Assembly (NCBI GenBank): GCA_951394045.1
Contig: OX595986.1
Location: 1,054,001-1,118,000 of the forward strand
Direction of reading: 5' to 3'
DNA length: 64,000 nucleotides
Source: Nitzschia sp. DOCU1
Lineage: Eukaryota; Bacillariophyta; Bacillariophyceae; Bacillariales; Bacillariaceae
Shown: one piece after another, positions 1 through 64,000 of the stretch
How the letters are laid out: every line of letters starts with the position of its first letter
Numbering within the stretch: position 1 is the stretch's first letter
The notes under the pieces: generated by a model
Told to the model about the DNA's origin: nothing
The model's input: only the letters and a program-made list of their open reading frames with translations
The model's database searches: none
Made by a program: the position numbers and the translations under genes

Positions 1-392
1 GTCACGTGAAAATGACGAGCGGCAAAAGAGCGAAAATGGCAGATGTCGTCGTTTTTGGAAGTCTCGAGAAATCGGTGCGGTCGACGAGATTTTCCTTTCC
101 GCCGCGATAAGTAGAAGAATCGCCCAAGTAGAAACCACGAGCATTTTGTACTGAGAGAACCAGGACAGGCCAGCAGGCCGCTGGCCAGCAACGGTCATTG
201 CCACGTGGCGCCATCTTATGGCTCCCCATAGGTTGGTAACCCAAAGCTACGACCATTTCGATCAAACTCGTTTGGTCGAGTCAGTCAATTCGTGCAGGCG
301 TCGTCGTAGTGGTCTGTTCAGGGTATCAGGCAGCTACAGAACTATATCACAAATCATAGTAGAAACTCTATGGCTAATCTGCTACCAAGCAA
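1..392. other. Left-edge non-coding stretch
   Basis: No convincing gene was found. The short open frames on both strands lack recognisable domains or composition bias. The stretch lies downstream of the lysine-rich gene on the minus strand and probably includes its 3' UTR. A CACGTG hexamer sits at positions 3-8, with no context to assign a function. Confidence 0.4.
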
Positions 393-1412
393 TTACCGCT
401 TGCTTTTACTACTTGTAGCAAAGTTGGCGGCAGGGCAACCCTTGCCTCCTCGCCGGTTGAAACGAGATTTCGGCGTCGCCAACAAATTCATTTTACGAGA
501 TCGTTTCCAGGAAGTATCCGGGCGGACGGGAGCATTCCGCTTTCGCTTGCCAGGTGCATCACAACCATCATCCAGTTGACTACGGGAATACAGCAGAGCT
601 TCCTTGGACAAGGCGGCGTCAGTTGGAACAGCGGCAATGGCGTCGTCATCAAAGAGTGCCGTCGATTCCTGATCCGGAAGAACCACCACTTGAATGTCAT
701 GGCCTACTTTTTTCGGTGCTGCCTTGCCACTCTTGGCTTGGTCGTGTTCATCAAAGACAAATGTAGTGTGCTTGCCCTTTTTCTTCTTCTTTTTTGTTTC
801 CGCCTTCTTTCGGTTTTCTTCTGCCTTGACAGTCTCGAGTTTGGCGAAAAAGTCATCATCGAGATCATCATCATCATCATCATCTTTTTCGTCCTTTGCC
901 TCTTTCACGCGTTCCTTTCTCTTTCGTTTCGTTTTCGTCTTGACGGCTCCCTTTTCTTCCGCCTCGATCTGATGCAAAATTTCCTCGCGGGCTTTGGAGC
1001 CCTTGACTTCTTCTACAGCATCATCATTCTCGTCTTCCTTTTCCTCGGCATTATCGTTTCCCATAGTCTCTGGTTCGTCGTCCTCTTCTACTTCTAGTGC
1101 ATGAATGTCTTTGGTGGGTTGCTCCAATTTCTTTTGTTGGGTGTCTCCTTGTTCTTCGTCATCGTCATCAAAGACAATTTTCTTGTTCTTCTTGGCAGAC
1201 GATTGGTCGTCAATGGAAATCGACAAGCCGACCCCTGTATTCTTGGATTTGAGCCCCTCAGATTGTTTCTTTTTGCGGCTACTTCGTTTAGAAGGAGTAG
1301 GCGACAAGGTTTCTTCTTTGGCGCTACTCGGTGTGGATTCTTTGGTATTGGGGGTATCGACCGCTTCGACTGCTGGTTCCGTCGACTTTCGGGACCTGCG
1401 TGTTGACACCAT
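393..1412 (-). CDS. Lysine- and acid-rich nuclear/nucleolar-type protein, unknown function
   Basis: This single-exon protein has about 339 residues, starting at the ATG at 1412 (MVSTRRSRKS). The longer frame to 1466 would need a TTG start, so it was not used. Composition is strongly biased: alternating KKKRK-type basic clusters, runs of Asp and Glu including a seven-Asp run encoded by a CATCAT repeat on the plus strand, and Ser/Thr-rich stretches at the N-terminus. This is typical of nucleolar or chromatin-associated disordered proteins. A short ordered-looking part near the C-terminus (GHDIQVVVLP) is followed by a basic tail (KRKRNAPVRP, RKMNLLATPK). The general plan recalls U3 snoRNP accessory proteins of the UTP16/BUD21 type, but no diagnostic motif was verified and no function is claimed. 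It is divergent with the NUDT14-like gene, sharing a 388-bp intergenic region. Confidence 0.7.
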   Translation of the reverse strand: MVSTRRSRKSTEPAVEAVDTPNTKESTPSSAKEETLSPTPSKRSSRKKKQSEGLKSKNTGVGLSISIDDQSSAKKNKKIVFDDDDEEQGDTQQKKLEQPTKDIHALEVEEDDEPETMGNDNAEEKEDENDDAVEEVKGSKAREEILHQIEAEEKGAVKTKTKRKRKERVKEAKDEKDDDDDDDLDDDFFAKLETVKAEENRKKAETKKKKKKGKHTTFVFDEHDQAKSGKAAPKKVGHDIQVVVLPDQESTALFDDDAIAAVPTDAALSKEALLYSRSQLDDGCDAPGKRKRNAPVRPDTSWKRSRKMNLLATPKSRFNRRGGKGCPAANFATSSKSKR

Positions 1413-1800
1413 GCTAGTAGCTTGACTTGTTTTGGACGTGGGTGCGAAAGAGTGGAGAAGATGCAACTGAGAATACTTTCAATATTGAAAAGAGCAAAGA
1501 GTGTGGAGCATGACAGGAATCTCAAGTCCCAACTTTTTTCTCGCGGCAAAAAAATGGTGGCTCTCCTGCCAACCGGGGCGACGGAAGGACAGAATGGGTC
1601 AGTCCGAGTAGTCAAAGATCTCTGGGCTCGATGACGTCATCGAGCATCACCCCGTTTCTTACGACACATCACTACCTTGGATTTTGTTTCGTCTTATTGA
1701 CATCGCGCGTCGACACAATGATGACCGGGAGAGAGGGCAAAGTCGTTCTTCTCGCCATTACATGCAACTATAGCGAGTCCAGAATTGGTCGAATAGAGGG
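1413..1800. other. Divergent promoter region
   Basis: This is the intergenic stretch between two outward-facing genes. It holds the 18-bp palindrome with a TGACGTCA core listed separately. No open frame here has coding character. Confidence 0.5.
1627..1644. promoter_or_regulatory. 18-bp perfect palindrome with CRE core TGACGTCA
   Basis: The sequence CTCGATGACGTCATCGAG equals its own reverse complement. Its core TGACGTCA is the classical bZIP/CREB site. TGACGT-type elements have been described as CO2/cAMP-responsive in the diatom Phaeodactylum. It lies 215 bp upstream of the minus-strand start codon and 157 bp upstream of the plus-strand start codon, so it could serve both genes. Regulatory function is inferred. 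Confidence 0.5.
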
Positions 1801-2596
1801 ATGATGGGGTACCTGTATCTGTGCTTTCTTCTCTATGGTCTTGTGGCGTCTGTCTCGCCAACGCTTGCAAGTGCTGGCCGGCCATCATTTCTTTCGAAAC
1901 TGTTTCGGCGTGAGACGTACGGAGGCATGCCAAAGAAACGTGATGGATTTGAGATTATGGACGAGAAGCTAGTTTACAGTGGCTGGCGCACCATTATCCA
2001 ACGCCAAATAAAGATGCGAAACGGAAAGATTGTCGAGTTCGATGTACGTACTACTTCTCATGAAGTGTGTCCCCATGACAGTTGTCAATAGGTGGTTTGG
2101 CTAATGATTGTTGCTCATTTTCAAAAAGTTGGTGGGTACCAAGGGGGGTGGAGGAGCTGTTTTGATCTTTGCATGGGATACCAAGACCAAGACTGCGACA
2201 TTGTTGAGAGAGTACATGCCTGGGAGCCATAGAATTTTGTGGGGAATGGCAGCGGGGATGGTGGAGGACAAGCATGGTCACGACGCCGCAAAAGCGGCAC
2301 GAGACGAGTTGGAGGAAGAAGCCCATCTAACGGGTGGGATATGGATTCCCTTATCAAAGCACCCGGCAGTCGTGGACAAGTACGGTTTGACGACTGTTGA
2401 GGCCTACCTCGTAATAGATCCCGAACCAGCTGAAAATCCAAAGCCTCTAGACGACGAGGAAGATATCGAAGTTGTGAGAGGAGTCACAGTGCCCGACATT
2501 ATGAGGTGGATAGCTGCGGGCGAAATGAACATGGTGTCTGCCTGGGGGTGCATGCTGGCTATTGAGAAGTTACGAGAACTTGAGGAGTATCCGTAG
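1801..2596 (+). CDS. Nudix hydrolase, NUDT14-like ADP-sugar/ADP-ribose diphosphatase
   Basis: There are two exons, 1801-2043 and 2129-2596. The 85-nt intron runs GTACGT...AAAAAG in phase 0, and the product has about 236 residues. This family hydrolyses ADP-sugars such as ADP-ribose or ADP-glucose to AMP plus sugar phosphate. Exon 2 begins LVGTKGGGGAVLIF and carries WGMAAGMVED followed by the Nudix-like helix AARDELEEEAHL, then YLVIDPEP and GEMNMVSAWG, all characteristic of plant and algal NUDT14. The Nudix box departs from the canonical pattern (RD-EL instead of REL, and a short insertion before the helix). That is usual for this subfamily, and the metal-binding glutamates (ELEEE) remain. The N-terminus has a hydrophobic segment (LYLCFLLYGLVASVSPTLASA) resembling a secretory or bipartite plastid leader. 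The precise substrate cannot be told from the sequence. Confidence 0.88.
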
Positions 2597-2667
2597 CTAT
2601 CTGGACTTTATCTTGGGAGCTCCGAAAGCAACAACCCACTCCATGCGACAATTTCCAGCGGGTGCTC

Positions 2668-4535
2668 TCATTTTGCCACGTCCGGCTCAAGTTGTTCCAA
2701 GACATCCAGCATAATCTCATTTAATCGCTCTGGGTGAGCATTCATGTTGCTCTGTTGCATTGCCTTTCCGACAAGGAACTTGGTGATCTTTCGAGCGAAC
2801 TTGCCGCCTAACCGATATCGCTCCATTTCTTCAGGACTCTCCTTGATGACTGCGCGGCATAGGCTCGAGAGTTCTTCTGGATCTGTAATCAACCGGAAGC
2901 CGTGATCATTGGCGACAACCCGGGGGTCCTTCCCTTGCTCTGCCGTGTAAAGGATTTTTAATAATTGTTTGGCCATTGTATTGGATATCGTTCCTTCGAC
3001 TAAAAGTGCTACCACAGCTCCAAGCTGCTTGCCATTGACAGCCGAGTACTTGACGGAAGCTTCGCCACCGTCGTCTTCCAATAGTGCCTTCGCGGTCTCG
3101 TGTTCTCGAACCAATGCAAAAATTTCATTGCACAGGAGATTGGCAACGCTCTCGGCTAGCACATTTGCTGTAAATTTAGCGCCACTCTGATCGATTGCCT
3201 CGGCAATAGCTTCGTCGAACATTTGAATCGCAGGTGGGTCACTAGTCAGAACTTTCGCCATGTATGAAGTCAAACTATAGTCCCTCTGAAGTCTTTCCTG
3301 TGCATCATTAGGAAGCTCAGGCAGTGTTGTTGCAAGAAAATCTGCTAAATCCAGCCCACCAAACACCTGAAGAATAGTGTGGAGAAGTATGAATGTGAGC
3401 GATGCCTCTCGTAATTTTGACGGGAACAACATTTGAGACGCACCTCAGCATCCAGGACCAGTGGCGGTAGATCCGGCTCTGGCATAAAGCGATAGTCCTT
3501 GGCACCTTCTTTTGTCCGAATAACAACGGTCCTTCCAGACTTGACGTCGAACGTCCGTGTCTCCTGGCTCGTGGGCCGATCATGCATCAAGGCCTCCACC
3601 TGCCGGATAGCTTCGTACTCGGCAGCTTGCTGCACTTGCCGTAAGGAATTCAAATTCTTTACTTCCACACGATTCCCGGTGCGCTTCAAAATATCCGTCT
3701 CAGTACCATCGCTGTCCTCCAGTAAGGGCGCAACCGAAACATTCAAGTCGCATCGCAATGATCCGTCCTCCATCTTGCCGTCACACGTTCCAATGTGCCG
3801 AAGCAAGTTTCGCAAGGTTTCTACCGCTGTGGCGGCCTGTATGGATGACCTCAAATCGGGATAAAAGACAATTTCGATCAAGGCGCAACCTGCACGGTTG
3901 AAGTCCACCAAGGAATCGACAACGCCGTCGGAACGGGGCATCATGGTGGTCTTTCCAGTATCTTGCTCCAATTGTATTCGTTCGATTCGAGCCGAGAAAG
4001 AATCGTCACCTGGTGATTTATTCTTTTTTCTTTTCTTAGAACCTTGTGAGCCTTGGCAAACTAGAACTCCATCCCTTGCCAAGGGCCACCGTTGTTGTGT
4101 TACTTGATAGCCCAGGGGTAAGTCAGCATAGAAGTAGTGCTTTCGCTCAAATCTTGATACATGTGGAATGTGGCATTTAGTAGCTGCTGCAGACAAAACC
4201 GCAGCTTGTACGGCCTCTTGAGAGAGTACGGGAAGAAATCCGGGCACGCCGACATCAAATGGGTACACGTGTGTGTTGGGCTTGGCGAAGGTCGAGGTTG
4301 GCCGAGGACAGCCGGAAAAGAGTTTTGTAGCAATATTGAGCTGAGCATGGATTTCCAGCCCTATCACCGTCTGAAATCGAGGTGAATCCTTGGCTTTGGA
4401 AGATACAATCCCAGTGGTGGAATCGACCATCCAAGTTGCAAAAGAGCGATCGTACATGGTCCTTTCAACGAGCGATAGTTGCCGTTTCAAACTGCCGTGA
4501 CGGCGGCAGACGCCAGTGCCAACAATAGATATCAT
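2668..4535 (-). CDS. gatB: Aspartyl/glutamyl-tRNA amidotransferase subunit B (organellar GatB)
   Basis: There are two exons, 4535-3444 and 3366-2668, with a 77-nt phase-0 intron, and about 596 residues. GatB is the kinase/tRNA-binding subunit of the GatCAB complex, which converts Glu-tRNA(Gln) to Gln-tRNA(Gln) in organelles. The catalytic domain begins with VIGLEIHAQLN and includes KHYFYADLPLGYQ, DFNRAGCALIEIV, MEDGSLRCDLNVSV and YRFMPEPDLPPL. These are GatB hallmarks. The splice joins LDAE to VFGGLDLADF ahead of LPELPNDAQERL, as expected for the family. The C-terminal half is the helical YqeY-like tail (KQLGAVVALLVEG, VANDHGFRLI). A 20-30 residue basic insertion (SKKRKKNKSPGD) interrupts the catalytic domain. 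The N-terminus (VCRRHGSLKRQLSLVERTM) looks like an organelle targeting peptide. Identity is secure; mitochondrial versus dual targeting is inferred. Confidence 0.95.
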
Positions 4536-5155
4536 AGTACTTTGTCACGGTTTCTCTCACGACAACAACGGCGTCAACGCTGAACTATTGAGTAAAAGTG
4601 AAATGCAATGGCGAAGTGGGGTGCTCTCCGTCGTTGTCAAAGTACGAGAATGCGTTGCAGGAGAGTGAGGAGTCCATCGTCTTGGGGATAAAATGATCGA
4701 GATGTCGGGAATCCCAAGCGTCGTCGCGAAAAGATCACTAAGTCGAATGAATCAATCGACAATCGACTGTCTGTCTGCCGGCCGGCCGCATGCTGTCAAT
4801 TTGGGTCCGACTTTCTGAAAAGGGTGTGGGGGCCTTCACGAATATTTTAGGGAAATCTCCAAGAAGATCTCGCATTGCCACGCGTACGTCGTCACACACA
4901 AGCCGTCGGGCGGGAAAGAGGGTTCGCAAGCACACCAATAAAAGAGAGGCATCTGTCATCAAGCATCAGCCACACCCATCATCTCACAAAAGGAAGTGGT
5001 GGCATCAAAGCATCGGCTTCCAAATAAGAACGACAAGTGCAATCAGCCGCATACTTTGTTTCAGATAACGGATTTCTTCGAAGACACTCGCAGAGCAGAC
5101 TATCGATTTCCCATTGGCATTGGATTGATACACGACCAACAAGATACAGCAAGAA
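4536..5155. other. Divergent intergenic region
   Basis: This is 620 bp between the start codons of gatB (-) and the acylphosphatase (+). It presumably contains both promoters and 5' UTRs. No conserved element or coding frame was identified. Confidence 0.5.
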
Positions 5156-5764
5156 ATGAACCGAGTATTCCAGCTATTCGTCTTGGTCGTCATGGCCGCT
5201 GCCAGTCAAGGCTTTGTCCCGATTCATCGGGCGTCCTCGCGGGTGGGATCATTGTATGCCGAAACGACCACAAAAGCAGGCAGCGTGGGGCTGGAAGATG
5301 CGGACGAGGTAGTGGCGCGACGAATCATTGTCAAGGGTGACGTGCAGGGCGGATACTACCGTTCCTGTGTATTGAATGAGGTAGGTTGAAAGATGAAGAT
5401 GTGGAAGGTTACAAAGAGAAGACAATCGAACTCATCAACCCCCGAAATGAATATGTGTAGGCTGGAAGATTCCGAAGGTTAATCGGAACCATGTCACCTC
5501 CTGATGATTCCGACACGGCAGAGATTTATGTTGAGGTAAGGCGGATTAGTCATGGCGACTTGCGGTTTCTAGATTTGGAATCTGACGTGAACGCAAAATA
5601 AAACCTTATCACCTGTCTTGCAGGGAAAGAAAAAGATGGTGGATGGATTTGTACGATGGTGCAAAAAGGCAAATGTAGGACTGAGTCAAGTGGTTAGGGT
5701 GGAAGAAGTTAAGGAAGAGGAACCGACAGGGCTTTATGATGGTTTTTATGTCAAGACGAAGTAG
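5156..5764 (+). CDS. Acylphosphatase-like protein with plastid-type leader
   Basis: There are three exons, 5156-5380, 5461-5535 and 5624-5764. The introns are 80 and 88 nt, both phase 0, and the product has 146 residues. Acylphosphatases hydrolyse carboxyl-phosphate bonds in about 90 residues. The domain starts at RRIIVKGDVQGGYYRS, matching the phosphate-binding loop with its catalytic arginine, and ends with the usual Tyr-rich strand (GLYDGFYVKTK). In canonical enzymes a catalytic asparagine follows in the G-x-V-x-N strand. Here the equivalent stretch reads GRFRRLIGTMS and has no Asn. The partner motif G(K/T)xxxVxxFxxW is present as GKKKMVDGFVRW. The N-terminus is a hydrophobic signal (FQLFVLVVMAAASQGFVP) with an A-S-x-G-F context like the diatom plastid cleavage motif. 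The fold call is good; catalytic activity is doubtful. Confidence 0.82.
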
Positions 5765-5929
5765 ATTGCAGATTCTGAGAGTAGCAATGGAGAGTTCCTT
5801 GGAGATCATCGCTACAGATTGTGCATCCGAGTGCTATATTCGTGCCGTTCTCCCTGTCGCTTAGTGCATCCAAACCAACAAAGCGAGAAGGTCATTCATA
5901 CTAAAAGGTGTAATGCTATAGGCTATTGA

Positions 5930-7216
5930 TTAGAGCACGTATCCTGAGGTCAAGTTCACAGCAATCTGCGTAGAGGTTGCGAGAAGAACATTTTTCTTAT
6001 CGTATGTGAATACTACCATTTCATGCCGGGCCTGGATTGTTTTCCCCATGTGAGTCATGCGAAGCGCGCCATTCAGAGATGGAACTTGAATCACACCACC
6101 GTCTACGACTGGCAACGTCTGCTCCCAAGAATTCAAAAAGTCGAAAGTACCTCTTGTTTCAAATTGGTCAGTGCAGGTACATCGGATTCGTTGTGTTAAC
6201 TTCCAAACCGTCTTGGAGGCCTTGTTGCGCCATTTTCCAGTTGAATCATCCAAAACGATTTGCAGTTTTTGTCCAGGAAAAAGGTTCAATTGTGTCTTTT
6301 TAAGCGATTCATCATCGAGTTGGAAACTGAAGGAGTCTCGGTACGCATAAGTATAGAGCCCGCACAAAGCAGTCTCAGGGATAGTGACGGGTGGCCCAAT
6401 CACAAAGGAAAGGCCAGAGGGGCATTCCACTGGCTTTTTTGGAATTGTCAGTGGTACTGCAACCGATTGTAAGCAATGATGAGATGCAAGGCTGCTGTCG
6501 CCATGCTCGGAGTGCTGCTGCTGCTTGGGAATTTGAACCAGCGCCTTGATTTGGTAGGACACGGAACATTCGCCGCCAGGGTCCTTATGCCTTGGGAATT
6601 TACGATCCGACCAAGCTGGCATAGAATGTGCATTTCCCAAAGGTAATTGAATTGAGAATCGAAGTGAATCGCCCTCGGCGACTAGATTGCCTTCCGCGTG
6701 GTTTAACTCGTACACCTTGTGAAGAAATTTGTGCGTTGCCCGGACGGCACCATCAAACCCGGTATTTGTTGGGAAGGCGTGTCCTCTCTCGTACTCGACG
6801 AGTGTGTTTTCGAATCCCTCCAGTACCAGCTGGAGCCGCAATTTCGATCCATTAATCCCACTGCTCGGGTTGTTGTTGTGGGTCAAGTGATCCCCATTGT
6901 GGTGTTCCAAAAGTATGGCGCGAGGGGCAATTCCTTCCTCTCTAGTAAATTGCTGGATTCGAATGGTTCCAGTTATTATCGATCCTTCTTCCAAAGAGGA
7001 TGCAGAGTGTGGTGAGTGGTGGTCGGGGCATTGATCCACCGAAAACAGGACTACGACAATGGGCCGATTCGCCTCGGCTTGGAGAAGCTTTTGTAACGGC
7101 TCGACTAGCAGCTGACAAAGTAGATCAGTGCTTTCCCCACCACCAGCATTGCACCATGGTCCCACCGAAGGAGCCTCTTGGATACTGAGTTCTGCTTGAT
7201 TTGGCATTTCTCCCAT
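5930..7216 (-). CDS. Arrestin-fold candidate, uncharacterised
   Basis: This single-exon protein has about 428 residues from the ATG at 7216 (MGEMPNQAEL). The longer frame to 7255 would need TTG. It looks like two beta-rich halves. Features reminiscent of arrestin-domain proteins are an N-terminal strand pair near SLEEGSIITGTIRI, a central LRFSIQLPLGN segment followed by CSVSYQIKALVQIP (arrestin-like proteins typically have a SFxLP...Y.IKY.V sequence here), and a second domain starting around VPLTIPKKPVECP with LNLFPGQKLQIVLDD. If correct, it would be a cytosolic adaptor for membrane-protein trafficking. There is no TM segment or signal peptide. The assignment is by pattern resemblance only; an unrelated beta-sandwich protein is possible. 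Confidence 0.45.
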   Translation of the reverse strand: MGEMPNQAELSIQEAPSVGPWCNAGGGESTDLLCQLLVEPLQKLLQAEANRPIVVVLFSVDQCPDHHSPHSASSLEEGSIITGTIRIQQFTREEGIAPRAILLEHHNGDHLTHNNNPSSGINGSKLRLQLVLEGFENTLVEYERGHAFPTNTGFDGAVRATHKFLHKVYELNHAEGNLVAEGDSLRFSIQLPLGNAHSMPAWSDRKFPRHKDPGGECSVSYQIKALVQIPKQQQHSEHGDSSLASHHCLQSVAVPLTIPKKPVECPSGLSFVIGPPVTIPETALCGLYTYAYRDSFSFQLDDESLKKTQLNLFPGQKLQIVLDDSTGKWRNKASKTVWKLTQRIRCTCTDQFETRGTFDFLNSWEQTLPVVDGGVIQVPSLNGALRMTHMGKTIQARHEMVVFTYDKKNVLLATSTQIAVNLTSGYVL

Positions 7217-7828
7217 GATCGGGTTTTCGCGGTGAATTCTGTTTAGCGACGACAATAAGCGTACCTACGACCTTTGCTTTAGTCGCGGATGTTCCTTCTT
7301 CTCTCAGGCAACCGCTGAGCGGTGTTCCTTTTAGTGCATGGCAGCAGTCGCCAACAGCAGGGCGAAACAAAAAGACCTCTTTTCATACAACGCAACACCA
7401 GTAAACTACTCCAACACAATTGACAATGGGGAACAATGCCATTGTGATGTGTTTGTCGATCATCACGATAAAAGGCAGGTTCAATCGCTGTGTCGTGCGA
7501 TCATCGCAGACCTCGAATCCGGCCGGCCGGCGTAGGCGGGCGCGCATTTCCCCACAAAAAATGAATAAAGATTTGCGCGGTGGCGGGCGGGCGCTTTGCC
7601 CCCTCTCTCTCGTCACGTGCCGTTTGGCCCACTTTTGTTCCTCTCAAAAGTAATAGTGGATACTGATTATAATACTTTGGAATACCCTTTTGTCACTCTT
7701 TGCAATTTAGCTACTCTCTACTAGTAGATTGAATCTAACCGAAAGAAGTCAATCGCTATTCCAGTTTGTGAAAAGCATTGTAGGGCAGAGGTGCGGACGA
7801 GAATCAAGGTTTCCGGTGCGCCATTATC
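7217..7828. other. Upstream region of first GT8 gene, containing left edge of segmental duplication
   Basis: No gene is seen. From 7478 onward the sequence is nearly identical to 17583 onward, so the GT8 gene and about 350 bp of its upstream DNA were duplicated together. The shared upstream part contains a GGCCGGCCGG stretch and a CACGTG hexamer. Confidence 0.6.
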
Positions 7829-9383
7829 ATGACGCTCCAGTTTCAGTCCCCAAAGCGGATTGTCGTCCAGAAACGTAAAGAGCTATTCCGAAAACTGCAC
7901 TGGGTGCTTACCTTGACGACACTTCTGGTTTGTATTCCATCCTACATTCAAATGAGAAATCTCGGAGCTCTCATGACTAATGGCGACAGATCTGAGACCA
8001 TCCTTCTCGATCTGTCGCACACCGTGCCAACCGCCTGGGACATTCCCAAACGAAATAATACAGCCCAAGTCTCGTCGTCGGCCAGCAGCATCCCGTTGAA
8101 TATTCCATCGTCTCAACATCAAGGATCGTTGTCGCCGGCTTCTAATGGGAGGACAGTGACTCGAAAATGGGCATACGCCTTTCTCTTGGGAGGCTGCAAC
8201 GCGGCAGAACCCGAATATCGGGGTTTCCTGTACAATGTCATGATGGTCGCCCGACGACTGCGAAAGATGGGTAGTCAGGCCGACATGGTGCTTTTGATTC
8301 AAATGTCCTATAGGTCCATTGATAAGACGCTACCAGCACAAGAAGAGAAAATGCTCCATGATCTGGACATCAAGTTCAGCTATATTCCTGCATTTGTATC
8401 GGCGACACACGAAACGTTTTATGCTCTCATGATGGAGAAGTTTCGCATATTAGAGTTGGCGGGTCAGTATTCACGTGTCATGTTTTTGGATTCGGATCAG
8501 TGGCCGCTGTGTAGTTTGGACTATCTGTTTGAAATGTCAGAGCCACCGGCAGGGCAGACTCCGCTGCTAAAGGAGAATATGTTGCTAGCCTGGAAGTGGG
8601 AACCCTGCAATGGTGGATTCTTCATGTTTGCACCAAAGCAAGGCGACTATGAACTAATCTCGTCCATTATTCGTCGGCGGGAGGAAGAAGCACTCGCCAT
8701 GAAGTATCCCTATTGGAATGTTACCACTGGCTGGGGGCATACGTTTAGCGAAATGGACAAGTGGAAGTGCCCCAAGGATCCCGTCGCAGCAAATGTGGGC
8801 CTGGAATGGGGATGGCATGGAGCCTTTACGGACCAGGGTCTGATCTACTATTGGGCGAAATATGTGAAGCAGTCCGTGTCGATATTTATTGTCGATGAAG
8901 TAGAGCATTGGGGGGGTTGTGGTGGCAGTGCTTGCATGGAAAGCAAAGGACCGTCAAAGTTGGAAAAATTCTCCTGTCGAAAGGAAAATTTACAGGTGCA
9001 CTTGCCCTCGAATGAACCATATACGAGTATTTTCCACATGAGTGGTAAGTCAGCGTTGATATGAACTTTCCAGTTGAGATGGTTTGCTCAAAAGTTCTGA
9101 CTCGGCTCGTTGATGTCCAGGGAAAACAAAGCCATGGGTACAGCGGACAGATGAATACTCGCCAATCAAGACTCCGTGGTTCCAAGAATTGCGCCAGATG
9201 GAAATGGACCTGCTGAATCACGACGACTTGACTGCCCAAATCGCGAAATTGATAGAACGCAAAAAGCCGCCTACTGTCGGCTCATATCCGGTCTACTCGC
9301 AAATGTATGAGCACCTTCAAGACAAGAAGCGACGCAACTGGAATCCATATCAAACTAAAGAGGAGTACGGAGATGTATTTTAA
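7829..9383 (+). CDS. GT8 (glycogenin-like) glycosyltransferase, type II membrane protein, copy 1
   Basis: There are two exons, 7829-9044 and 9121-9383, with a 76-nt phase-1 intron and about 492 residues. A basic N-terminus is followed by one membrane segment (WVLTLTTLLVCIPSYI, residues about 27-42) and a Ser/Thr-rich stem, as in Golgi glycosyltransferases. The catalytic domain starts at KWAYAFLLGGCN. It carries the metal-binding DxD as FLDSDQWP (D221, D223) and NGGFFMFAPKQGDY. The C-terminal HxxGxxKPW motif that binds the nucleotide sugar in GT8 enzymes is built across the intron: HMSG from exon 1 joins KTKPW from exon 2. Donor and acceptor sugars cannot be predicted. It is the first of five paralogues and near-identical to the copy at 17935. 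Confidence 0.88.
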
Positions 9384-9601
9384 AAATGCCGGATCTACAG
9401 TGCTTGCTTTGGTTGCTGAAGCCACTTAAGCTACTACTCACCACAACAGGGAATTTGAGTGGCGCAACTGGGAATCACCAGAGACGCTATTATTGAAAAG
9501 CAGTCTCACAGTGACAGAAAAGGGGTGACTTGTTGAGGTTGATCTTACTTGTAGTTCCCCGATTTGTAGTGGTACAGGCCGCCCGAATAAGGTTGGTTTT
9601 G
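9384..9601. other. Spacer between convergent GT8 gene and remnant
   Basis: Non-coding and homologous to 19490-19680 with several small indels. It is part of the duplicated block. Confidence 0.6.
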
Positions 9602-9973
9602 CTATAACTTGGTTTCCACGTCTAGCGTCTCGTACGGATTCCAGTTACGTTCCACTTTGTCCTTGATGCGATTATACATTTGGTTGTAAACTGGAAAAGA
9701 TCCAACCGAAGGTTTCTTCTTGCGCTCTTTCAGTAGATGCATTTCGTCTCACTCAGAATCGTCCTGTTTTGCAAAACTTCTCTCTCGATGAGGGCCGATT
9801 GTTCAAACCAAACCCGTGTCATCTTTTTGTTGTTCTTACGAGATGCCACCCAGGGCTTTAAGCGATCTACAAGAGCAAAGAAACACGACATGAACGGCGA
9901 ATGAGCGTCCAGGTGCCAAATTATAGGCCTTTTCTGTCTTGTTTGCCAACATACCAGTCATGTGAAAAATGGA
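9602..9973 (-). pseudogene. Truncated GT8 remnant (3' end only)
   Basis: This matches the last exon, the intron and the final few codons of exon 1 of the intact minus-strand gene at 19681-21225. The last exon carries small differences that break the frame, including two extra bases in TTCGTCTCACTCAG against TTCGTCACTCAG. Homology stops abruptly at 9973, inside what would be exon 1 (GTGAAAAATGGA). The whole catalytic domain is missing, so this is a dead fragment left by the segmental duplication. Confidence 0.88.
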
Positions 9974-10276
9974 AAGCTAATCTTCTTGGGAAAGAAACAT
10001 TCCAAATTACTCCCCCCAAAATGGTGAAACATGACAATCGTGGGAAAAATCATTGCGTCGAGGCGACTCGACTCTAGTACTAGTAGAGCACCTGATGATA
10101 TTGAATGTTGGCCAACTCAGACTCAGTCTCCTGGTTATCGCATTTGCCCGATGTGATCTTGCGTATAGTACCAGGTACCGTTTTCGTAGCGTCAATCTGG
10201 ATAATGCCTCGGCTATCGCGATGAATAGTGGAGGCATTTTTAGGATGGAAATGATCGCCAAGCCTTTTGTGGTGCA
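9974..10276. other. Junction DNA between duplicated block and Copia body
   Basis: About 300 bp is not related to the GT8 block or to the 3' LTR. It may be host DNA or part of the Copia 5' end that is too diverged to read. No 5' LTR (TGTTGTGTG...) is visible here. No gene is seen. Confidence 0.4.
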
Positions 10277-11368
10277 ATGCCGCGTTGCGTTGCCACTGAC
10301 CCTACAGGAACCAGCTGGACAACGGTCGCTGGCCACCTGCCCGCCACTTCGTCGGACTCCAAAGCAGCACCAGCCGCCTTTGGAGGCATCGCTTGTAGCG
10401 AGAGCCCCGTCACTCTGGCACAAGTGTACACCTTGTTCCAACAGTACTCAAGTGGAGGACCCAAGAAGACTCATGGAAATAAAAGCCCCTGCTACAATTG
10501 TGGCAAGACCGGCCACTGGTCATGCGAATGCCCATAACCCAAGAAACCAAGAGGACCTCCACGCCGTGGACGATTCGACAGGAAACCCGGCCGAGGAAGA
10601 CTCAACAAGCCTGACAACGAAAGTTGGAGGAAGAAAGCGCCAGCTGATGGAGAGCCACAAACGAAGGACATGCACCGCTGTGCCAAGTGCAGCCGTTGGT
10701 CCACTACCCATGGAACTGACGGCCACACTGGTGGAAAGAAGCCGGACGCTGCCCTCGCCAACCTCCTGATTGCCGAAGACCCAGACGCTTGGGTGTGCCT
10801 CCCCGACTTTAGCAAAGTTCTCTCCTCGCTTGTTCCACCTCCCACCCTGTGGTACTTCCATCCATCCGTGCAAATTGTCAATACATCCTCCTCGGTTTGA
10901 TTGTTGGGTTTTGGCTCTCGTTGGTCCCAGGCAAAGCATGGATTCTGATCCCCCAGTTCATCTTGCAGCTCTTCCTCAACCCCTTTTGGAACGATTGGAC
11001 CCTGTTCCCTGCACCCTTTCTCTGGACACTGGCCTACTCTGTCCTTCGGTACCTTGCCCAGCGCCAACGCCTCCGTCACCACTTCCATTTCCGTGCCCCC
11101 GATCCTCCCAGAGCACCTCCACGCCCCAAACAGAGAGGTGGCCATTCTTATAGCATCAAGAAACGAACCCTCGAACGCCGCCCATTTGCCCACCCCCACA
11201 CCTGTGAACTCCAGGCCATCTTGTCACGCCTTGAACGCTTTGCCGATGACATTGGCTTCTACAAAGTCGGTGGCCATCCGGGCAAAGAGGGAGGAAAACA
11301 AACAAAGAAGAAGAGAGATAATGCAAGACGACACAAAGCAATGCCGCTGTGTTTTCCCCCGAATGGCC

Positions 11369-11691
11369 CCAAGTGACTGTTGGACAGGCCTGCTTGCTCC
11401 GCTCCCTGATTGCACTGGCTGATGTTAAAATAACCGGTTCGTAAACAGGTTATGGGCTTGCTTGTAGAACGTTTGGTTCTTAGTATTATGAGCTCGTTTG
11501 AGCATCTACTTTCTAATCTTGCGATCTTTCGATCGTGCGTTTTCTGATCTTGTGGAAGCTAGTCTGAGTCTTGACGGAAGTCTTTACGATCTTGTCGCTT
11601 CCGCAAGACTAGCTCTCTTCCGGATCCTAGTCTTTCTGCAAGTAGTCCTGAGTCGTGAGACCCAGTCGATTCAAGTCACTAGTCGACTCGT
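11369..11691. mobile_element. 323-bp insertion inside the Copia ORF, flanked by a 10-bp direct repeat
   Basis: CCGAATGGCC occurs at 11359-11368 and again at 11692-11701. The pol frame reads Arg-Met-Ala through both copies. Without the intervening DNA, the frame before 11368 continues directly into FKPFIRIAVIEQLAFLNSD, the expected lead-in to the protease. The insert is non-coding and rich in GATCTTGCG-like and GACTAG-like words. A short inverted pair (AGTGACT at 11372, AGTCACT at 11674) lies near its ends, but no long terminal inverted repeat is evident. A 10-bp duplication would fit a small Mutator-type non-autonomous element; this class assignment is tentative. Confidence 0.6.
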
Positions 11692-14600
11692 CCGAATGGC
11701 CTTCAAACCATTCATTCGAATCGCCGTAATCGAACAACTGGCCTTCCTCAACAGTGACAACCTACCGGAGTATTTAATGTCCGCTGCACATGCCCTGTGC
11801 ACAGCATTGACTGCGCCGACAGAAATCAACTCCATCCTAACTAAGGAGGATTGCTACCCAGTGATCTTTGACTCAGGCGCAAGCCTGTCCATGTCCTTCT
11901 ACAAGGAAGACTTCGTTGGACCCTTGGAAGCACCAACTGGAGTCATGACAGTCCAAGGCATTGGCCAAGCCAATGGCCTTGAACATGTTGCTTGGTCGTT
12001 CATCAACACCACTGGAATGCTTCAAACCTTGAAGATACCCACCTACTACTATGTACTGGAAGCCATAGACAGATGGTTGAGCACTACAAGCCTCCTACAG
12101 GCCTACAGTGATGAAACCATCCACATGGAAGGAGGTTGAATGATCCTAAGCGGCCAGCCAAATGATCCCCTGCAGATTCGCCATCCTTTTGACATTATTA
12201 CCAACGATCGGACAAACCTCCATATTGGGTATGCATATGCCCCAGCAGCCAGACAAGCTATGCAGAAAGCCTTCCAAGCCATCGTCACCATGGTTTTATC
12301 CACAAACCACAACTTGAGTCCTGCCAACAAAGAATTACTATGTTGGCATTATTGGCTTGGACACTTCTTGGGATTCCGCAGGATTTGTTTCCTAATGCAG
12401 TCCCGAGTCCTTGCACACAGCAAGGGCACATGGTGGATTCAGGCTGCCGCCTGCAAAATGGACCAAAACCTACTCTGTGCCACCTGCCAATATGCCAAAC
12501 AGAAGCATCGCACCGCCCCAGGAAAACAGACTTCAGTTGTCAGAGACCACGTTGGTGCCTTGAGACAAGAGAATCTCTTCCCTGGCCAGCGAATCTCTGT
12601 TGACCATTTTGTCTGCTTGACCCGCGGCTGCCTACAAAATACCCATGGCAAAGAAGATACAATGCTACAATGCAGTGGTGGAGCAATCTTTGTGGATCAT
12701 GCTACATTCACGTGGCTAATCAGGTCTACCTTAACACGCATGAGACAATCAAAGCTAAGGATGACTTTGAGAAGCACATCCGTGACTTCGGAGTTGTTGC
12801 CAAGGAATATCTCAGCAATAATGGATCTGCGTTCACATCAACAGCATATTGTGAACACTTGGAACAATTTGCACAGATAACCTGCTACGCTGGAGTTGGA
12901 GCTCACCATCACAATGGAATTGCTTTAAGATTGATCCAGAGGATGGTCATGACAGTTGCCAGAACTATGATGCTCCACGCTGCCATCCATTGGCCCAACG
13001 TTGCTGAAATAGCCCTATGGCCCCTCGCTGTCCAACATGCTGTGTACCTACACAATCATATGCCCAACGAATTGAATGGCCTCAGCCCGCACAACCTTTT
13101 TTCGAAGACCTGCTGGTCCCAAACCGAATTTCAGAATTGTCACGTATGGGGTTGCCCAGTGTATGTGTCCTGGACAAGATGATTGCAGACGGCAAGAAAC
13201 TCCCAAAATGGAACCCCTGTTCATCATGCCATGTCTTCCTCAGCTTGAGCAAGGACCATGCCTTAACCACCGCCCTTGTTCTCAACCTTGCCACAGGCGC
13301 AATCACCCCGCAATTGGTTCTCAACGGTTGCATCCAGCAAAGCCAAAGTCAATGCACTCTTCTGCTCTCCCAAATGGGATGCCCTCTTTGGCAAAAATAC
13401 TGTCCATTTTGCACCAGACGATGAAGAACATGACAACAACGATGATGAAGTGTTGATTGTTGAGGACCCCCACCACCACCAAGCTAATGAAGTTGCTGCT
13501 GCAACCAAACTGCGATCCCCGCTGCGCCCCTTTGAAGTCCCACCAGCCACCATGTCATCTCCCAAAGTTGATTCAGATGCACCTGACCTGCTTGACGATG
13601 AAGCAGGCCCCACCCTCAACCCATCACCGACTCTCCACCAGTGCCCCAGCCAATCAAATTGTTGCATCAGCGGGAGCTGCTGACTCCCACAAAAGTCTCT
13701 TTCACCCTGCTCAAGTCCCCACCTCTTCTTCAGAGGGAGCCCTTGCTGCCACCTAGGGAGCCACAGCCACATGATGCTGCGATCGCCAACTGGTCAACTC
13801 TGCATCAGAGGGAGATGGATGCTCTGCTCACTGCTACTCACCAATCTTCCCAAACGATCAAACCACCAGCCGGCTATGGTTACACCACCACCCTGCTTGC
13901 CACCTACAACTTCTTCAACAATGATTGCCAATTCATCAGTGATGGGCAGACTACCTTTGCCCTCAAAGCCCATGCCACAAAGGATCCAGACACCCTCTCT
14001 TTTGATGAAGCCATGGTGTTGAAAGAACACCACCTCTGGCAGGCCGCCACACAGAAAGAAATTTATCAACCCACCAATCACAGCACCTGGGAAGAAGTTC
14101 AGCAAACAGAAGCCAAGACCCAAGTTCTACTGGGTACTTGGGTCTTCAAGAAGAAACGGAACCCCAGTGGAGAAGTCACTAAGTACAAAGTGCGATACTG
14201 TGAGAGGAGACCTTGAAGAAGAACATGACAAGGAGACATTTGCCCCTGTTGTTGCATGGAGCTCTGTCTGTCTATTCCTTGTACTTACCCTTATCTTGGG
14301 ATGGCATACCATCCCATTGACTTCTCTAATGCCTTCATCCAAGCAGACATTGACAAACCGAATTGGATACACCTGCCATGTGGCTTCAAGTCCTTGAAAG
14401 GATTCGAAACTTGCCTCCACCTGAAGAAAAGCCTCTACGGAATCTTGGTTGCCCCATTCCTGTTCTGGCTGCACATTTTGAAAGCCCTTCTCAGCCTCAG
14501 ATTCCTGCAAAGCAAGTTTGACCATGCCTATTCTTCAAGCAAGGAATTGCCATAGTAGTCCTCTACATGGACAACGCCGGCATCGGAGGGAAGAACATGG

Positions 14601-15566
14601 AAGACATCGGCCAGCTGATTGTTGATTTGAAGGCACTCAGATTTGAACTGACACAAGAGGGAAGCTTCAGCAAATTTCTTGGTATTGACTTCAAGAAATG
14701 AGATGACGGATCCATCCTTCTGACCCAGACCAGACTCATTGACAAAGTAATCTCCACGTCCGGCCTTTACGACTGCAAACCAAACCTCCTGCTGGCCACC
14801 CAAAACTGCTCTTGGAAGCAACCCCAATGGACTCCCAATGGACTCCCAATGGCCAAACTGTGGACCTACCCCTCCATCATCGGAATGCTGCTGTATCTGT
14901 CAACAAACACCCGCCCTGACATTGCCTTTGCCGTCAGTCAAGTTGCTCACTTCATCTCTGCCCCAAAACAGAGCCACGCTGCAGCAGTCAAGTTGATTGT
15001 CAGGTACCTCAAATGGACAAAAGAACAAGGAACCATCATCAAGCCGACCAGAAAGCTTGACTTGGACTTGTTCATTGACGCAGACTTTGCTGGCCTCTTC
15101 TGCCAAGAGCCAGACACAGCCCCCAAATCCATGAAGTCTAAGACCAGTTACATCATCTTGCTGAGCAGTTGTCCACTGCTTTGAAAATTGCAACTCCAGT
15201 TGTCCATCTTGTGCTGCACCCTCAAAGCTGAATACACCGCCTTGAGCTATGCACTCAAAACAATGCTTCCCATGAAACGTGCCCTTGAAGAAGCAGTTGC
15301 TGCCCTCCTTGTCCCTGAATTGCTCTCCTACTCCATCAATGCCCGAGTCTTTGAAGATAATCAGGGAGCATTCTTTCTCGCCACCAACCAGTGCCTGACC
15401 AACAGAACCAAGTACTTCCTGGTTAAATGGCACTGGTTCTGGCAGCACAGCAAGGAATTTATCTTGATCCCCTTCGAATCGGCCAACCAGCAAGCTGATT
15501 ACTTCACAAAGATGCTCTCCTGTGAAGCCTTCGAACACAACCGCTGCCTTTTCCAAGGATGGTAAT

Positions 15567-16109
15567 TGTTGTGTGTTGTGTGCCTCCGGCACTTGTCTGT
15601 TCCTTGTTTGCCAAGATGTAGGATGCTCTTCCCAGAGCTTCTGAACTTGTCTCACATTGATCTATTAATTCCTGTCATTGTTTCTCACTTCCACCAATGG
15701 CCACTTTTGAATATGTGCATCCTCGGTGATTACATCACCGTTGTATGAGAGGGAGAGTTGAGAGTCACTTGAGTTGATCCATTCATATCAGTCGAGAACT
15801 ATCCACTCGTGACTGCAACTACCTTCAAGCATTGCCCCTCTATTTCCATTGCAATGCTCCCCTATGTACTTGGTGACCTGTTGAATGATCCTGGCAGTTG
15901 AGACACGGTGATAGCTATTATGCAAGAGTGAAGCAGTTGAATTCCAATGTTTGAAAAGATGAATCTGTGGCATTGAGAACACTCGTCTTTCTACATTACT
16001 ATAGCTTAACTCATAGTTGGTTTTTGTCAAGGAACGTGTCTACAGCTTTATCACTACTTGAATACATTGCCTGCGCTCTACTAGTTGGATCGCTATTAGA
16101 GTTACAACA
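15567..16109 (+). repeat. 3' LTR of the Copia element
   Basis: The 543-bp segment begins TGTTGT and ends ACAACA, a perfect 6-bp inverted pair of the TG...CA type. It begins immediately after the pol stop codon (15563-15565), with a short purine run (AAGGATGG) just upstream acting as a plausible polypurine tract. No second copy of the segment occurs in the window, so the 5' LTR has been lost. Confidence 0.72.
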
Positions 16110-16113
16110 GGCC

Positions 16114-16129
16114 TTGAAGTAACGGACAC
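16114..16129 (+). repeat. Target-site duplication, left copy (TTGAAGTAACGGACAC)
   Basis: A 16-bp direct repeat, identical to 17546-17561, frames the LINE-like fragment. It begins four bases after the Copia LTR ends. Confidence 0.75.
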
Positions 16130-17545
16130 ACCACCGCCCAGATCCTCTCTTCGCCAGGGCCTGGGGTTCGTAGCGGCACTACTATTATGCTTGCATGTGA
16201 TTGCAAAGCGGTTTTGAACAATTTGTTTCTAACTTTGACCCACGCCCCAGTGCCCCACATTATGACCTCATCATGGTGGCTCGTTTTGAACTTCATCGCA
16301 GCCCATTACAGTGGATTCCCCACCATGTGCATGGCCACAGGGATTGCTTGCTGCTGTATCATCTGTTGAACCCATGGGAATGTTTGAACTGCAACATGGA
16401 TGCACTTGCAAAAACATTTTGGAAAATGCTTGATCGTGGTGGCTTTCAGGCCCACCACCTTGATGAACCCGACACTGGCCAGTGGTCTCTTTGGCGTGGC
16501 ACTCGACGCATTTGTAGCTGGTCGCGCACACGGGTCAAAGATCTGTACTATGGGGCCTCTTCTAGGGAGTACTGGTCTAAACGCCTGCGTTTGGATACTT
16601 CGGCTTGCAATTGGGACGCCTTGGGAAATGCTTTCCAACGCCTTCCTCTATTCCGACAGATTTGGATTCCGCGCTTTCTATCATCATTTCTTCCTCTCCA
16701 AAGCACCCTTTTCCGTTGGCAGACAGTGCATAATGACCTTTGCCCACGTTGTGATCTGGTTGAAACACGACATCATTTGGTACAGTGTAAACATTCCGAC
16801 AATTTGGCCCATGTCCAGCGATCCTTAAATGAACTGGAGTCGTGGCTTCGGGAGCAAAGGACACATCCATCGCTCGAAGCTGGTGTATTGTCAATTCTTC
16901 GTGCTTGCATTTTTTCTGAACCGTGGATACCCCCGAATGATGTGCCATTTATTCATCATGACCTCCTTTCCGCTCAAGCATTCTTGGGTCTGATGGATGG
17001 TTTTGTGCTTCGCTCGTGGACCACTCTATAGCATGCACATTACCAGTATTTGGGCTCATGGTGCACTGGCAACCGATGGCACTCCTTGTTGATTCGGCAT
17101 ATTTGGCAGATCGCTTGGGGTTCCTGGCGGCTACGCTGCTCCCTTTCTCGATCGGATGACTCACTTGTTCCTTCCCGCCGTCATGCTGATCTTGATGCAG
17201 CGATTAATGCTGCCTTCTCTCACGATCGTTCTGACCTGCCTGCCCCTGCCAGGCATTGGTTCCAACAATCTCCCTCCACCTTACATTCTGAAACCCTTGA
17301 CTTTAAACTTCTTTGGCTTCGCAACATTCAGGCCTGGTTGTCCTGAATATTGTGTGGACGGACTGACATGAGACAGCCTTGAGTCTCATCTCTCTCATTC
17401 CTCTAAGCTGTTGATTCTCTCTTCTGTCGTTTCAAGCTCACCCGCCTGGTGTTGGTGAGGGTGCCCCTGAGCGACGTTAAAGCCTTGATGGGCGGCTACT
17501 GGCGTCTAATTTGATTGCCTTTTAAGTAGTAAATCCTGCGTTTTA
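16130..17545 (+). mobile_element. 5'-truncated non-LTR (LINE-type) retrotransposon fragment
   Basis: The fragment is flanked by identical 16-bp direct repeats. An open stretch at 16201-17346 in one frame, interrupted by one TAG at 17029-17031, encodes the tail of an RNase H domain (WIPHHVHGHRD ... NCNMDALAKTFW). A zinc-binding reverse-transcriptase C-terminus follows (DLCPRCDLVETRHHLVQC) and then a long helical tail. No RT palm is present, so the copy lacks its 5' part, which is typical of LINE insertion by target-primed reverse transcription. The 3' flank lacks a poly-A tail. The frame begins after a stop without an ATG. Confidence 0.75.
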
Positions 17546-17561
17546 TTGAAGTAACGGACAC
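17546..17561 (+). repeat. Target-site duplication, right copy
   Basis: Exact repeat of 16114-16129. Beyond it lie 21 bp and then the start of the right GT8 duplication. Confidence 0.75.
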
Positions 17562-17582
17562 TACGTTCCGAACACTTTGACT

Positions 17583-20049
17583 GGTTCAATCGCTGTGTCG
17601 TGCGATCATCGCCGACCTCGTATCCGGCCGGCCGGGCGTAGGCGGGCGCGCATTTCCCCACAAAAAATGAATAAAGATTTGCGCGGTGGCGGGCGGGCGC
17701 TTTGCCCCCTCTCTCTCGTCACGTGCCGTTTGGCCCACTTTTGTTCCTCTCAAAAGTAATAGTGGATACTGATTATAATACTTTGGAATACCCTTTTGTC
17801 ACTCTTTGCAATTTAGCTACTCTCTACTAGTAGATTGAATCTAACCGAAAGAAGTCAATCGCTATTCCAGTTTGTGAAAAGCATTGTAGGGCAGAGGTGC
17901 GGACGAGAATCAAGGTTTCCGGTGCGCCATTATCATGACGCTCCAGTTTCAGTCCCCAAAGCGGATTGTCGTCCAGAAACGTAAAGAGCTATTCCGAAAA
18001 CTGCACTGGGTGCTTACCTTGACGACACTTCTGGTTTGTATTCCATCCTACATTCAAATGAGAAATCTCGGAGCTCTCATGACTAATGGCGACAGATCTG
18101 AGACCATCCTTCTCGATCTGTCGCACACCGTGCCAACCGCCTGGGACATTCCCAAACGAAATAATACAGCCCAAGTCTCGTCGTCGGCCAGCAGCATCCC
18201 GTTGAATATTCCATCGTCTCAACATCAAGGATCGTTGTCGCCGGCTTCTAATGGGAGGACAGTGACTCGAAAATGGGCATACGCCTTTCTCTTGGGAGGC
18301 TGCAACGCGGCAGAACCCGAATATCGGGGTTTCCTGTACAATGTCATGATGGTCGCCCGACGACTGCGAAAGATGGGTAGTCAGGCCGACATGGTGCTTT
18401 TGATTCAAATGTCCTATAGGTCCATTGATAAGACGCTACCAGCACAAGAAGAGAAAATGCTCCATGATCTGGACATCAAGTTCAGCTATATTCCTGCATT
18501 TGTATCGGCGACACACGAAACGTTTTATGCTCTCATGATGGAGAAGTTTCGCATATTAGAGTTGGCGGGTCAGTATTCACGTGTCATGTTTTTGGATTCG
18601 GATCAGTGGCCGCTGTGTAGTTTGGACTATCTGTTTGAAATGTCAGAGCCACCGGCAGGGCAGACTCCGCTGCTAAAGGAGAATATGTTGCTAGCCTGGA
18701 AGTGGGAACCCTGCAATGGTGGATTCTTCATGTTTGCACCAAAGCAAGGCGACTATGAACTAATCTCGTCCATTATTCGTCGGCGGGAGGAAGAAGCACT
18801 CGGCATGAAGTATCCCTATTGGAATGTTACCACTGGCTGGGGGCATACGTTTAGCGAAATGGACAAGTGGAAGTGCCCCAAGGATCCCGTCGCAGCAAAT
18901 GTGGGCCTGGAATGGGGATGGCATGGAGCCTTTACGGACCAGGGTCTGATCTACTACTGGGCGAAATATGTGAAGCAGTCCGTGTCGATATTTATTGTCG
19001 ATGAAGTAGAGAATTGGGGGAGCTGTGGTGGCAGTGCTTGCATGGAAAGCCAAGGACCGTCAAAGTTGGAAAAATTCTCCTGTCGAAAGGAAAATTTACA
19101 GGCGAACTCGCCCCCGAATGAACCATATAAGAGTATTTTCCACATGACTGGTAAGTCAGCGTTGATATGAACTTTCCAGTTGAGATGGTTTGCTCAAAAG
19201 TTCTGACTCGGCTCGTTGATGTCCAGGGGTCAAAAAGCCATGGGTACAGCGGACAGATGCATACTCGCCAATCAAGAGTACGTGGTTCCAAGAATTGCGC
19301 CAGATGGAAATGGACCTGCTGAATCACGACGACTTGACTGCCCAAGTCGCGAAATTGCTGGAACGCAAAAAGCCGCCTACTGTTGGCTCATTTCCGGTCT
19401 ACTCGCAAATGTATGAGCACCTCAAAGACAAGAAGCAACGCAACTGGAATCCATATCAAACTAAAGAGGAGTACGGGGATGTATTTTAAAAATGCCGGAT
19501 CTACAGTGCTTGCTTTGGTTGTTGAAGCCACTTCTGCTACCACAGGGACTTGACTGGCGCAACCGGGAATTTTACAAGCAGTCTCACAGTGACAGAACAG
19601 GGGGTGGTTTTTTGAGGTTGATCTTACTTGTAGTTCCTCGATTTGTAGTGGTACTGGCCGCCCGAATAAGGTTGGTTTTGCTATAACTTGGTTTCTAAGT
19701 CTAGCGTCTCGTACGGATTCCAGTTGCGTTCCACTTTGTCCTTGATGTGATCATACATTTGATTGTAAACTGGAAAAGATCCAACCGAAGGTTTCTTCTT
19801 GCGCTCCTTCAGACGATGCATTTCGTCACTCAGAATCGTCCTGTTTTGCAAAACTTCTCTCTCCATGCGGGCCAATTCTTCAAACCAAACCCGTGTCATC
19901 TTTTTGTTGTTCTTACGAGATGCCACCCAGGGCTTCAAGCGACCTAGAAGAGCAAAGAAATACGAGACGAACGGCGAATGAGCGCCAAGTTGCCGAATTA
20001 TAGGTTTTTTTGTCTTGTTTGCCAACGTACCAGTCATGTGAAAAATGGA
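17583..20049. repeat. Segmental direct duplication, right copy
   Basis: Same content and orientation as 7478-9973. Here the convergent GT8 gene on the minus strand continues intact beyond the end of the homology. Confidence 0.85.
17935..19489 (+). CDS. GT8 (glycogenin-like) glycosyltransferase, type II membrane protein, copy 2
   Basis: There are two exons, 17935-19150 and 19227-19489. Exon and intron lengths equal those of the copy at 7829, and the product has about 492 residues. All motifs are kept: membrane anchor, FLDSDQWP, NGGFFMF, and the intron-split HMTG|VKKPW. Protein differences from copy 1 are few and all in the second half (EEALG for EEALA, ENWGSCGG for EHWGGCGG, and a small cluster around QANSPPNEPYKS). 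The 5' half and promoter region appear identical by eye. Both copies therefore look functional, and the duplication or a conversion event is recent. Confidence 0.88.
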
Positions 20050-21225
20050 GGAATAGGGTGGGTACATTGGTGTCCCAGGTTGTTGATACCCATCGGAACA
20101 AGTGTATTTATCGAATTCCGACAAAAGCACATTTTGCAAGCACGCGGTACCATTGCAGCTGCCCCAGTTTTCAATCTTCTTATTAATAACCAACGACACA
20201 GATTGCTTGACATACTTTGCCCAATAGTAGATAAGTCCCTGGTCCGTAAAGGCCCCATGCCATCCCCATTTGGTCCTATTCAAATTTGGCCTGGACTGCG
20301 ATGGCGTCCATTTGTCGCTTTCACTGAATTCATGACCCCATCCTAAGGTTTTGTCCCAATATGGAAAGGGCATTTGTAACGCTTCTTCTTCGCGGCGACG
20401 AATGATTGACAATATAAGTTCATAGTCACCAACTTGGGGAGTAAACATGAAAAATCCTCCGTTGCAAGGCTCCGTTTTCCATGCCACCAACATATTCTCC
20501 TTTATCCTGGGAGTCTGCCCGACAGGTGGCTCTGATAGTTCGAACACGTAATCCAGGCTGCAAAGCGGCCACTGATCGGCATCGAGATAAATCACCCGAG
20601 AATAAATGCCTGCATACTCGAATATCCTAAACTTTTCCATCATCAGAGCATAAAAGACCTCGTGAACTTTTGACGCAAACGTCGGAATATATCTGAACTT
20701 GATATTCAAATCTGTCAATAGCTGTTCTTCCGAGGCAGGTAATTTCCGATGAGGCGATTTTGTTGACATTTGGAGCAAGAGGACCATATCCGCTCGACTA
20801 CCCATGTTTCGTAGCCGCCATGATACCATCATAACATTGACGAGGAACCCCCGATATTCTGGCTCGTCGGGGTTGCAGCCACCTAGGAGGAACACGTATG
20901 CCCACTTTCGCGTTGGCCCATCCCCGGGGACAGTGGCGTGTGAAGACTGTTGTAGTGGGTCCTTTGTGGTCGCTACTGCGAGAGAAGCATGGGATTTCAC
21001 AGTATCATTCCTTCTCGAGTCGTCCCATAACGTGGGAATTCGATTGATGCGTTCGTTCTGCAAAGTTTCTGATGGTAAAGATATGTCGATCCTTGTCTTG
21101 TCGTCATTTCTCATCAAGTTGACGATAGTTTTCGTTTGAATGTAAATGAAGATAGGGATAACTGCTACAATTGCCCAATTGATTTTCCGGAAAATAACCC
21201 GCCGTGAATGGAGTTGAAGGGTCAT
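19681..21225 (-). CDS. GT8 glycosyltransferase paralogue, type II membrane protein
   Basis: There are two exons, 21225-20031 and 19943-19681. The 87-nt intron (GTACGT...TCTAG, phase 1) is a multiple of three with no stop, so the reading frame stays open if it is retained. Spliced, the product has about 485 residues. A membrane anchor lies near WAIVAVIPIFIYI. The catalytic domain carries YLDADQWP as its DxD, NGGFFMFTPQVGDY, and HMTG|RLKPW across the splice. It is convergent with copy 2 and divergent from the gene at 21823. The splice position matches the other four paralogues exactly, which is the reason for preferring the spliced model over the 514-residue unspliced one. Confidence 0.87.
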   Translation of the reverse strand: MTLQLHSRRVIFRKINWAIVAVIPIFIYIQTKTIVNLMRNDDKTRIDISLPSETLQNERINRIPTLWDDSRRNDTVKSHASLAVATTKDPLQQSSHATVPGDGPTRKWAYVFLLGGCNPDEPEYRGFLVNVMMVSWRLRNMGSRADMVLLLQMSTKSPHRKLPASEEQLLTDLNIKFRYIPTFASKVHEVFYALMMEKFRIFEYAGIYSRVIYLDADQWPLCSLDYVFELSEPPVGQTPRIKENMLVAWKTEPCNGGFFMFTPQVGDYELILSIIRRREEEALQMPFPYWDKTLGWGHEFSESDKWTPSQSRPNLNRTKWGWHGAFTDQGLIYYWAKYVKQSVSLVINKKIENWGSCNGTACLQNVLLSEFDKYTCSDGYQQPGTPMYPPYSSIFHMTGTLANKTKKPIIRQLGAHSPFVSYFFALLGRLKPWVASRKNNKKMTRVWFEELARMEREVLQNRTILSDEMHRLKERKKKPSVGSFPVYNQMYDHIKDKVERNWNPYETLDLETKL

Positions 21226-21822
21226 CGGATCGCACCTTGTGGATGAGACTTACGGCCCATGACGTGATTTCGTTGCGGGGCCTCCAAATGTTTGTCGGAA
21301 CGTCTTAGACAGCCATAATGTCGAAATATTTCCTTCAATGATTTCTTTCTATTCACTCGAGTATGATGAACGGAACGGGCGGCAATGACAGTCGGGCCTC
21401 GCAATGCCATCAAGTAGTTGCGACCCTGGACTCGCATCTTCGTTCTCATGGTGCTATCGAGACATGGTGCGTGACATGGGTGCGCGGCGCTGCAAAGATC
21501 TCTCGTGCCAAAAGCCGCATCCCGCCTCGAATGTGGGCTCAAATGAGTCGACGAATGTCTTGATTATTCTTCTTCTTCCTTCCTTCCTCCTTCACACGAT
21601 GACGAGAGGACGATGCTGGTCTTGCCAAATTTTCATTTCCACCGTTCAAGCATATTGCAAGCAGCAAGCCAAGTCTTGAGCATTCAAACCACCTTTCGTC
21701 TGATCAGAAGAATGGCATCTATGCCTGTACCTGCAGTGCCTTTTTAAAAAAGTGCCCAGGGCAGGTTACCAAGATTTTGCTGCACTTCTTGGAAGCGGAG
21801 GATTACTATTGTCATTCTCAAG
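21226..21822. other. Divergent promoter region between two GT8 genes
   Basis: About 600 bp between outward-facing start codons. No gene or conserved motif was recognised. Confidence 0.45.
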
Positions 21823-23380
21823 ATGACACTTCAGCTAGCATCCTCGCGTCACCGCCGTGCGGCACAAAATCGAACGGACCTACGCCAGAGAATTCGTTAT
21901 GTTATCATTTTGGCACTCCTCATCTTCATTATGCAAACGAGAAGCATCGTCAATCTTATGAAAATCGACGATGGGAATATTGGTGTATCTCTCGAATCGG
22001 ACCTACTTTCCCATACTGCACCCAGTGTGTGGGATGCAGCCAGAAAGAATGAAACATTGACGGCTAATTCTCAAGGAAGAACCCCACCAGGGCGACCGGT
22101 TTCGTCGTCTACCTCCGACGGTGTAGTATCCCGGAAATGGGCGTACGCGTTCCTCCTAGGTGGCTGCAACCCAGACGAGCCAGAATATCGGGGGTTCCTC
22201 ATCAATGTTATGATGGTATCATGGCGGCTACGGAAGATGGGTACTAGAGCTGATGTGGTACTCTTTCTCCAAATGTCACACAAGTCGTTTCATCGGAGAC
22301 TGCCTGCATGGGAGGAACAGCTGATGAAGACCTTGAATATCAAGTTCAGATATATTCCTCCATTCGTTTCGGAAATTCATGAAATGTTTTACGCCCTGAT
22401 GATGGAAAAGTTTCGAATATTGCAGTTAGCAGGTGAATACTCACGAGTATTGTTTATGGATTCTGATCAATGGCCCCTTTGTCCCTTGGATTACGTGTTT
22501 GAATTGTCAGATCCGCCGCCAGGGAAAGCTCCGCGGCTAAAGGAGAACATGTTGATGGCTTGGAAGCTCGAACCCTGCAACGGAGGATTCTTCATGTTTG
22601 CTCCAAAGCCAGGCGACTTTGAACAAATCTCATCCATCATTCGTCGTCGGGAGGAAGAAGTACTCACAATGCCGTATCCGTATTGGAACCACACTATCGG
22701 ATGGGGTCACATCTTTAGCGAAAGCGATAGGTGGAGGTCGGCCTACCCCTTGCCGCCTGAGAAGACGCTTGAGTGGACCTGGCATGGAGCGTTTACGGAC
22801 CAGGGACTGATCTATTACTGGGCGAAGTACGTCAAGCAATCCGTTTCGTTGATTATCGGCCTGGAGATCGAACACTGGGGCAGCTGCAATGGCCAGGCGT
22901 GCCTCGAAAGTACGGTGCCATCCGAGCTGTCAGAATTTAATTGTTCAGGAGGGGGTCGGCAACTCGGAACCGCTCGATACCCACCTTATGGGAGCATTCT
23001 CCACATGGTTGGTACGTTGACTACCGTAGTAAACGAGATTTCGTTCCTCGATTCGTCCTTGCTCGCCGACATTTTTAATCTTGCGCGCTATGATTCTTGC
23101 TGCAGGTGGTCAAAAACCTTGGGTGCAAACCATGGAAAAATACAGGCTGTCTGCCACTACAGAATTTGCCTTTTGGTTTGATGTACTAGCCAAAATGGAG
23201 CAAGAAATTCTGGGCAATTCGACTTTAAGCGTCGAAATCCAGAAAGTGGCAGATCGAAGGAAGCCTCCAAATGTTGGTGCGTTCCCCGTATACAATCAGA
23301 TGTTCCTTCATATAAAGGACAAGGCGAAACGCAACTGGAATCCGTACGAGACATATGACGATATCGACGGGAAATTTTAA
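21823..23380 (+). CDS. GT8 glycosyltransferase paralogue, type II membrane protein
   Basis: There are two exons, 21823-23011 and 23106-23380, with a 94-nt phase-1 intron and about 487 residues. The start MTLQLASS matches its paralogues. A hydrophobic anchor (YVIILALLIFIMQ) lies near residues 26-38. The catalytic domain has KWAYAFLLGGCNPDEPEYRG, a DxD as FMDSDQWP, NGGFFMFAPKPGDF, and the C-terminal motif split by the intron (HMVG|GQKPW). Intron retention would lead to a nonsense frame here, unlike in the 19681 and 23865 genes. Confidence 0.87.
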
Positions 23381-23864
23381 AGAGTCGCATTTTCATTCCG
23401 AAACATTTCCTGTTTTCGATTAAATCTGGCCCAGGAGTTTTGTAGTAGCATCGGTTTCAGAGTCAATTACCTCTCTACAGATAATACTTGGTGGGAAATG
23501 GGATTGCTACTATTAAGCTCAAGATTCGTACCAGTCCACAAAAGGATAGCAGTTCCAAGTCGAAAATCAGTCTGGTCGAATTGGTCGGTGAGATTCATTT
23601 ATTGCTACTCTACCAGCATTCGAGCAAGTCCGCTGAGAGGCGGCCTTCGCCGCCATGCCTCTCGGTCGCAACGCGCTATCATACCACCATGGCGGTCCCA
23701 CACACGCGAGTCATGATCTGTGGCGCCCATTAGAAGATAATACAGCAACGAATGAAAAGGACCATAATGCTGCATGTTCGTTGTCAGAGAGTGAGTCAAC
23801 AGAAATATATATTTCTCTGAACAAGCTAACCCCGAAAGATGGAGGGACGGCAAATTGATTTAAA
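23381..23864. other. Intergenic spacer between tandem GT8 genes
   Basis: 484 bp, presumably the 3' UTR of one gene and the promoter of the next. Nothing else was recognised. Confidence 0.45.
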
Positions 23865-25454
23865 ATGAGAGTCCACCGTCGACTCGATGGGCAACACGGA
23901 GCCGTCAATATTATTCGAAGATTGCCCGCACGAAAGTTGCAGTGGATGATCAATTGCTTGGTCCTTTTTACCTGCTTCGCATCCTTCGTGCATCTGGATC
24001 GTATAGTCGACTCTCCGAGCACAATCTTTCATGGAGTAGACGACGCATCGTCGGCGGCATTTCCGTCGCTAAAGACTGATCGTTCGTCTGGTGTTCCTTT
24101 GCTCTGGGATGGCTCCAGGAACAATACGTCGGCAACGTCAAGAACGTCTGTCACCATGACAGGAGGGGGCACGAACAAATATGTTCAGCCACAGAAGTCG
24201 TACGCTTCGCCGTCGCACAGAACTGTTAGTCGAAAATGGGCGTATGCTTTTCTCTTGGGGGGCTGCGACCCCGAAGTACCTGAATACCGAGGTTTCCTAT
24301 ACAATATTTTGATGGTCACCCGACGACTGCGAAGGTTGGGCAGTCAGGCCGATATGGTGCTTCTAGTTCAAATGTCGATTACAACCAAGGATCTAACACT
24401 GCCTGCTCAAGAGGAACAGATGCTAAAGGATCTGAATATCAAGGTTAGGTACCTTCCGACAATCGAATCGAGCGTGGGTGAGAGTTTCTATTCCCTCATG
24501 ATGGAAAAATTTCGCATCTTGGAGTTTGCGGGAGAGTATTCTAGGGTATTGTTTTTGGATTCCGATCAGTGGCCCCTATGTGGTCTGGACTTTTTGTTTG
24601 AGCTGTCCGACCCGCCACCAGGAGTCACTCCCAAGTTGAAGGAGAACATGCTACTAGCGTGGAAAATTGAGCCCTGTAATGGTGGCTTCTTCATGTTCAC
24701 TCCAAAGCATGGTGACTTTGAGCAAATCTCGTCTATCATTCGCCGCCGCGAAGAAGAAGCCCTCCAGATGAGCTTCCCGCATTGGAATCAAACAATTGGT
24801 TGGGGACACATCTTTGACGAAAATGACCTCTGGAAACCAGTCTCCTCGAGCGTCTCTGAAGAGAGGAAACGTCTTTGGGGCTGGCATGGAGCCTACACGG
24901 ACCAGGGTCTGATCTACTATTGGGCAAAGTATGTCAAACAGTCAGTATCTATCATCATCAACGACTTTGTAGAACATTGGGGAAGCTGTGATGGCCACGC
25001 GTGCCTAGAAAGTAACGTGCCATCAGAGTTTGGAAGTTACAAGTGTGCGGGTGGATCGAGACAACCTGGGACGCCTTCGGTTCCTCCTTATTCAAGCATC
25101 TTTCACATGTCTGGTACGTCGGGCCTTTGTTTTGCTTCTCCGATAAGTGTGAAGATCAATAGGCTCACTTTCTTACTTTCATTTGTCATGTCAGGTGCCA
25201 AGAAGCCCTGGTGTCGATACGAGCGCAACACTTCTATTACAGACGACTGGTTCAAGGAGTTGAGTGAGATGGAGAAGGAACTATTCGGCAACGATTCCTT
25301 GAGCAAAGAAATTCAAAAAGTGAGGGAGCGAAAGAGAAACCCACCGGTTGGTGCGTTCCCACATGAAACTCAAATGTACCAGCACATCAAACGCAAGGCC
25401 CATAGAAATTGGAACCCGTATGAGACGGCGGAAGAACGCATGGATAAGTTTTAA
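23865..25454 (+). CDS. GT8 glycosyltransferase paralogue, type II membrane protein
   Basis: There are two exons, 23865-25113 and 25195-25454. The 81-nt intron (GTACGT...GTCAG, phase 1) is divisible by three and stop-free. Spliced length is about 502 residues. The N-terminal anchor is MINCLVLFTCFASFVHL. Catalytic signatures are KWAYAFLLGGCDPEVPEYRG, FLDSDQWPLCGLD, NGGFFMFTPKHGDF and HMSG|AKKPW across the splice. It is the most divergent of the five in the stem region and ends the cluster. Confidence 0.87.
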   Translation: MRVHRRLDGQHGAVNIIRRLPARKLQWMINCLVLFTCFASFVHLDRIVDSPSTIFHGVDDASSAAFPSLKTDRSSGVPLLWDGSRNNTSATSRTSVTMTGGGTNKYVQPQKSYASPSHRTVSRKWAYAFLLGGCDPEVPEYRGFLYNILMVTRRLRRLGSQADMVLLVQMSITTKDLTLPAQEEQMLKDLNIKVRYLPTIESSVGESFYSLMMEKFRILEFAGEYSRVLFLDSDQWPLCGLDFLFELSDPPPGVTPKLKENMLLAWKIEPCNGGFFMFTPKHGDFEQISSIIRRREEEALQMSFPHWNQTIGWGHIFDENDLWKPVSSSVSEERKRLWGWHGAYTDQGLIYYWAKYVKQSVSIIINDFVEHWGSCDGHACLESNVPSEFGSYKCAGGSRQPGTPSVPPYSSIFHMSGTSGLCFASPISVKINRLTFLLSFVMSGAKKPWCRYERNTSITDDWFKELSEMEKELFGNDSLSKEIQKVRERKRNPPVGAFPHETQMYQHIKRKAHRNWNPYETAEERMDKF

Positions 25455-26080
25455 ATCATTGATTGACACTCCATTGCTGAACCTTGGTGCCAAAGTGCAC
25501 TACCATGATTTTCGACTCCTAAAGACAAGTTTTTGGTAGCTGCTGCTTAACACCGTCTGTAGACAACTCTTGTCTCTGCCATCGCGAGACATAAATGAAT
25601 GTAGGGATACATCGGGGTAGGACGACTGAGAAATGGATCTTCACTTATGTCCAGTTTTATACTCTACTGGCACTGTAAGACTGGCGAATATCGCTTCGGC
25701 GAGAGAAGAAATCAGTCTTCTTTGGTTGCCAAGGCAGTTACTAGCTGGATAGTGCGGACTATTGATGCGCTGCTTCAGCAATGATGGCACTACGGTATTC
25801 CTATCGAAGAAGAACGATCAAGCAAGGGAGGAGATCAGAGAAGTCAAATCAGTCGTTACGTAGTCTGTCCTTCCTACCGGGTTTCAGTTCTCATTAGTGT
25901 CCATCACGCTCGAAAAAGTCGACAACCACCCAAATATTTTGACGATGGCTTCATTTTTACTTGTTCGAACTCTCATTTGTCATCACTGTCTTCTATCGAT
26001 TGACGATAATCACTCGGCACTAACCTTCTCGAAACGCCAGCTGATCTTATTGCGCTCGAAGTCTTGTGTAAAGTGAAAAA
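25455..26080. other. Intergenic region
   Basis: 626 bp between the last GT8 gene and the TrhO-like gene. No gene, RNA or repeat was recognised. Confidence 0.45.
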
Positions 26081-27091
26081 ATGGCTGCAATCGTCAACGG
26101 CGAAACCAAAGAACAAAAGTCCGCGCCACACCGAGTGTTGGCACTCTACAAGTTCGTCGAACACAGAATCCCACAAGAATCTTTGAAAGCCTTGCAAGCG
26201 GAATTGAACGATCAGTGTCAAAAGAATCATGCCAAGGGGACTTTGTTGTTGGCAGAAGAAGGGATCAATGGCACGATTTGTTATCCATTTCCCGACGATG
26301 GATCGGATGAGGATCCAATGCTTCACTACCTAGAGTCAAAGTTCGGCAATGACCTTCGGAAACGAATTTCGAAAGCAAATTTCAACGTATTTCCACGAAT
26401 GAAAGTGAAAATAAAGTCCGAGATTGTCACTTTGCATCAAAAGGACTGCCATCCAACGGAAAGTAAGGGCGTCTACGTCAAGCCGAAAGAATGGAACAAG
26501 TTGTTGACCGATCCCGATTGTTTGGTGGTGGATACGCGGAATGAATACGAAGTTCACGTCGGAACGTTTCGGAATGCCATCAATCCGCATACTCAAAATT
26601 TTGTAGAATTTCCAGAGTGGATGGAACAACATGTCGCTGGCGACAAGGCTCCCAAAAAGATTGCCATGTTCTGCACTGGTGGCATTCGGTGTGAAAAGGC
26701 GACAAATGCGTGTCAGAAACTGGTACCCAAAGACGTACCGGTGTATCATTTGGAGGGTGGTATCCTGGCATATTTGGATGAAGTCAAACCGGAGGAATCC
26801 TTATTTGACGGTGAGTGCTACGTGTTTGACCAACGAGTGGCCGTGACGTACGGGAATCAACCCTCGAACAAGTTTACGGACAGCTGTAAGGCCTGCCGGC
26901 ATCCGCTTTCAAAGGAGGAAATGGAAGCCGAGGGATATGCGGAGGGAATCTCGTGTCCTTGGTGTGTCGAGAAACTGAACGAGAAGCAAAAGGAGCGATT
27001 TGCGTCGAGGCAGCGGCAGGTGGAACTTGCTCGGGAACGGGGCGTCGAAGAATTCTTTGATCCGGAACAAATGAGGAAAAAGAGATCATAA
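26081..27091 (+). CDS. trhO: Rhodanese-domain tRNA uridine hydroxylase (TrhO/YceA-like)
   Basis: Single exon, 336 residues. TrhO enzymes hydroxylate uridine-34 of tRNA as the first step toward 5-carboxymethoxyuridine in bacteria. The family architecture is complete. The N-terminal acylphosphatase-like domain has the signature KGTLLLAEEGINGTI. The central rhodanese domain contains LVVDTRNEYEVHVGTF and the active-site loop MFCTGGIRCEKAT (catalytic Cys198). Next comes HLEGGILAYLDEV, and the C-terminal zinc-type tail has CKACRHPL and CPWC. Length is close to bacterial members. There is no targeting peptide, so a cytosolic location is likely. A eukaryotic copy of this bacterial family suggests an old transfer or endosymbiotic origin (inference). 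Confidence 0.92.
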   Translation: MAAIVNGETKEQKSAPHRVLALYKFVEHRIPQESLKALQAELNDQCQKNHAKGTLLLAEEGINGTICYPFPDDGSDEDPMLHYLESKFGNDLRKRISKANFNVFPRMKVKIKSEIVTLHQKDCHPTESKGVYVKPKEWNKLLTDPDCLVVDTRNEYEVHVGTFRNAINPHTQNFVEFPEWMEQHVAGDKAPKKIAMFCTGGIRCEKATNACQKLVPKDVPVYHLEGGILAYLDEVKPEESLFDGECYVFDQRVAVTYGNQPSNKFTDSCKACRHPLSKEEMEAEGYAEGISCPWCVEKLNEKQKERFASRQRQVELARERGVEEFFDPEQMRKKRS

Positions 27092-27340
27092 ACAAATTAC
27101 TAATCCAAAAGTAGCAATGAATTGGCTTGTTTTCAACATTGCACAAGCTGCCGCGTAGTAATGGATGCGACATGACACTCGTCTCAATACCCCCGGAACG
27201 ACAAAGACTATGTACAGTCCGCCTTGGCAACTCAGAGCTCACTACTGCTGCCGATCATACTATAGGGTGGCAACAAAACCCGAATGGTCATGTGAAAGGA
27301 TACACTATTAATAGGAATCGGAATATAGATATTCTAAAAA

Positions 27341-28376
27341 TCAACCCCCCTCCTCAGCGTTGTTGTCTAGGGGGTTCAGATCGGGCATTTCAAAGGAGGG
27401 AAGATTTTGGGTGAGTCGATCCGCCCATTCCTGGGGAGGAAAGGCAGAGTAACGATAGGAGGACGACATGAAAGATTTTCCCGCTGAATCGGTCCCCGTC
27501 CACACTACATAAAGGAGCAAATCGCACGTTGCCCCGGATTCGACGCATTGTTTCGGCGAAAAATAGCATCCGTCCACGGGTTGTCCACATCGGCTTTCGC
27601 TACAAGCGATTCCAGCAAAATCAAAAGTATTTAGGTCTGCTTCATTGTTGCCACAGAATATGCTAGCGTCGTCCCAAGCGATTCCTTGGACATCCCCTTC
27701 CTTGACATCAATGATTGCGGTCAAAAAGGGATAGACCTTTTCAAACCCATCGAAATAACGCTTTTGAAAGGACAACCTGTGATCAAAGTAGGAGATGAAT
27801 TTGTTGAGAAGCACAAGCGACGAACTGTGGGAGCTTCATCTGCTAAATGACCGACTTACGCTGTTTGAGACGCAACATGAACCGTAATGTTTTTTCCGAG
27901 GTAAATCTGGGCAACCGCAGGCATGCTTGATTCGGGGGTGATATCTTGATCCAGCACAAGTTCTTTAAAAGCTGTGAAACACCAGTGATGGTTGTGAGAA
28001 TATCATTTCTTTCTTTCCGTATCACCCACTCACCCCCGCTCTGCTGCCTTCCATACTTACAATTTGGCACCAAGAATCGCGAATATTGATCGGCAATAGG
28101 GGCAAAGTTGACTCGCATATACTGCCGTTGCAAAGACCAGTCAGCTCCATCTGCAATATGCAAGCAAATTGTAGTTGGCTTGCCGATTGTGACTTTCTGC
28201 TTGCCAGTGGTATAATCATAGCAGCCTTGCCATCCAGTTGCGGTGGGGGGAGAGGTTACTACATCTCCGGGTGTGTCGGTGGGAGCCGCTGTATCCTGCG
28301 CCGAGACTCCGACGGACCACGAACATAGCAGAGACGCCCACACGAGACTTCGAGATCCAAACAACAAAGACTTCAT
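27341..28376 (-). CDS. Secreted protein of unknown function, three exons
   Basis: The exons are 28376-28061, 27971-27860 and 27776-27341. The introns of 89 and 83 nt both begin GTAAGT (phases 1 and 2), and the product has about 287 residues. The start MKSLLFGSRSLVWASLLCSWSVGVSA is a clear signal peptide, followed by a Thr/Pro-rich linker (TAAPTDTPGDVV). The mature part contains scattered cysteines (GWQGCYDYTTGKQ, IFCGNNE, ACSESRCGQPVDGCYF, ATCDLLLYVVW), suggesting a disulfide-stabilised extracellular or vesicular domain. Without splicing the reading frame ends shortly after each exon, so the three-exon model rests on the splice sites and frame continuity. I do not recognise the family. It is divergent from the ERO1-fumarate reductase gene. 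Confidence 0.75.
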
Positions 28377-28948
28377 GGTAACAATCAGGCGGCGAGAGAT
28401 GTGTTTGTTTGCAAGATCGATCCACTAACCAAGCTCGAAAGATCCCTCGATGGGATGGGGTTAGACCATGGCGCCGCCCCACGGTTTCGTCGTTGGGGGG
28501 CGTTGGAGCCGCCAAAGTGTCTTTTCGGTCTTTTGCCCCGCTGGATCCCCCGGGAGCCGGGATGCTTATCTCTATAGTTAAGCTACGTACATACTTATCG
28601 GTAAACCTACATCACTCCGAAATGCGAAGGTGCTTGACACGTGGCAATGGAGATCCATCGAAACACGGACCCACGCTACACGGGACTTGAGCGCAGAAAG
28701 TCACGCCAAAAGGTCAAAGCCGATGGTCTTGTTCCCACGAGCAAACGGTCTCGAAACTCTTCGAAGGGGAAAGATGCTACTAAAAGTCTTCATAATATTT
28801 CGACTTTTGACTTTGGTCTCCACAAGGACTAACTACATTACATACCCAGATCTCTGCTCAAGCCGCTCTTAGCCTGCTTTATCGTTGCAATATCTGAAAC
28901 TCTTCTCATTCGGCCACTATAACTTTCTGCGAATTTCGTCTGCCAAGG
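28377..28948. other. Divergent intergenic region
   Basis: 572 bp between the secreted-protein gene (-) and the ERO1 fusion gene (+). No coding frame of quality. Presumed promoters. Confidence 0.45.
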
Positions 28949-31900
28949 ATGCGGGGAGTGGTCGCGTATCAGTTATCCAGCCTGCTGCTGTTGCTTCTCC
29001 CTCCAATATCAGCGCAGATAGTAGTAGACTCTATCATTCCTCCTGTTGTTTCCCGTGTCTTATCTGAATTCTTGCCTACGGGCGACATTGGTGATACGCA
29101 ATGCAATATTGAAGATTTGGAACGTGCCAATGACTCTCAGTTGCATGCGATTTTTCAGGAAATCCAACATACTCATTTCTTTCGATCCTTTGTGGTGGAT
29201 TTGGAGGAAAAGTGCCCCTTGCGGCATTGGAGGGCCAAATCGGCGCATGACAGTGAGCTCGAGGAAGAAGGAGAGGAATTCACCTGCTCTGGAGGTGCAG
29301 ATGAGCTGGACGAGGAGGCCGAGCCCCTATGCTCTGTAGATATTGGAGGGGATGCCTCAGACAACCCGTTTGGTGGGGGTGGGGGTACTGCGGAACCCTT
29401 TGGAGCAAATGTTTTGAAATCGCTGGTGGAGCACGGATTCTCGTCTCAGGGACAACAGGATACTTTTGACTGGAGTGATCAAACGGATATGATTGTTCGG
29501 GAAGATGAGACACCCTGCGATTCGGACGATGAGACTGTTTTGCCAGACACCTTTTGGATGGACATGTGCAGCAACATTCGAGCGCAAGAGAATGGAAGCA
29601 CGGCCAAGCTGGTCAATCTGGCATTGAACCCCGAACGCAACACGGGCTACAATGGGACGCATATTTGGAGGGCGATTTATGAAGAGAATTGCATCAGCAC
29701 ATCCGACGCTTGTTTAGAGGAGCGGGTTTTGTATCGACTCTTGAGTGGTTTGCATACGTCCACTACTATATCGATTGCCAAGAATTACTATCCGCCATCG
29801 AAACGCAAGGGACGCGTCGACTGGGAAGCCAATCCACGATACTTTATGGAAAAATTCCAACACCACCCCGAATACGTTAGAAATATGCACTTTGCCTACG
29901 TGGTGATGTTGCGAGCTATCAAAAAGGCCAGCGACTACCTTTACCGTTATGAGATTCAATCTGGAAATGCGGTGGAAGATAAAGCCAGTCAAGTGTTGTT
30001 GAAACGTCTGTTAGACACGAGCATTCTTCGAAGTTGCTCAAGCGTCTTTTCGGCCTTTGACGAATCGATCATGTTTCAGCAAGACAATGACTTTTCTCTC
30101 CAACATAACTTCAAGGGAGTCTTTCACAACATTTCGAGTATTCTGGACTGTGTGCAATGCCAGCAATGCAAGTTGCATGGCAAAATGGGCATGCTGGGAT
30201 ACGGGACAGCACTCAAAATCTTGTTTGTCAAGCCCGAGCTGATTGAGCTGGAACGCAACGAGGTTGTGGCTTTGATTAATACAGCGGCTCGATTATCAGA
30301 GAGTATGATCACAGTCCGGGAATTAACGCTCCAGTACTGGGCCGAGAAGCAACAAGAAGATGAGAAGGCTGCAGCTAAACTTGCTCAACCGTCGCGTCAG
30401 TCAGTGTCGTCGCCAGGTTATGAAGGAAGGGGCAGTACGTTTGGTCTTGAGAGCTTGGATATGGTGGACATGACAGTAGGCGTCATTGCTGAGCTGGGTA
30501 AAGCTGATGCGATTTCACTGGAGCGGGAGAGGGAATTGGTTGCGCTTGCGCTTAGCAAGCACCCGGAGTTATTGATTCTCGGAAAGCACTATGCCAACGA
30601 CGCTAGGCGTTTCCTGGCCATGTCTGCTTCGATAGGTACTTTGGGGGCTCGTGCCGACGAATTGCCCGATGCCATTGTCGTGGGTAGTGGCTTGGCGGGA
30701 TTGGCAGCATCACTCAATATTCTGGACCGTGGAGGTTCGGTCATCATCCTGGAAAAGGAACACTTGCTCGGTGGCAATTCCAACAAGGCCAGTTCGGGAA
30801 TCAACGGTTGCTGTCCCCACAATGATACCTACGATGACTCGTTGGATGCGTTCCGCAGCGATACCATTCGATCCGCCGGCGCGTTGGCTGACCTGGACTT
30901 GATTGAAACATTGGTCAGCAACAGTGAAAAGGCCGTTATGTGGCTGCAGCAACGAGCCAGCGTCGACTTGTCCCTCTTGGCTCAACTGGGTGGACACTCA
31001 CACAAACGAACTCATCGGCCCAACAATGGAATGGTCGGAGCTGAAATTATTTACCACATGCAGAAGGAGGTTCGCTCATACGAGAAGACGGGCAAAGTTA
31101 AGATTCTCCTTGACACCAAAGTCACAGGTTTGGTGACAGAGGAAGGGCGTGTGGTGGGCGTGACTTGTGAATCCACATTGGATGGTTCTGTTCAAGAACT
31201 TCGGGCGGACAATGTCATCTTGGCGACCGGTGGATTTGCTTCGGATCGATCGCCAGGATCGTATTTGGATAAAAATCGACCAGAGCTGATGGCCTTTCCG
31301 GCTACTGCTGGTGCCTTCTCAACTGGAGATGGTATCACATTGGCTACAGCTCTCGGTGCCGACACTCGTGACATGGACAAGGTTCAACTTCACCCCACCG
31401 GATGGGTCGATCCGACGGATCCCAGCAATCCCACCAAGATTTTGGCTGCCGAACTGATGCGAGGCGTCGGAGGTCTTCTCATCAACAAGGAAGGCAAGCG
31501 ATTCTGCAATGAGTTGGGAACTCGTTCATATGTAACAAACTCAATGCTGCAGCACAACAAGAAATTTGCCAGTACTGGGAAGTGGGATGTGAAGGATGAT
31601 GTGCCTACTTTTTATCTCGTGCTTTCCTCGTCAGCGGCCGCCGATGGCAAGAAACATGTTGATTTGTATAGCCACAAAGGTTTGTTGACAAAGGTTGAGG
31701 GCTTGGATGCCCTGGCTTCCAAAATGAACGTGAGCAAGATCGCGCTTCAAACAACACTCCAAAGCTACCAAAAGGCAGCGGGAGCCGGAAAGGACGAGTT
31801 CGGCAAGGTCTCATTCCGAGGGGCGCCCGCCAAGGACCTGACCAAGGAGACCTTCTATGTTGGAATGGTGACACCAGTCCTTCATTACTGCATGGGTGGC

Positions 31901-32377
31901 ATCAAGATCGACACTGAGGGTAATGTGTTGAAGGCCGATGGAACCGCCATTCCGGGTCTCCACGCGGCTGGCGAGGTTACCGGAGGTGTTCATGGCAACA
32001 ACCGTCTCGGTGGTAACTCGCTACTGGAATGCACCGTCTTTGGCACAATTGTTGGTCAAAAGATACCGGTGAAAAAACACGTTGAACTGGCCACAGCTTC
32101 TGTGTCAGAAAGCAAAAGCGCGAGCAAAGCAGACGAGCCGCTTCCTACCATCACCATGCAAGAACTTGCGAAGCACAATACGGAAGAAGACTTGTGGGTG
32201 GCCATCAATGGTGTCGTCTACGACTTCACAGAATTTGCACATGAGCATCCGGCCGGCTTTGACAGCATCTTTGATCTTGCTGGTACGGATGGCACTGTGG
32301 CGTTCGAGGCCGTGCATAACCAGGGAATGCTAGACGACTTTGAAGAAGAACGTAAAGGCGTCCTTGCTTCATCATGA
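28949..32377 (+). CDS. ERO1-fumarate reductase-cytochrome b5 fusion protein (ER lumen)
   Basis: One uninterrupted 1142-codon frame. Residues 1-22 are a signal peptide (LSSLLLLLLPPISA). Residues about 45-470 are an ERO1 thiol oxidase: TFWMDMCSN, IWRAIYEENC, FAD-contact SGLHTS (S266, H269), MLRAIKKA (R322), and the active-site CVQCQQCKLHGKMG (C401, C404, C407) followed by GTALKILF. After a helical linker, residues about 570-1035 are a soluble flavoprotein fumarate reductase. It begins DAIVVGSGLAGLAA (FAD site from D574) and includes QLHPTGW (H815), MRGVGGLLINKEGKRF, HYCMGG (H979) and HGNNRLGGNSL (R1019). Residues about 1065-1142 are a cytochrome b5 domain with haem ligands H1100 (EHPAG, where HPGG is usual) and H1123. 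ERO1 makes disulfides for PDI; FRD-type enzymes reduce fumarate to succinate. No KDEL-like tail is seen. No internal stop or start suggests two genes. Confidence 0.93.
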   Translation: MRGVVAYQLSSLLLLLLPPISAQIVVDSIIPPVVSRVLSEFLPTGDIGDTQCNIEDLERANDSQLHAIFQEIQHTHFFRSFVVDLEEKCPLRHWRAKSAHDSELEEEGEEFTCSGGADELDEEAEPLCSVDIGGDASDNPFGGGGGTAEPFGANVLKSLVEHGFSSQGQQDTFDWSDQTDMIVREDETPCDSDDETVLPDTFWMDMCSNIRAQENGSTAKLVNLALNPERNTGYNGTHIWRAIYEENCISTSDACLEERVLYRLLSGLHTSTTISIAKNYYPPSKRKGRVDWEANPRYFMEKFQHHPEYVRNMHFAYVVMLRAIKKASDYLYRYEIQSGNAVEDKASQVLLKRLLDTSILRSCSSVFSAFDESIMFQQDNDFSLQHNFKGVFHNISSILDCVQCQQCKLHGKMGMLGYGTALKILFVKPELIELERNEVVALINTAARLSESMITVRELTLQYWAEKQQEDEKAAAKLAQPSRQSVSSPGYEGRGSTFGLESLDMVDMTVGVIAELGKADAISLERERELVALALSKHPELLILGKHYANDARRFLAMSASIGTLGARADELPDAIVVGSGLAGLAASLNILDRGGSVIILEKEHLLGGNSNKASSGINGCCPHNDTYDDSLDAFRSDTIRSAGALADLDLIETLVSNSEKAVMWLQQRASVDLSLLAQLGGHSHKRTHRPNNGMVGAEIIYHMQKEVRSYEKTGKVKILLDTKVTGLVTEEGRVVGVTCESTLDGSVQELRADNVILATGGFASDRSPGSYLDKNRPELMAFPATAGAFSTGDGITLATALGADTRDMDKVQLHPTGWVDPTDPSNPTKILAAELMRGVGGLLINKEGKRFCNELGTRSYVTNSMLQHNKKFASTGKWDVKDDVPTFYLVLSSSAAADGKKHVDLYSHKGLLTKVEGLDALASKMNVSKIALQTTLQSYQKAAGAGKDEFGKVSFRGAPAKDLTKETFYVGMVTPVLHYCMGGIKIDTEGNVLKADGTAIPGLHAAGEVTGGVHGNNRLGGNSLLECTVFGTIVGQKIPVKKHVELATASVSESKSASKADEPLPTITMQELAKHNTEEDLWVAINGVVYDFTEFAHEHPAGFDSIFDLAGTDGTVAFEAVHNQGMLDDFEEERKGVLASS

Positions 32378-32596
32378 TGGTCCTGGATCGTCATAAATGT
32401 TTTCTTATTAGCTGCGCCAGCTCGATGCAAACTCGTTCGTCGCCCCGCAATGGCTTCCTTCCTGAAAGCGAGCTTCCCAAACGCGAGGCCTCAATTCCAA
32501 GCCATTTGCATTACCAAACGGCATGAATTGACACTTAAAGCTAGAAAAAGAAATCACTTCCCCATCGCTTGCGCTAGAACAACTGCAGCTCTTAGC

Positions 32597-35096
32597 TTAA
32601 AGAATTATCGAGGCCCTAGATCGAACTTCAGGAGTAATTTCACCGTGGACATGAACAGCGAATAAAAGCCCTTCTTTGTAGAGCGCCGACTTGGCTGTGG
32701 AAAAGGCCGTCATGGACGGACTGTCTTCAATGATTTCGCGGATACATAGCTGTGCGTCCTTGGACGGGCATTTCAATTGCACCGCCACATTGGCACCACG
32801 GCCAAACTTTAAAATGTCATCACGAAGATTCGGCGTGTCACTGGGATCGTAGAGACTCTTCATCATTTTGTAGGTCTCGGCATTGACCCGATGGATACAG
32901 AAAACATTCTTTAACGAGTTGAATGCTTCGATGAGGTGTTGAATCTTTGATCCGTCATTAGAGACAATGACTGCCGGTGCCAACGTCTTGGCGAACCAAA
33001 AATCCAAAATGATGGACAGCTCATCCAAGTTTGGAAAGACGGGCTGGAGTTGAGTTAGTGCTTCGCTGACTCTTGTGTCAAAGACTCTCGGCGTGACCGG
33101 AAAGAGATTCTCCAGCGTTCCCGTCTTGAGCTCCACCGACTCCCCCGCCGCAAAAATCATGCAGCTGTCCCCACGCTGAATCACTTTGGCTTCAATGGTG
33201 CTCCCAAATCTCACAGTACGTGCCACCAAACCACAAATGTAAAACCCAACCATTCTCAGGAAACGCACCAGAGGCCTGGTGTCGCCATCGCCTACTGCAA
33301 TGTCCAAAGAAATTTCGTACTTTGGGTCCAGTTCTGCAAAGCGATCCTTGATGCACTGACGAAGATACGAATGAGCGAACTGGACTCGATCCGCCCCAGA
33401 CACGGCCGTCATTTCGACCGTATCCAAGAATTCAAACATCTTTAGGCGTATCAACGCTTCCTGTGATTCCGCGTCAAGTTCGTAATTGGAAGTGAATAAT
33501 GTAACCAACGATGCGTCGTTTGCAATACCCCGCTTGTCCGAGTTGCGCGGTGCCGGTTTGTCCTTGTCCTGAAATGCTCCATTGCGGCCCGCAAAACGTT
33601 GGCTAATCAAATGTGCCACTTTGAGCTGATTAGGATTGGCCTCTGGATCATTACTGGGCATTTCTTCCAAATCCACCACCACCAAGCCGGGTTTACTCTG
33701 TGTCATTGTCATTCGTCGTCCCTGAATGATGCTCATTACGGACAAGTCGTTGTTGTTGGGTCGCAATTCCAATTCCAACTCGAGCACTCCAAGTCGCTTA
33801 TTCAAATTCTGCTTGACAAACCGCGCCAAGATTTCAGGGTCTGCAGCCTCCTCTACAGTCGCTTCCAAGGCAGGTTGAAAGTTTCGTACAAAGGACGACT
33901 TGCCTGCTCCTGCTTTTCCATGAAAGTACAACGACAGCGGTCGGGTCGGAGTAAAATGCGCGTTTCTGAATGCAATCATGGAAACAAGTGAGTATAGAAA
34001 TGATATATAGCAATAGGTCACCCGATTTAACTCACAAGTAAATGGGCAAGTTGGGCCCGTTGGAGATACCGGACAAGAAGAATTCTTTCAAATCCTCTGA
34101 TAATCGATCTTTCATCGCTTGGGTTGCAAAGTAACCGTGCCTTAGTAAGTGCGACCAGAACGATTGAACCATACTTTGCACCACTTCTTCGGGACCTTGT
34201 CGCAAAATGGTTCGAATGCTGGGTGAAAATAGAAAATGGGGCGGTTTGTTGTAATCCACCTGAGGGTCGTAGAGAAACACAGTGATGCGTTCGAATTGAG
34301 GCTGCTGGGGGCTTTGCTTGTAAATGACATCTCGAATATGGCATTGGTGCGCTTCTGAAAAGAGTGTCACCATGGCATTGGAGAGCGTTGAGTTCCACAA
34401 GGCAATCCGGTCGTATTCTCGTTGTAATTGCTCGACGCGGTGGCGTGGCTCGGCGTGAACCACTCGTTGAATAATAGTTGCTAGCAGGCGAGGTACTGAC
34501 GCCGCCAGCACATGGGCATGTTGGATGATTTGGCTTGACGAAAAGTAGTTCTCCGTCTTCATACGACCCAGTGATCGACACTGCAACTCGCAACCGGAAA
34601 CAAGGTCGGCGACACTCAAATCGTTGAGAGCAGCAGGACAAATTTCTCGAATCCTTTTACAAAACAGCATTAGACAGTAGACATTTTTGACAGAAGAGCT
34701 GTAAAACCGCTCCAACTTGTCCTGACTGGGGTGGAGGCCAAAGAGAGTGACAAGCCACGTTCTCCCATCATTCGTGGCAAACGAATCGGGTGGCACGACG
34801 CACGAGTCCTTGTAAATGGACAGAGCCTCTCGGGGTGAGGAAACAACAGAGGTTCGGAACCCATGTTGGTCCAGTACTTTCTTCAGCTTGCCGAGGTCAT
34901 TTTTTGTCTTGCCACAGTTCAAGAGACTCAAAGGAAGGCTTGGTAGAGGGGAGTTGTCCGAAGTGGCCAAAAAGTGAAGACAATACGCCAATTCCTGAGG
35001 GATATCTTCCGTCGGGGCTTGAAGTCGTGGTCGCTTCGGAGGACTCGGAAGCAACCGGGATTCCTGCTCTACGAAAATTTTGGATCCATAAGTCAT
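32597..35096 (-). CDS. Large P-loop (AAA-like) NTPase of unknown function
   Basis: Two exons are supported, from an upstream part ending at 34036 and 33965-32597, joined over a 70-nt phase-2 intron (GTGAGT...TTCAG). The first in-frame ATG is at 35096; the frame is open to 35150 without an ATG, so a further upstream exon is possible. From 35096 the protein has about 809 residues. The N-terminal half is helical with no recognised motif. Just after the splice comes Walker A, FHGKAGAGKSSF, then a probable Walker B, GLVVVDLEEM, and a sensor-like TLFTSNYELD. The C-terminal 200 residues have no recognised motif. The combination suggests an AAA/STAND-like ATPase in the cytosol. I cannot name the family. 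Confidence 0.7.
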
Positions 35097-35695
35097 CCTA
35101 TAGATCTTCTTCTGGAAGGCAAGATAGTCCTCGAACTTGTATCCATGCAATGCAACCCTCTTGAACCTTCTCGAAGCAAACTATCCGATGCGATGAATGA
35201 TGAGTTCAAGTCTTAACTCTTCAAATGGCGAAAAAATGCGGTTCTGTTCGAGGTGGCCGTGCTTCATTTTATTGGGTTTTGCACTTGTGACGTCACGAAG
35301 TGAGGCTATCCCGCGCCGGCAGGCCAAAAGTCAAGTGACGATGCGCCGTCCACCACGCACTCAAGTCTGTCCGTCAAACGTCTGTCGAAGGCATGGACAG
35401 ACGATTTGACTCCAATCACATGACTGCTCGAAGACGAAGTGAGCAGGTGCGCGCGCGCCAGATCGGCCCAGATGGCGTCACAAAAATCGCGATCCCATCA
35501 GTTGGGAGTGAAAGAAGAAACTTTGGAGGGCTGACGATGGGGATCCGAAAATAGCTGTGCCAGACTTTTGTCTCTTGAGAGTCTTTTCTTTTGATAGCCT
35601 CGGGTTGAGCAGTCGTCAAGCGACAGAACCTGTTGCACTCGAAGTAAACGAACGAACTCCTGCGACAGGTCGAACCCCAATTCCCAACTTTACTC
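35097..35695. other. Divergent promoter region
   Basis: About 600 bp between the P-loop gene and the SR-CobQ gene, including the TGACGTCA palindrome at 35287. A missing first exon of the P-loop gene could lie here. Confidence 0.4.
35287..35296. promoter_or_regulatory. Palindromic CRE-type site GTGACGTCAC
   Basis: A 10-bp perfect palindrome with core TGACGTCA, in the divergent intergenic region between the P-loop gene and the SR-CobQ gene. It is the second such site in the window after 1627-1644. Function is inferred from known bZIP/CRE sites. Confidence 0.45.
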
Positions 35696-38600
35696 ATGGG
35701 CGACGACGAAAGCGAATATACAGAACGGACACTTTCCGAGGCCGAGGATGATCAGGAGGAACCGATTAAAGATGGTCGAGAGACTCAGTGGCCAAGTATG
35801 ATCAGTCGAGATGACCAAGATCGTGGAAGCAGCGTCTATGATACGAGTCCAAGTCGCAGCCAACGCAAAAGCGCTCCGAAACCCGACGATTTCAGTTTTG
35901 ATGACAACGACCAAGGTTCGCGTTCTCAGAGTCGAGGCTCCCAAAGTCGATCTTCTAGAAGTAGTTATTCTTCGCGCTCTCGGTCGCTGTCAAGATCAGG
36001 CTCCTCTCGGAGTAGTCAGAAATGGGGAAGCCAGTCATCTCGCTCAAGGTCGGGGTCGAGATCGCGTTCTTCGGGAGGGAGCCAAAGCCGGGGAAACAGA
36101 AGTCGGGCATCTTCGAGAAGTGGGAGTCCAAGTCGAGGAAGCCGATCCTCTCGCTCGCGGTCCCCTGGTTCTCGAAGTGGGTCGAGATCGCGTTCTTCTA
36201 GAGGTAGTCAAAGCCGGGGAAGCAGAAGTCGGGCATCCTCGAGAAGTGGAAGCCGATCGTCCCGCTCTCGGTCCCCTGGTTCTCGAAGTGGGTCGAGATC
36301 ACGTTCTTCTAGAGGTAGTCAAAGCCGGGGAAGCAAAAGTCGGGCATCTTCAAGAAGTGGAAGCCGATCCTCCCGTTCTCGGTCCCCTGGTTCTCGAAGT
36401 GGGTCGAGATCGCGTTCTTCTAGAGGTAGTCAAAGCCGGGGAAGCAGAAGTCGGGCATCCTCGAGAAGTGGAAGCCGATCGTCCCGCTCTCGGTCCCCTG
36501 GTTCTCGAAGTGGGTCGAGATCGCGTTCTTCTAGAGGTAGCCAAAGCCGGGGAAGCAGAAGTGGGAGTCCAAGTCGAGGAAGCCGATCCTCCCGTTCTCG
36601 GTCCCCTGGTTCTCGAAGTGGGTCGAGATCACGTTCTTCTAGAGGTAGTCAAAGCCGGGGAAGCAAAAGTCGGGCATCTTCAAGACGTGGAAGCCGATCC
36701 TCCCGTTCTCGGTCCCCTGGTTCTCGAAGTGGGTCGAGATCACGTTCTTCTAGAGGTAGCAAGAGCCGGGAGAGCAAAAGTCGCGCATCATCGAGGAGTG
36801 GGAGTCCAAGTCGAGGAAGTCGGGCCTCCCGTTCTCCGTCACCTGATTCTCGAAATGGGTCGCGATCGCGGTCTTCTAGAGGTAGCCAAAGCCGGAGAAG
36901 CAAAAGTCAAGTAAGCTTTGGAAGTCGATCCCGGTCCCAAGGGAGTGCAAGTAGCCGAAGCAGTCGTTCTGAAAGCAAGAGCAAGAAAAGTGGCTCTCGT
37001 GGCTCTAGGTCACAAAGGAGTGGCGATAGTCACAGCAGTTTTCGGTCGTCGTCGCAACGGAGCTTTCCTACCGAGTCAAAAAGCAAGTCAACGAAAGATT
37101 CTCCCACTGGTTCACAGTCCCGAAAGTCTGTCAGCAGTCGGAGAAGTAAACTTTCCTCGTCACAGCGGAGTTCCCTGTCACAGTCAAAGAGCAAGTCATC
37201 CACAAAAAGGGGTAGAGACTCTTTCAGCCGTTCGCGGTCTCGATCTTCTGGTAGCAGTCGGAGTAGCAGCCGATCGTCGTCGCAGCGGAGTTCGCGGTCC
37301 CGATCTTCTGGTAGCAGTCGGAGCAGCAGCCGTTCGTCGCCACAGCGGAGTTCTTTGACCGAGTCGAAAAGCAAGTCGTCAACGAAAAGTAGTCGAGACT
37401 CTCCTAGCGGTTCGCGGTCCAAACGGTCTGAGAGCACTCGAAGCAGCCCCCGATCGTCGTCACAACGAAGTTCTCTAACTGAGTCACGAAGTAAATCTTC
37501 TACGAGGGGCGATCGCGAGTCTTCAACCTTCCAAGAGGAGAGCACCTTGACTCGAAGTAAAATCTCCAGCCAAAGCGGTGGTGATACGCCCAGTTATGAC
37601 GAGAGTACTTTTAACGAAGAAAGTACTTACGAGGCTAGCACTTTTCGGGATCGGAGTACCCGGGATACTCCCAGCTTTAGAGATGAGAGTACCTTCACCG
37701 AGACAAGCACGTTTCAAGCAAGTGACCGCTTCACTCCCAGTTTCCAGGAAGACACAGTCAAGGACGATAGCACTTTTGCCGATGAAAGTCTCACGGATAG
37801 AAGAAAAAAAGATGACGACGATAGTACTTTCTCCGATGAAAGTCTTGACGATAAAGAAGAACCGGATTCAAAGCGATCACAAAGGGCTGAAAGTAGCAGC
37901 AAACGAGGCGTCGGCAAAAAGAACGGGAAGGTCGAAACTGAAGTGTCAGCTACGCAACGTTTTGGCAGCTCCTCGAGTAGTTCTTCCGAAGAGAAGGACA
38001 AAAAAGTGCAAGGTACTACAGCAAGCCCGAAACATAAATCACGATCAAAGACGGCGAAAGCTAAAGTGTCGGCGAAGCAACGTTTTGGGAGCTCCTCGAG
38101 CAGTTCTTCGAGTAGTGCATCCGAAGAACGGGCCAAGAAAGTGCAACGTCCTACAGCAAGCCCGAAGCATAAGTCACGGTCAACCAAGGCGAAAGCAAAG
38201 GATACCAAAGAGATTCTCTCGAAGATCAGTCCAAAGTCGCACACTGAGAGAAGCAAGGATTCCACATCTCCAACAATTCGAAGAGGATCCAGAGATAAAA
38301 CATCTCCGGTTGGAACCAAGGCGCCTGCACCGCAGCTGCATCAATCGTCGGGGAGGGACAAAGGAGAAATCAAGGTGCTGATTGAACCGGTGGTCAAAGT
38401 ACAACGATGCAAGTCTCTTGCGATTTTGGGGACAATGTCCGATGCTGGTAAATCAATAATTACCGCCGGTCTGTGTCGCGTGTTGTCCAATCATGGAGTT
38501 AAAGTTGCACCATTCAAGGGCCAGAACATGAGCAACAATGCAGCTCCTGCCCTCTTGCCCGACGGTGAACGACGCAGAAGATTGTACAAATGTTTTCAGA

Positions 38601-40123
38601 AAGTGATCGGAAGTGAATTCCCGTCACCTTTGTCTGATTTACCCGAAACGGGGTACGGCGAAATCGGCACCGCTCAATCCCTTCAAGCGGAAGCATGCCG
38701 ACTGATACCAAGGGTTGAAATGAACCCGGTTCTACTTAAGTCGGGAGGACAAAACGAGAAGGGAGAATTCATGTGTAGTGTCCTCGTGCTGGGCAAACAA
38801 GTTGTACGAGAAACATATGGCGACCTTGGGAAACGGACAACCGATTTGCGTACAATGGTTCTTGAGTCGCACCAGGCGTTGGCAGAGGTGACGGATTGCG
38901 ATGTAGTGCTTATGGAAGGAGCCGGGAGTTGCACAGAACTGAATTTGATGGAACGAGACATTGTAAATCTTCCACTGGTTCGGTCACTCCAGTGTCCGTG
39001 GTTGCTGGTTGCGAACATCGACTGCGGGGGTGTATTTGCTCAAATTGTCGGAACAAAGATGTGTGTCTCGGTTAGAGACTGGTCTCTCTGTGTCGGTATC
39101 GTTGTGAACAAGCTACGAGGCGAGGCGAAATACTTCGAGCCAGGACCGAAAATGATCGAGGTAAGAGTGCGCCACTACGATGATTTTACAATGTCTCCAT
39201 TTGCTAATCGCTGTTACTGGAAGGAAATGGTCGGTAAACCTGTTTTTGTCGTCCCATTCTTAAGAGATTTAAACTTGCCAGAAGAGGATGGTATGGGGAC
39301 AGAGCGTCGTCTGGCATGGGAGGCCGCTGGCCACCATCATCCCGATACGGAGGACGAAAATGCGCGCGACAAGAAACCTGTTGTGGTTGTGATTGCCTAC
39401 CCTCATACTGCAATCTCAGACGACCTATGTCCACTTGAAGGCGACCCTCGATTTAGGGTGGAGTGGAGACGGCGACGAATCCCTCGACCATACCCGCATA
39501 CAACTTCAGTTATTTTGCCAGGGTCTCGATTGACACGGAAGGACTTGAAATGGTTACATGATTCTGGTTGGGTTGCATTCCTTCGAAAGCATGTGAGCGC
39601 GGGTGGGGGTATTCTGGGTATATGCGGTGGATATCAAATGCTGGGTTGGTCCGTGGACGACCCTGACGGCGTTGAAGGGTTTGCGGGAGGCAGACAAGGA
39701 TTAGGACTACTGCCCGTTCGAACAAAGATTGCGCGGCCAGAAGTAAAAGTTGTCGCCCCACGACAGGGGAAACTATACCCTTCTGGCACCGTTGTTCAGG
39801 GGTTTGAATTACATTGTGGCCAGAGTCAAATTGTCACTGAACTTGGCCAACCCTTGCTTGACCACATACACCCAATGATAGTCTTTGACGACGGAAAGCC
39901 CGAAGGCATGTGCTCACGAAATGTTCGTGGAACGTACATGCATGGAGTCTTATGGTCGCCAAGTGCTCGAGTGGAACTGTTAATACCCGACAAAGCGGAA
40001 TTCCCGGCGCTCGGGAAGGTTAAGGTGCAGGATCCCCTTGATCGATTGGCTGAGCATTTGGAAAGTTGTGGACTCGATTTTGAAACATTGCGGCGCATGA
40101 TCTCGTCTCATAGAAACAGATAA
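35696..40123 (+). CDS. SR-repeat/cobyric acid synthase (CobQ) fusion protein
   Basis: The 1475-codon frame opens at MGDDESEYTER. Residues about 60-560 are Arg-Ser-rich with a 37-residue tandem repeat, then come Ser/Thr/Asp-rich blocks (DESTFTETSTF) and two copies of a QRFGSSSSSSS...TASPKHKSRS block. From about residue 905 the sequence is CobQ, which amidates cobyrinic acid side chains to cobyric acid. It has the P-loop GTMSDAGKS (912-920), PFKGQNMSNNA, GEIGTAQSLQAEA, MNPVLLKSGG, VVLMEGAGS, NIDCGGVFAQ, and the class-I amidotransferase GICGGYQMLG (C1310), GFELHCGQ and GTYMHG (H1416). About 30 extra residues follow NNAAPALLPDG. A 63-nt stretch (39161-39223) looks like an in-frame intron. No Met lies between the SR part and the CobQ P-loop, so a separate CobQ start is unlikely in this frame. 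Confidence 0.85.
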   Translation: MGDDESEYTERTLSEAEDDQEEPIKDGRETQWPSMISRDDQDRGSSVYDTSPSRSQRKSAPKPDDFSFDDNDQGSRSQSRGSQSRSSRSSYSSRSRSLSRSGSSRSSQKWGSQSSRSRSGSRSRSSGGSQSRGNRSRASSRSGSPSRGSRSSRSRSPGSRSGSRSRSSRGSQSRGSRSRASSRSGSRSSRSRSPGSRSGSRSRSSRGSQSRGSKSRASSRSGSRSSRSRSPGSRSGSRSRSSRGSQSRGSRSRASSRSGSRSSRSRSPGSRSGSRSRSSRGSQSRGSRSGSPSRGSRSSRSRSPGSRSGSRSRSSRGSQSRGSKSRASSRRGSRSSRSRSPGSRSGSRSRSSRGSKSRESKSRASSRSGSPSRGSRASRSPSPDSRNGSRSRSSRGSQSRRSKSQVSFGSRSRSQGSASSRSSRSESKSKKSGSRGSRSQRSGDSHSSFRSSSQRSFPTESKSKSTKDSPTGSQSRKSVSSRRSKLSSSQRSSLSQSKSKSSTKRGRDSFSRSRSRSSGSSRSSSRSSSQRSSRSRSSGSSRSSSRSSPQRSSLTESKSKSSTKSSRDSPSGSRSKRSESTRSSPRSSSQRSSLTESRSKSSTRGDRESSTFQEESTLTRSKISSQSGGDTPSYDESTFNEESTYEASTFRDRSTRDTPSFRDESTFTETSTFQASDRFTPSFQEDTVKDDSTFADESLTDRRKKDDDDSTFSDESLDDKEEPDSKRSQRAESSSKRGVGKKNGKVETEVSATQRFGSSSSSSSEEKDKKVQGTTASPKHKSRSKTAKAKVSAKQRFGSSSSSSSSSASEERAKKVQRPTASPKHKSRSTKAKAKDTKEILSKISPKSHTERSKDSTSPTIRRGSRDKTSPVGTKAPAPQLHQSSGRDKGEIKVLIEPVVKVQRCKSLAILGTMSDAGKSIITAGLCRVLSNHGVKVAPFKGQNMSNNAAPALLPDGERRRRLYKCFQKVIGSEFPSPLSDLPETGYGEIGTAQSLQAEACRLIPRVEMNPVLLKSGGQNEKGEFMCSVLVLGKQVVRETYGDLGKRTTDLRTMVLESHQALAEVTDCDVVLMEGAGSCTELNLMERDIVNLPLVRSLQCPWLLVANIDCGGVFAQIVGTKMCVSVRDWSLCVGIVVNKLRGEAKYFEPGPKMIEVRVRHYDDFTMSPFANRCYWKEMVGKPVFVVPFLRDLNLPEEDGMGTERRLAWEAAGHHHPDTEDENARDKKPVVVVIAYPHTAISDDLCPLEGDPRFRVEWRRRRIPRPYPHTTSVILPGSRLTRKDLKWLHDSGWVAFLRKHVSAGGGILGICGGYQMLGWSVDDPDGVEGFAGGRQGLGLLPVRTKIARPEVKVVAPRQGKLYPSGTVVQGFELHCGQSQIVTELGQPLLDHIHPMIVFDDGKPEGMCSRNVRGTYMHGVLWSPSARVELLIPDKAEFPALGKVKVQDPLDRLAEHLESCGLDFETLRRMISSHRNR
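36100..36900 (+). repeat. 111-bp tandem repeat encoding a 37-residue SR unit
   Basis: Six near-identical units are anchored by the word TCCCCTGGTTCTCG at 36161, 36272, 36383, 36494, 36602 and 36713, with a seventh diverged unit near 36837. Spacing is 111 bp, with one 108-bp and one 123-bp step, always keeping the frame. Units differ by silent and few replacement changes, consistent with recent in-frame expansion. Confidence 0.88.
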
Positions 40124-40132
40124 TTGAGCTAG

Positions 40133-42373
40133 CTAGCCCCCCTCGGAGAATATTCCTACCAAGTAAGGCCTTGCCATTCTGAGTCTGTCTTTGAAATGAA
40201 ATCGTTCGAATAAGGCCGTGGCATCAATCCCTGCCATCTTCTGAATGATAATGTCACCTCCAGGATGTTCTTCGCTAAATTGAGTCAGATTGTAGACTCC
40301 GCCATGGATCACTACCCAGCAGTCCTCCCCAGAATTATGCAGCTCCACATCTCGTTTAGTAATTGGCTGTAATTCACGACGGTTCACACGGCTGTCTGAT
40401 GCTGTCTGGGTCGACCTGTCGCCGAATTGACCCACGACACGCCGGTCCACAATTGCAAGAACATTGGGCGAATGAACTCCAGCGAAAATGTCGGTAGCAT
40501 CGATTCCACATATTGTCGATATGGAAGTTTTCCCGCCTGGGTGCTGCTCAATGAAAGTCGTCAAGTCATACACATCCCCGTGCAGACCCACAAAGCAGTC
40601 TTCGGGAGTGCTATGTTCAGCCAATTCACCGAGAGTGAAATTTTTCTGCGGCTTGGTCGCATGAGACGAAAAGAAATTGGTGCGCCGTGCGTTTAGATCC
40701 ATGTAACCAAGGACATGAACGCTCTTCCCGACAATGCTCCCGAACACAGCACATTCCAGCAGTGAGTTTCCTCCAAGACGATTGTTTCCATGAACGCCTC
40801 CGGCAACTTCTCCTGCCGCATACAGGCCAGGGATCTTGCTTCCATCGTCGTTCAACACTTCTCCCATAGCATTGATACGGAGGCCGCCCATGCAGTAATG
40901 AAGAACAGGAGTCACTTCTCCAAAGTAAAACTCTTCGGATGCCAGGTCATCTGCAAAAACACTGTCAAAGTCGGCCCTGCCAAACGGATCTGTTGAATTT
41001 CCCGCCGCAACGCTCTGATAATCTTGGATAGTTGCGGTGAGAGTTTCTAGCGGAACATCCAACGATGCAGCTAGGCTTTCCAAACCAAAATACTTCTTCA
41101 TCAGGCCCTTTCTCAGATAGGTGTCCATGTGCTTTTGTGACTTCTTGGCCGCTTCAGAGGACATGAGCAGATAGAAGGTTGGAAGTGGACTTTCTGGGTT
41201 CCACACACGAGACTCTCTGTAGTTGGCATCGTGCTCCAGCATCTTGTCTGTTATATAATCTCGGTATCCTAGTTCATTGCAAAATCGTAGGCCGTCATGG
41301 TTCAGCAAGATACCTCCTACGCCTCGCAGCAATTCGGCCGCCAAAACTTTGTGAGCACTCGTGGGATCGGCAGGATCCACAAAGCCCGTAGGATGGACTT
41401 GAATTTTATCCATATCTCGAGTACCGGCTCCCAACTCTCGGGCTAAATGGATCCCGTCCCCAGTCGAATACAATCCTGCAGTGGCCGGCATGTTTTGAAG
41501 TTCAGGGCGATATTGACGCAGTAGCGAGCCCTCGGAACGATCTGAGGCGTAGCCTCCCGTCGCTAGAATGACAGTATCGCTTCGCAGTAGCATGGACGCT
41601 TCATCATCTTCAGTCTGAATTTGCACGCCTCTGGCAATTCCCTCGGAGTCCTTGACGACTTGTGTCACCCTAGTCTTTGTAAGGATGCGAGCATATCCTC
41701 GTGACTCATACCCTTGGATGGCCATTTGCATGGCATTCATTAGCTCAGCGCCAACAAATCCAGTGGTTGGTCGATGAGTACGTTTCCGTGAGTGCCCTCC
41801 AAGCTGTGCCAATGGCGCCGATAGATCGACGCCGACTCGTTCTCGCAGCCATTTCACAGTATAAGCACTCTTTCGTACCAAAGTGACGACAAGAGCCGGA
41901 TCAACCGCATCCCCCGCCGATGCCAAAGTATCTTGATGAAAAAGATCAAGAGTATCATTGGTGGCTCGAGTCAATAGTGCAATGTCCCCATCTTCATAAC
42001 AGCATGCATTGATTCCCGAACTGGCCTTGTTGGAGTTGCCGCCAAGGATCGGTTCCTTTTCGACGACGACGACAGTTCCACCTCGATCCAAAATGTGAAG
42101 GGCGGCCGTCAGACCCGCAAGACCGCTGCCGACAATAACGGCATCCGTAACTGGCCTTTGTTCAAAGAAAGAAATATTATTGTCGACCGGTGTCGCATGT
42201 GTTGCTGCCGCTGCGGCGGCTGCAGCAAAAGATATAATCGGTAATGACCGACCAGACGACCCAAAACCGCAGCAAGATAACAACGTGATGAGCACCAGCA
42301 GAGCACCAGGGCTGTGACGCTCCCAAACGCTACCACCGCCCCCTTGTCGTCTTCGTAGTAGTAACGATGACAT
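40133..42373 (-). CDS. Fumarate-reductase-like flavoprotein with two cytochrome b5 domains, membrane-anchored
   Basis: Single exon, about 746 residues from the ATG at 42373 (MSSLLLRRRQ). The frame to 42415 would need TTG. An N-terminal hydrophobic segment (GALLVLITLLSCCGFG) acts as signal or anchor. The flavoprotein domain begins DAVIVGSGLAGLTA and carries GGNSNKASSGINAC, QVHPTGFVDP, LLRGVGGILLNHDGLRF, HYCMGGLRI and HGNNRLGGNSL. The FAD and fumarate-site residues are those of soluble fumarate reductases. Two cytochrome b5 domains follow, with EQHPGG (His about 609) and EEHPGG (His about 703) and second haem histidines in GVHSP and RFHFKD. It stops 10 bp from the convergent CobQ gene's stop codon and is a tandem paralogue of the gene upstream on the same strand. 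Confidence 0.9.
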   Translation of the reverse strand: MSSLLLRRRQGGGGSVWERHSPGALLVLITLLSCCGFGSSGRSLPIISFAAAAAAAATHATPVDNNISFFEQRPVTDAVIVGSGLAGLTAALHILDRGGTVVVVEKEPILGGNSNKASSGINACCYEDGDIALLTRATNDTLDLFHQDTLASAGDAVDPALVVTLVRKSAYTVKWLRERVGVDLSAPLAQLGGHSRKRTHRPTTGFVGAELMNAMQMAIQGYESRGYARILTKTRVTQVVKDSEGIARGVQIQTEDDEASMLLRSDTVILATGGYASDRSEGSLLRQYRPELQNMPATAGLYSTGDGIHLARELGAGTRDMDKIQVHPTGFVDPADPTSAHKVLAAELLRGVGGILLNHDGLRFCNELGYRDYITDKMLEHDANYRESRVWNPESPLPTFYLLMSSEAAKKSQKHMDTYLRKGLMKKYFGLESLAASLDVPLETLTATIQDYQSVAAGNSTDPFGRADFDSVFADDLASEEFYFGEVTPVLHYCMGGLRINAMGEVLNDDGSKIPGLYAAGEVAGGVHGNNRLGGNSLLECAVFGSIVGKSVHVLGYMDLNARRTNFFSSHATKPQKNFTLGELAEHSTPEDCFVGLHGDVYDLTTFIEQHPGGKTSISTICGIDATDIFAGVHSPNVLAIVDRRVVGQFGDRSTQTASDSRVNRRELQPITKRDVELHNSGEDCWVVIHGGVYNLTQFSEEHPGGDIIIQKMAGIDATALFERFHFKDRLRMARPYLVGIFSEGG

Positions 42374-42784
42374 CGTCCGGTTGTGTTGCGGCAAACCAAA
42401 GAGATTGATGACCAAAGAATGAGATTTTGACCATTTCGCAACTTTCGATCTTGGGATGGGGGTGCCTTGGCGGAGTCATGACGCAGAGGATTTGCTGCCA
42501 TAAATGTTTCTGTTCAGCAAGACCGCCAGGTCTGAAAATGTCTTTTCCACGCATCCTTGAGTATAACTTGTATACAAATATTGTCAATTAACAAGGAGGC
42601 TTAGATGATTTTTCATTTAGGGCCTTCCCTCAAAACTTGCCGCCACTACTGGAATCTTGTGACCATCGACATCGCCATCTATCCATCTCAATGCTGTACT
42701 CGCTACTCTTTTTCGCGGTATTAAAGAGAATAAATGACACAACCACCTACCGGTCACTAACTTGTGATTACTCACAACCTCTAC
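42374..42784. other. Intergenic spacer between tandem fumarate-reductase-like genes
   Basis: 411 bp, presumably promoter and 5' UTR of the downstream gene plus the 3' UTR of the upstream one. Nothing else seen. Confidence 0.45.
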
Positions 42785-45184
42785 CTAGCTGTCGTCAACG
42801 AATTTGCCCACCAGGAATGGTTTCACCAGGCTCAGTTTGTCTTTTGGATGAAAGACTTGGTACGCCTCGGTGGCGTCCTTGCCTGCCCGTTTTTGAATAA
42901 TGTAAGCACCGCCGGGGTGCCCTATGGCAAATTCGGTCAAATCGTAAACATGTCCAAAGATTACCACCCAACAGTCCTCGATCGAGTTGTGTTGTTTGAG
43001 CACTTGTTTAGAAATGACTTGGAGTTCTTCTTCTGCTTCGGACTTGAATGTCGTGGCGACCTTGGCAGATTGTTCTGTGAGAGTACCGACACCGTGTTGT
43101 TCTACTTTTGTCAAAAGTTGGACAGAGTGGACACTGGAAAAGATTTCGGTAGCTTCTAGTCCACATAAGGACGTAATTGAGGTCTTGCCTCCTGGATGAC
43201 GCTCAATGAACAAAGTGAGGTCGTACACTTTGCCCTCCAGACCGACAAAGCAATCGTCTGGGCGATTGTGTTTGGCCAGGTCGTCCAACTTGAATTCTAT
43301 TTGTGGCGTCAAAATCTTGGGAGGACTTTGTTGCTGATGTTGTGATGCGGGTGCGATATTTGAACCAGGATGCTGTTTCTTCACTGGAATGTTGTTGCCA
43401 ACAATGCTTCCAAAGACGGCACATTCTAGCAGTGAATTACCACCCAATCGATTGTCGCCATGAACCCCACCCGTGACTTCTCCAATAGCATAGAGACCCG
43501 CAATGACGCTTCCGTCGCTGCGTAAAACTTGGCCCGACGGATTGATCTTGAGACCACCCATGCAATAGTGAAGTACAGGAGTCACCTCGCCGACATAAAA
43601 GTCTTGTTCTTCCAGATCTGCATGGTTGAAAAGGCCTTCAAAGACCGTCTTTCCGAATGGATCCGAACCACCCCGAGAGGCAAAGGACTGGTACTCTTGG
43701 AGGGTGGCGGCCAAATCTTTGAGAGGAATGTTCAAGTGCCGTGCCAGATTGGACAATCCATGATACTTGGTGATAAGGCCTTTGCGCGTGTACGTGTCAA
43801 CATGCTTTTGCGCTTTGATCGCCGCTTGGGATGACAAGAGCAAATAAAAGGTAGGAATGGGCGCATCGGGCTTCCATTCTCGCCGTTGTTTGTATTCGGC
43901 ATTATGTTCCAGCATTTTATCGGTCACATAGGATCGCGTCCCCAGTTCATTGCAAAATCGTTGTCCCATTTGATTCAATAGTATGCCACCGACTCCTCTC
44001 AATAGTTCGGCTGCCAAGACCTTGTTGGGGCTAGTAGGATCGGCTGGATCGACAAACCCAGTGGGATGAATCTGAATCTTTTCCATATCCCGCAAGGTAG
44101 CCCCAAGATTGGACGCCAAATGAATCCCATCCCCTGTCGAAAACAAGCCTGCCGTGGCGGCCATGTTTGCAAGTTCTGGTCGATATTGACGTAGCAGCGA
44201 TCCTGGAGAACGATCGGAAGCAAAACCACCCGTCGCCAGAATCACAGAATCACTTCGTAACCATTCGGTTTCTCCCTTATGATTGTCCACTACTTGCACG
44301 CCCCGTACTTGATCCAGTGAATCTTTCCCAAGAGTTGTAACTTTGGTGTCGACGAGTATTCGAGCGTAGCCTTTGGCTTCATATACTCGAATGGCTGTTT
44401 CCATGGCATTCATCATTTCGGCGCCCACAAAGCCTACCATGGGCCGATGTGTCCGTTTTCGAGAATGACCTCCCAGTTGTACCAGTGGCGCCGTGAGATC
44501 CACACCCACACGTTGTTCGAGCCATTGAATAGCTGATGCACTGTGATGAACCAGGGTTTCAATCAAGGGGGCATCTGCCACGGATCCTGCCGATCGAAAG
44601 GTGTCTTGTACAAATAACTCTAACGTATCATTTGTGGCTGGATTGAACATTGCAGATGTATTGCCGTCTTGAGTGCAGCATCCATTGATTCCTGAACTAG
44701 CCTTGTTCGAATTGCCACCAAGAATGGGCTCCTTTTCGACCAGAATGACGGTCCCACCTCGATCCAAAATGGTAAGAGCCGCCGTTTGACCCGCTAGACC
44801 ACTGCCGACAATAATCGCATCCGCCATGGGTGGCATTTGAAGGAAAGCTGTTAAGGATGACGACGACGATGACGACTTGTGGTCATGGTGGCCGCGAAGA
44901 GGAGGGTGTTTTAGTAATTCGTCGGCATGATGTATCGTCGTGGTCTCGTCGTCTAGAAGAAGAATCTTGTGCGCTTGTTGCTGCTGATGGTTAAGTTGAC
45001 TACTCGAAGAGGACAATGACGTCCAGTAAAACAAAATTGCCGATAACACAAACAGAGCCAGTCCAATCACAATCTTGTCAGGAAAAGCAGGGTGTTCTTT
45101 TCGCTCCCAGCGATGTCGATGCGGACCCCGACTCAGTTGTGTTTGCAATGGTGAAGGACGTCGGCGGGCATTTACAAACGTCAT
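42785..45184 (-). CDS. Fumarate-reductase-like flavoprotein with two cytochrome b5 domains, type II membrane protein
   Basis: Single exon, 799 residues. A basic N-terminus is followed by one clear membrane span (IVIGLALFVLSAILFYW, residues about 38-54), then a Gln/Ser-rich linker, so the rest is predicted to face the ER/Golgi lumen. The flavoprotein domain starts DAIIVGSGLAGQTA and contains QIHPTGFVDP, LLRGVGGILLNQMGQRF, HYCMGGLKI and HGDNRLGGNSL. Paired cytochrome b5 domains at the C-terminus carry ERHPGG (His about 662) and IGHPGG (His about 754). Domain order and sequence match the neighbour at 40133-42373, and the FRD-b5 part matches the ERO1 fusion, so all three derive from a common FRD-b5 ancestor. 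Lumenal fumarate reduction or another electron-transfer role is inferred. Confidence 0.9.
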   Translation of the reverse strand: MTFVNARRRPSPLQTQLSRGPHRHRWERKEHPAFPDKIVIGLALFVLSAILFYWTSLSSSSSQLNHQQQQAHKILLLDDETTTIHHADELLKHPPLRGHHDHKSSSSSSSLTAFLQMPPMADAIIVGSGLAGQTAALTILDRGGTVILVEKEPILGGNSNKASSGINGCCTQDGNTSAMFNPATNDTLELFVQDTFRSAGSVADAPLIETLVHHSASAIQWLEQRVGVDLTAPLVQLGGHSRKRTHRPMVGFVGAEMMNAMETAIRVYEAKGYARILVDTKVTTLGKDSLDQVRGVQVVDNHKGETEWLRSDSVILATGGFASDRSPGSLLRQYRPELANMAATAGLFSTGDGIHLASNLGATLRDMEKIQIHPTGFVDPADPTSPNKVLAAELLRGVGGILLNQMGQRFCNELGTRSYVTDKMLEHNAEYKQRREWKPDAPIPTFYLLLSSQAAIKAQKHVDTYTRKGLITKYHGLSNLARHLNIPLKDLAATLQEYQSFASRGGSDPFGKTVFEGLFNHADLEEQDFYVGEVTPVLHYCMGGLKINPSGQVLRSDGSVIAGLYAIGEVTGGVHGDNRLGGNSLLECAVFGSIVGNNIPVKKQHPGSNIAPASQHQQQSPPKILTPQIEFKLDDLAKHNRPDDCFVGLEGKVYDLTLFIERHPGGKTSITSLCGLEATEIFSSVHSVQLLTKVEQHGVGTLTEQSAKVATTFKSEAEEELQVISKQVLKQHNSIEDCWVVIFGHVYDLTEFAIGHPGGAYIIQKRAGKDATEAYQVFHPKDKLSLVKPFLVGKFVDDS

Positions 45185-45881
45185 GTTGGCGACGGTGTCA
45201 GCTGGTGCAGTCGATTATTGTTGTTGCTGCTGCTGGAAATGGTGGTGACTTGTACATTTTGACACTTGCTGCTGCTGGTGGACGACGGCTCGTTGCTGCT
45301 CTGCGTTCGCATTATCGGCACCATGGTCGATGGGAAAGAGTTCGGGTTGGATGTTCCTTGGATGCTTGTCTTTTGAGGTGCCTTCAGGGCACTGCCGGCG
45401 CCGGCGCCTGACGATGTCACTCAGACACTATGTGGCTTTGAGTAGACTGAACTCTGACGACGGAGCACGGAGTTTTAGAGGGAGTATGATACCGGCACTA
45501 TCATTGACTATGGAACCGCGCTATTTTCTTTAGCCCGAACTGTGGATGCGGCGAAGCGCCAACCACGCTCCCAGTTATTATGGAACCACGTGCCATTGAC
45601 AATTCGACATTTAAGGTTTGGTAGCTGTATTCGTCATTTGGAATCTAAGTGCCCCTCGGCATTGTATTTTCTTAAATAGATTATTACGAAGGAACGAGAT
45701 AGGAACCCGCGAACGCTCTCTTTGGTAGACTTTTTGTCTCGTACATAAGAACAGACCTCTCACTTTTTCTGGAAGATCTTTTTCACTTTTGGAAGAAGGG
45801 TTCTCGTCATTCTCGACATCGACGCTCGACAACCACTCACGAGTTCATTTTAACTCATCATCCCCATCAAATCCAAGAACC
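45185..45881. other. Divergent intergenic region
   Basis: About 700 bp between the FRD-like gene (-) and the PLP enzyme (+). It includes GTT/GCT-rich simple sequence around 45200-45300 and a GGCGCCGGCGCC-like GC run near 45400. No gene is supported. Confidence 0.45.
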
Positions 45882-47494
45882 ATGATGCTATCTCGAGCCA
45901 CGAAAACTGCCTTCCTTTCTAATCTTTGCGTCCGCTCATCCGCCGCATTTTCAGGCTCTGCTGCTGCCTATGCTGCGAACCCCACTCGCGTCGTCGGCGG
46001 AACCCCGATTCGAGCATTTGGCTCGTCGACTGTTCTGGCGTCAACTTCCAAGGGGTTTGATACCATTGCCCTCCATGGTGGATACACACCCGACAAGGAA
46101 GTAGTCTATGGCATGGGACAAGGTGCTCCCCGTGGTGTGCCATTGTATCGTACTACGCCATTTGTGTTTAAAGACTCGGAACATGCCGCAAATTTATTTG
46201 CTCTCAAAGAGCTAGGCAACATTTACTCTCGTCTCATGAACCCGACCAATCATGTTTTTGAGTCTCGATACGCACAACTGGAAGGAGCTCATGAGATGGC
46301 TGGCCTTGCAGTTGCCAGTGGTACCAATGCTATTTTCTACGCCATTTTAACATTGGCAGAGGCTGGCGACAACATTGTTTCGTCGCGACAATTGTATGGA
46401 GGAACCTACACGTAAGTGGAACCTTTTGCATATATGGGGACGACATGTTTTGAATACACTTGTATGAATTTCCTGCTGAACAAACTCACAATTATTTTTT
46501 ATTCCGAACTTGCTGCCTATTCTCCTGCTGCAACGACAACAGCATGTTTGAGACTCTACTCCCCAAAATGGGCATTGAAGTCCGCTTCGTCGATGGAACG
46601 GATCCGAAGAATTTTGCTTCGCAAGTCGATGATAAAACTCGTGCCTTCTTTACGGAATCGTGCTCCAACCCAAGTTTGGATGTCTTTGATATTGAAGGCA
46701 TTGCCAATGAAGCCCATATCAAGGGCCTACCCTTGATGGTTGACTCGACGTTTTCGACTCCCTATCTCTGCAAACCTTTAGAGTTTGGCGCTGACATTAT
46801 CACCAACTCTGCCACCAAATGGATTGGTGGCCACGGTGTGGGTTTGGCTGGAATTATTGTCGACGGAGCCAAATTCAACTGGGGCGCTGGCAAGCATCCA
46901 CTCTTTGATACGCCTGACTCATCGTACGGTGGTTTGCGGTGGGGCCATGACTTGCCTGAAGGTTTGGCTCCCTTGGCCTTTAAACTTCGTGCCTTGACCT
47001 GCAACTTGCGCAACTTGGGTGGGTGCTTGTCGCCGGACAATGCGTGGATGATGCTTCAAGGTATCGAGACTCTGAGCTTGCGTATGGAGCGGCATTGCGA
47101 GAACTCTTTAAAGGTGGCCGAATATTTGCAGAACCATCCAAAAGTATCATGGGTACGCTATCCAGGTCTCAAGGATGACCCGTCTAACAAAATGAACGAG
47201 AAGTATCTCAAGAGTAAGGGAGGCGGAATCGTTGTGTTTGGGATCAAGTCTGACGATGTCATTCAGGCCGGAAAGAAATTGATTGACAGTTTCGAAATGT
47301 TTAGCCATGTCGCCAACGTGGGCGACTGCAAGTCGCTCTGCATCCACCCCGCTTCGACGACACACTCTCAGCTTTCTCCGAAAGACCAGATCGCAGCGGG
47401 AGTTCCCCCCGACATGGTCCGTTTGAGCGTCGGCATTGAAAGTATCGAAGACATTATTGGTGATCTCGAACAGGCCTTGGCCAAGATTGACTAG
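45882..47494 (+). CDS. O-acetylhomoserine sulfhydrylase / methionine gamma-lyase-type PLP enzyme
   Basis: There are two exons, 45882-46411 and 46543-47494, with a 131-nt phase-2 intron and about 493 residues. This Cys/Met-metabolism PLP family catalyses sulfhydrylation of O-acetylhomoserine or gamma-elimination. It has [54 protein letters not shown], and [24 protein letters not shown] joined at the splice. [11 protein letters not shown] carries the PLP lysine (about K269), and [19 protein letters not shown] ends the protein. The pattern is closest to the MET17/O-acetylhomoserine sulfhydrylase branch. The first 45 residues ([26 protein letters not shown]) form an organelle targeting peptide. 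An upstream frame to 45789 adds an ATG (MEEGFSS), but the start at 45882 gives the better leader. Confidence 0.9.
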
Positions 47495-47590
47495 TATATG
47501 ATTCTGAATGGGAAGGGACGCACCGGAACATTTTGACGTCGAGAATACCCTCTAGTAGATGTTCAACTGTAGTAGACAAAAGAGGTTTGC

Positions 47591-50500
47591 CTATACAATT
47601 TGATGGTCGCCTAGGGGGATGCTTTCGGTCGGTGTCGTTCGCTGCCCCAGAGTAAGTGTACCACATTCTTCGCCCACCAAAATCGAAATAATATTCTGGT
47701 CACCGGCTCTCTGGAGTTGATCATTCCACCACCGATTAATCAGGCGTCGGTCCTGTTGATTCATAGATTTCAATCTGACAGTGGCGCCACTATCGAGATA
47801 CTGACTATCAGAATCGCTCGACTGCCCAAAGAGGGCGTCTTCTCGACCCAGTTGCGCCGGAGGAAACGGTTGCTCTGGTCGGGCTCGGGGATTAGCACGC
47901 AGAGCCGGCTGAAGATAGGCACGTTCAAATGGATCATGGCCGCCAATTTCTGTTCCCAAGTGCGAATCATCAACGACGCCAGTATCCGGAAACGAACTCG
48001 TCGTGTGCGACAAGGGGTCACTCTCATGCGAACGCGCTATAGCTACCGGTGGGCGCAGATTGGGTTCCACATGTACGGGTTCCGCTTGTGCTGCTCGTTT
48101 GCGCGCTTCCTCCTCCTGCTGTATAGAAATGTCCATCACGGTAGCTACCTCTAAGGGCAGAGTGGAACTGGTAGGATCATAGCGTGCCCGAGTACTTCGA
48201 AGGAACAAATATGTCATGAACATCAAAGCAATGGTCGCATACGCTTCGTGGCGAGCTTCCTTGAGGATGAATTGACCCGTAATTGTCATTTGAGCAATGA
48301 TCAGCCCAAAGATAAATCGACGGAAAATCTTGGGCCAGAATTGGCCTCCGCTCTCAAAGCAACTTTCGTAGACATATAGGTGGTGGTGTGTCCACATGAT
48401 GCGAGAAAAGATGAAAAAGCAAGCACACGGAATCAACACCAAAGGTGCCACGACAGCAAATACCACGGCAATGACAACCACCAATAAATCTTGAGCCAGG
48501 ATTTTGTGAAAGGGAAACCATCCGGGATCATCAATGGCACGCATCCCAGCCACGATACTTCTCGCCGTTCTTAGTGTAGGGTCCGGAATCAAAAGGCATC
48601 GGATGGTAGCTTGGACCAAAGCCATAGTCCTAACCAATTCCATACCTAACCCAAGAAAGGCCTTGATGGTAACGAAGGTGATGAAAAAGGAGGACATTTT
48701 CGGCAACGAGTTACCCAGTAACTCAAAGGCGAATTCGGGGTGTTCCACAATTTCCGCAATGGTTTCAAAGATGGATCCGGCAATGGTAGTAACCAAAAAC
48801 ACGTTGAGTACTTGAAACAAGAAATATCTTGAAAATGCTCTCATTTGAACATCGCTAAATGCAATCAGACCTTCGAGCTGGCTGATAGTCATAAAGAGCG
48901 GCGGCAAGAGCTGCTGCAGTGTCACAATGCACAAGGGTTGTACCATGGCGATTGCCGATGAAAAGAGGGCCGTTGCTTGATCCAACTGTCGTAGTCGGGG
49001 AGAGGACGACACCAGGGCCGACTCACTCACCAGCAAACTCACCAAAATGACGGGCACACTATAAAATACAATGATCAAAATGACCAAAAACTCGCCCAAG
49101 ATCGAGCGCGTCCTCGTGGCTCCTTTGCTGACATAAATGTTGTCCCACAGAATATCTCTGGGCTCTGGAGCCGTCGACACTTGCATAGCACCTGGCTTGG
49201 AAGAGTGCATGGACTGAATTGCAATGGTTGCGGCAGTAAACGTTCTCATTACCACAAATGCCTTGTCTGTCACTTCGTTAATGTGATCTTCAATGTGCCC
49301 TTCCGATGGTTGCATGGCCATGGTCGATCGAATCGGACGCCCAAAGAAGGAGACATCTCTTGCCAATCGTGAATATCTTCGAATGGCCGACTTGGCCTTG
49401 ACCATTGGCTTGGGTTGGCGAGGCATCTCGTCGTATTCATTAGCTTCATCCTGCAAGTACTCACCGTCCTCGGGGATAACATCCGTAGGCCGCGGACTCC
49501 GCGATCTCAAATATCCCGTTCCAGGACCGCCACCAGCCACCGAAGACGCAGGAGAATACATATCATCCTGATGATCCATATCCGTCGATACGATGGTTTC
49601 CACTCCCATCATTTGCCGGGGCGCTGCTGCTGCATTTTGTTGTCCCACGGCATTGGGCGGTTTGTATCCTCCCACCGACTCTAGCTTTTGTTGCCCAGTT
49701 ACTAACCCCAAGACTCGTCGTTGATTGGGATCATCCGCCGACACAAATGGACTTGCCAAAATGTAATCGATTTCCTTGCGACCTTCTCCCGCTTCCATTC
49801 GGTCCAATTTTTTCATGACCCGTCGGCGTCGACGTTGTTCTTGTTCAATCGCAACATTCAATTCTTCTAGTTTGGTATACAGTTTGGCGAATCGTTCTTG
49901 ACTCCCATTCAGCAAGCCAATATCTTCCAATTTTCCAAACAGCTTAAAGGCTTGTGCGGCGGACCATCGGGTTCGTTCAAACAATTTCGTTTTTTCCTTG
50001 CGACACAGCAACAAGAGTTCCTTTTCAATTCTTGAAAGCAAGGCAGTTCGTTCCATGACCAACTTTTCCAAATGCAAGACATTTTGGCACATGACCACAT
50101 TTTTGACCGCATTGGGATAGACATGTCGAAAGTACGTGTTAATCTTGGCTGCCGATCGCAAATGCCGTGGAATGTTGGTCACCAAGACGGTTCTCAGATG
50201 GGGTTCCTTGCTCAACAGATAGCAATGCCGAATACTATTAAACGTTTCATATTCCACCAGCAACTCTCGTACGACAATCGCCGTCAAAAGATAGGCCGCA
50301 AAGCAATGAATCCATAACCGAGGACTTCCACCATTGACATTGGCCATGGTAAATCTCAAAAAGTCCGTGAAAAGTAAACTTCCCACGTAACCCCGTAAGT
50401 CTTGAGCATTGGCATGCCCACCCCCTGTATAGTTGAGTGGCAATAAGACGACAAAACTAAAAATGCTCATCTTGACAATGCATCGTAATGCTAGGCGATG

Positions 50501-51115
50501 AAATCGTAGGAAAATCAAGGCATCGAATCCAATGCGTTTAATGATTTCTTCGTCTGACAAGAAGAAACAAACTTTGACCTTTAACAGCGCAAGTAGTGTT
50601 AGCAACGAACACGCCTGGATTACTTTCAACTCCTTAACTGCCTGATTACTTACCCAGTCAAAGTATCCATCAATCGGCAAGGGCGGAGGCACGAGTTTGG
50701 GCAATCGATGACGGCGTGGACTTATAAAGAGTGGCGAAGTCTTTTGATTGTGATAAAAACAACTCAAAAAGATTGCCAACAGGCACGTCAACAATAAGGT
50801 CAACATGGTCAAGGTGGCAAAACTCATGCTCGTTTCTCGATAGGCATAGGGATCTTCCACGTAGTTGGGCATGAAATCAAAGCCAAACAAGCGGCGGTGA
50901 GTAGCAGTACTATTCCAGTCATTGGTGGTCATGGTCTGCTGGGGTAATGATTGTTCCGCAAAAGAAGAAGGTCCTAACAGCGTGACAATGACAGGCTCGA
51001 CGGTTTGCAAGAACAAACGTTGACGAAATTTGACAAATTCAATCATCCATTGTGGTGCCGAAACATTGGCAGTGATTGTCATGTTGCTCATTATCTCTGT
51101 GTGATTATTCATCAT
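47591..51115 (-). CDS. OSCA/CSC1/TMEM63-type mechanosensitive ion channel
   Basis: Single exon, about 1174 residues from the ATG at 51115. This family forms osmosensitive or stretch-activated cation channels. N-terminal membrane segments include FATLTMLTLLLTCLLAIFL and SFVVLLPLNYTGG. The cytosolic RNA-recognition-like region starts LRTVLVTNIPRHLRSAAKI and NTYFRHVYPNAVKNVVMCQN, with a long coiled stretch and an extended disordered loop rich in Arg/Pro. The core pore region resumes at DILWDNIYVSKGATRTRS, with helices at LVILIIVFYSVPVILVSLL and PLCIVTLQQLLPPLFMTIS. The tail has WFPFHKILAQDLLVVVIAVV and a disordered acidic C-terminus. The large loop makes it longer than plant OSCA. It is convergent with the PLP enzyme gene. 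Confidence 0.92.
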   Translation of the reverse strand: MMNNHTEIMSNMTITANVSAPQWMIEFVKFRQRLFLQTVEPVIVTLLGPSSFAEQSLPQQTMTTNDWNSTATHRRLFGFDFMPNYVEDPYAYRETSMSFATLTMLTLLLTCLLAIFLSCFYHNQKTSPLFISPRRHRLPKLVPPPLPIDGYFDWVSNQAVKELKVIQACSLLTLLALLKVKVCFFLSDEEIIKRIGFDALIFLRFHRLALRCIVKMSIFSFVVLLPLNYTGGGHANAQDLRGYVGSLLFTDFLRFTMANVNGGSPRLWIHCFAAYLLTAIVVRELLVEYETFNSIRHCYLLSKEPHLRTVLVTNIPRHLRSAAKINTYFRHVYPNAVKNVVMCQNVLHLEKLVMERTALLSRIEKELLLLCRKEKTKLFERTRWSAAQAFKLFGKLEDIGLLNGSQERFAKLYTKLEELNVAIEQEQRRRRRVMKKLDRMEAGEGRKEIDYILASPFVSADDPNQRRVLGLVTGQQKLESVGGYKPPNAVGQQNAAAAPRQMMGVETIVSTDMDHQDDMYSPASSVAGGGPGTGYLRSRSPRPTDVIPEDGEYLQDEANEYDEMPRQPKPMVKAKSAIRRYSRLARDVSFFGRPIRSTMAMQPSEGHIEDHINEVTDKAFVVMRTFTAATIAIQSMHSSKPGAMQVSTAPEPRDILWDNIYVSKGATRTRSILGEFLVILIIVFYSVPVILVSLLVSESALVSSSPRLRQLDQATALFSSAIAMVQPLCIVTLQQLLPPLFMTISQLEGLIAFSDVQMRAFSRYFLFQVLNVFLVTTIAGSIFETIAEIVEHPEFAFELLGNSLPKMSSFFITFVTIKAFLGLGMELVRTMALVQATIRCLLIPDPTLRTARSIVAGMRAIDDPGWFPFHKILAQDLLVVVIAVVFAVVAPLVLIPCACFFIFSRIMWTHHHLYVYESCFESGGQFWPKIFRRFIFGLIIAQMTITGQFILKEARHEAYATIALMFMTYLFLRSTRARYDPTSSTLPLEVATVMDISIQQEEEARKRAAQAEPVHVEPNLRPPVAIARSHESDPLSHTTSSFPDTGVVDDSHLGTEIGGHDPFERAYLQPALRANPRARPEQPFPPAQLGREDALFGQSSDSDSQYLDSGATVRLKSMNQQDRRLINRWWNDQLQRAGDQNIISILVGEECGTLTLGQRTTPTESIPLGDHQIV

Positions 51116-51536
51116 GGTGAAACACTGCAACGAGGAAAATGTAATGAACGCAAGTGGAGAGACAACTGTTTTATCTGCAACAGTTTTTTGCCACGAGACA
51201 TTGGCTTTGAACTCGGCACGCAGGCACGTTGAAATTACGTCGCCAATCTAACGTGACAGTTAAATGAACGGCGAACATTTCGACTCACTCGACAACGTTT
51301 GGAGGGCAATACTTTCACGCCTTGCGTAACGGTTCTTTACTGGTACATCGATTGGATTCCAATAATCATCGAGGAGAATGAATCCATCTGTGTTTCAAAT
51401 CCGACGACGATGACGAACAGGAGATGCTCATCAAGGTCGTCATTGCTGATGCATCGTATCGAACCACATCTGATACCATCCTACCGGTCTCTTATTATTT
51501 CAAGAAGAAGAGAGACGACCTGTGTTGACGACCACC
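51116..51536. other. Divergent intergenic region
   Basis: 421 bp between the OSCA gene (-) and the first sulfotransferase gene (+). The last part, just before the ATG, resembles the leader of the two downstream paralogues (AGAAGAGAG...TTGAC..ACCATGCG). Confidence 0.45.
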
Positions 51537-52676
51537 ATGCGCCCGGGAGGTGTCTTGCCATTATCTTGTTACGCCGTCGTCACCATCGTTCTTTGCATTG
51601 GCTCTCAGTTTCGATCCTTTCAACCACGATCGGCGCTAGCATTCCTTGGACTTGACAATGTCGCTGGTGTGGCTGAGACAAACAAGATTGTCAATGCAAA
51701 TGCTACTACGACGACTAACAGGCTCGCCCGGGACTTGAATCGGCGCTTCTTTTTCCGCAATTCAAGTCTTCCAAAACCTCCGAACACACAAGGCGCGTAC
51801 ATTCACATTGGCAAGGCAGGTGGGTCGACCATTGCCTATCATTTACGGAATGGATGTCATTCCTGGGTCAAGAAGCCTTGCCATGTCGTGGACAATGAAA
51901 CGCGCATCAGTCAACTTTCGACGTATTACCATACGCCTGATTTTGACAGACCTGTCATTTCCAAGACCAAATACGACTTTTACGTCATACATTTACGAAA
52001 TCCTCTACAGAGATTCATCTCCATCTTTTCCACCTATCATTTGGGCAACATGGAATTTCGTGCCCCAAAAGATAAATTCGTGCCTGGCTTGGAACAACGA
52101 AAACTACAGCGTCGATTTTCCAGATGCTTTGCATCCTTGCAAGATTTTGCCACGGCGGTGGGACACGAAATGGACAATCAAACCACCACCAAAATTAACC
52201 AATGCCCTGGCTATGCTTTGGATATTGTTACACAAAAAGTCGAGTTCTCAGCTCATTGGTATTGGAATCACTATTCCGTGTACCAGGAAGCATTGTTGCC
52301 CAATCCGTCCTTTTCGAAGGCGGCCATCTTAGCTTTGAGGACGGACCATTTATGGGACGATTGGATTTCGGCCAACCAATACTTGGGGCAAGCACAAGTC
52401 ACATTACCGGCAAATATGACCCGACAACGTTGGTCGAGTCGTTTTGAATTACCTGTATCGACCGATATTTCTCTTCAAGCGCAGCAACATCTGTGTTGGG
52501 CATTGCGTTCGGATTTCCAAGCGTATTTGACTTTGTTGGGGCGGGCTGCCAACCTCTCTCCGATACAGAAACTAGCAAGTTTGGAGGACTGTCAAGCCAG
52601 TTGCCCCTGGCTCAACTTGACGTTAGACGTGTCATCGTCATCCTTAAATGCTGCTGCTGCGGCAGCAAAGTCCTAA
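51537..52676 (+). CDS. Carbohydrate-type sulfotransferase, tandem copy 1
   Basis: Single exon, about 379 residues from the ATG at 51537 (MRPGGVLPL); the frame to 51522 would need GTG. This is a type II membrane protein with a short hydrophobic anchor (LSCYAVVTIVLCIGSQF). The 5'-phosphosulfate loop of PAPS-dependent enzymes is YIHIGKAGGSTIAYHL (residues about 89-103). The 3'-phosphate motif is VIHLRNPLQRFISIFS (about 150). Later conserved blocks are HWYWNHYSVYQEALL, ALRTDHLWDDW and EDCQASCPWLNL. These fit Golgi sulfotransferases acting on glycans; the acceptor is unknown. It is the first of three tandem paralogues. Confidence 0.8.
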   Translation: MRPGGVLPLSCYAVVTIVLCIGSQFRSFQPRSALAFLGLDNVAGVAETNKIVNANATTTTNRLARDLNRRFFFRNSSLPKPPNTQGAYIHIGKAGGSTIAYHLRNGCHSWVKKPCHVVDNETRISQLSTYYHTPDFDRPVISKTKYDFYVIHLRNPLQRFISIFSTYHLGNMEFRAPKDKFVPGLEQRKLQRRFSRCFASLQDFATAVGHEMDNQTTTKINQCPGYALDIVTQKVEFSAHWYWNHYSVYQEALLPNPSFSKAAILALRTDHLWDDWISANQYLGQAQVTLPANMTRQRWSSRFELPVSTDISLQAQQHLCWALRSDFQAYLTLLGRAANLSPIQKLASLEDCQASCPWLNLTLDVSSSSLNAAAAAAKS

Positions 52677-53478
52677 AGACATTGTAGATAGCTGAAACTG
52701 CTTTCATTCTCGCTGTTTCGCCAATAGAATTATGAAGAAGTGTGCATCCAGTACAGTCCTCAGACAATCAGAGAGTCTACACAAGTCGAGTTGTTCTGGC
52801 AGCATGGCCAGCATAGTTAGCTGTAGTGTCAGATCGTCGTTTGGTATTCTGGGCTGTCACCTTTGTTTATAAGAAGAGCTTGTTGTTCGTCTCCAGGCAT
52901 CTTGCTAGCGCGCCTGCGACTAACTGTTGAATTCGCCTCGCGAAATTGTCAAAGGGTGCAAGCATATAGAGCTCTCGGTTCCATTGTCTCTCTCTACTCT
53001 CTACTAGGAGAGACGGTGCAGACAACTGCCGGTAATTGCTGATGACGATCCCTCGTTCAACGGGGCGAGGGTCAAATGAGTCGAAAGGCATGTGAGACTC
53101 TGCGACGAGAGCGACGACGACGAGAGACGACCAAAATCTCTCTTGCGCATATTTACGAAAACATAGGCATAGAGTACGCAGTCAAAATGCAAGGGCAAGG
53201 CCATGTGGTGACAGCCGGGAGTACTGGACTACTACGTACTTTCCATAAAACAAACGTCCTGGCACCGGGTGCTTCAAGGAGGAATGAACCAGGGAACAGA
53301 AACTGCACAGCTGGGAGCAAGGTTTCGGTGCTTCCGGGAAACAGAGCGACGACGATAACCACCATCAGATGCCGTGGGCCGCCTCTTCATTAATGTTCTG
53401 TATCGTTCCGCAACTGTGATATCCTCATAACGACCTCTCAACAGTATTCCACCAGAAGAGAGGCCAGTATTGACAACC
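52677..53478. repeat. Spacer duplicated between sulfotransferase genes, copy A
   Basis: 802 bp that, from about 52690 on, closely matches 54675-55397, including the CTTTCATTCT..GCTGTTTCGCC block, a CTTTGTTTATAAGAAG block with a TATA-like TTTATAA, and the leader before the next ATG. It presumably holds the 3' UTR of one gene and the promoter of the next. Confidence 0.75.
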
Positions 53479-54657
53479 ATGCGCCGAGGCGTCTCTGTGT
53501 TGCGCCGAGGTCTCTCACTATCTTGTTACCCCGCCGTCGTGCTGCTGGCTACTTTTCTCTGTATTGGGTCTCAGTTCCTGTCCTTTCAACCACGATCGGC
53601 ACTACTATTGCTTGGGCTTGACGATGTCACTAGTACGACCATGGCGGTGGTGGTGGAGACAAACACCTTCGTCACTCCAACAAATACTACAACTAGCAGG
53701 CTCGCCCAGGACTTGAATCAGCGCTACTTTTCCCACAAAGATATGAACCTCCCTGAACCTCCTAATACACCAGGCGCGTACATTCACATTGGCAAGGCAG
53801 GTGGGTCGACCATGTCCTATCATTTACGGAATGCATGTCATTCCTGGGTTAAGAAGCCTTGTCATGTCGTGGACAATGAAACTCGCATCAGTCAACTATC
53901 GACGTATTATCATACGCCTGATTTTGCAAGTCCTGCTAATCTCCAGACGAAGTATGACTTTTATGTCGTCCATTTACGGAATCCTCTAAAGAGATTCATC
54001 TCCATTTTCTCCACCTATCATTTGGGCAACAAGGAATTTCGTCCCAAGAAAGATCGATTTGCGCGTAGCTTGAAACGACGAAAACTACAACGTCGATTTT
54101 CCAGGTGCTTTGCATCCTTGCAAGATTTTGCCACGGCTGTGGGATGCGAAATGGGCAATCAAACCACAACCAAAATCAACGAATGCCCCGGCTATGCTTT
54201 GGATGTTGTTACACAAAACGTCGAGTTCTCACCGCATTGGTACTGGAATCACTACTTGGTGTACCAGGAAGCATTGTTGCCCAATCCTTCCTTTTCCAAA
54301 GCGACCATTTTAGCTTTGAGAACGGACAATTTATGGGACGATTGGATTTCGGCCAACCAATACTTGGGGCAAGCACATGTCGCATTACCCTCAAATATGA
54401 CCCGACAACGTTGGTCGAGTCGTTTTGAGTTACCCGTTTCGACCGAGATTTCTCTTCAAGCGCAGCAACATCTGTGTTGGGCATTGCGTTCGGATTTCCA
54501 AGCGTATTTGACTTTGTTGGGGCGGGCTGCCAACCTCTCTCCGATACAGAAACTAGCAAGTTTGGAGGATTGTCAAGCCAGTTGCCCATGGCTCAACTTG
54601 ACGTTAGATGTGTCGTCGTCATCCTTAGATGCTGCTGCTGCGGCAGCAGAGTCCTAG
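53479..54657 (+). CDS. Carbohydrate-type sulfotransferase, tandem copy 2
   Basis: Single exon, 392 residues from MRRGVSVLRRG. It has the same plan as copy 1 with a longer anchor (CYPAVVLLATFLCIGSQF). The PAPS loop is YIHIGKAGGSTMSYHL and the 3'-phosphate motif is VVHLRNPLKRFISIFS. The region between these motifs and the C-terminal third are almost identical to copy 1; most changes lie in the stem. The stop is followed by spacer copy B. Confidence 0.8.
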   Translation: MRRGVSVLRRGLSLSCYPAVVLLATFLCIGSQFLSFQPRSALLLLGLDDVTSTTMAVVVETNTFVTPTNTTTSRLAQDLNQRYFSHKDMNLPEPPNTPGAYIHIGKAGGSTMSYHLRNACHSWVKKPCHVVDNETRISQLSTYYHTPDFASPANLQTKYDFYVVHLRNPLKRFISIFSTYHLGNKEFRPKKDRFARSLKRRKLQRRFSRCFASLQDFATAVGCEMGNQTTTKINECPGYALDVVTQNVEFSPHWYWNHYLVYQEALLPNPSFSKATILALRTDNLWDDWISANQYLGQAHVALPSNMTRQRWSSRFELPVSTEISLQAQQHLCWALRSDFQAYLTLLGRAANLSPIQKLASLEDCQASCPWLNLTLDVSSSSLDAAAAAAES

Positions 54658-55397
54658 AAACGAAATCGTGCTACAATTTAAACTGCTTTCATTCTTGCTG
54701 TTTCGCCAATAGAATTATGAAGAAGTTTGCATCCAGTACAGTCCTCAGACAATCAGAGAGTCTACAAAAGTCGAGTTGTTCTGGCAGCAGGGCCGGCATA
54801 GTTAGCTACAATGTCAGATCGTCGTTTGGTATTCTGGGCTGTCACCTTTGTTTATAAGAAGAGCTTGTTGTTCGTCTCCAGGCATCTTGCTAGCGCGCCT
54901 ACGACTAACTGTTGAATTCGCCTGGCGAAATTGTCAAAGGGTGCAAGCATAGAGCTCGGTTCCATCGTCTCTCTACGTAATAGAGATCTGTGCAGACAAC
55001 TACCGGTAGTAGCGCTGGTGTTGATCCCTCAACAGGTGTACAGGTCAAATGAGTCGAATGACATATTTGAGACGACGAGATCACACGACGGACCAACTCT
55101 CTGATCTCTCTCAGGTGCATATTTACACCGAAACATGCCGTGAGTAAAATGGACTTCTACTTTCCATAAAAACAATCCTCCCAGCACCGGCTTGCTTTAA
55201 GGAGGAATGAACCAGGGAACAGAATTGAACAGCTGGGAGCAAGGTTTCGGTGCTTCTGGGGAAACAGAGCGACGAAGATCAGCATCAGGCGCTGTGGGCC
55301 GCTTCTTCGTTAATCTTCCGTATCGTAACGCAACTGATATCCTCTTAACGGGAGGCCTCTCAAGAATATTCCAGAAGAGAGACCAGTATTGACAACC
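54658..55397. repeat. Spacer duplicated between sulfotransferase genes, copy B
   Basis: 740 bp homologous to the preceding spacer with small deletions. It contains the same TTTATAA-containing block and the same leader before the start codon. Conservation of non-coding DNA at this level points to recent tandem duplication or conversion. Confidence 0.75.
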
Positions 55398-56561
55398 ATG
55401 CGCCGAGGCGTCTCTGTGTCGCGCCGAGGTCTCTCACTATCTTGCTACGCCGTCGTCGTGCTGCTGGCTACTTTTCTCTGTATTGGGTCTCAGTTCCTAT
55501 CCTTTCAACCACGATCAGCACTGCTATTGCTTGGGCTTGACGATGTCACTAGTACGACCATGGCGGCGGTGGTGGAAACAAACGCTGTCGTCACTCCAAC
55601 AAATACTACGACTAGCAGACTCGCCCAAGACTTGAATCGGCGCTTCTTTTCCCACAAAGATATGAACCTCCCCAAACCTCCTAGTACACCTGGCGCGTAC
55701 ATTCATATCGGCAAAGCGGGTGGTTCGACAATGGCCTATCATTTACGGAATGGATGTCATTCCTTTATCAAGAAGCCGTGTCACGTAGTCGACAATGAAA
55801 CGCGCATCAGTCAACTTTCGACGTATTATCATACTCCGGACTTTGCAAGTCCCGCTAATCTCCAGACGAAGTACGACTTTTACGTCGTACATTTACGAAA
55901 TCCTCTAAAGAGATTCATCTCCATTTTCTCTACCTATCATTTGGGCAACAAGGAATTTCGTCCCAGGAAAGATCGATTTGCGCGTAGCCGGGAACGACGA
56001 AAATTACAACGTCAGTTTTCCAACTGCTTTCCATCCTTGCAAGATTTTGCCACAGCCGTGGGACACGAAATGGGCAATGGAACAACACCAATTAACCAAT
56101 GCCCCGGTTTTCCTTGGGATGTTTTTAGACAAGAACTCAAGCAGTTCTCAGCGCATTGGTATTGGAATCACTACTTGGTGTATCAGAAAGCATTGTTACC
56201 CAATCCTTCCTTTTCCCAAGCGACGCTATTAGCTTTGAGAACGGACAATTTATGGGACGATTGGATCTCGGCCAATCAATACTTGGGGCAAACACAAGTC
56301 ACAGTACCGGCAAATACGACCCGACATCGTTGGTATAGTCGTTTTGAACTACCCGTATCGACCGAGATTTCGTTAGAGGCCCAACAACATTTGTGTCGGG
56401 CGTTGCTTTCGGATTTCCAAGCGTATTTGACGCTGTTGGGGCGGGCTGCCAATCTCTCTCCGTCACAGAAACGAACAAGTTTGGAGGATTGTCAAGCCAG
56501 TTGCCCATGGCTCAACTTGACACTGGACATGTCGCCGTTAGGGGCGGTTGCAGAGTTCTAA
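55398..56561 (+). CDS. Carbohydrate-type sulfotransferase, tandem copy 3
   Basis: Single exon, 387 residues from MRRGVSVSRRG. The PAPS loop is YIHIGKAGGSTMAYHL and the 3'-phosphate motif VVHLRNPLKRFISIFS. It is the most divergent of the three in the middle (GNGTTPINQCPGFPWDVFRQ), and its poly-Ala C-terminal tail is shortened. All catalytic motifs are intact. The gene ends 174 bp from the convergent RPB2 stop. Confidence 0.8.
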   Translation: MRRGVSVSRRGLSLSCYAVVVLLATFLCIGSQFLSFQPRSALLLLGLDDVTSTTMAAVVETNAVVTPTNTTTSRLAQDLNRRFFSHKDMNLPKPPSTPGAYIHIGKAGGSTMAYHLRNGCHSFIKKPCHVVDNETRISQLSTYYHTPDFASPANLQTKYDFYVVHLRNPLKRFISIFSTYHLGNKEFRPRKDRFARSRERRKLQRQFSNCFPSLQDFATAVGHEMGNGTTPINQCPGFPWDVFRQELKQFSAHWYWNHYLVYQKALLPNPSFSQATLLALRTDNLWDDWISANQYLGQTQVTVPANTTRHRWYSRFELPVSTEISLEAQQHLCRALLSDFQAYLTLLGRAANLSPSQKRTSLEDCQASCPWLNLTLDMSPLGAVAEF

Positions 56562-56734
56562 AGATATTGCTACACCACTAGTTGAAAAGGCTTTCATTCT
56601 CGCTGTTTCGCTATGAGAATTACGTAGTACCTAGTCTGTAGTGTGAAGCCCACAATCTATCAATGGACAACAAGCGTGGGGCCATCTCACTTCTCGCCAC
56701 AGGAGCCTGGTGGTTGCCCTCCATTTTCACTTCA

Positions 56735-59700
56735 TTAGTAGGAGTTGTCTCGTGTCTTTCGCACATCGGTATAAATGCGAGTCGAAATGCACATAGACAT
56801 CATTTCTTGCAAGAGCAACTTGCAAGCATAGGGGATTTCAATTTGACAAATCTTGGTGGGACGTCCTACACACATTGGGGAACGACATTCATACGTCATC
56901 TTCTTCAAATTGGCTTGGGCGGTCAAACCGCAGCGTTCACAAATGTGAATGCGGTATTGATCCGAGTTGCAAAAGAAGCGATCCCGAATAAAGTTGGCGC
57001 AACCGTGGGTGATCAAACAGTCACGTTCCATTTCTCCCATGCGCAAACCACCATCTCGCGAACGACCTTCTAGCGGTTGACGAGTCAACATGGCGACGGG
57101 ACCACGAGCACGCGAGTGCACCTTGTCGTCGACCAAGTGCTTTAGACGTTGGTAAAAGGTTGGACCCAGAAAGACGCGGGCGTTCATGGGGCGGCCTGTG
57201 TGGCCTTGATACAGGTGTTCGTTGCCGTGTTTTTGGTAGCCCATGGCATGCAAACGAGAACTGATATCTTCCATTGTCACATCGGTAAATGGCGTGGCAT
57301 CACCTTCGCATCCTTGAAAGACCACTACCTTGCCAAGTAGACATTCAATCAACTGGGCGATAGTCATACGTGATGGAATAGCGTGGGGGTTGACGATGAT
57401 ATCGGGAACGATACCTTCCACAGAAAACGGCATGTCTTCTTGCCGATAAGTCATACCGATGGTACCCTTTTGACCGTGACGAGAGGCAAACTTGTCACCA
57501 ACCTGGGGAATACGCACATTTCGAATGCGGACCTTTGTAAAGCGATATCCCTCCTTGGTCGTACTGACCATGACGTTGTCGACGATTCCGTTCTCGTTGG
57601 CCTTCATGGATGTACTGCAATCGCGCTTGGTGTAGCGTGAGGGCATATTGGCTTGGGCGTCGATTGGCGCGGTCTTACCAATTAACACATCATCACCTGA
57701 TACTCGAGTTCCAGGAGCAACCAGACCGTCGTCATCGAGCTTTCCGTACTCTCCGTGTTTCATTCCTCGTGTGCTGTCAGCCGTCGGCTTTTCAAATACC
57801 TCCGAGTTCAACGATCCTGCAGTTCCAATGGCGCTGGCCTTTTCCTGATCAATATAGCATCGGTAGTACGAACTGCGGAACAAACCACGGTCGATGGCCG
57901 ACTGGTTCATAATGAGGGAATCCTCCTGGTTGTAGCCCGTGTAAATCAAAATACCGACAATGACGTTGACACCACTGGGAAGTTCACGGAAGTGCAAGAA
58001 TTCCATAGAGCGCGTCGTACAAAGTGGCTTTTGCGGGTAGTGCAACACGTGGGCCATGGTGTCCATTCGCACTTGGTAGTTGGAAGCGTAAATACCCATG
58101 GCTTGTTTTCCCATGGCACTATAAATCAAATCATGAGAAGTGAGGATGCCATCGCTTTAAAGATAAAAAACAGCAGGGCGCAGACGATTCGTACCTTTGG
58201 TAAACATTACGCGGCGATTGGTTGTGGTCGGGGAATGGAATAATGGAGGCGCAAACACCCAAGATCATGGACGGGTGAATCTCGCAGTGTGTATACGTAT
58301 TGGAATACGAGTCTTCCGAGTCCAAGTCCCTGGGCTCCATGGCAATCATTGTCGTTTCTTCCTCTTCTGTGTCAATGAACTCCACGATACCCTCCTGCAG
58401 CAAATCAGTCCACGTGAGCTTCTTTTCACCTTGCAATCCTTGCAGTTGCATGACATGGTGCTTCTTGATGAGCAATTGCTGGTCTTGGACAATAAAGAGC
58501 GGGCGACAGATACGACCGGCATCCGTGTAAATGCGAACTTCCTTGGCGGCAATGTCGCGCACAATGGAAACCTCGGGGTCAATATCCACCATACGACGAA
58601 GTGACCGGAAGTTATCAACCAAGAATTTCGGGTCACGATGAATGCCCACCCAATTACCGTTAACAAAGATCTTGCACGTGTTTGGTTCGGCAACGACCGA
58701 AGGAAGAATATCTGTCAAGTTTTCGGTACTGAACTCTTCCAAAAATTCCAACACGGGAATCTGCGCTGTACCCGTCGTGATGTAGGCCATGAGCGCCAAG
58801 TTCTTGACGAGACCGACTGCTTGCCCTTCGGGCGTTTCGCAAGGACACACCATACCCCAGTGTGTGTTGTGAAGCTGACGGGGCTTGGCCTGCTTTCCCG
58901 TTCTGGCCAGGGGGGTATTACTACGTCGCAAGTGCGACAAGGAGGACGCATAGGTCAAACGATTGAGCACCTGCGACACACCAGCCTTGCCAGTATTTCC
59001 CTTGTCACCCCCTTTTGATCAAATAAAGGAGTTAGAATAAGAACAAACGCAAGGATGCGACTTGTCCGTGTACAATGATACTTACAATTTCCAGTCGCCA
59101 AACTGTACTTCAATCCATCAGTGATGTGGTTACTCTTGATTGCCGCTCCAATATTGAAGTGCTTGCCTTCATCCAAACATCGTTGCAAGTGCCGACGAAC
59201 GTCCAAGGTCAACTTTCGGAACAAAATTCGAAAAAGGCCGCCCAATAGGGGTCCTGCCAGATCTAGGCGCTTCTTTCCAAAGTGATCGCGGTCGTCCTCT
59301 TCGGATCGTCCCAATCGACAACTCAACAGTTTGTGAACGGCATACCCCAGGAAGAAACCCTTTTTCGTTTCGCAGTGCTCCTCGGTACCCACGTGGGGTA
59401 GCACTTCTTTTTGCAAGATGCCTTGTGCGTATCGGATACGATCATCCTTGGTGACATCACGAGCACTACCACGACGTCCGATAAAGTCGAGTGCGACTTC
59501 CTGTCGTTGAATGACAAAGGCTTCTTCCAAACTTGGCCGAAACAGATCCATCATTTCACCATCCGTCAAGTCATACACCACATGCTCAATGATGTCTCGA
59601 TCTGCCACATAACCCAACGCTCGGAAGATGATCACGACAGGAACATCTGTACGAATGTACGGCAAGGTACTTCGGATTTGATTTCCTTCAATGGCACCAC

Positions 59701-60547
59701 GTCCACCCTTTTGATACATTTGAATATACAGGGTGGAAACGGGACGAGTGGAGTTTTCGACTTGACTTCTCGTTTCAATGACCCAAGAGAATTTACTGGG
59801 TTGCTTCTTCTTGAACGCATATACGTGATTGTTGGAGAGGCGCTCCTGTGCGATAATGACCTTTTCACTTCCATTGATTACAAAGTAACCGCCCTGATCA
59901 AAAATGCACTCCCCGAGATCACTCAAATCAGCATCGTCCTTGTCACTCAAGACACAAAAGAGACTTCTCAACATGATGGGTACATATCCGAGGAACTCTT
60001 TCTTGGCAATTTCCGTAGTCTCCGGTTCCCCCATCTGCTCGGAAGGATCTCCAATGTTGATATCCCGAGGAACTTGATACTGATTCATTTCGACGTCGAC
60101 ATAAAGAGGCGCACTGTACGTCAGGTTTCGAAGGCGGGCTTCATGTGGAAACATGTTGGTGACTGTTCCGTCCTTCTCTACTGTAGTGGGCTTGCTGAGA
60201 TAAACTTGTCCAAATTTGATTTCAAAGACTGGTTTCGTCTCGTTGACTGCTTGATTATCAAAGGCTTCGTCATCATAGCCCACCATGTGTTGAAGTTCCG
60301 GGGTGACTCGAATAGCACCACTGTCATCCACGAGCTCTTGCATGGTATTTTGAATGAATTCATCAAAACTATCCAATTGCTGCCGTACCAGTCCCTTCTC
60401 TTCAAAATAGGCGGAAATGACAGCCCAGGCATCCTCTTGTGTCACGGGGATATCATCGACGTCCATGGTTTCCTCCTCCATCATGGCATCTCCTTGCGGT
60501 TCGCCATCGGGGGCTGCCCCATACGCGTCGTCTCCATATTCCATCAT
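56735..60547 (-). CDS. RPB2: RNA polymerase II second-largest subunit (RPB2)
   Basis: There are three exons, 60547-59086, 59011-58195 and 58118-56735. The introns of 74 and 76 nt are phases 1 and 2, and the product has about 1220 residues, normal for RPB2. Subunit 2 forms half of the Pol II active centre. Diagnostic stretches are [70 protein letters not shown] and [20 protein letters not shown]. Further stretches are [22 protein letters not shown] (the Mg-binding switch region), [13 protein letters not shown] and the C-terminal zinc site CERCGL...YEC. The N-terminus is acidic ([11 protein letters not shown]), as usual. Splice sites were set by frame and family continuity. RPB1/RPA/RPC alternatives are excluded by these sequences. 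Confidence 0.97.
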
Positions 60548-61105
60548 GTGATTGTTGTGTTGTGATTGCGAATCGGGAAATCAGGGGACGCTTGTGACTA
60601 GCAGCTCGTTTTATGAAATAAACAAACACCGGCACCAAACTTTGCTTTCTAGACTATGCAACCCAAATGACTGCTAGTCCCACACCGCGTCGCTGATGCA
60701 ATGCTGAAACCGCGACAAGGAAGGACAAGTAGCGGAGCAGCACAGCAAAAGTGGCATTTTCCTGATGCCGCTGCTCCCAGACACCGCCACCATGGTGGTC
60801 CCTCCTCCTCTCCCCCCTCGGCAACCGCAAAACGTGCGGCCACCACGCACGGTCGGGAACAGCAAAGCTAAGTTAGTAACGTATCCACATAAGTACTCTA
60901 CATGGGTACACTTTGTCTGTTGAAGCAATGTGAGTGCGAGACGCGCGCCGCGCCAAAGTGCCGGAGGCAAGTTTTGACTTCGTGGTGCTGCTGGGTGTCA
61001 TCATCGTCGTCGTTCGTCGTCGCTTTCATTCTTTTCTATCATTCTGAACAAACCCGTCGTAATCTCCTCATTGTCATTAACCCAGTAACCATCACTGAGC
61101 TGCAC
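60548..61105. other. Divergent intergenic region
   Basis: 558 bp between RPB2 (-) and the HPP-type gene (+). An in-frame ATG at 60902 upstream of the preferred HPP start would add 68 poorly conserved-looking residues. No other gene was seen. Confidence 0.4.
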
Positions 61106-62777
61106 ATGGATTTGTCCACACTGTCGGCCTCAGACCCTGAACAGCCGCTTCCTGCTGTCCAAGTTGACCAAGAACAACAAGAATTGCTTGAAGATACCGC
61201 ATACGATACTGAATTCTTTGCCCGTGTTGTAGCAGATGCAGGCCGATGGGCCTTTGGTGTTGTTTTTCTCGAAGTGTGGGTATTGAATGCGGCGCGTACA
61301 CATTTGATTCGACCGGATCATGGTTGGTGTATAGATCCTTATGCGACGGACTGCGGAGAAAATTCTAGTACATTTGTTGATCGATTGAGGACTGATTCGA
61401 TGCGAGAGGATTACTTGACACCCATGCCACTGGCGCCGGGGTGTGGACTACCAGGAGCGTTGTATGCGCAAATGCAAAGAGGAAACATCATCACCACAAG
61501 TGAACAACGACTCCTCCGCTTATCGAAGGGGGGGCCTCATGGAAACTCGACTGAAACGACTAAAGAAAGGCAATCATTTGGTAGGCGAAGTACTTTTGCT
61601 TGGGCGCCGACGAAAGGAGTCGATGATTCAAGCTGTAACTTGGAGGGAAGTCAAACCGATTGCGGAAGATCCAGATCAACCCTACAATCCGAGGCTGAAA
61701 TTCTCCGCCAGCACTGGATTGGGATGGGTCGTGCAGGTGATGTACCATTTTCGGTGGGGAAGTCGAAAGGACTGGTCGTGTACATGGCGCGCAATACAGT
61801 CAATGTTCCCAGATTGGTTGATCCTGTCAACACTGACTACCTGTTTCATGCTTCTGTTCTGATAGGATCGGCGTATGCTCTAAGGGTTCCGCGCTTGAGA
61901 GCCGAAAAGGCTCGCCAAGAAGAATGACAAAACACATTGCATCGCGTGTGGGCAAAGATTCTTGCAACGATAGGAAGACTCAATACGACGATTGAAAGTT
62001 TTGTCAAGGAGCAGTCAGAGCGACGCTCTAGCTTGGATAATTCTTCCATAAAAGTATCCATGAGTACAGCCGATATGCAATTGACGCGCGCAGGGTCCAC
62101 CAGGATTTTGCACAAGACAGCGGCAATGTGGAAGAAGGGCTGGGGTGCCAACAATCTTCCGCCACCATCCTTTTCGTGGCAACAGACATGTTGGACATTT
62201 TTGGGTGCCTTTGCGATGCTCGTGTTCCTGACCAATCTGAATCGTTCCTTGACGGAGACCTTTGGACAACCATATAGTCTTGTTCTTGGGTAAGTCAGAA
62301 GTGCTGCTCACATTCTTTCAATGACATGTCATAAGCTCATACTTTCTTACTTCTATCTTTAGCCCCTTTGGCGCTCTGATGACTCTCCAGTTTGGCTTGA
62401 CTGCAGCCCCGGCGTCTCAGCCCCGCAAGGCGATTCTCGGACAAATCTTCAGCCTCATCATTGCTCAGGGGATCGGTCAAAGTACGAGTTTAGATCCTTG
62501 GCTCAAGCAGTCACTAGCTACATCCTTGGCGATTGCAGTCATGGTCAAGTCTGGCACTACCCATCCTCCCGCTGGAGCAGCGGCGCTCCTATTTTCTACA
62601 GGAAAATTATCTTGGACACAAGTTGGAATGATGCTAGTAGGAAATGTAGTTGCGATCGTTTGTGCTACCGTTTTCAACAATCTCAGTGACAAGCGGCAGT
62701 ATCCAACCTTTTGGGGCTTTCGAGAACTGAATGATATCATGTTGAATTACAGCAGCAAGAAGGAAAAGGACGCGTAG
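61106..62777 (+). pseudogene. GAF-like/HPP-family membrane protein with frame lesions
   Basis: There are two parts, 61106-62289 and 62363-62777, with a 73-nt phase-2 intron (GTAAGT...TTTAG). HPP proteins are four-helix integral membrane transporters, linked to nitrite in chloroplasts of some plants. The C-terminal part is a good HPP domain: SWQQTCWTFLGAFAMLV, SLVLG|PFGALMTLQFGLTAAPASQP, HPPAGAAALLFSTGKLSW, GMMLVGNVVAIV. The N-terminal soluble part ends KGLVVYMARNTVNVPRLV...LIGSAYALRVPR. Between them the conserved-looking TWREVKPIAEDPDQPYNPR lies in a different frame. Reading it needs a shift at a G7 run (61528-61534) and a compensating shift near 61717-61738. A TGA at 61925-61927 then interrupts the same frame before HRVWAKILA. 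Either this is a decaying gene or the assembly has errors. Confidence 0.65.
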
Positions 62778-63172
62778 TAGGAGGTGGGTCTCGACACGGC
62801 GTCCTTGTGAGTGTACATCTCAATATCTATTATTGACTAAGAGTAGAATGAGTCTACAAGGAGATCGTAATCTGTCCTAATTTTATGTTTTCACCTCCTC
62901 TCTAGTTGCAAAGGAGTGAGCGGTAGCTAACCTCGAAACTTCATCTTTTCATCATCTGCCGTCTTGTTGTTGATGGCCATTGTTCGATTCCTTCGATGGA
63001 CCAAACATTCGCCCGTCTGGCGTCCGCGGGTTGAAAAGTATCTTTCTCGGCGTCGGCGCGCCCTCCGTCTCCGCCGTCCCGACACAACATACCCCCCAAC
63101 AAATGACAACCACAGTTGGGAGTAGTGACACCCATAGTCATTGCAGAAGAATCCATCCACAATATATTCATC
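62778..63172. other. Intergenic region
   Basis: 395 bp between the HPP-type gene and the BASS transporter. No gene was recognised; presumably the promoter of the transporter. Confidence 0.45.
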
Positions 63173-64000
63173 ATGTGCAGGAAACAGCTATTGTCTACGA
63201 GTAGCCTGGTGCTCCTACTTGCTTGCTGGTCAGAGACGGCGGCATTTGTTCCCTCGGCTTCGAAATTGTCCGCAAACCAGCTGAATGTTCCTCGGGGGCA
63301 GCCACCAGCAGCATCGTCGGCACGAATCTTCCATCACCGAACTGTCCAGCCGTCACGTTTGCTTCAAAATCCATCGACAGAATTCGACGGGAAATCTTTT
63401 CGTGCGAGATTCTCTCTTGGAAAGTTATGGAAATCTTCCAGATCCAAGCTATCATTATCGTCATCCGTCGACGAAACAGGCAAATCCAATAATGAATTGG
63501 ATCAAATCTTGTCACGCTTGACCTCGGCTTTTCCATTCTTTGTACTGGGATCCGCTATTTTGGGGCTGATGAAGCCTTCTACGTTAATGTGGACGAATCG
63601 CGGAACGCTGATTTCATGGATGTTGGCTTCCGTCATGTGTGCCACCGGCCTGACGCTGGAAAAGAAGGATTTCACCAAAGTTTTGGCCGACGACTTGGCG
63701 GCGGTACCGGCGGGTGTTCTCTGTCAATTCATCATCATGCCGCTCAGTGCATATTTCGTGGGGAAGAACTTACTGCTGAATTCGGGGACTTATGGGGCAT
63801 CATTGTTTCTAGGATTGGTTCTTGTAGGTTGTTCTCCTGGAGGAACAGCCTCCAACCTGGTCTCCTTGATTGCCAGAGCCGACGTGGCGCTCTCGGTCCT
63901 CTTGACATCGTGTTCTACTATTCTGGCATCCATAGCGACACCTCTCTTAGTCAAGTTATTGGTGGGAAGTACGATTGAAGTGTCCGGTTGGGCCTTGTGT
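63173..64000 (+). CDS. Plastid-targeted bile acid:sodium symporter family (BASS) transporter, 3'-truncated by window edge
   Basis: The frame runs open from the ATG at 63173 to the window end (276 codons, partial). BASS carriers move organic anions such as pyruvate or glycolate with sodium across the plastid envelope. The leader is a secretory signal (LSTSSLVLLLACWSETAAFVP) ending in the A-A-F-V-P context that marks diatom plastid import, followed by a basic Ser-rich transit peptide to about residue 110. Family signatures follow: FPFFVLGSAILGLMKP, SWMLASVMCATGLTLEKKDF, VLCQFIIMPLSAYFV, and the sodium-site stretch LVGCSPGGTASNLVSLIARADVALSV. About half of the transmembrane domain lies beyond the window. 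The substrate is not predictable from this part. Confidence 0.88.
   Translation, partial: MCRKQLLSTSSLVLLLACWSETAAFVPSASKLSANQLNVPRGQPPAASSARIFHHRTVQPSRLLQNPSTEFDGKSFRARFSLGKLWKSSRSKLSLSSSVDETGKSNNELDQILSRLTSAFPFFVLGSAILGLMKPSTLMWTNRGTLISWMLASVMCATGLTLEKKDFTKVLADDLAAVPAGVLCQFIIMPLSAYFVGKNLLLNSGTYGASLFLGLVLVGCSPGGTASNLVSLIARADVALSVLLTSCSTILASIATPLLVKLLVGSTIEVSGWALC

What the first reader, a model, noticed from the sequence alone, without database searches (positions are those of the whole stretch)
28949..32377. Natural fusion of ERO1, fumarate reductase and cytochrome b5
One uninterrupted frame encodes a signal peptide, an ERO1 domain with the C401-x2-C404-x2-C407 active site and FAD contacts, a complete soluble fumarate reductase and a b5 haem domain. 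Yeast work has shown that the separate ER protein Osm1 supplies fumarate as an electron acceptor for Ero1 when oxygen is scarce. A single chain would channel electrons from dithiols through ERO1-FAD to FRD-FAD and fumarate, giving oxygen- and peroxide-free disulfide formation in the ER. The b5 domain offers a second electron entry or exit. I know of no described ERO1-FRD fusion, but cannot search.
Basis: partly seen in the sequence, partly recalled or inferred. Interest (0 to 1): 0.95.

Follow-up and report, generated by a model that had tools for sequence, protein, structure and literature searches.

The report
Diatom ERO1–fumarate reductase–cytochrome b5 fusion
Diatoms carry a protein in which a probable disulfide-making enzyme of the ER is fused to a probable fumarate reductase, which suggests, but does not yet show, that it can form disulfide bonds without oxygen.

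Summary
One uninterrupted frame (28949-32377, +) encodes 1142 residues: hydrophobic leader, ERO1 domain, conserved helical linker, flavocytochrome-c-type fumarate reductase (FRD), cytochrome b5. It is no assembly artefact: the 120 listed relatives (of 385) all carry the three domains, 11 rows come from transcriptome sets, and the rows with a readable name or taxid are diatoms of five classes. In 121 of 121 sequences the ERO1 CxxCxxC, the six Osm1 catalytic residues and both b5 haem ligands are present. ERO1 and FRD trees show no supported conflict. The only other ERO1 locus found in the genome is stand-alone; its relatives carry a plastid-type leader motif (55 of 65 testable), the fusions do so no more than shuffles (14 of 72). 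So the fusion is the likely ER enzyme. Ten full-text searches showed no description of it. Likeliest function: thiol oxidation by ERO1 with electrons passed to FRD and fumarate, as shown for separate yeast Ero1 and Osm1 (PMC6242907). Function, ER location, b5 route and luminal fumarate are inferred. Whether non-diatoms have the fusion was not resolved.

The parts
28949..32377 (+). ERO1-FRD-cytochrome b5 fusion gene, one uninterrupted frame, 1142 aa
   Evidence: 120 listed homologues (of 385) with the same domains
28949..29014 (+). hydrophobic N-terminal leader, residues 1-22, probable ER signal peptide without Phe at +1
   Evidence: read by eye; family comparison; no signal-peptide predictor available
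29141..30307 (+). ERO1 domain, residues 65-453
   Evidence: PF04137 E 7.2e-83; yeast Ero1p alignment
29285..29332 (+). C113 and C128, probable shuttle dithiol (CX14C)
   Evidence: present in 119 of 121 sequences, 2 gapped; assignment as shuttle pair is inference
30149..30169 (+). ERO1 C401-x2-C404-x2-C407 with active-site pair C404/C407
   Evidence: 121 of 121; aligned to yeast CVQCDRC
30443..30625 (+). linker module, residues 499-559, predicted compact four-helix bundle, no named family
   Evidence: block means of pLDDT 88-94 over 501-560; conserved in 24 sampled relatives; no credible Pfam or PDB match
30668..32059 (+). soluble fumarate reductase domain, residues 574-1037
   Evidence: PF00890; TIGR01813 over cut-off; Foldseek best hit Osm1 5glg; H815 E835 R838 R859 H979 R1019 in 121 of 121
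32153..32362 (+). cytochrome b5 domain, residues 1069-1138, haem ligands H1100 and H1123
   Evidence: PF00173; both His and HPxG in 121 of 121
42785..45184 (-). paralogous FRD with two b5 domains and an N-terminal hydrophobic segment (context, not part of the fusion)
40133..42415 (-). second paralogous FRD with two b5 domains (context)
30380..30586 (+). part of the linker that also exists as a 99% identical 207-bp copy on contig C8; two end pieces of it occur elsewhere on C8 and on C51

Best explanation
It is the ER thiol oxidase of diatoms, hard-wired to its own terminal reductase. The ERO1 half takes electrons from PDI-type dithiols through C113/C128 to C404/C407 and its FAD (inferred from family). 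Instead of, or besides, giving them to O2, it passes them within the chain, probably by way of the b5 haem, to the FRD flavin, which reduces fumarate to succinate (inferred). This would be the cis version of the yeast Ero1-Osm1 pathway. Shown here: architecture, key residues, conservation, and trees compatible with joint inheritance. Inferred: function, ER location, b5 as bridge, fumarate as the physiological acceptor.
For: All three domains complete by profile and key residues present in 121 of 121 sequences. ERO1 and FRD parts: distance correlation 0.878; 36 and 36 splits supported at 0.95 or more, 26 shared, 0 conflicting. The separate yeast proteins do this reaction: Osm1 takes electrons from Ero1 FAD and fumarate sustains anaerobic disulfide formation (PMC6242907, sections 9 and 11). 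Most of Osm1's pocket for free flavin is not conserved (W295 to T829, F297 to I831, N359 to H903, F362 to L906, P162 gapped; K76, S78, L298, Y363 kept); both FRD-b5-b5 paralogues also lack F297/F362, while the b5-less paralogue L004 keeps them. That fits a donor inside the chain rather than diffusible FADH2. The only other ERO1 locus found in the genome belongs to a group with plastid-type leaders, leaving the fusion as the likely ER enzyme.
Against: No biochemical, localisation or expression data for this protein. A fumarate supply to the diatom ER lumen is not shown. In yeast a haem-domain chimera of Osm1 that no longer bound Ero1 still supported anaerobic thiol oxidation with Ero1, so physical contact was not strictly needed there (PMC6242907, section 11). 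[quoted passage not shown] Typical b5 potentials (near 0 mV, recalled) sit above that of FRD flavin (about -150 mV, recalled), so the b5 step could be uphill. The model here has pTM 0.55 and no coordinates were available, so FAD-haem-FAD distances are untested. Loss of the aromatic pocket is shared by FRD-b5-b5 paralogues, so it is tied to b5 rather than to ERO1. Congruent trees alone would also be expected of two separate vertically inherited genes. ERO1 may simply use O2 most of the time.
Confidence: 0.6

Rival explanations
1. The fusion serves only co-localisation or stoichiometry: ERO1 uses O2, and the FRD-b5 half is an independent luminal fumarate reductase fed by another donor through b5.
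For: Two FRD-b5-b5 genes without ERO1 lie in the same window, so FRD-b5 proteins exist without ERO1 in this organism. Domain co-inheritance does not prove electron transfer.
Against: No luminal b5 reductase is known to me (recalled). Key residues on both sides in 121 of 121 and a conserved structured linker favour a working coupling. Yeast Ero1 and Osm1 interact directly, if weakly (PMC6242907, section 9).
Confidence: 0.18
2. The FRD half reduces another unsaturated acceptor (enoate, urocanate-like or unknown) and not fumarate, so ERO1 is coupled to a different sink.
For: Relatives of the same fold act on urocanate, vinyl phenols and ketosteroids. Fumarate in the diatom ER is not documented here.
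Against: The six residues that matter for fumarate reduction in Osm1/Fcc3 are invariant; best sequence and fold hit is Osm1; TIGR01813 over cut-off.
Confidence: 0.12
3. Electrons pass through free FAD: FRD reoxidises diffusible FADH2 that ERO1 releases or uses, as the second Osm1 route.
For: Shown for Osm1 (PMC6242907, section 8). K613, S615, L832 and Y907 of the pocket are kept (all four in 120 of 121).
Against: W295, F297, F362 and N359 equivalents are replaced and P162 has no equivalent; in 121 sequences the first three positions hold T/S/G/N/Q, I/V/T and L/H/M, never Trp, Phe or Tyr.
Confidence: 0.07
4. Gene-model or assembly artefact.
For: ERO1 chimeras of doubtful reality do occur in databases: of 20 long ERO1 proteins, mostly fungal, 13 carry another Pfam domain, and three chytrid records even share one (PF01138).
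Against: This architecture recurs in all 120 listed relatives, including 11 transcriptome-derived rows and contigs of unrelated projects, with a conserved linker and compatible domain trees.
Confidence: 0.01

Closest known systems
Yeast Ero1p plus Osm1 (soluble fumarate reductase), anaerobic disulfide formation (PMC6242907)
   Same: Same two enzyme families; ERO1 CxxCxxC and six FRD catalytic residues conserved; Osm1 is the closest solved structure to the FRD part by sequence and to the model by fold.
   Different: One covalent chain with a helical linker module and a b5 domain instead of two proteins with Kd 150-200 uM; most of Osm1's free-FAD pocket not conserved; Osm1 has no haem domain.
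Flavocytochrome c3 (Fcc3/FccA) of Shewanella
   Same: FRD of the same subfamily (TIGR01813) with a haem domain on the same chain.
   Different: Haem domain is C-terminal b5, not N-terminal multihaem c (recalled); a thiol oxidase is attached at the N-terminus.
FRD-b5-b5 proteins of the same genome (window 40133-42415 and 42785-45184)
   Same: FRD 58-61% identical to the fused FRD, C-terminal b5.
   Different: Two b5 domains, no ERO1, hydrophobic N-terminal segment (by eye).
Stand-alone diatom ERO1 (L009 1519-2797, spliced, 397 aa)
   Same: ERO1 family with CxxCxxC.
   Different: CX4C pair (CYSETC, by eye) where yeast has its shuttle, no FRD or b5, leader with plastid-type motif.

Membership tests
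ERO1 (PF04137) | Profile match over curated cut-off | tested here: met
   279.1 bits against 27
ERO1 (PF04137) | Active-site CxxC within CxxCxxC | tested here: met
   C401/C404/C407, 121 of 121
ERO1 (PF04137) | FAD-contact residues of yeast Ero1p (R187 T189 Y191 W200 S228 H231 R260; list recalled) | tested here: inconclusive
   Six of seven present here (R230 T232 Y234 W240 S266 H269; all six identical in 112 of 121, 2 gapped, 7 differ at the first). R260 aligns with K302 (K 98, R 18, Q 4, N 1 of 121), a mostly conservative change. One search had tested R311 for R260 by mistake.
ERO1 (PF04137) | CX4C shuttle dithiol as in yeast and human (recalled) | tested here: inconclusive
   C113-X14-C128 conserved in 119 of 121 (2 gapped), spacing differs
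ERO1 (PF04137) | Thiol oxidase activity on PDI in the ER | not testable with these tools
   needs purified protein and localisation
Soluble fumarate reductase / flavocytochrome c (TIGR01813) | Profile match over curated cut-off | tested here: met
   381.4 bits against 285.45
Soluble fumarate reductase / flavocytochrome c (TIGR01813) | Six catalytic residues H365 E378 R381 R402 H504 R544 (Fcc3 numbering) | tested here: met
   H815 E835 R838 R859 H979 R1019, 121 of 121
Soluble fumarate reductase / flavocytochrome c (TIGR01813) | Fumarate reduction | not testable with these tools
   needs assay
Osm1-type free-flavin-oxidising FRD | Second FAD pocket W295 F297 L298 N359 F362 Y363 K76 S78 P162 | tested here: not met
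   4 of 9 residues kept here (K613, S615, L832, Y907)
Cytochrome b5 | PF00173 match and two axial His | tested here: met
   69.7 bits against 23.7; H1100 and H1123 in 121 of 121

The most novel reading that the evidence does not exclude
Diatoms split their ERO1s: the stand-alone enzyme went to the plastid, and the sole ER enzyme became a single-chain dithiol:fumarate oxidoreductase in which electrons run dithiol, ERO1 FAD, b5 haem, FRD FAD, fumarate. [quoted passage not shown]
Probability: 0.4. Interest if true: 0.93.

Novelty: new variant of a known kind. Interest (0 to 1): 0.82.

Why it matters
How cells make disulfides in the ER without oxygen is open; a Plant Cell paper (PMC9516139, passages read) says that the electron acceptor under its hypoxic conditions remains unclear. 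Yeast gave a weak trans interaction (Kd 150-200 uM) with FADs more than 20 A apart in docking, and its authors call direct transfer controversial (PMC6242907, section 11). A conserved natural fusion is 'Rosetta stone' evidence that the ERO1-FRD link is physiological, and supplies a single chain in which electron transfer can be measured directly. It could also bear on how diatoms keep secreting protein in dark or anoxic places, and it brings up an unexpected plastid-type ERO1.

Tried and rejected
Artefact of assembly or gene model: rejected for the family. Chance fusion: rejected.

Search for fusions outside diatoms: one search used a yeast Ero1 core padded to 1409 aa to select long ERO1 proteins. 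It gave 20 hits, 0 with PF00890, but it also failed to recover the known diatom fusions, so its negative says nothing. The other two protein searches listed 120 of 385 and 120 of 456 matches, so deeper lineages were not seen. The whole-genome collections on hand hold prokaryotes, apart from the window's own genome.

Linker module: no Pfam match for the window's linker; scattered Pfam hits in 1-2 of 24 members each, best E 0.001; PDB only at E 1.2 with one sequence and at E 0.019, to a designed protein, with the profile. A single-sequence model of residues 493-572 gave four helices at mean pLDDT 63.2; not searched further.

Leader motif: a first, cruder version gave 47 of 62 for the stand-alone set. 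With Trp, Tyr or Leu also allowed for Phe the counts are 62 of 65 and 42 of 72, with no shuffle control.

Geometry: the AlphaFold2 model (pTM 0.55) came without coordinates, so FAD-haem-FAD distances could not be measured. Collecting calls before it was ready: 36, 41, 44, 48, 50, 53, 55, 57, 60, 63; for the second model, 79; only waited.

Full report
Observation. The frame 28949-32377 (+) is open for 1142 codons. Pfam finds ERO1 (65-453), FAD_binding_2 (574-1025) and Cyt-b5 (1069-1138), each far over its cut-off. The FRD half passes the NCBIfam flavocytochrome c cut-off. By sequence, Osm1 and yeast Ero1p are the closest solved relatives of the two halves; by fold, the model's best PDB match is Osm1 5glg (E 4.2e-33, TM 0.85 by target length).

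Is it real? The protein search returned 385 relatives, of which the best 120 were listed; all 120 listed rows show PF04137, PF00890 and PF00173, at 52-80% identity and 829-1388 aa. The readable ones and those with a taxid are diatoms: Nitzschia, Cylindrotheca, Pseudo-nitzschia and Mayamaea (raphid pennates), Asterionellopsis glacialis, Thalassiosirales (Cyclotella, Skeletonema, Thalassiosira, Detonula confervacea, Mediolabrus comicus), Leptocylindrus danicus and Stephanopyxis turris. The seven taxa looked up fall in five classes of Bacillariophyta; the other groupings are recalled. Eleven rows (P0015, P0031, P0034, P0044, P0066, P0085, P0088, P0089, P0093, P0094, P0096) come from MMETSP sets, which are transcriptomes (recalled). 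The 265 unlisted relatives were not seen.

Active sites. On a MAFFT alignment of 121 sequences (window plus 120), the ERO1 C401/C404/C407 are in 121 of 121, the putative shuttle pair C113/C128 in 119 (2 gapped), the six FRD residues H815 E835 R838 R859 H979 R1019 in 121, and b5 H1100/H1123 in 121. The six FRD residues correspond to Osm1 H281 E301 R304 R326 H435 R477, each of which is needed for full activity in Osm1 (PMC6242907, section 7). Of seven recalled flavin contacts of yeast Ero1p six are kept (identical in 112 of 121, 2 gapped, 7 with another residue at the first); the seventh, R260, is K302 here and K, R, Q or N in the family. These 121 were picked as the best hits to this query, so they favour intact copies.

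Inheritance. Pairwise distances of the ERO1 and FRD parts correlate at 0.878; separate trees share 61 of 116 splits, and of 36 and 36 splits with support 0.95 or more, 26 are shared and none conflict (119 sequences, P0069 and P0119 left out because their N-terminal part is missing). This fits one fusion inherited within diatoms. It would also be expected of two separate vertically inherited genes, so the fused state itself rests. The whole-protein tree groups the named diatoms as expected.

Linker. Residues 457-574 have a median length of 113 (91-153) in the family. Mean pairwise identity is lower in the linker (0.40) than in ERO1 (0.67) or FRD (0.70), but residues 499-559 form a confident four-helix module in the model with a clear consensus and no known family.

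Which ERO1 works in the ER? The genome search found two ERO1 loci: the fusion, and a stand-alone gene at C2:2979.5-2980.8 kb matched in two pieces (such searches ignore introns and give lower bounds). The stand-alone gene reads as two exons (L009 1519-1875 and 1961-2797, splice sites by eye). A search with its 397-aa product gave 456 relatives, 120 listed, all with PF04137 as the only Pfam domain; named rows are diatoms. Five named taxa appear in both lists (Cylindrotheca closterium, C. fusiformis, Mayamaea, Thalassiosira profunda, Nitzschia sp. Nitz4). In diatoms a Phe directly after the signal-peptide cleavage site marks plastid import (recalled). Among sequences starting with Met and having a hydrophobic 9-mer near the N-terminus, a small-x-small-Phe pattern occurs in 55 of 65 stand-alone proteins (107 of 120 started with Met; shuffle mean 21.2, maximum 33) and in 14 of 72 fusions (108 of 121 started with Met; shuffle mean 19.5, maximum 28). 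With W, Y or L also allowed the contrast shrinks to 62 of 65 against 42 of 72, without a shuffle control. So the stand-alone type looks plastid-bound and the fusion looks ER-bound. This is a rough proxy, not a trained predictor; 36 of 108 Met-starting fusions had no clear leader, some of them probably wrong starts.

Donor site. Osm1 has a second flavin pocket (W295 F297 L298 N359 F362 Y363 K76 S78 P162; PMC6242907, section 8). In the fusion W295, F297, N359 and F362 are replaced by T829, I831, H903 and L906, and P162 has no partner; K613, S615, L832 and Y907 remain. The two FRD-b5-b5 paralogues also lack F297/F362 equivalents, while the b5-less paralogue L004 keeps both, though not W295, N359 or P162. 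With one b5-less and three b5-bearing proteins this is suggestive only: b5 seems to replace free flavin as the donor. PMC6242907 proposes that Ero1 sits on Osm1 where the Fcc3 haem domain sits (section 9). In the diatom chain both a haem domain and ERO1 are present, so the haem may bridge the more than 20 A gap of the yeast docking model (section 11). This is inference. Against a strict need for contact, the same section reports that an Osm1-haem chimera that lost Ero1 binding still mediated anaerobic thiol oxidation.

Mechanism proposed: PDI dithiol, C113/C128, C404/C407, ERO1 FAD, b5 haem, FRD FAD, fumarate. Shown here: the parts and their conservation. Known in yeast in trans: Ero1 to Osm1 to fumarate. 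Inferred: cis transfer, b5 order, luminal fumarate, ER location.

Literature. Ten searches of the open full-text library were made. 'ERO1' + 'fumarate reductase' + 'fusion' gave 3 papers; 'ERO1' + 'diatom' + 'fumarate' gave 0; 'ERO1' + 'periplastid' gave 0; 'ERO1' + 'Phaeodactylum' 5; 'ERO1' + 'Osm1' 8; 'ERO1' + 'cytochrome b5' + 'fumarate' 11. One search showed 20 of 2,337 and one search showed 8 of 15. No title or abstract start in these listings describes an ERO1-FRD fusion; the bodies of most were not read. Read: PMC6242907 (abstract, find passages, sections 7, 8, 9, 11) and PMC9516139 (find passages). Subscription papers and preprints were not covered. One entry, P0012 (Cylindrotheca closterium), is named 'fumarate reductase (NADH)' in UniRef, so the fusion is in databases under a partial name.

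Verdict. Novelty: a new variant (covalent, with b5) of a known two-protein pathway.

Noticed in passing
L009:1519-2797 (G000:C2, about 2979.5-2980.8 kb): Stand-alone diatom ERO1 with a plastid-type leader motif; 55 of 65 testable relatives share the motif. A plastid ERO1 would be surprising, since plants use a VKOR-type enzyme there (recalled).
   Followed up: partly
window 30380-30586; G000:C8:1846990-1847196; C8:1865643-1865747; C51:25078-25182: A 207-bp piece of the linker region is copied at 99% identity to contig C8, within 1 kb of an ORF that looks gag-like by eye (L007), and its two end pieces lie together elsewhere on C8 and on C51: possible capture of a host gene piece by a mobile element.
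   Followed up: partly
window 40133-42415 (-) and 42785-45184 (-): Two neighbouring genes for fumarate reductase with two b5 domains each; at least the second has an N-terminal hydrophobic segment. Their donors and compartment are unknown.
   Followed up: partly
G000:C2:3980681-3982180 (L004) and C2:4283318-4284844: b5-less FRD with a secretory-looking stretch upstream of the FRD domain and an inner Met just before it, reminiscent of dual-located Osm1; the second locus looks like a related copy matched in pieces.
   Followed up: no
window 35696-40123 (+): 1475-aa ORF with CbiA and GATase_3 (CobB/CobQ-like) domains towards the C-terminal end, between the fusion and the FRD-b5-b5 genes.
   Followed up: no
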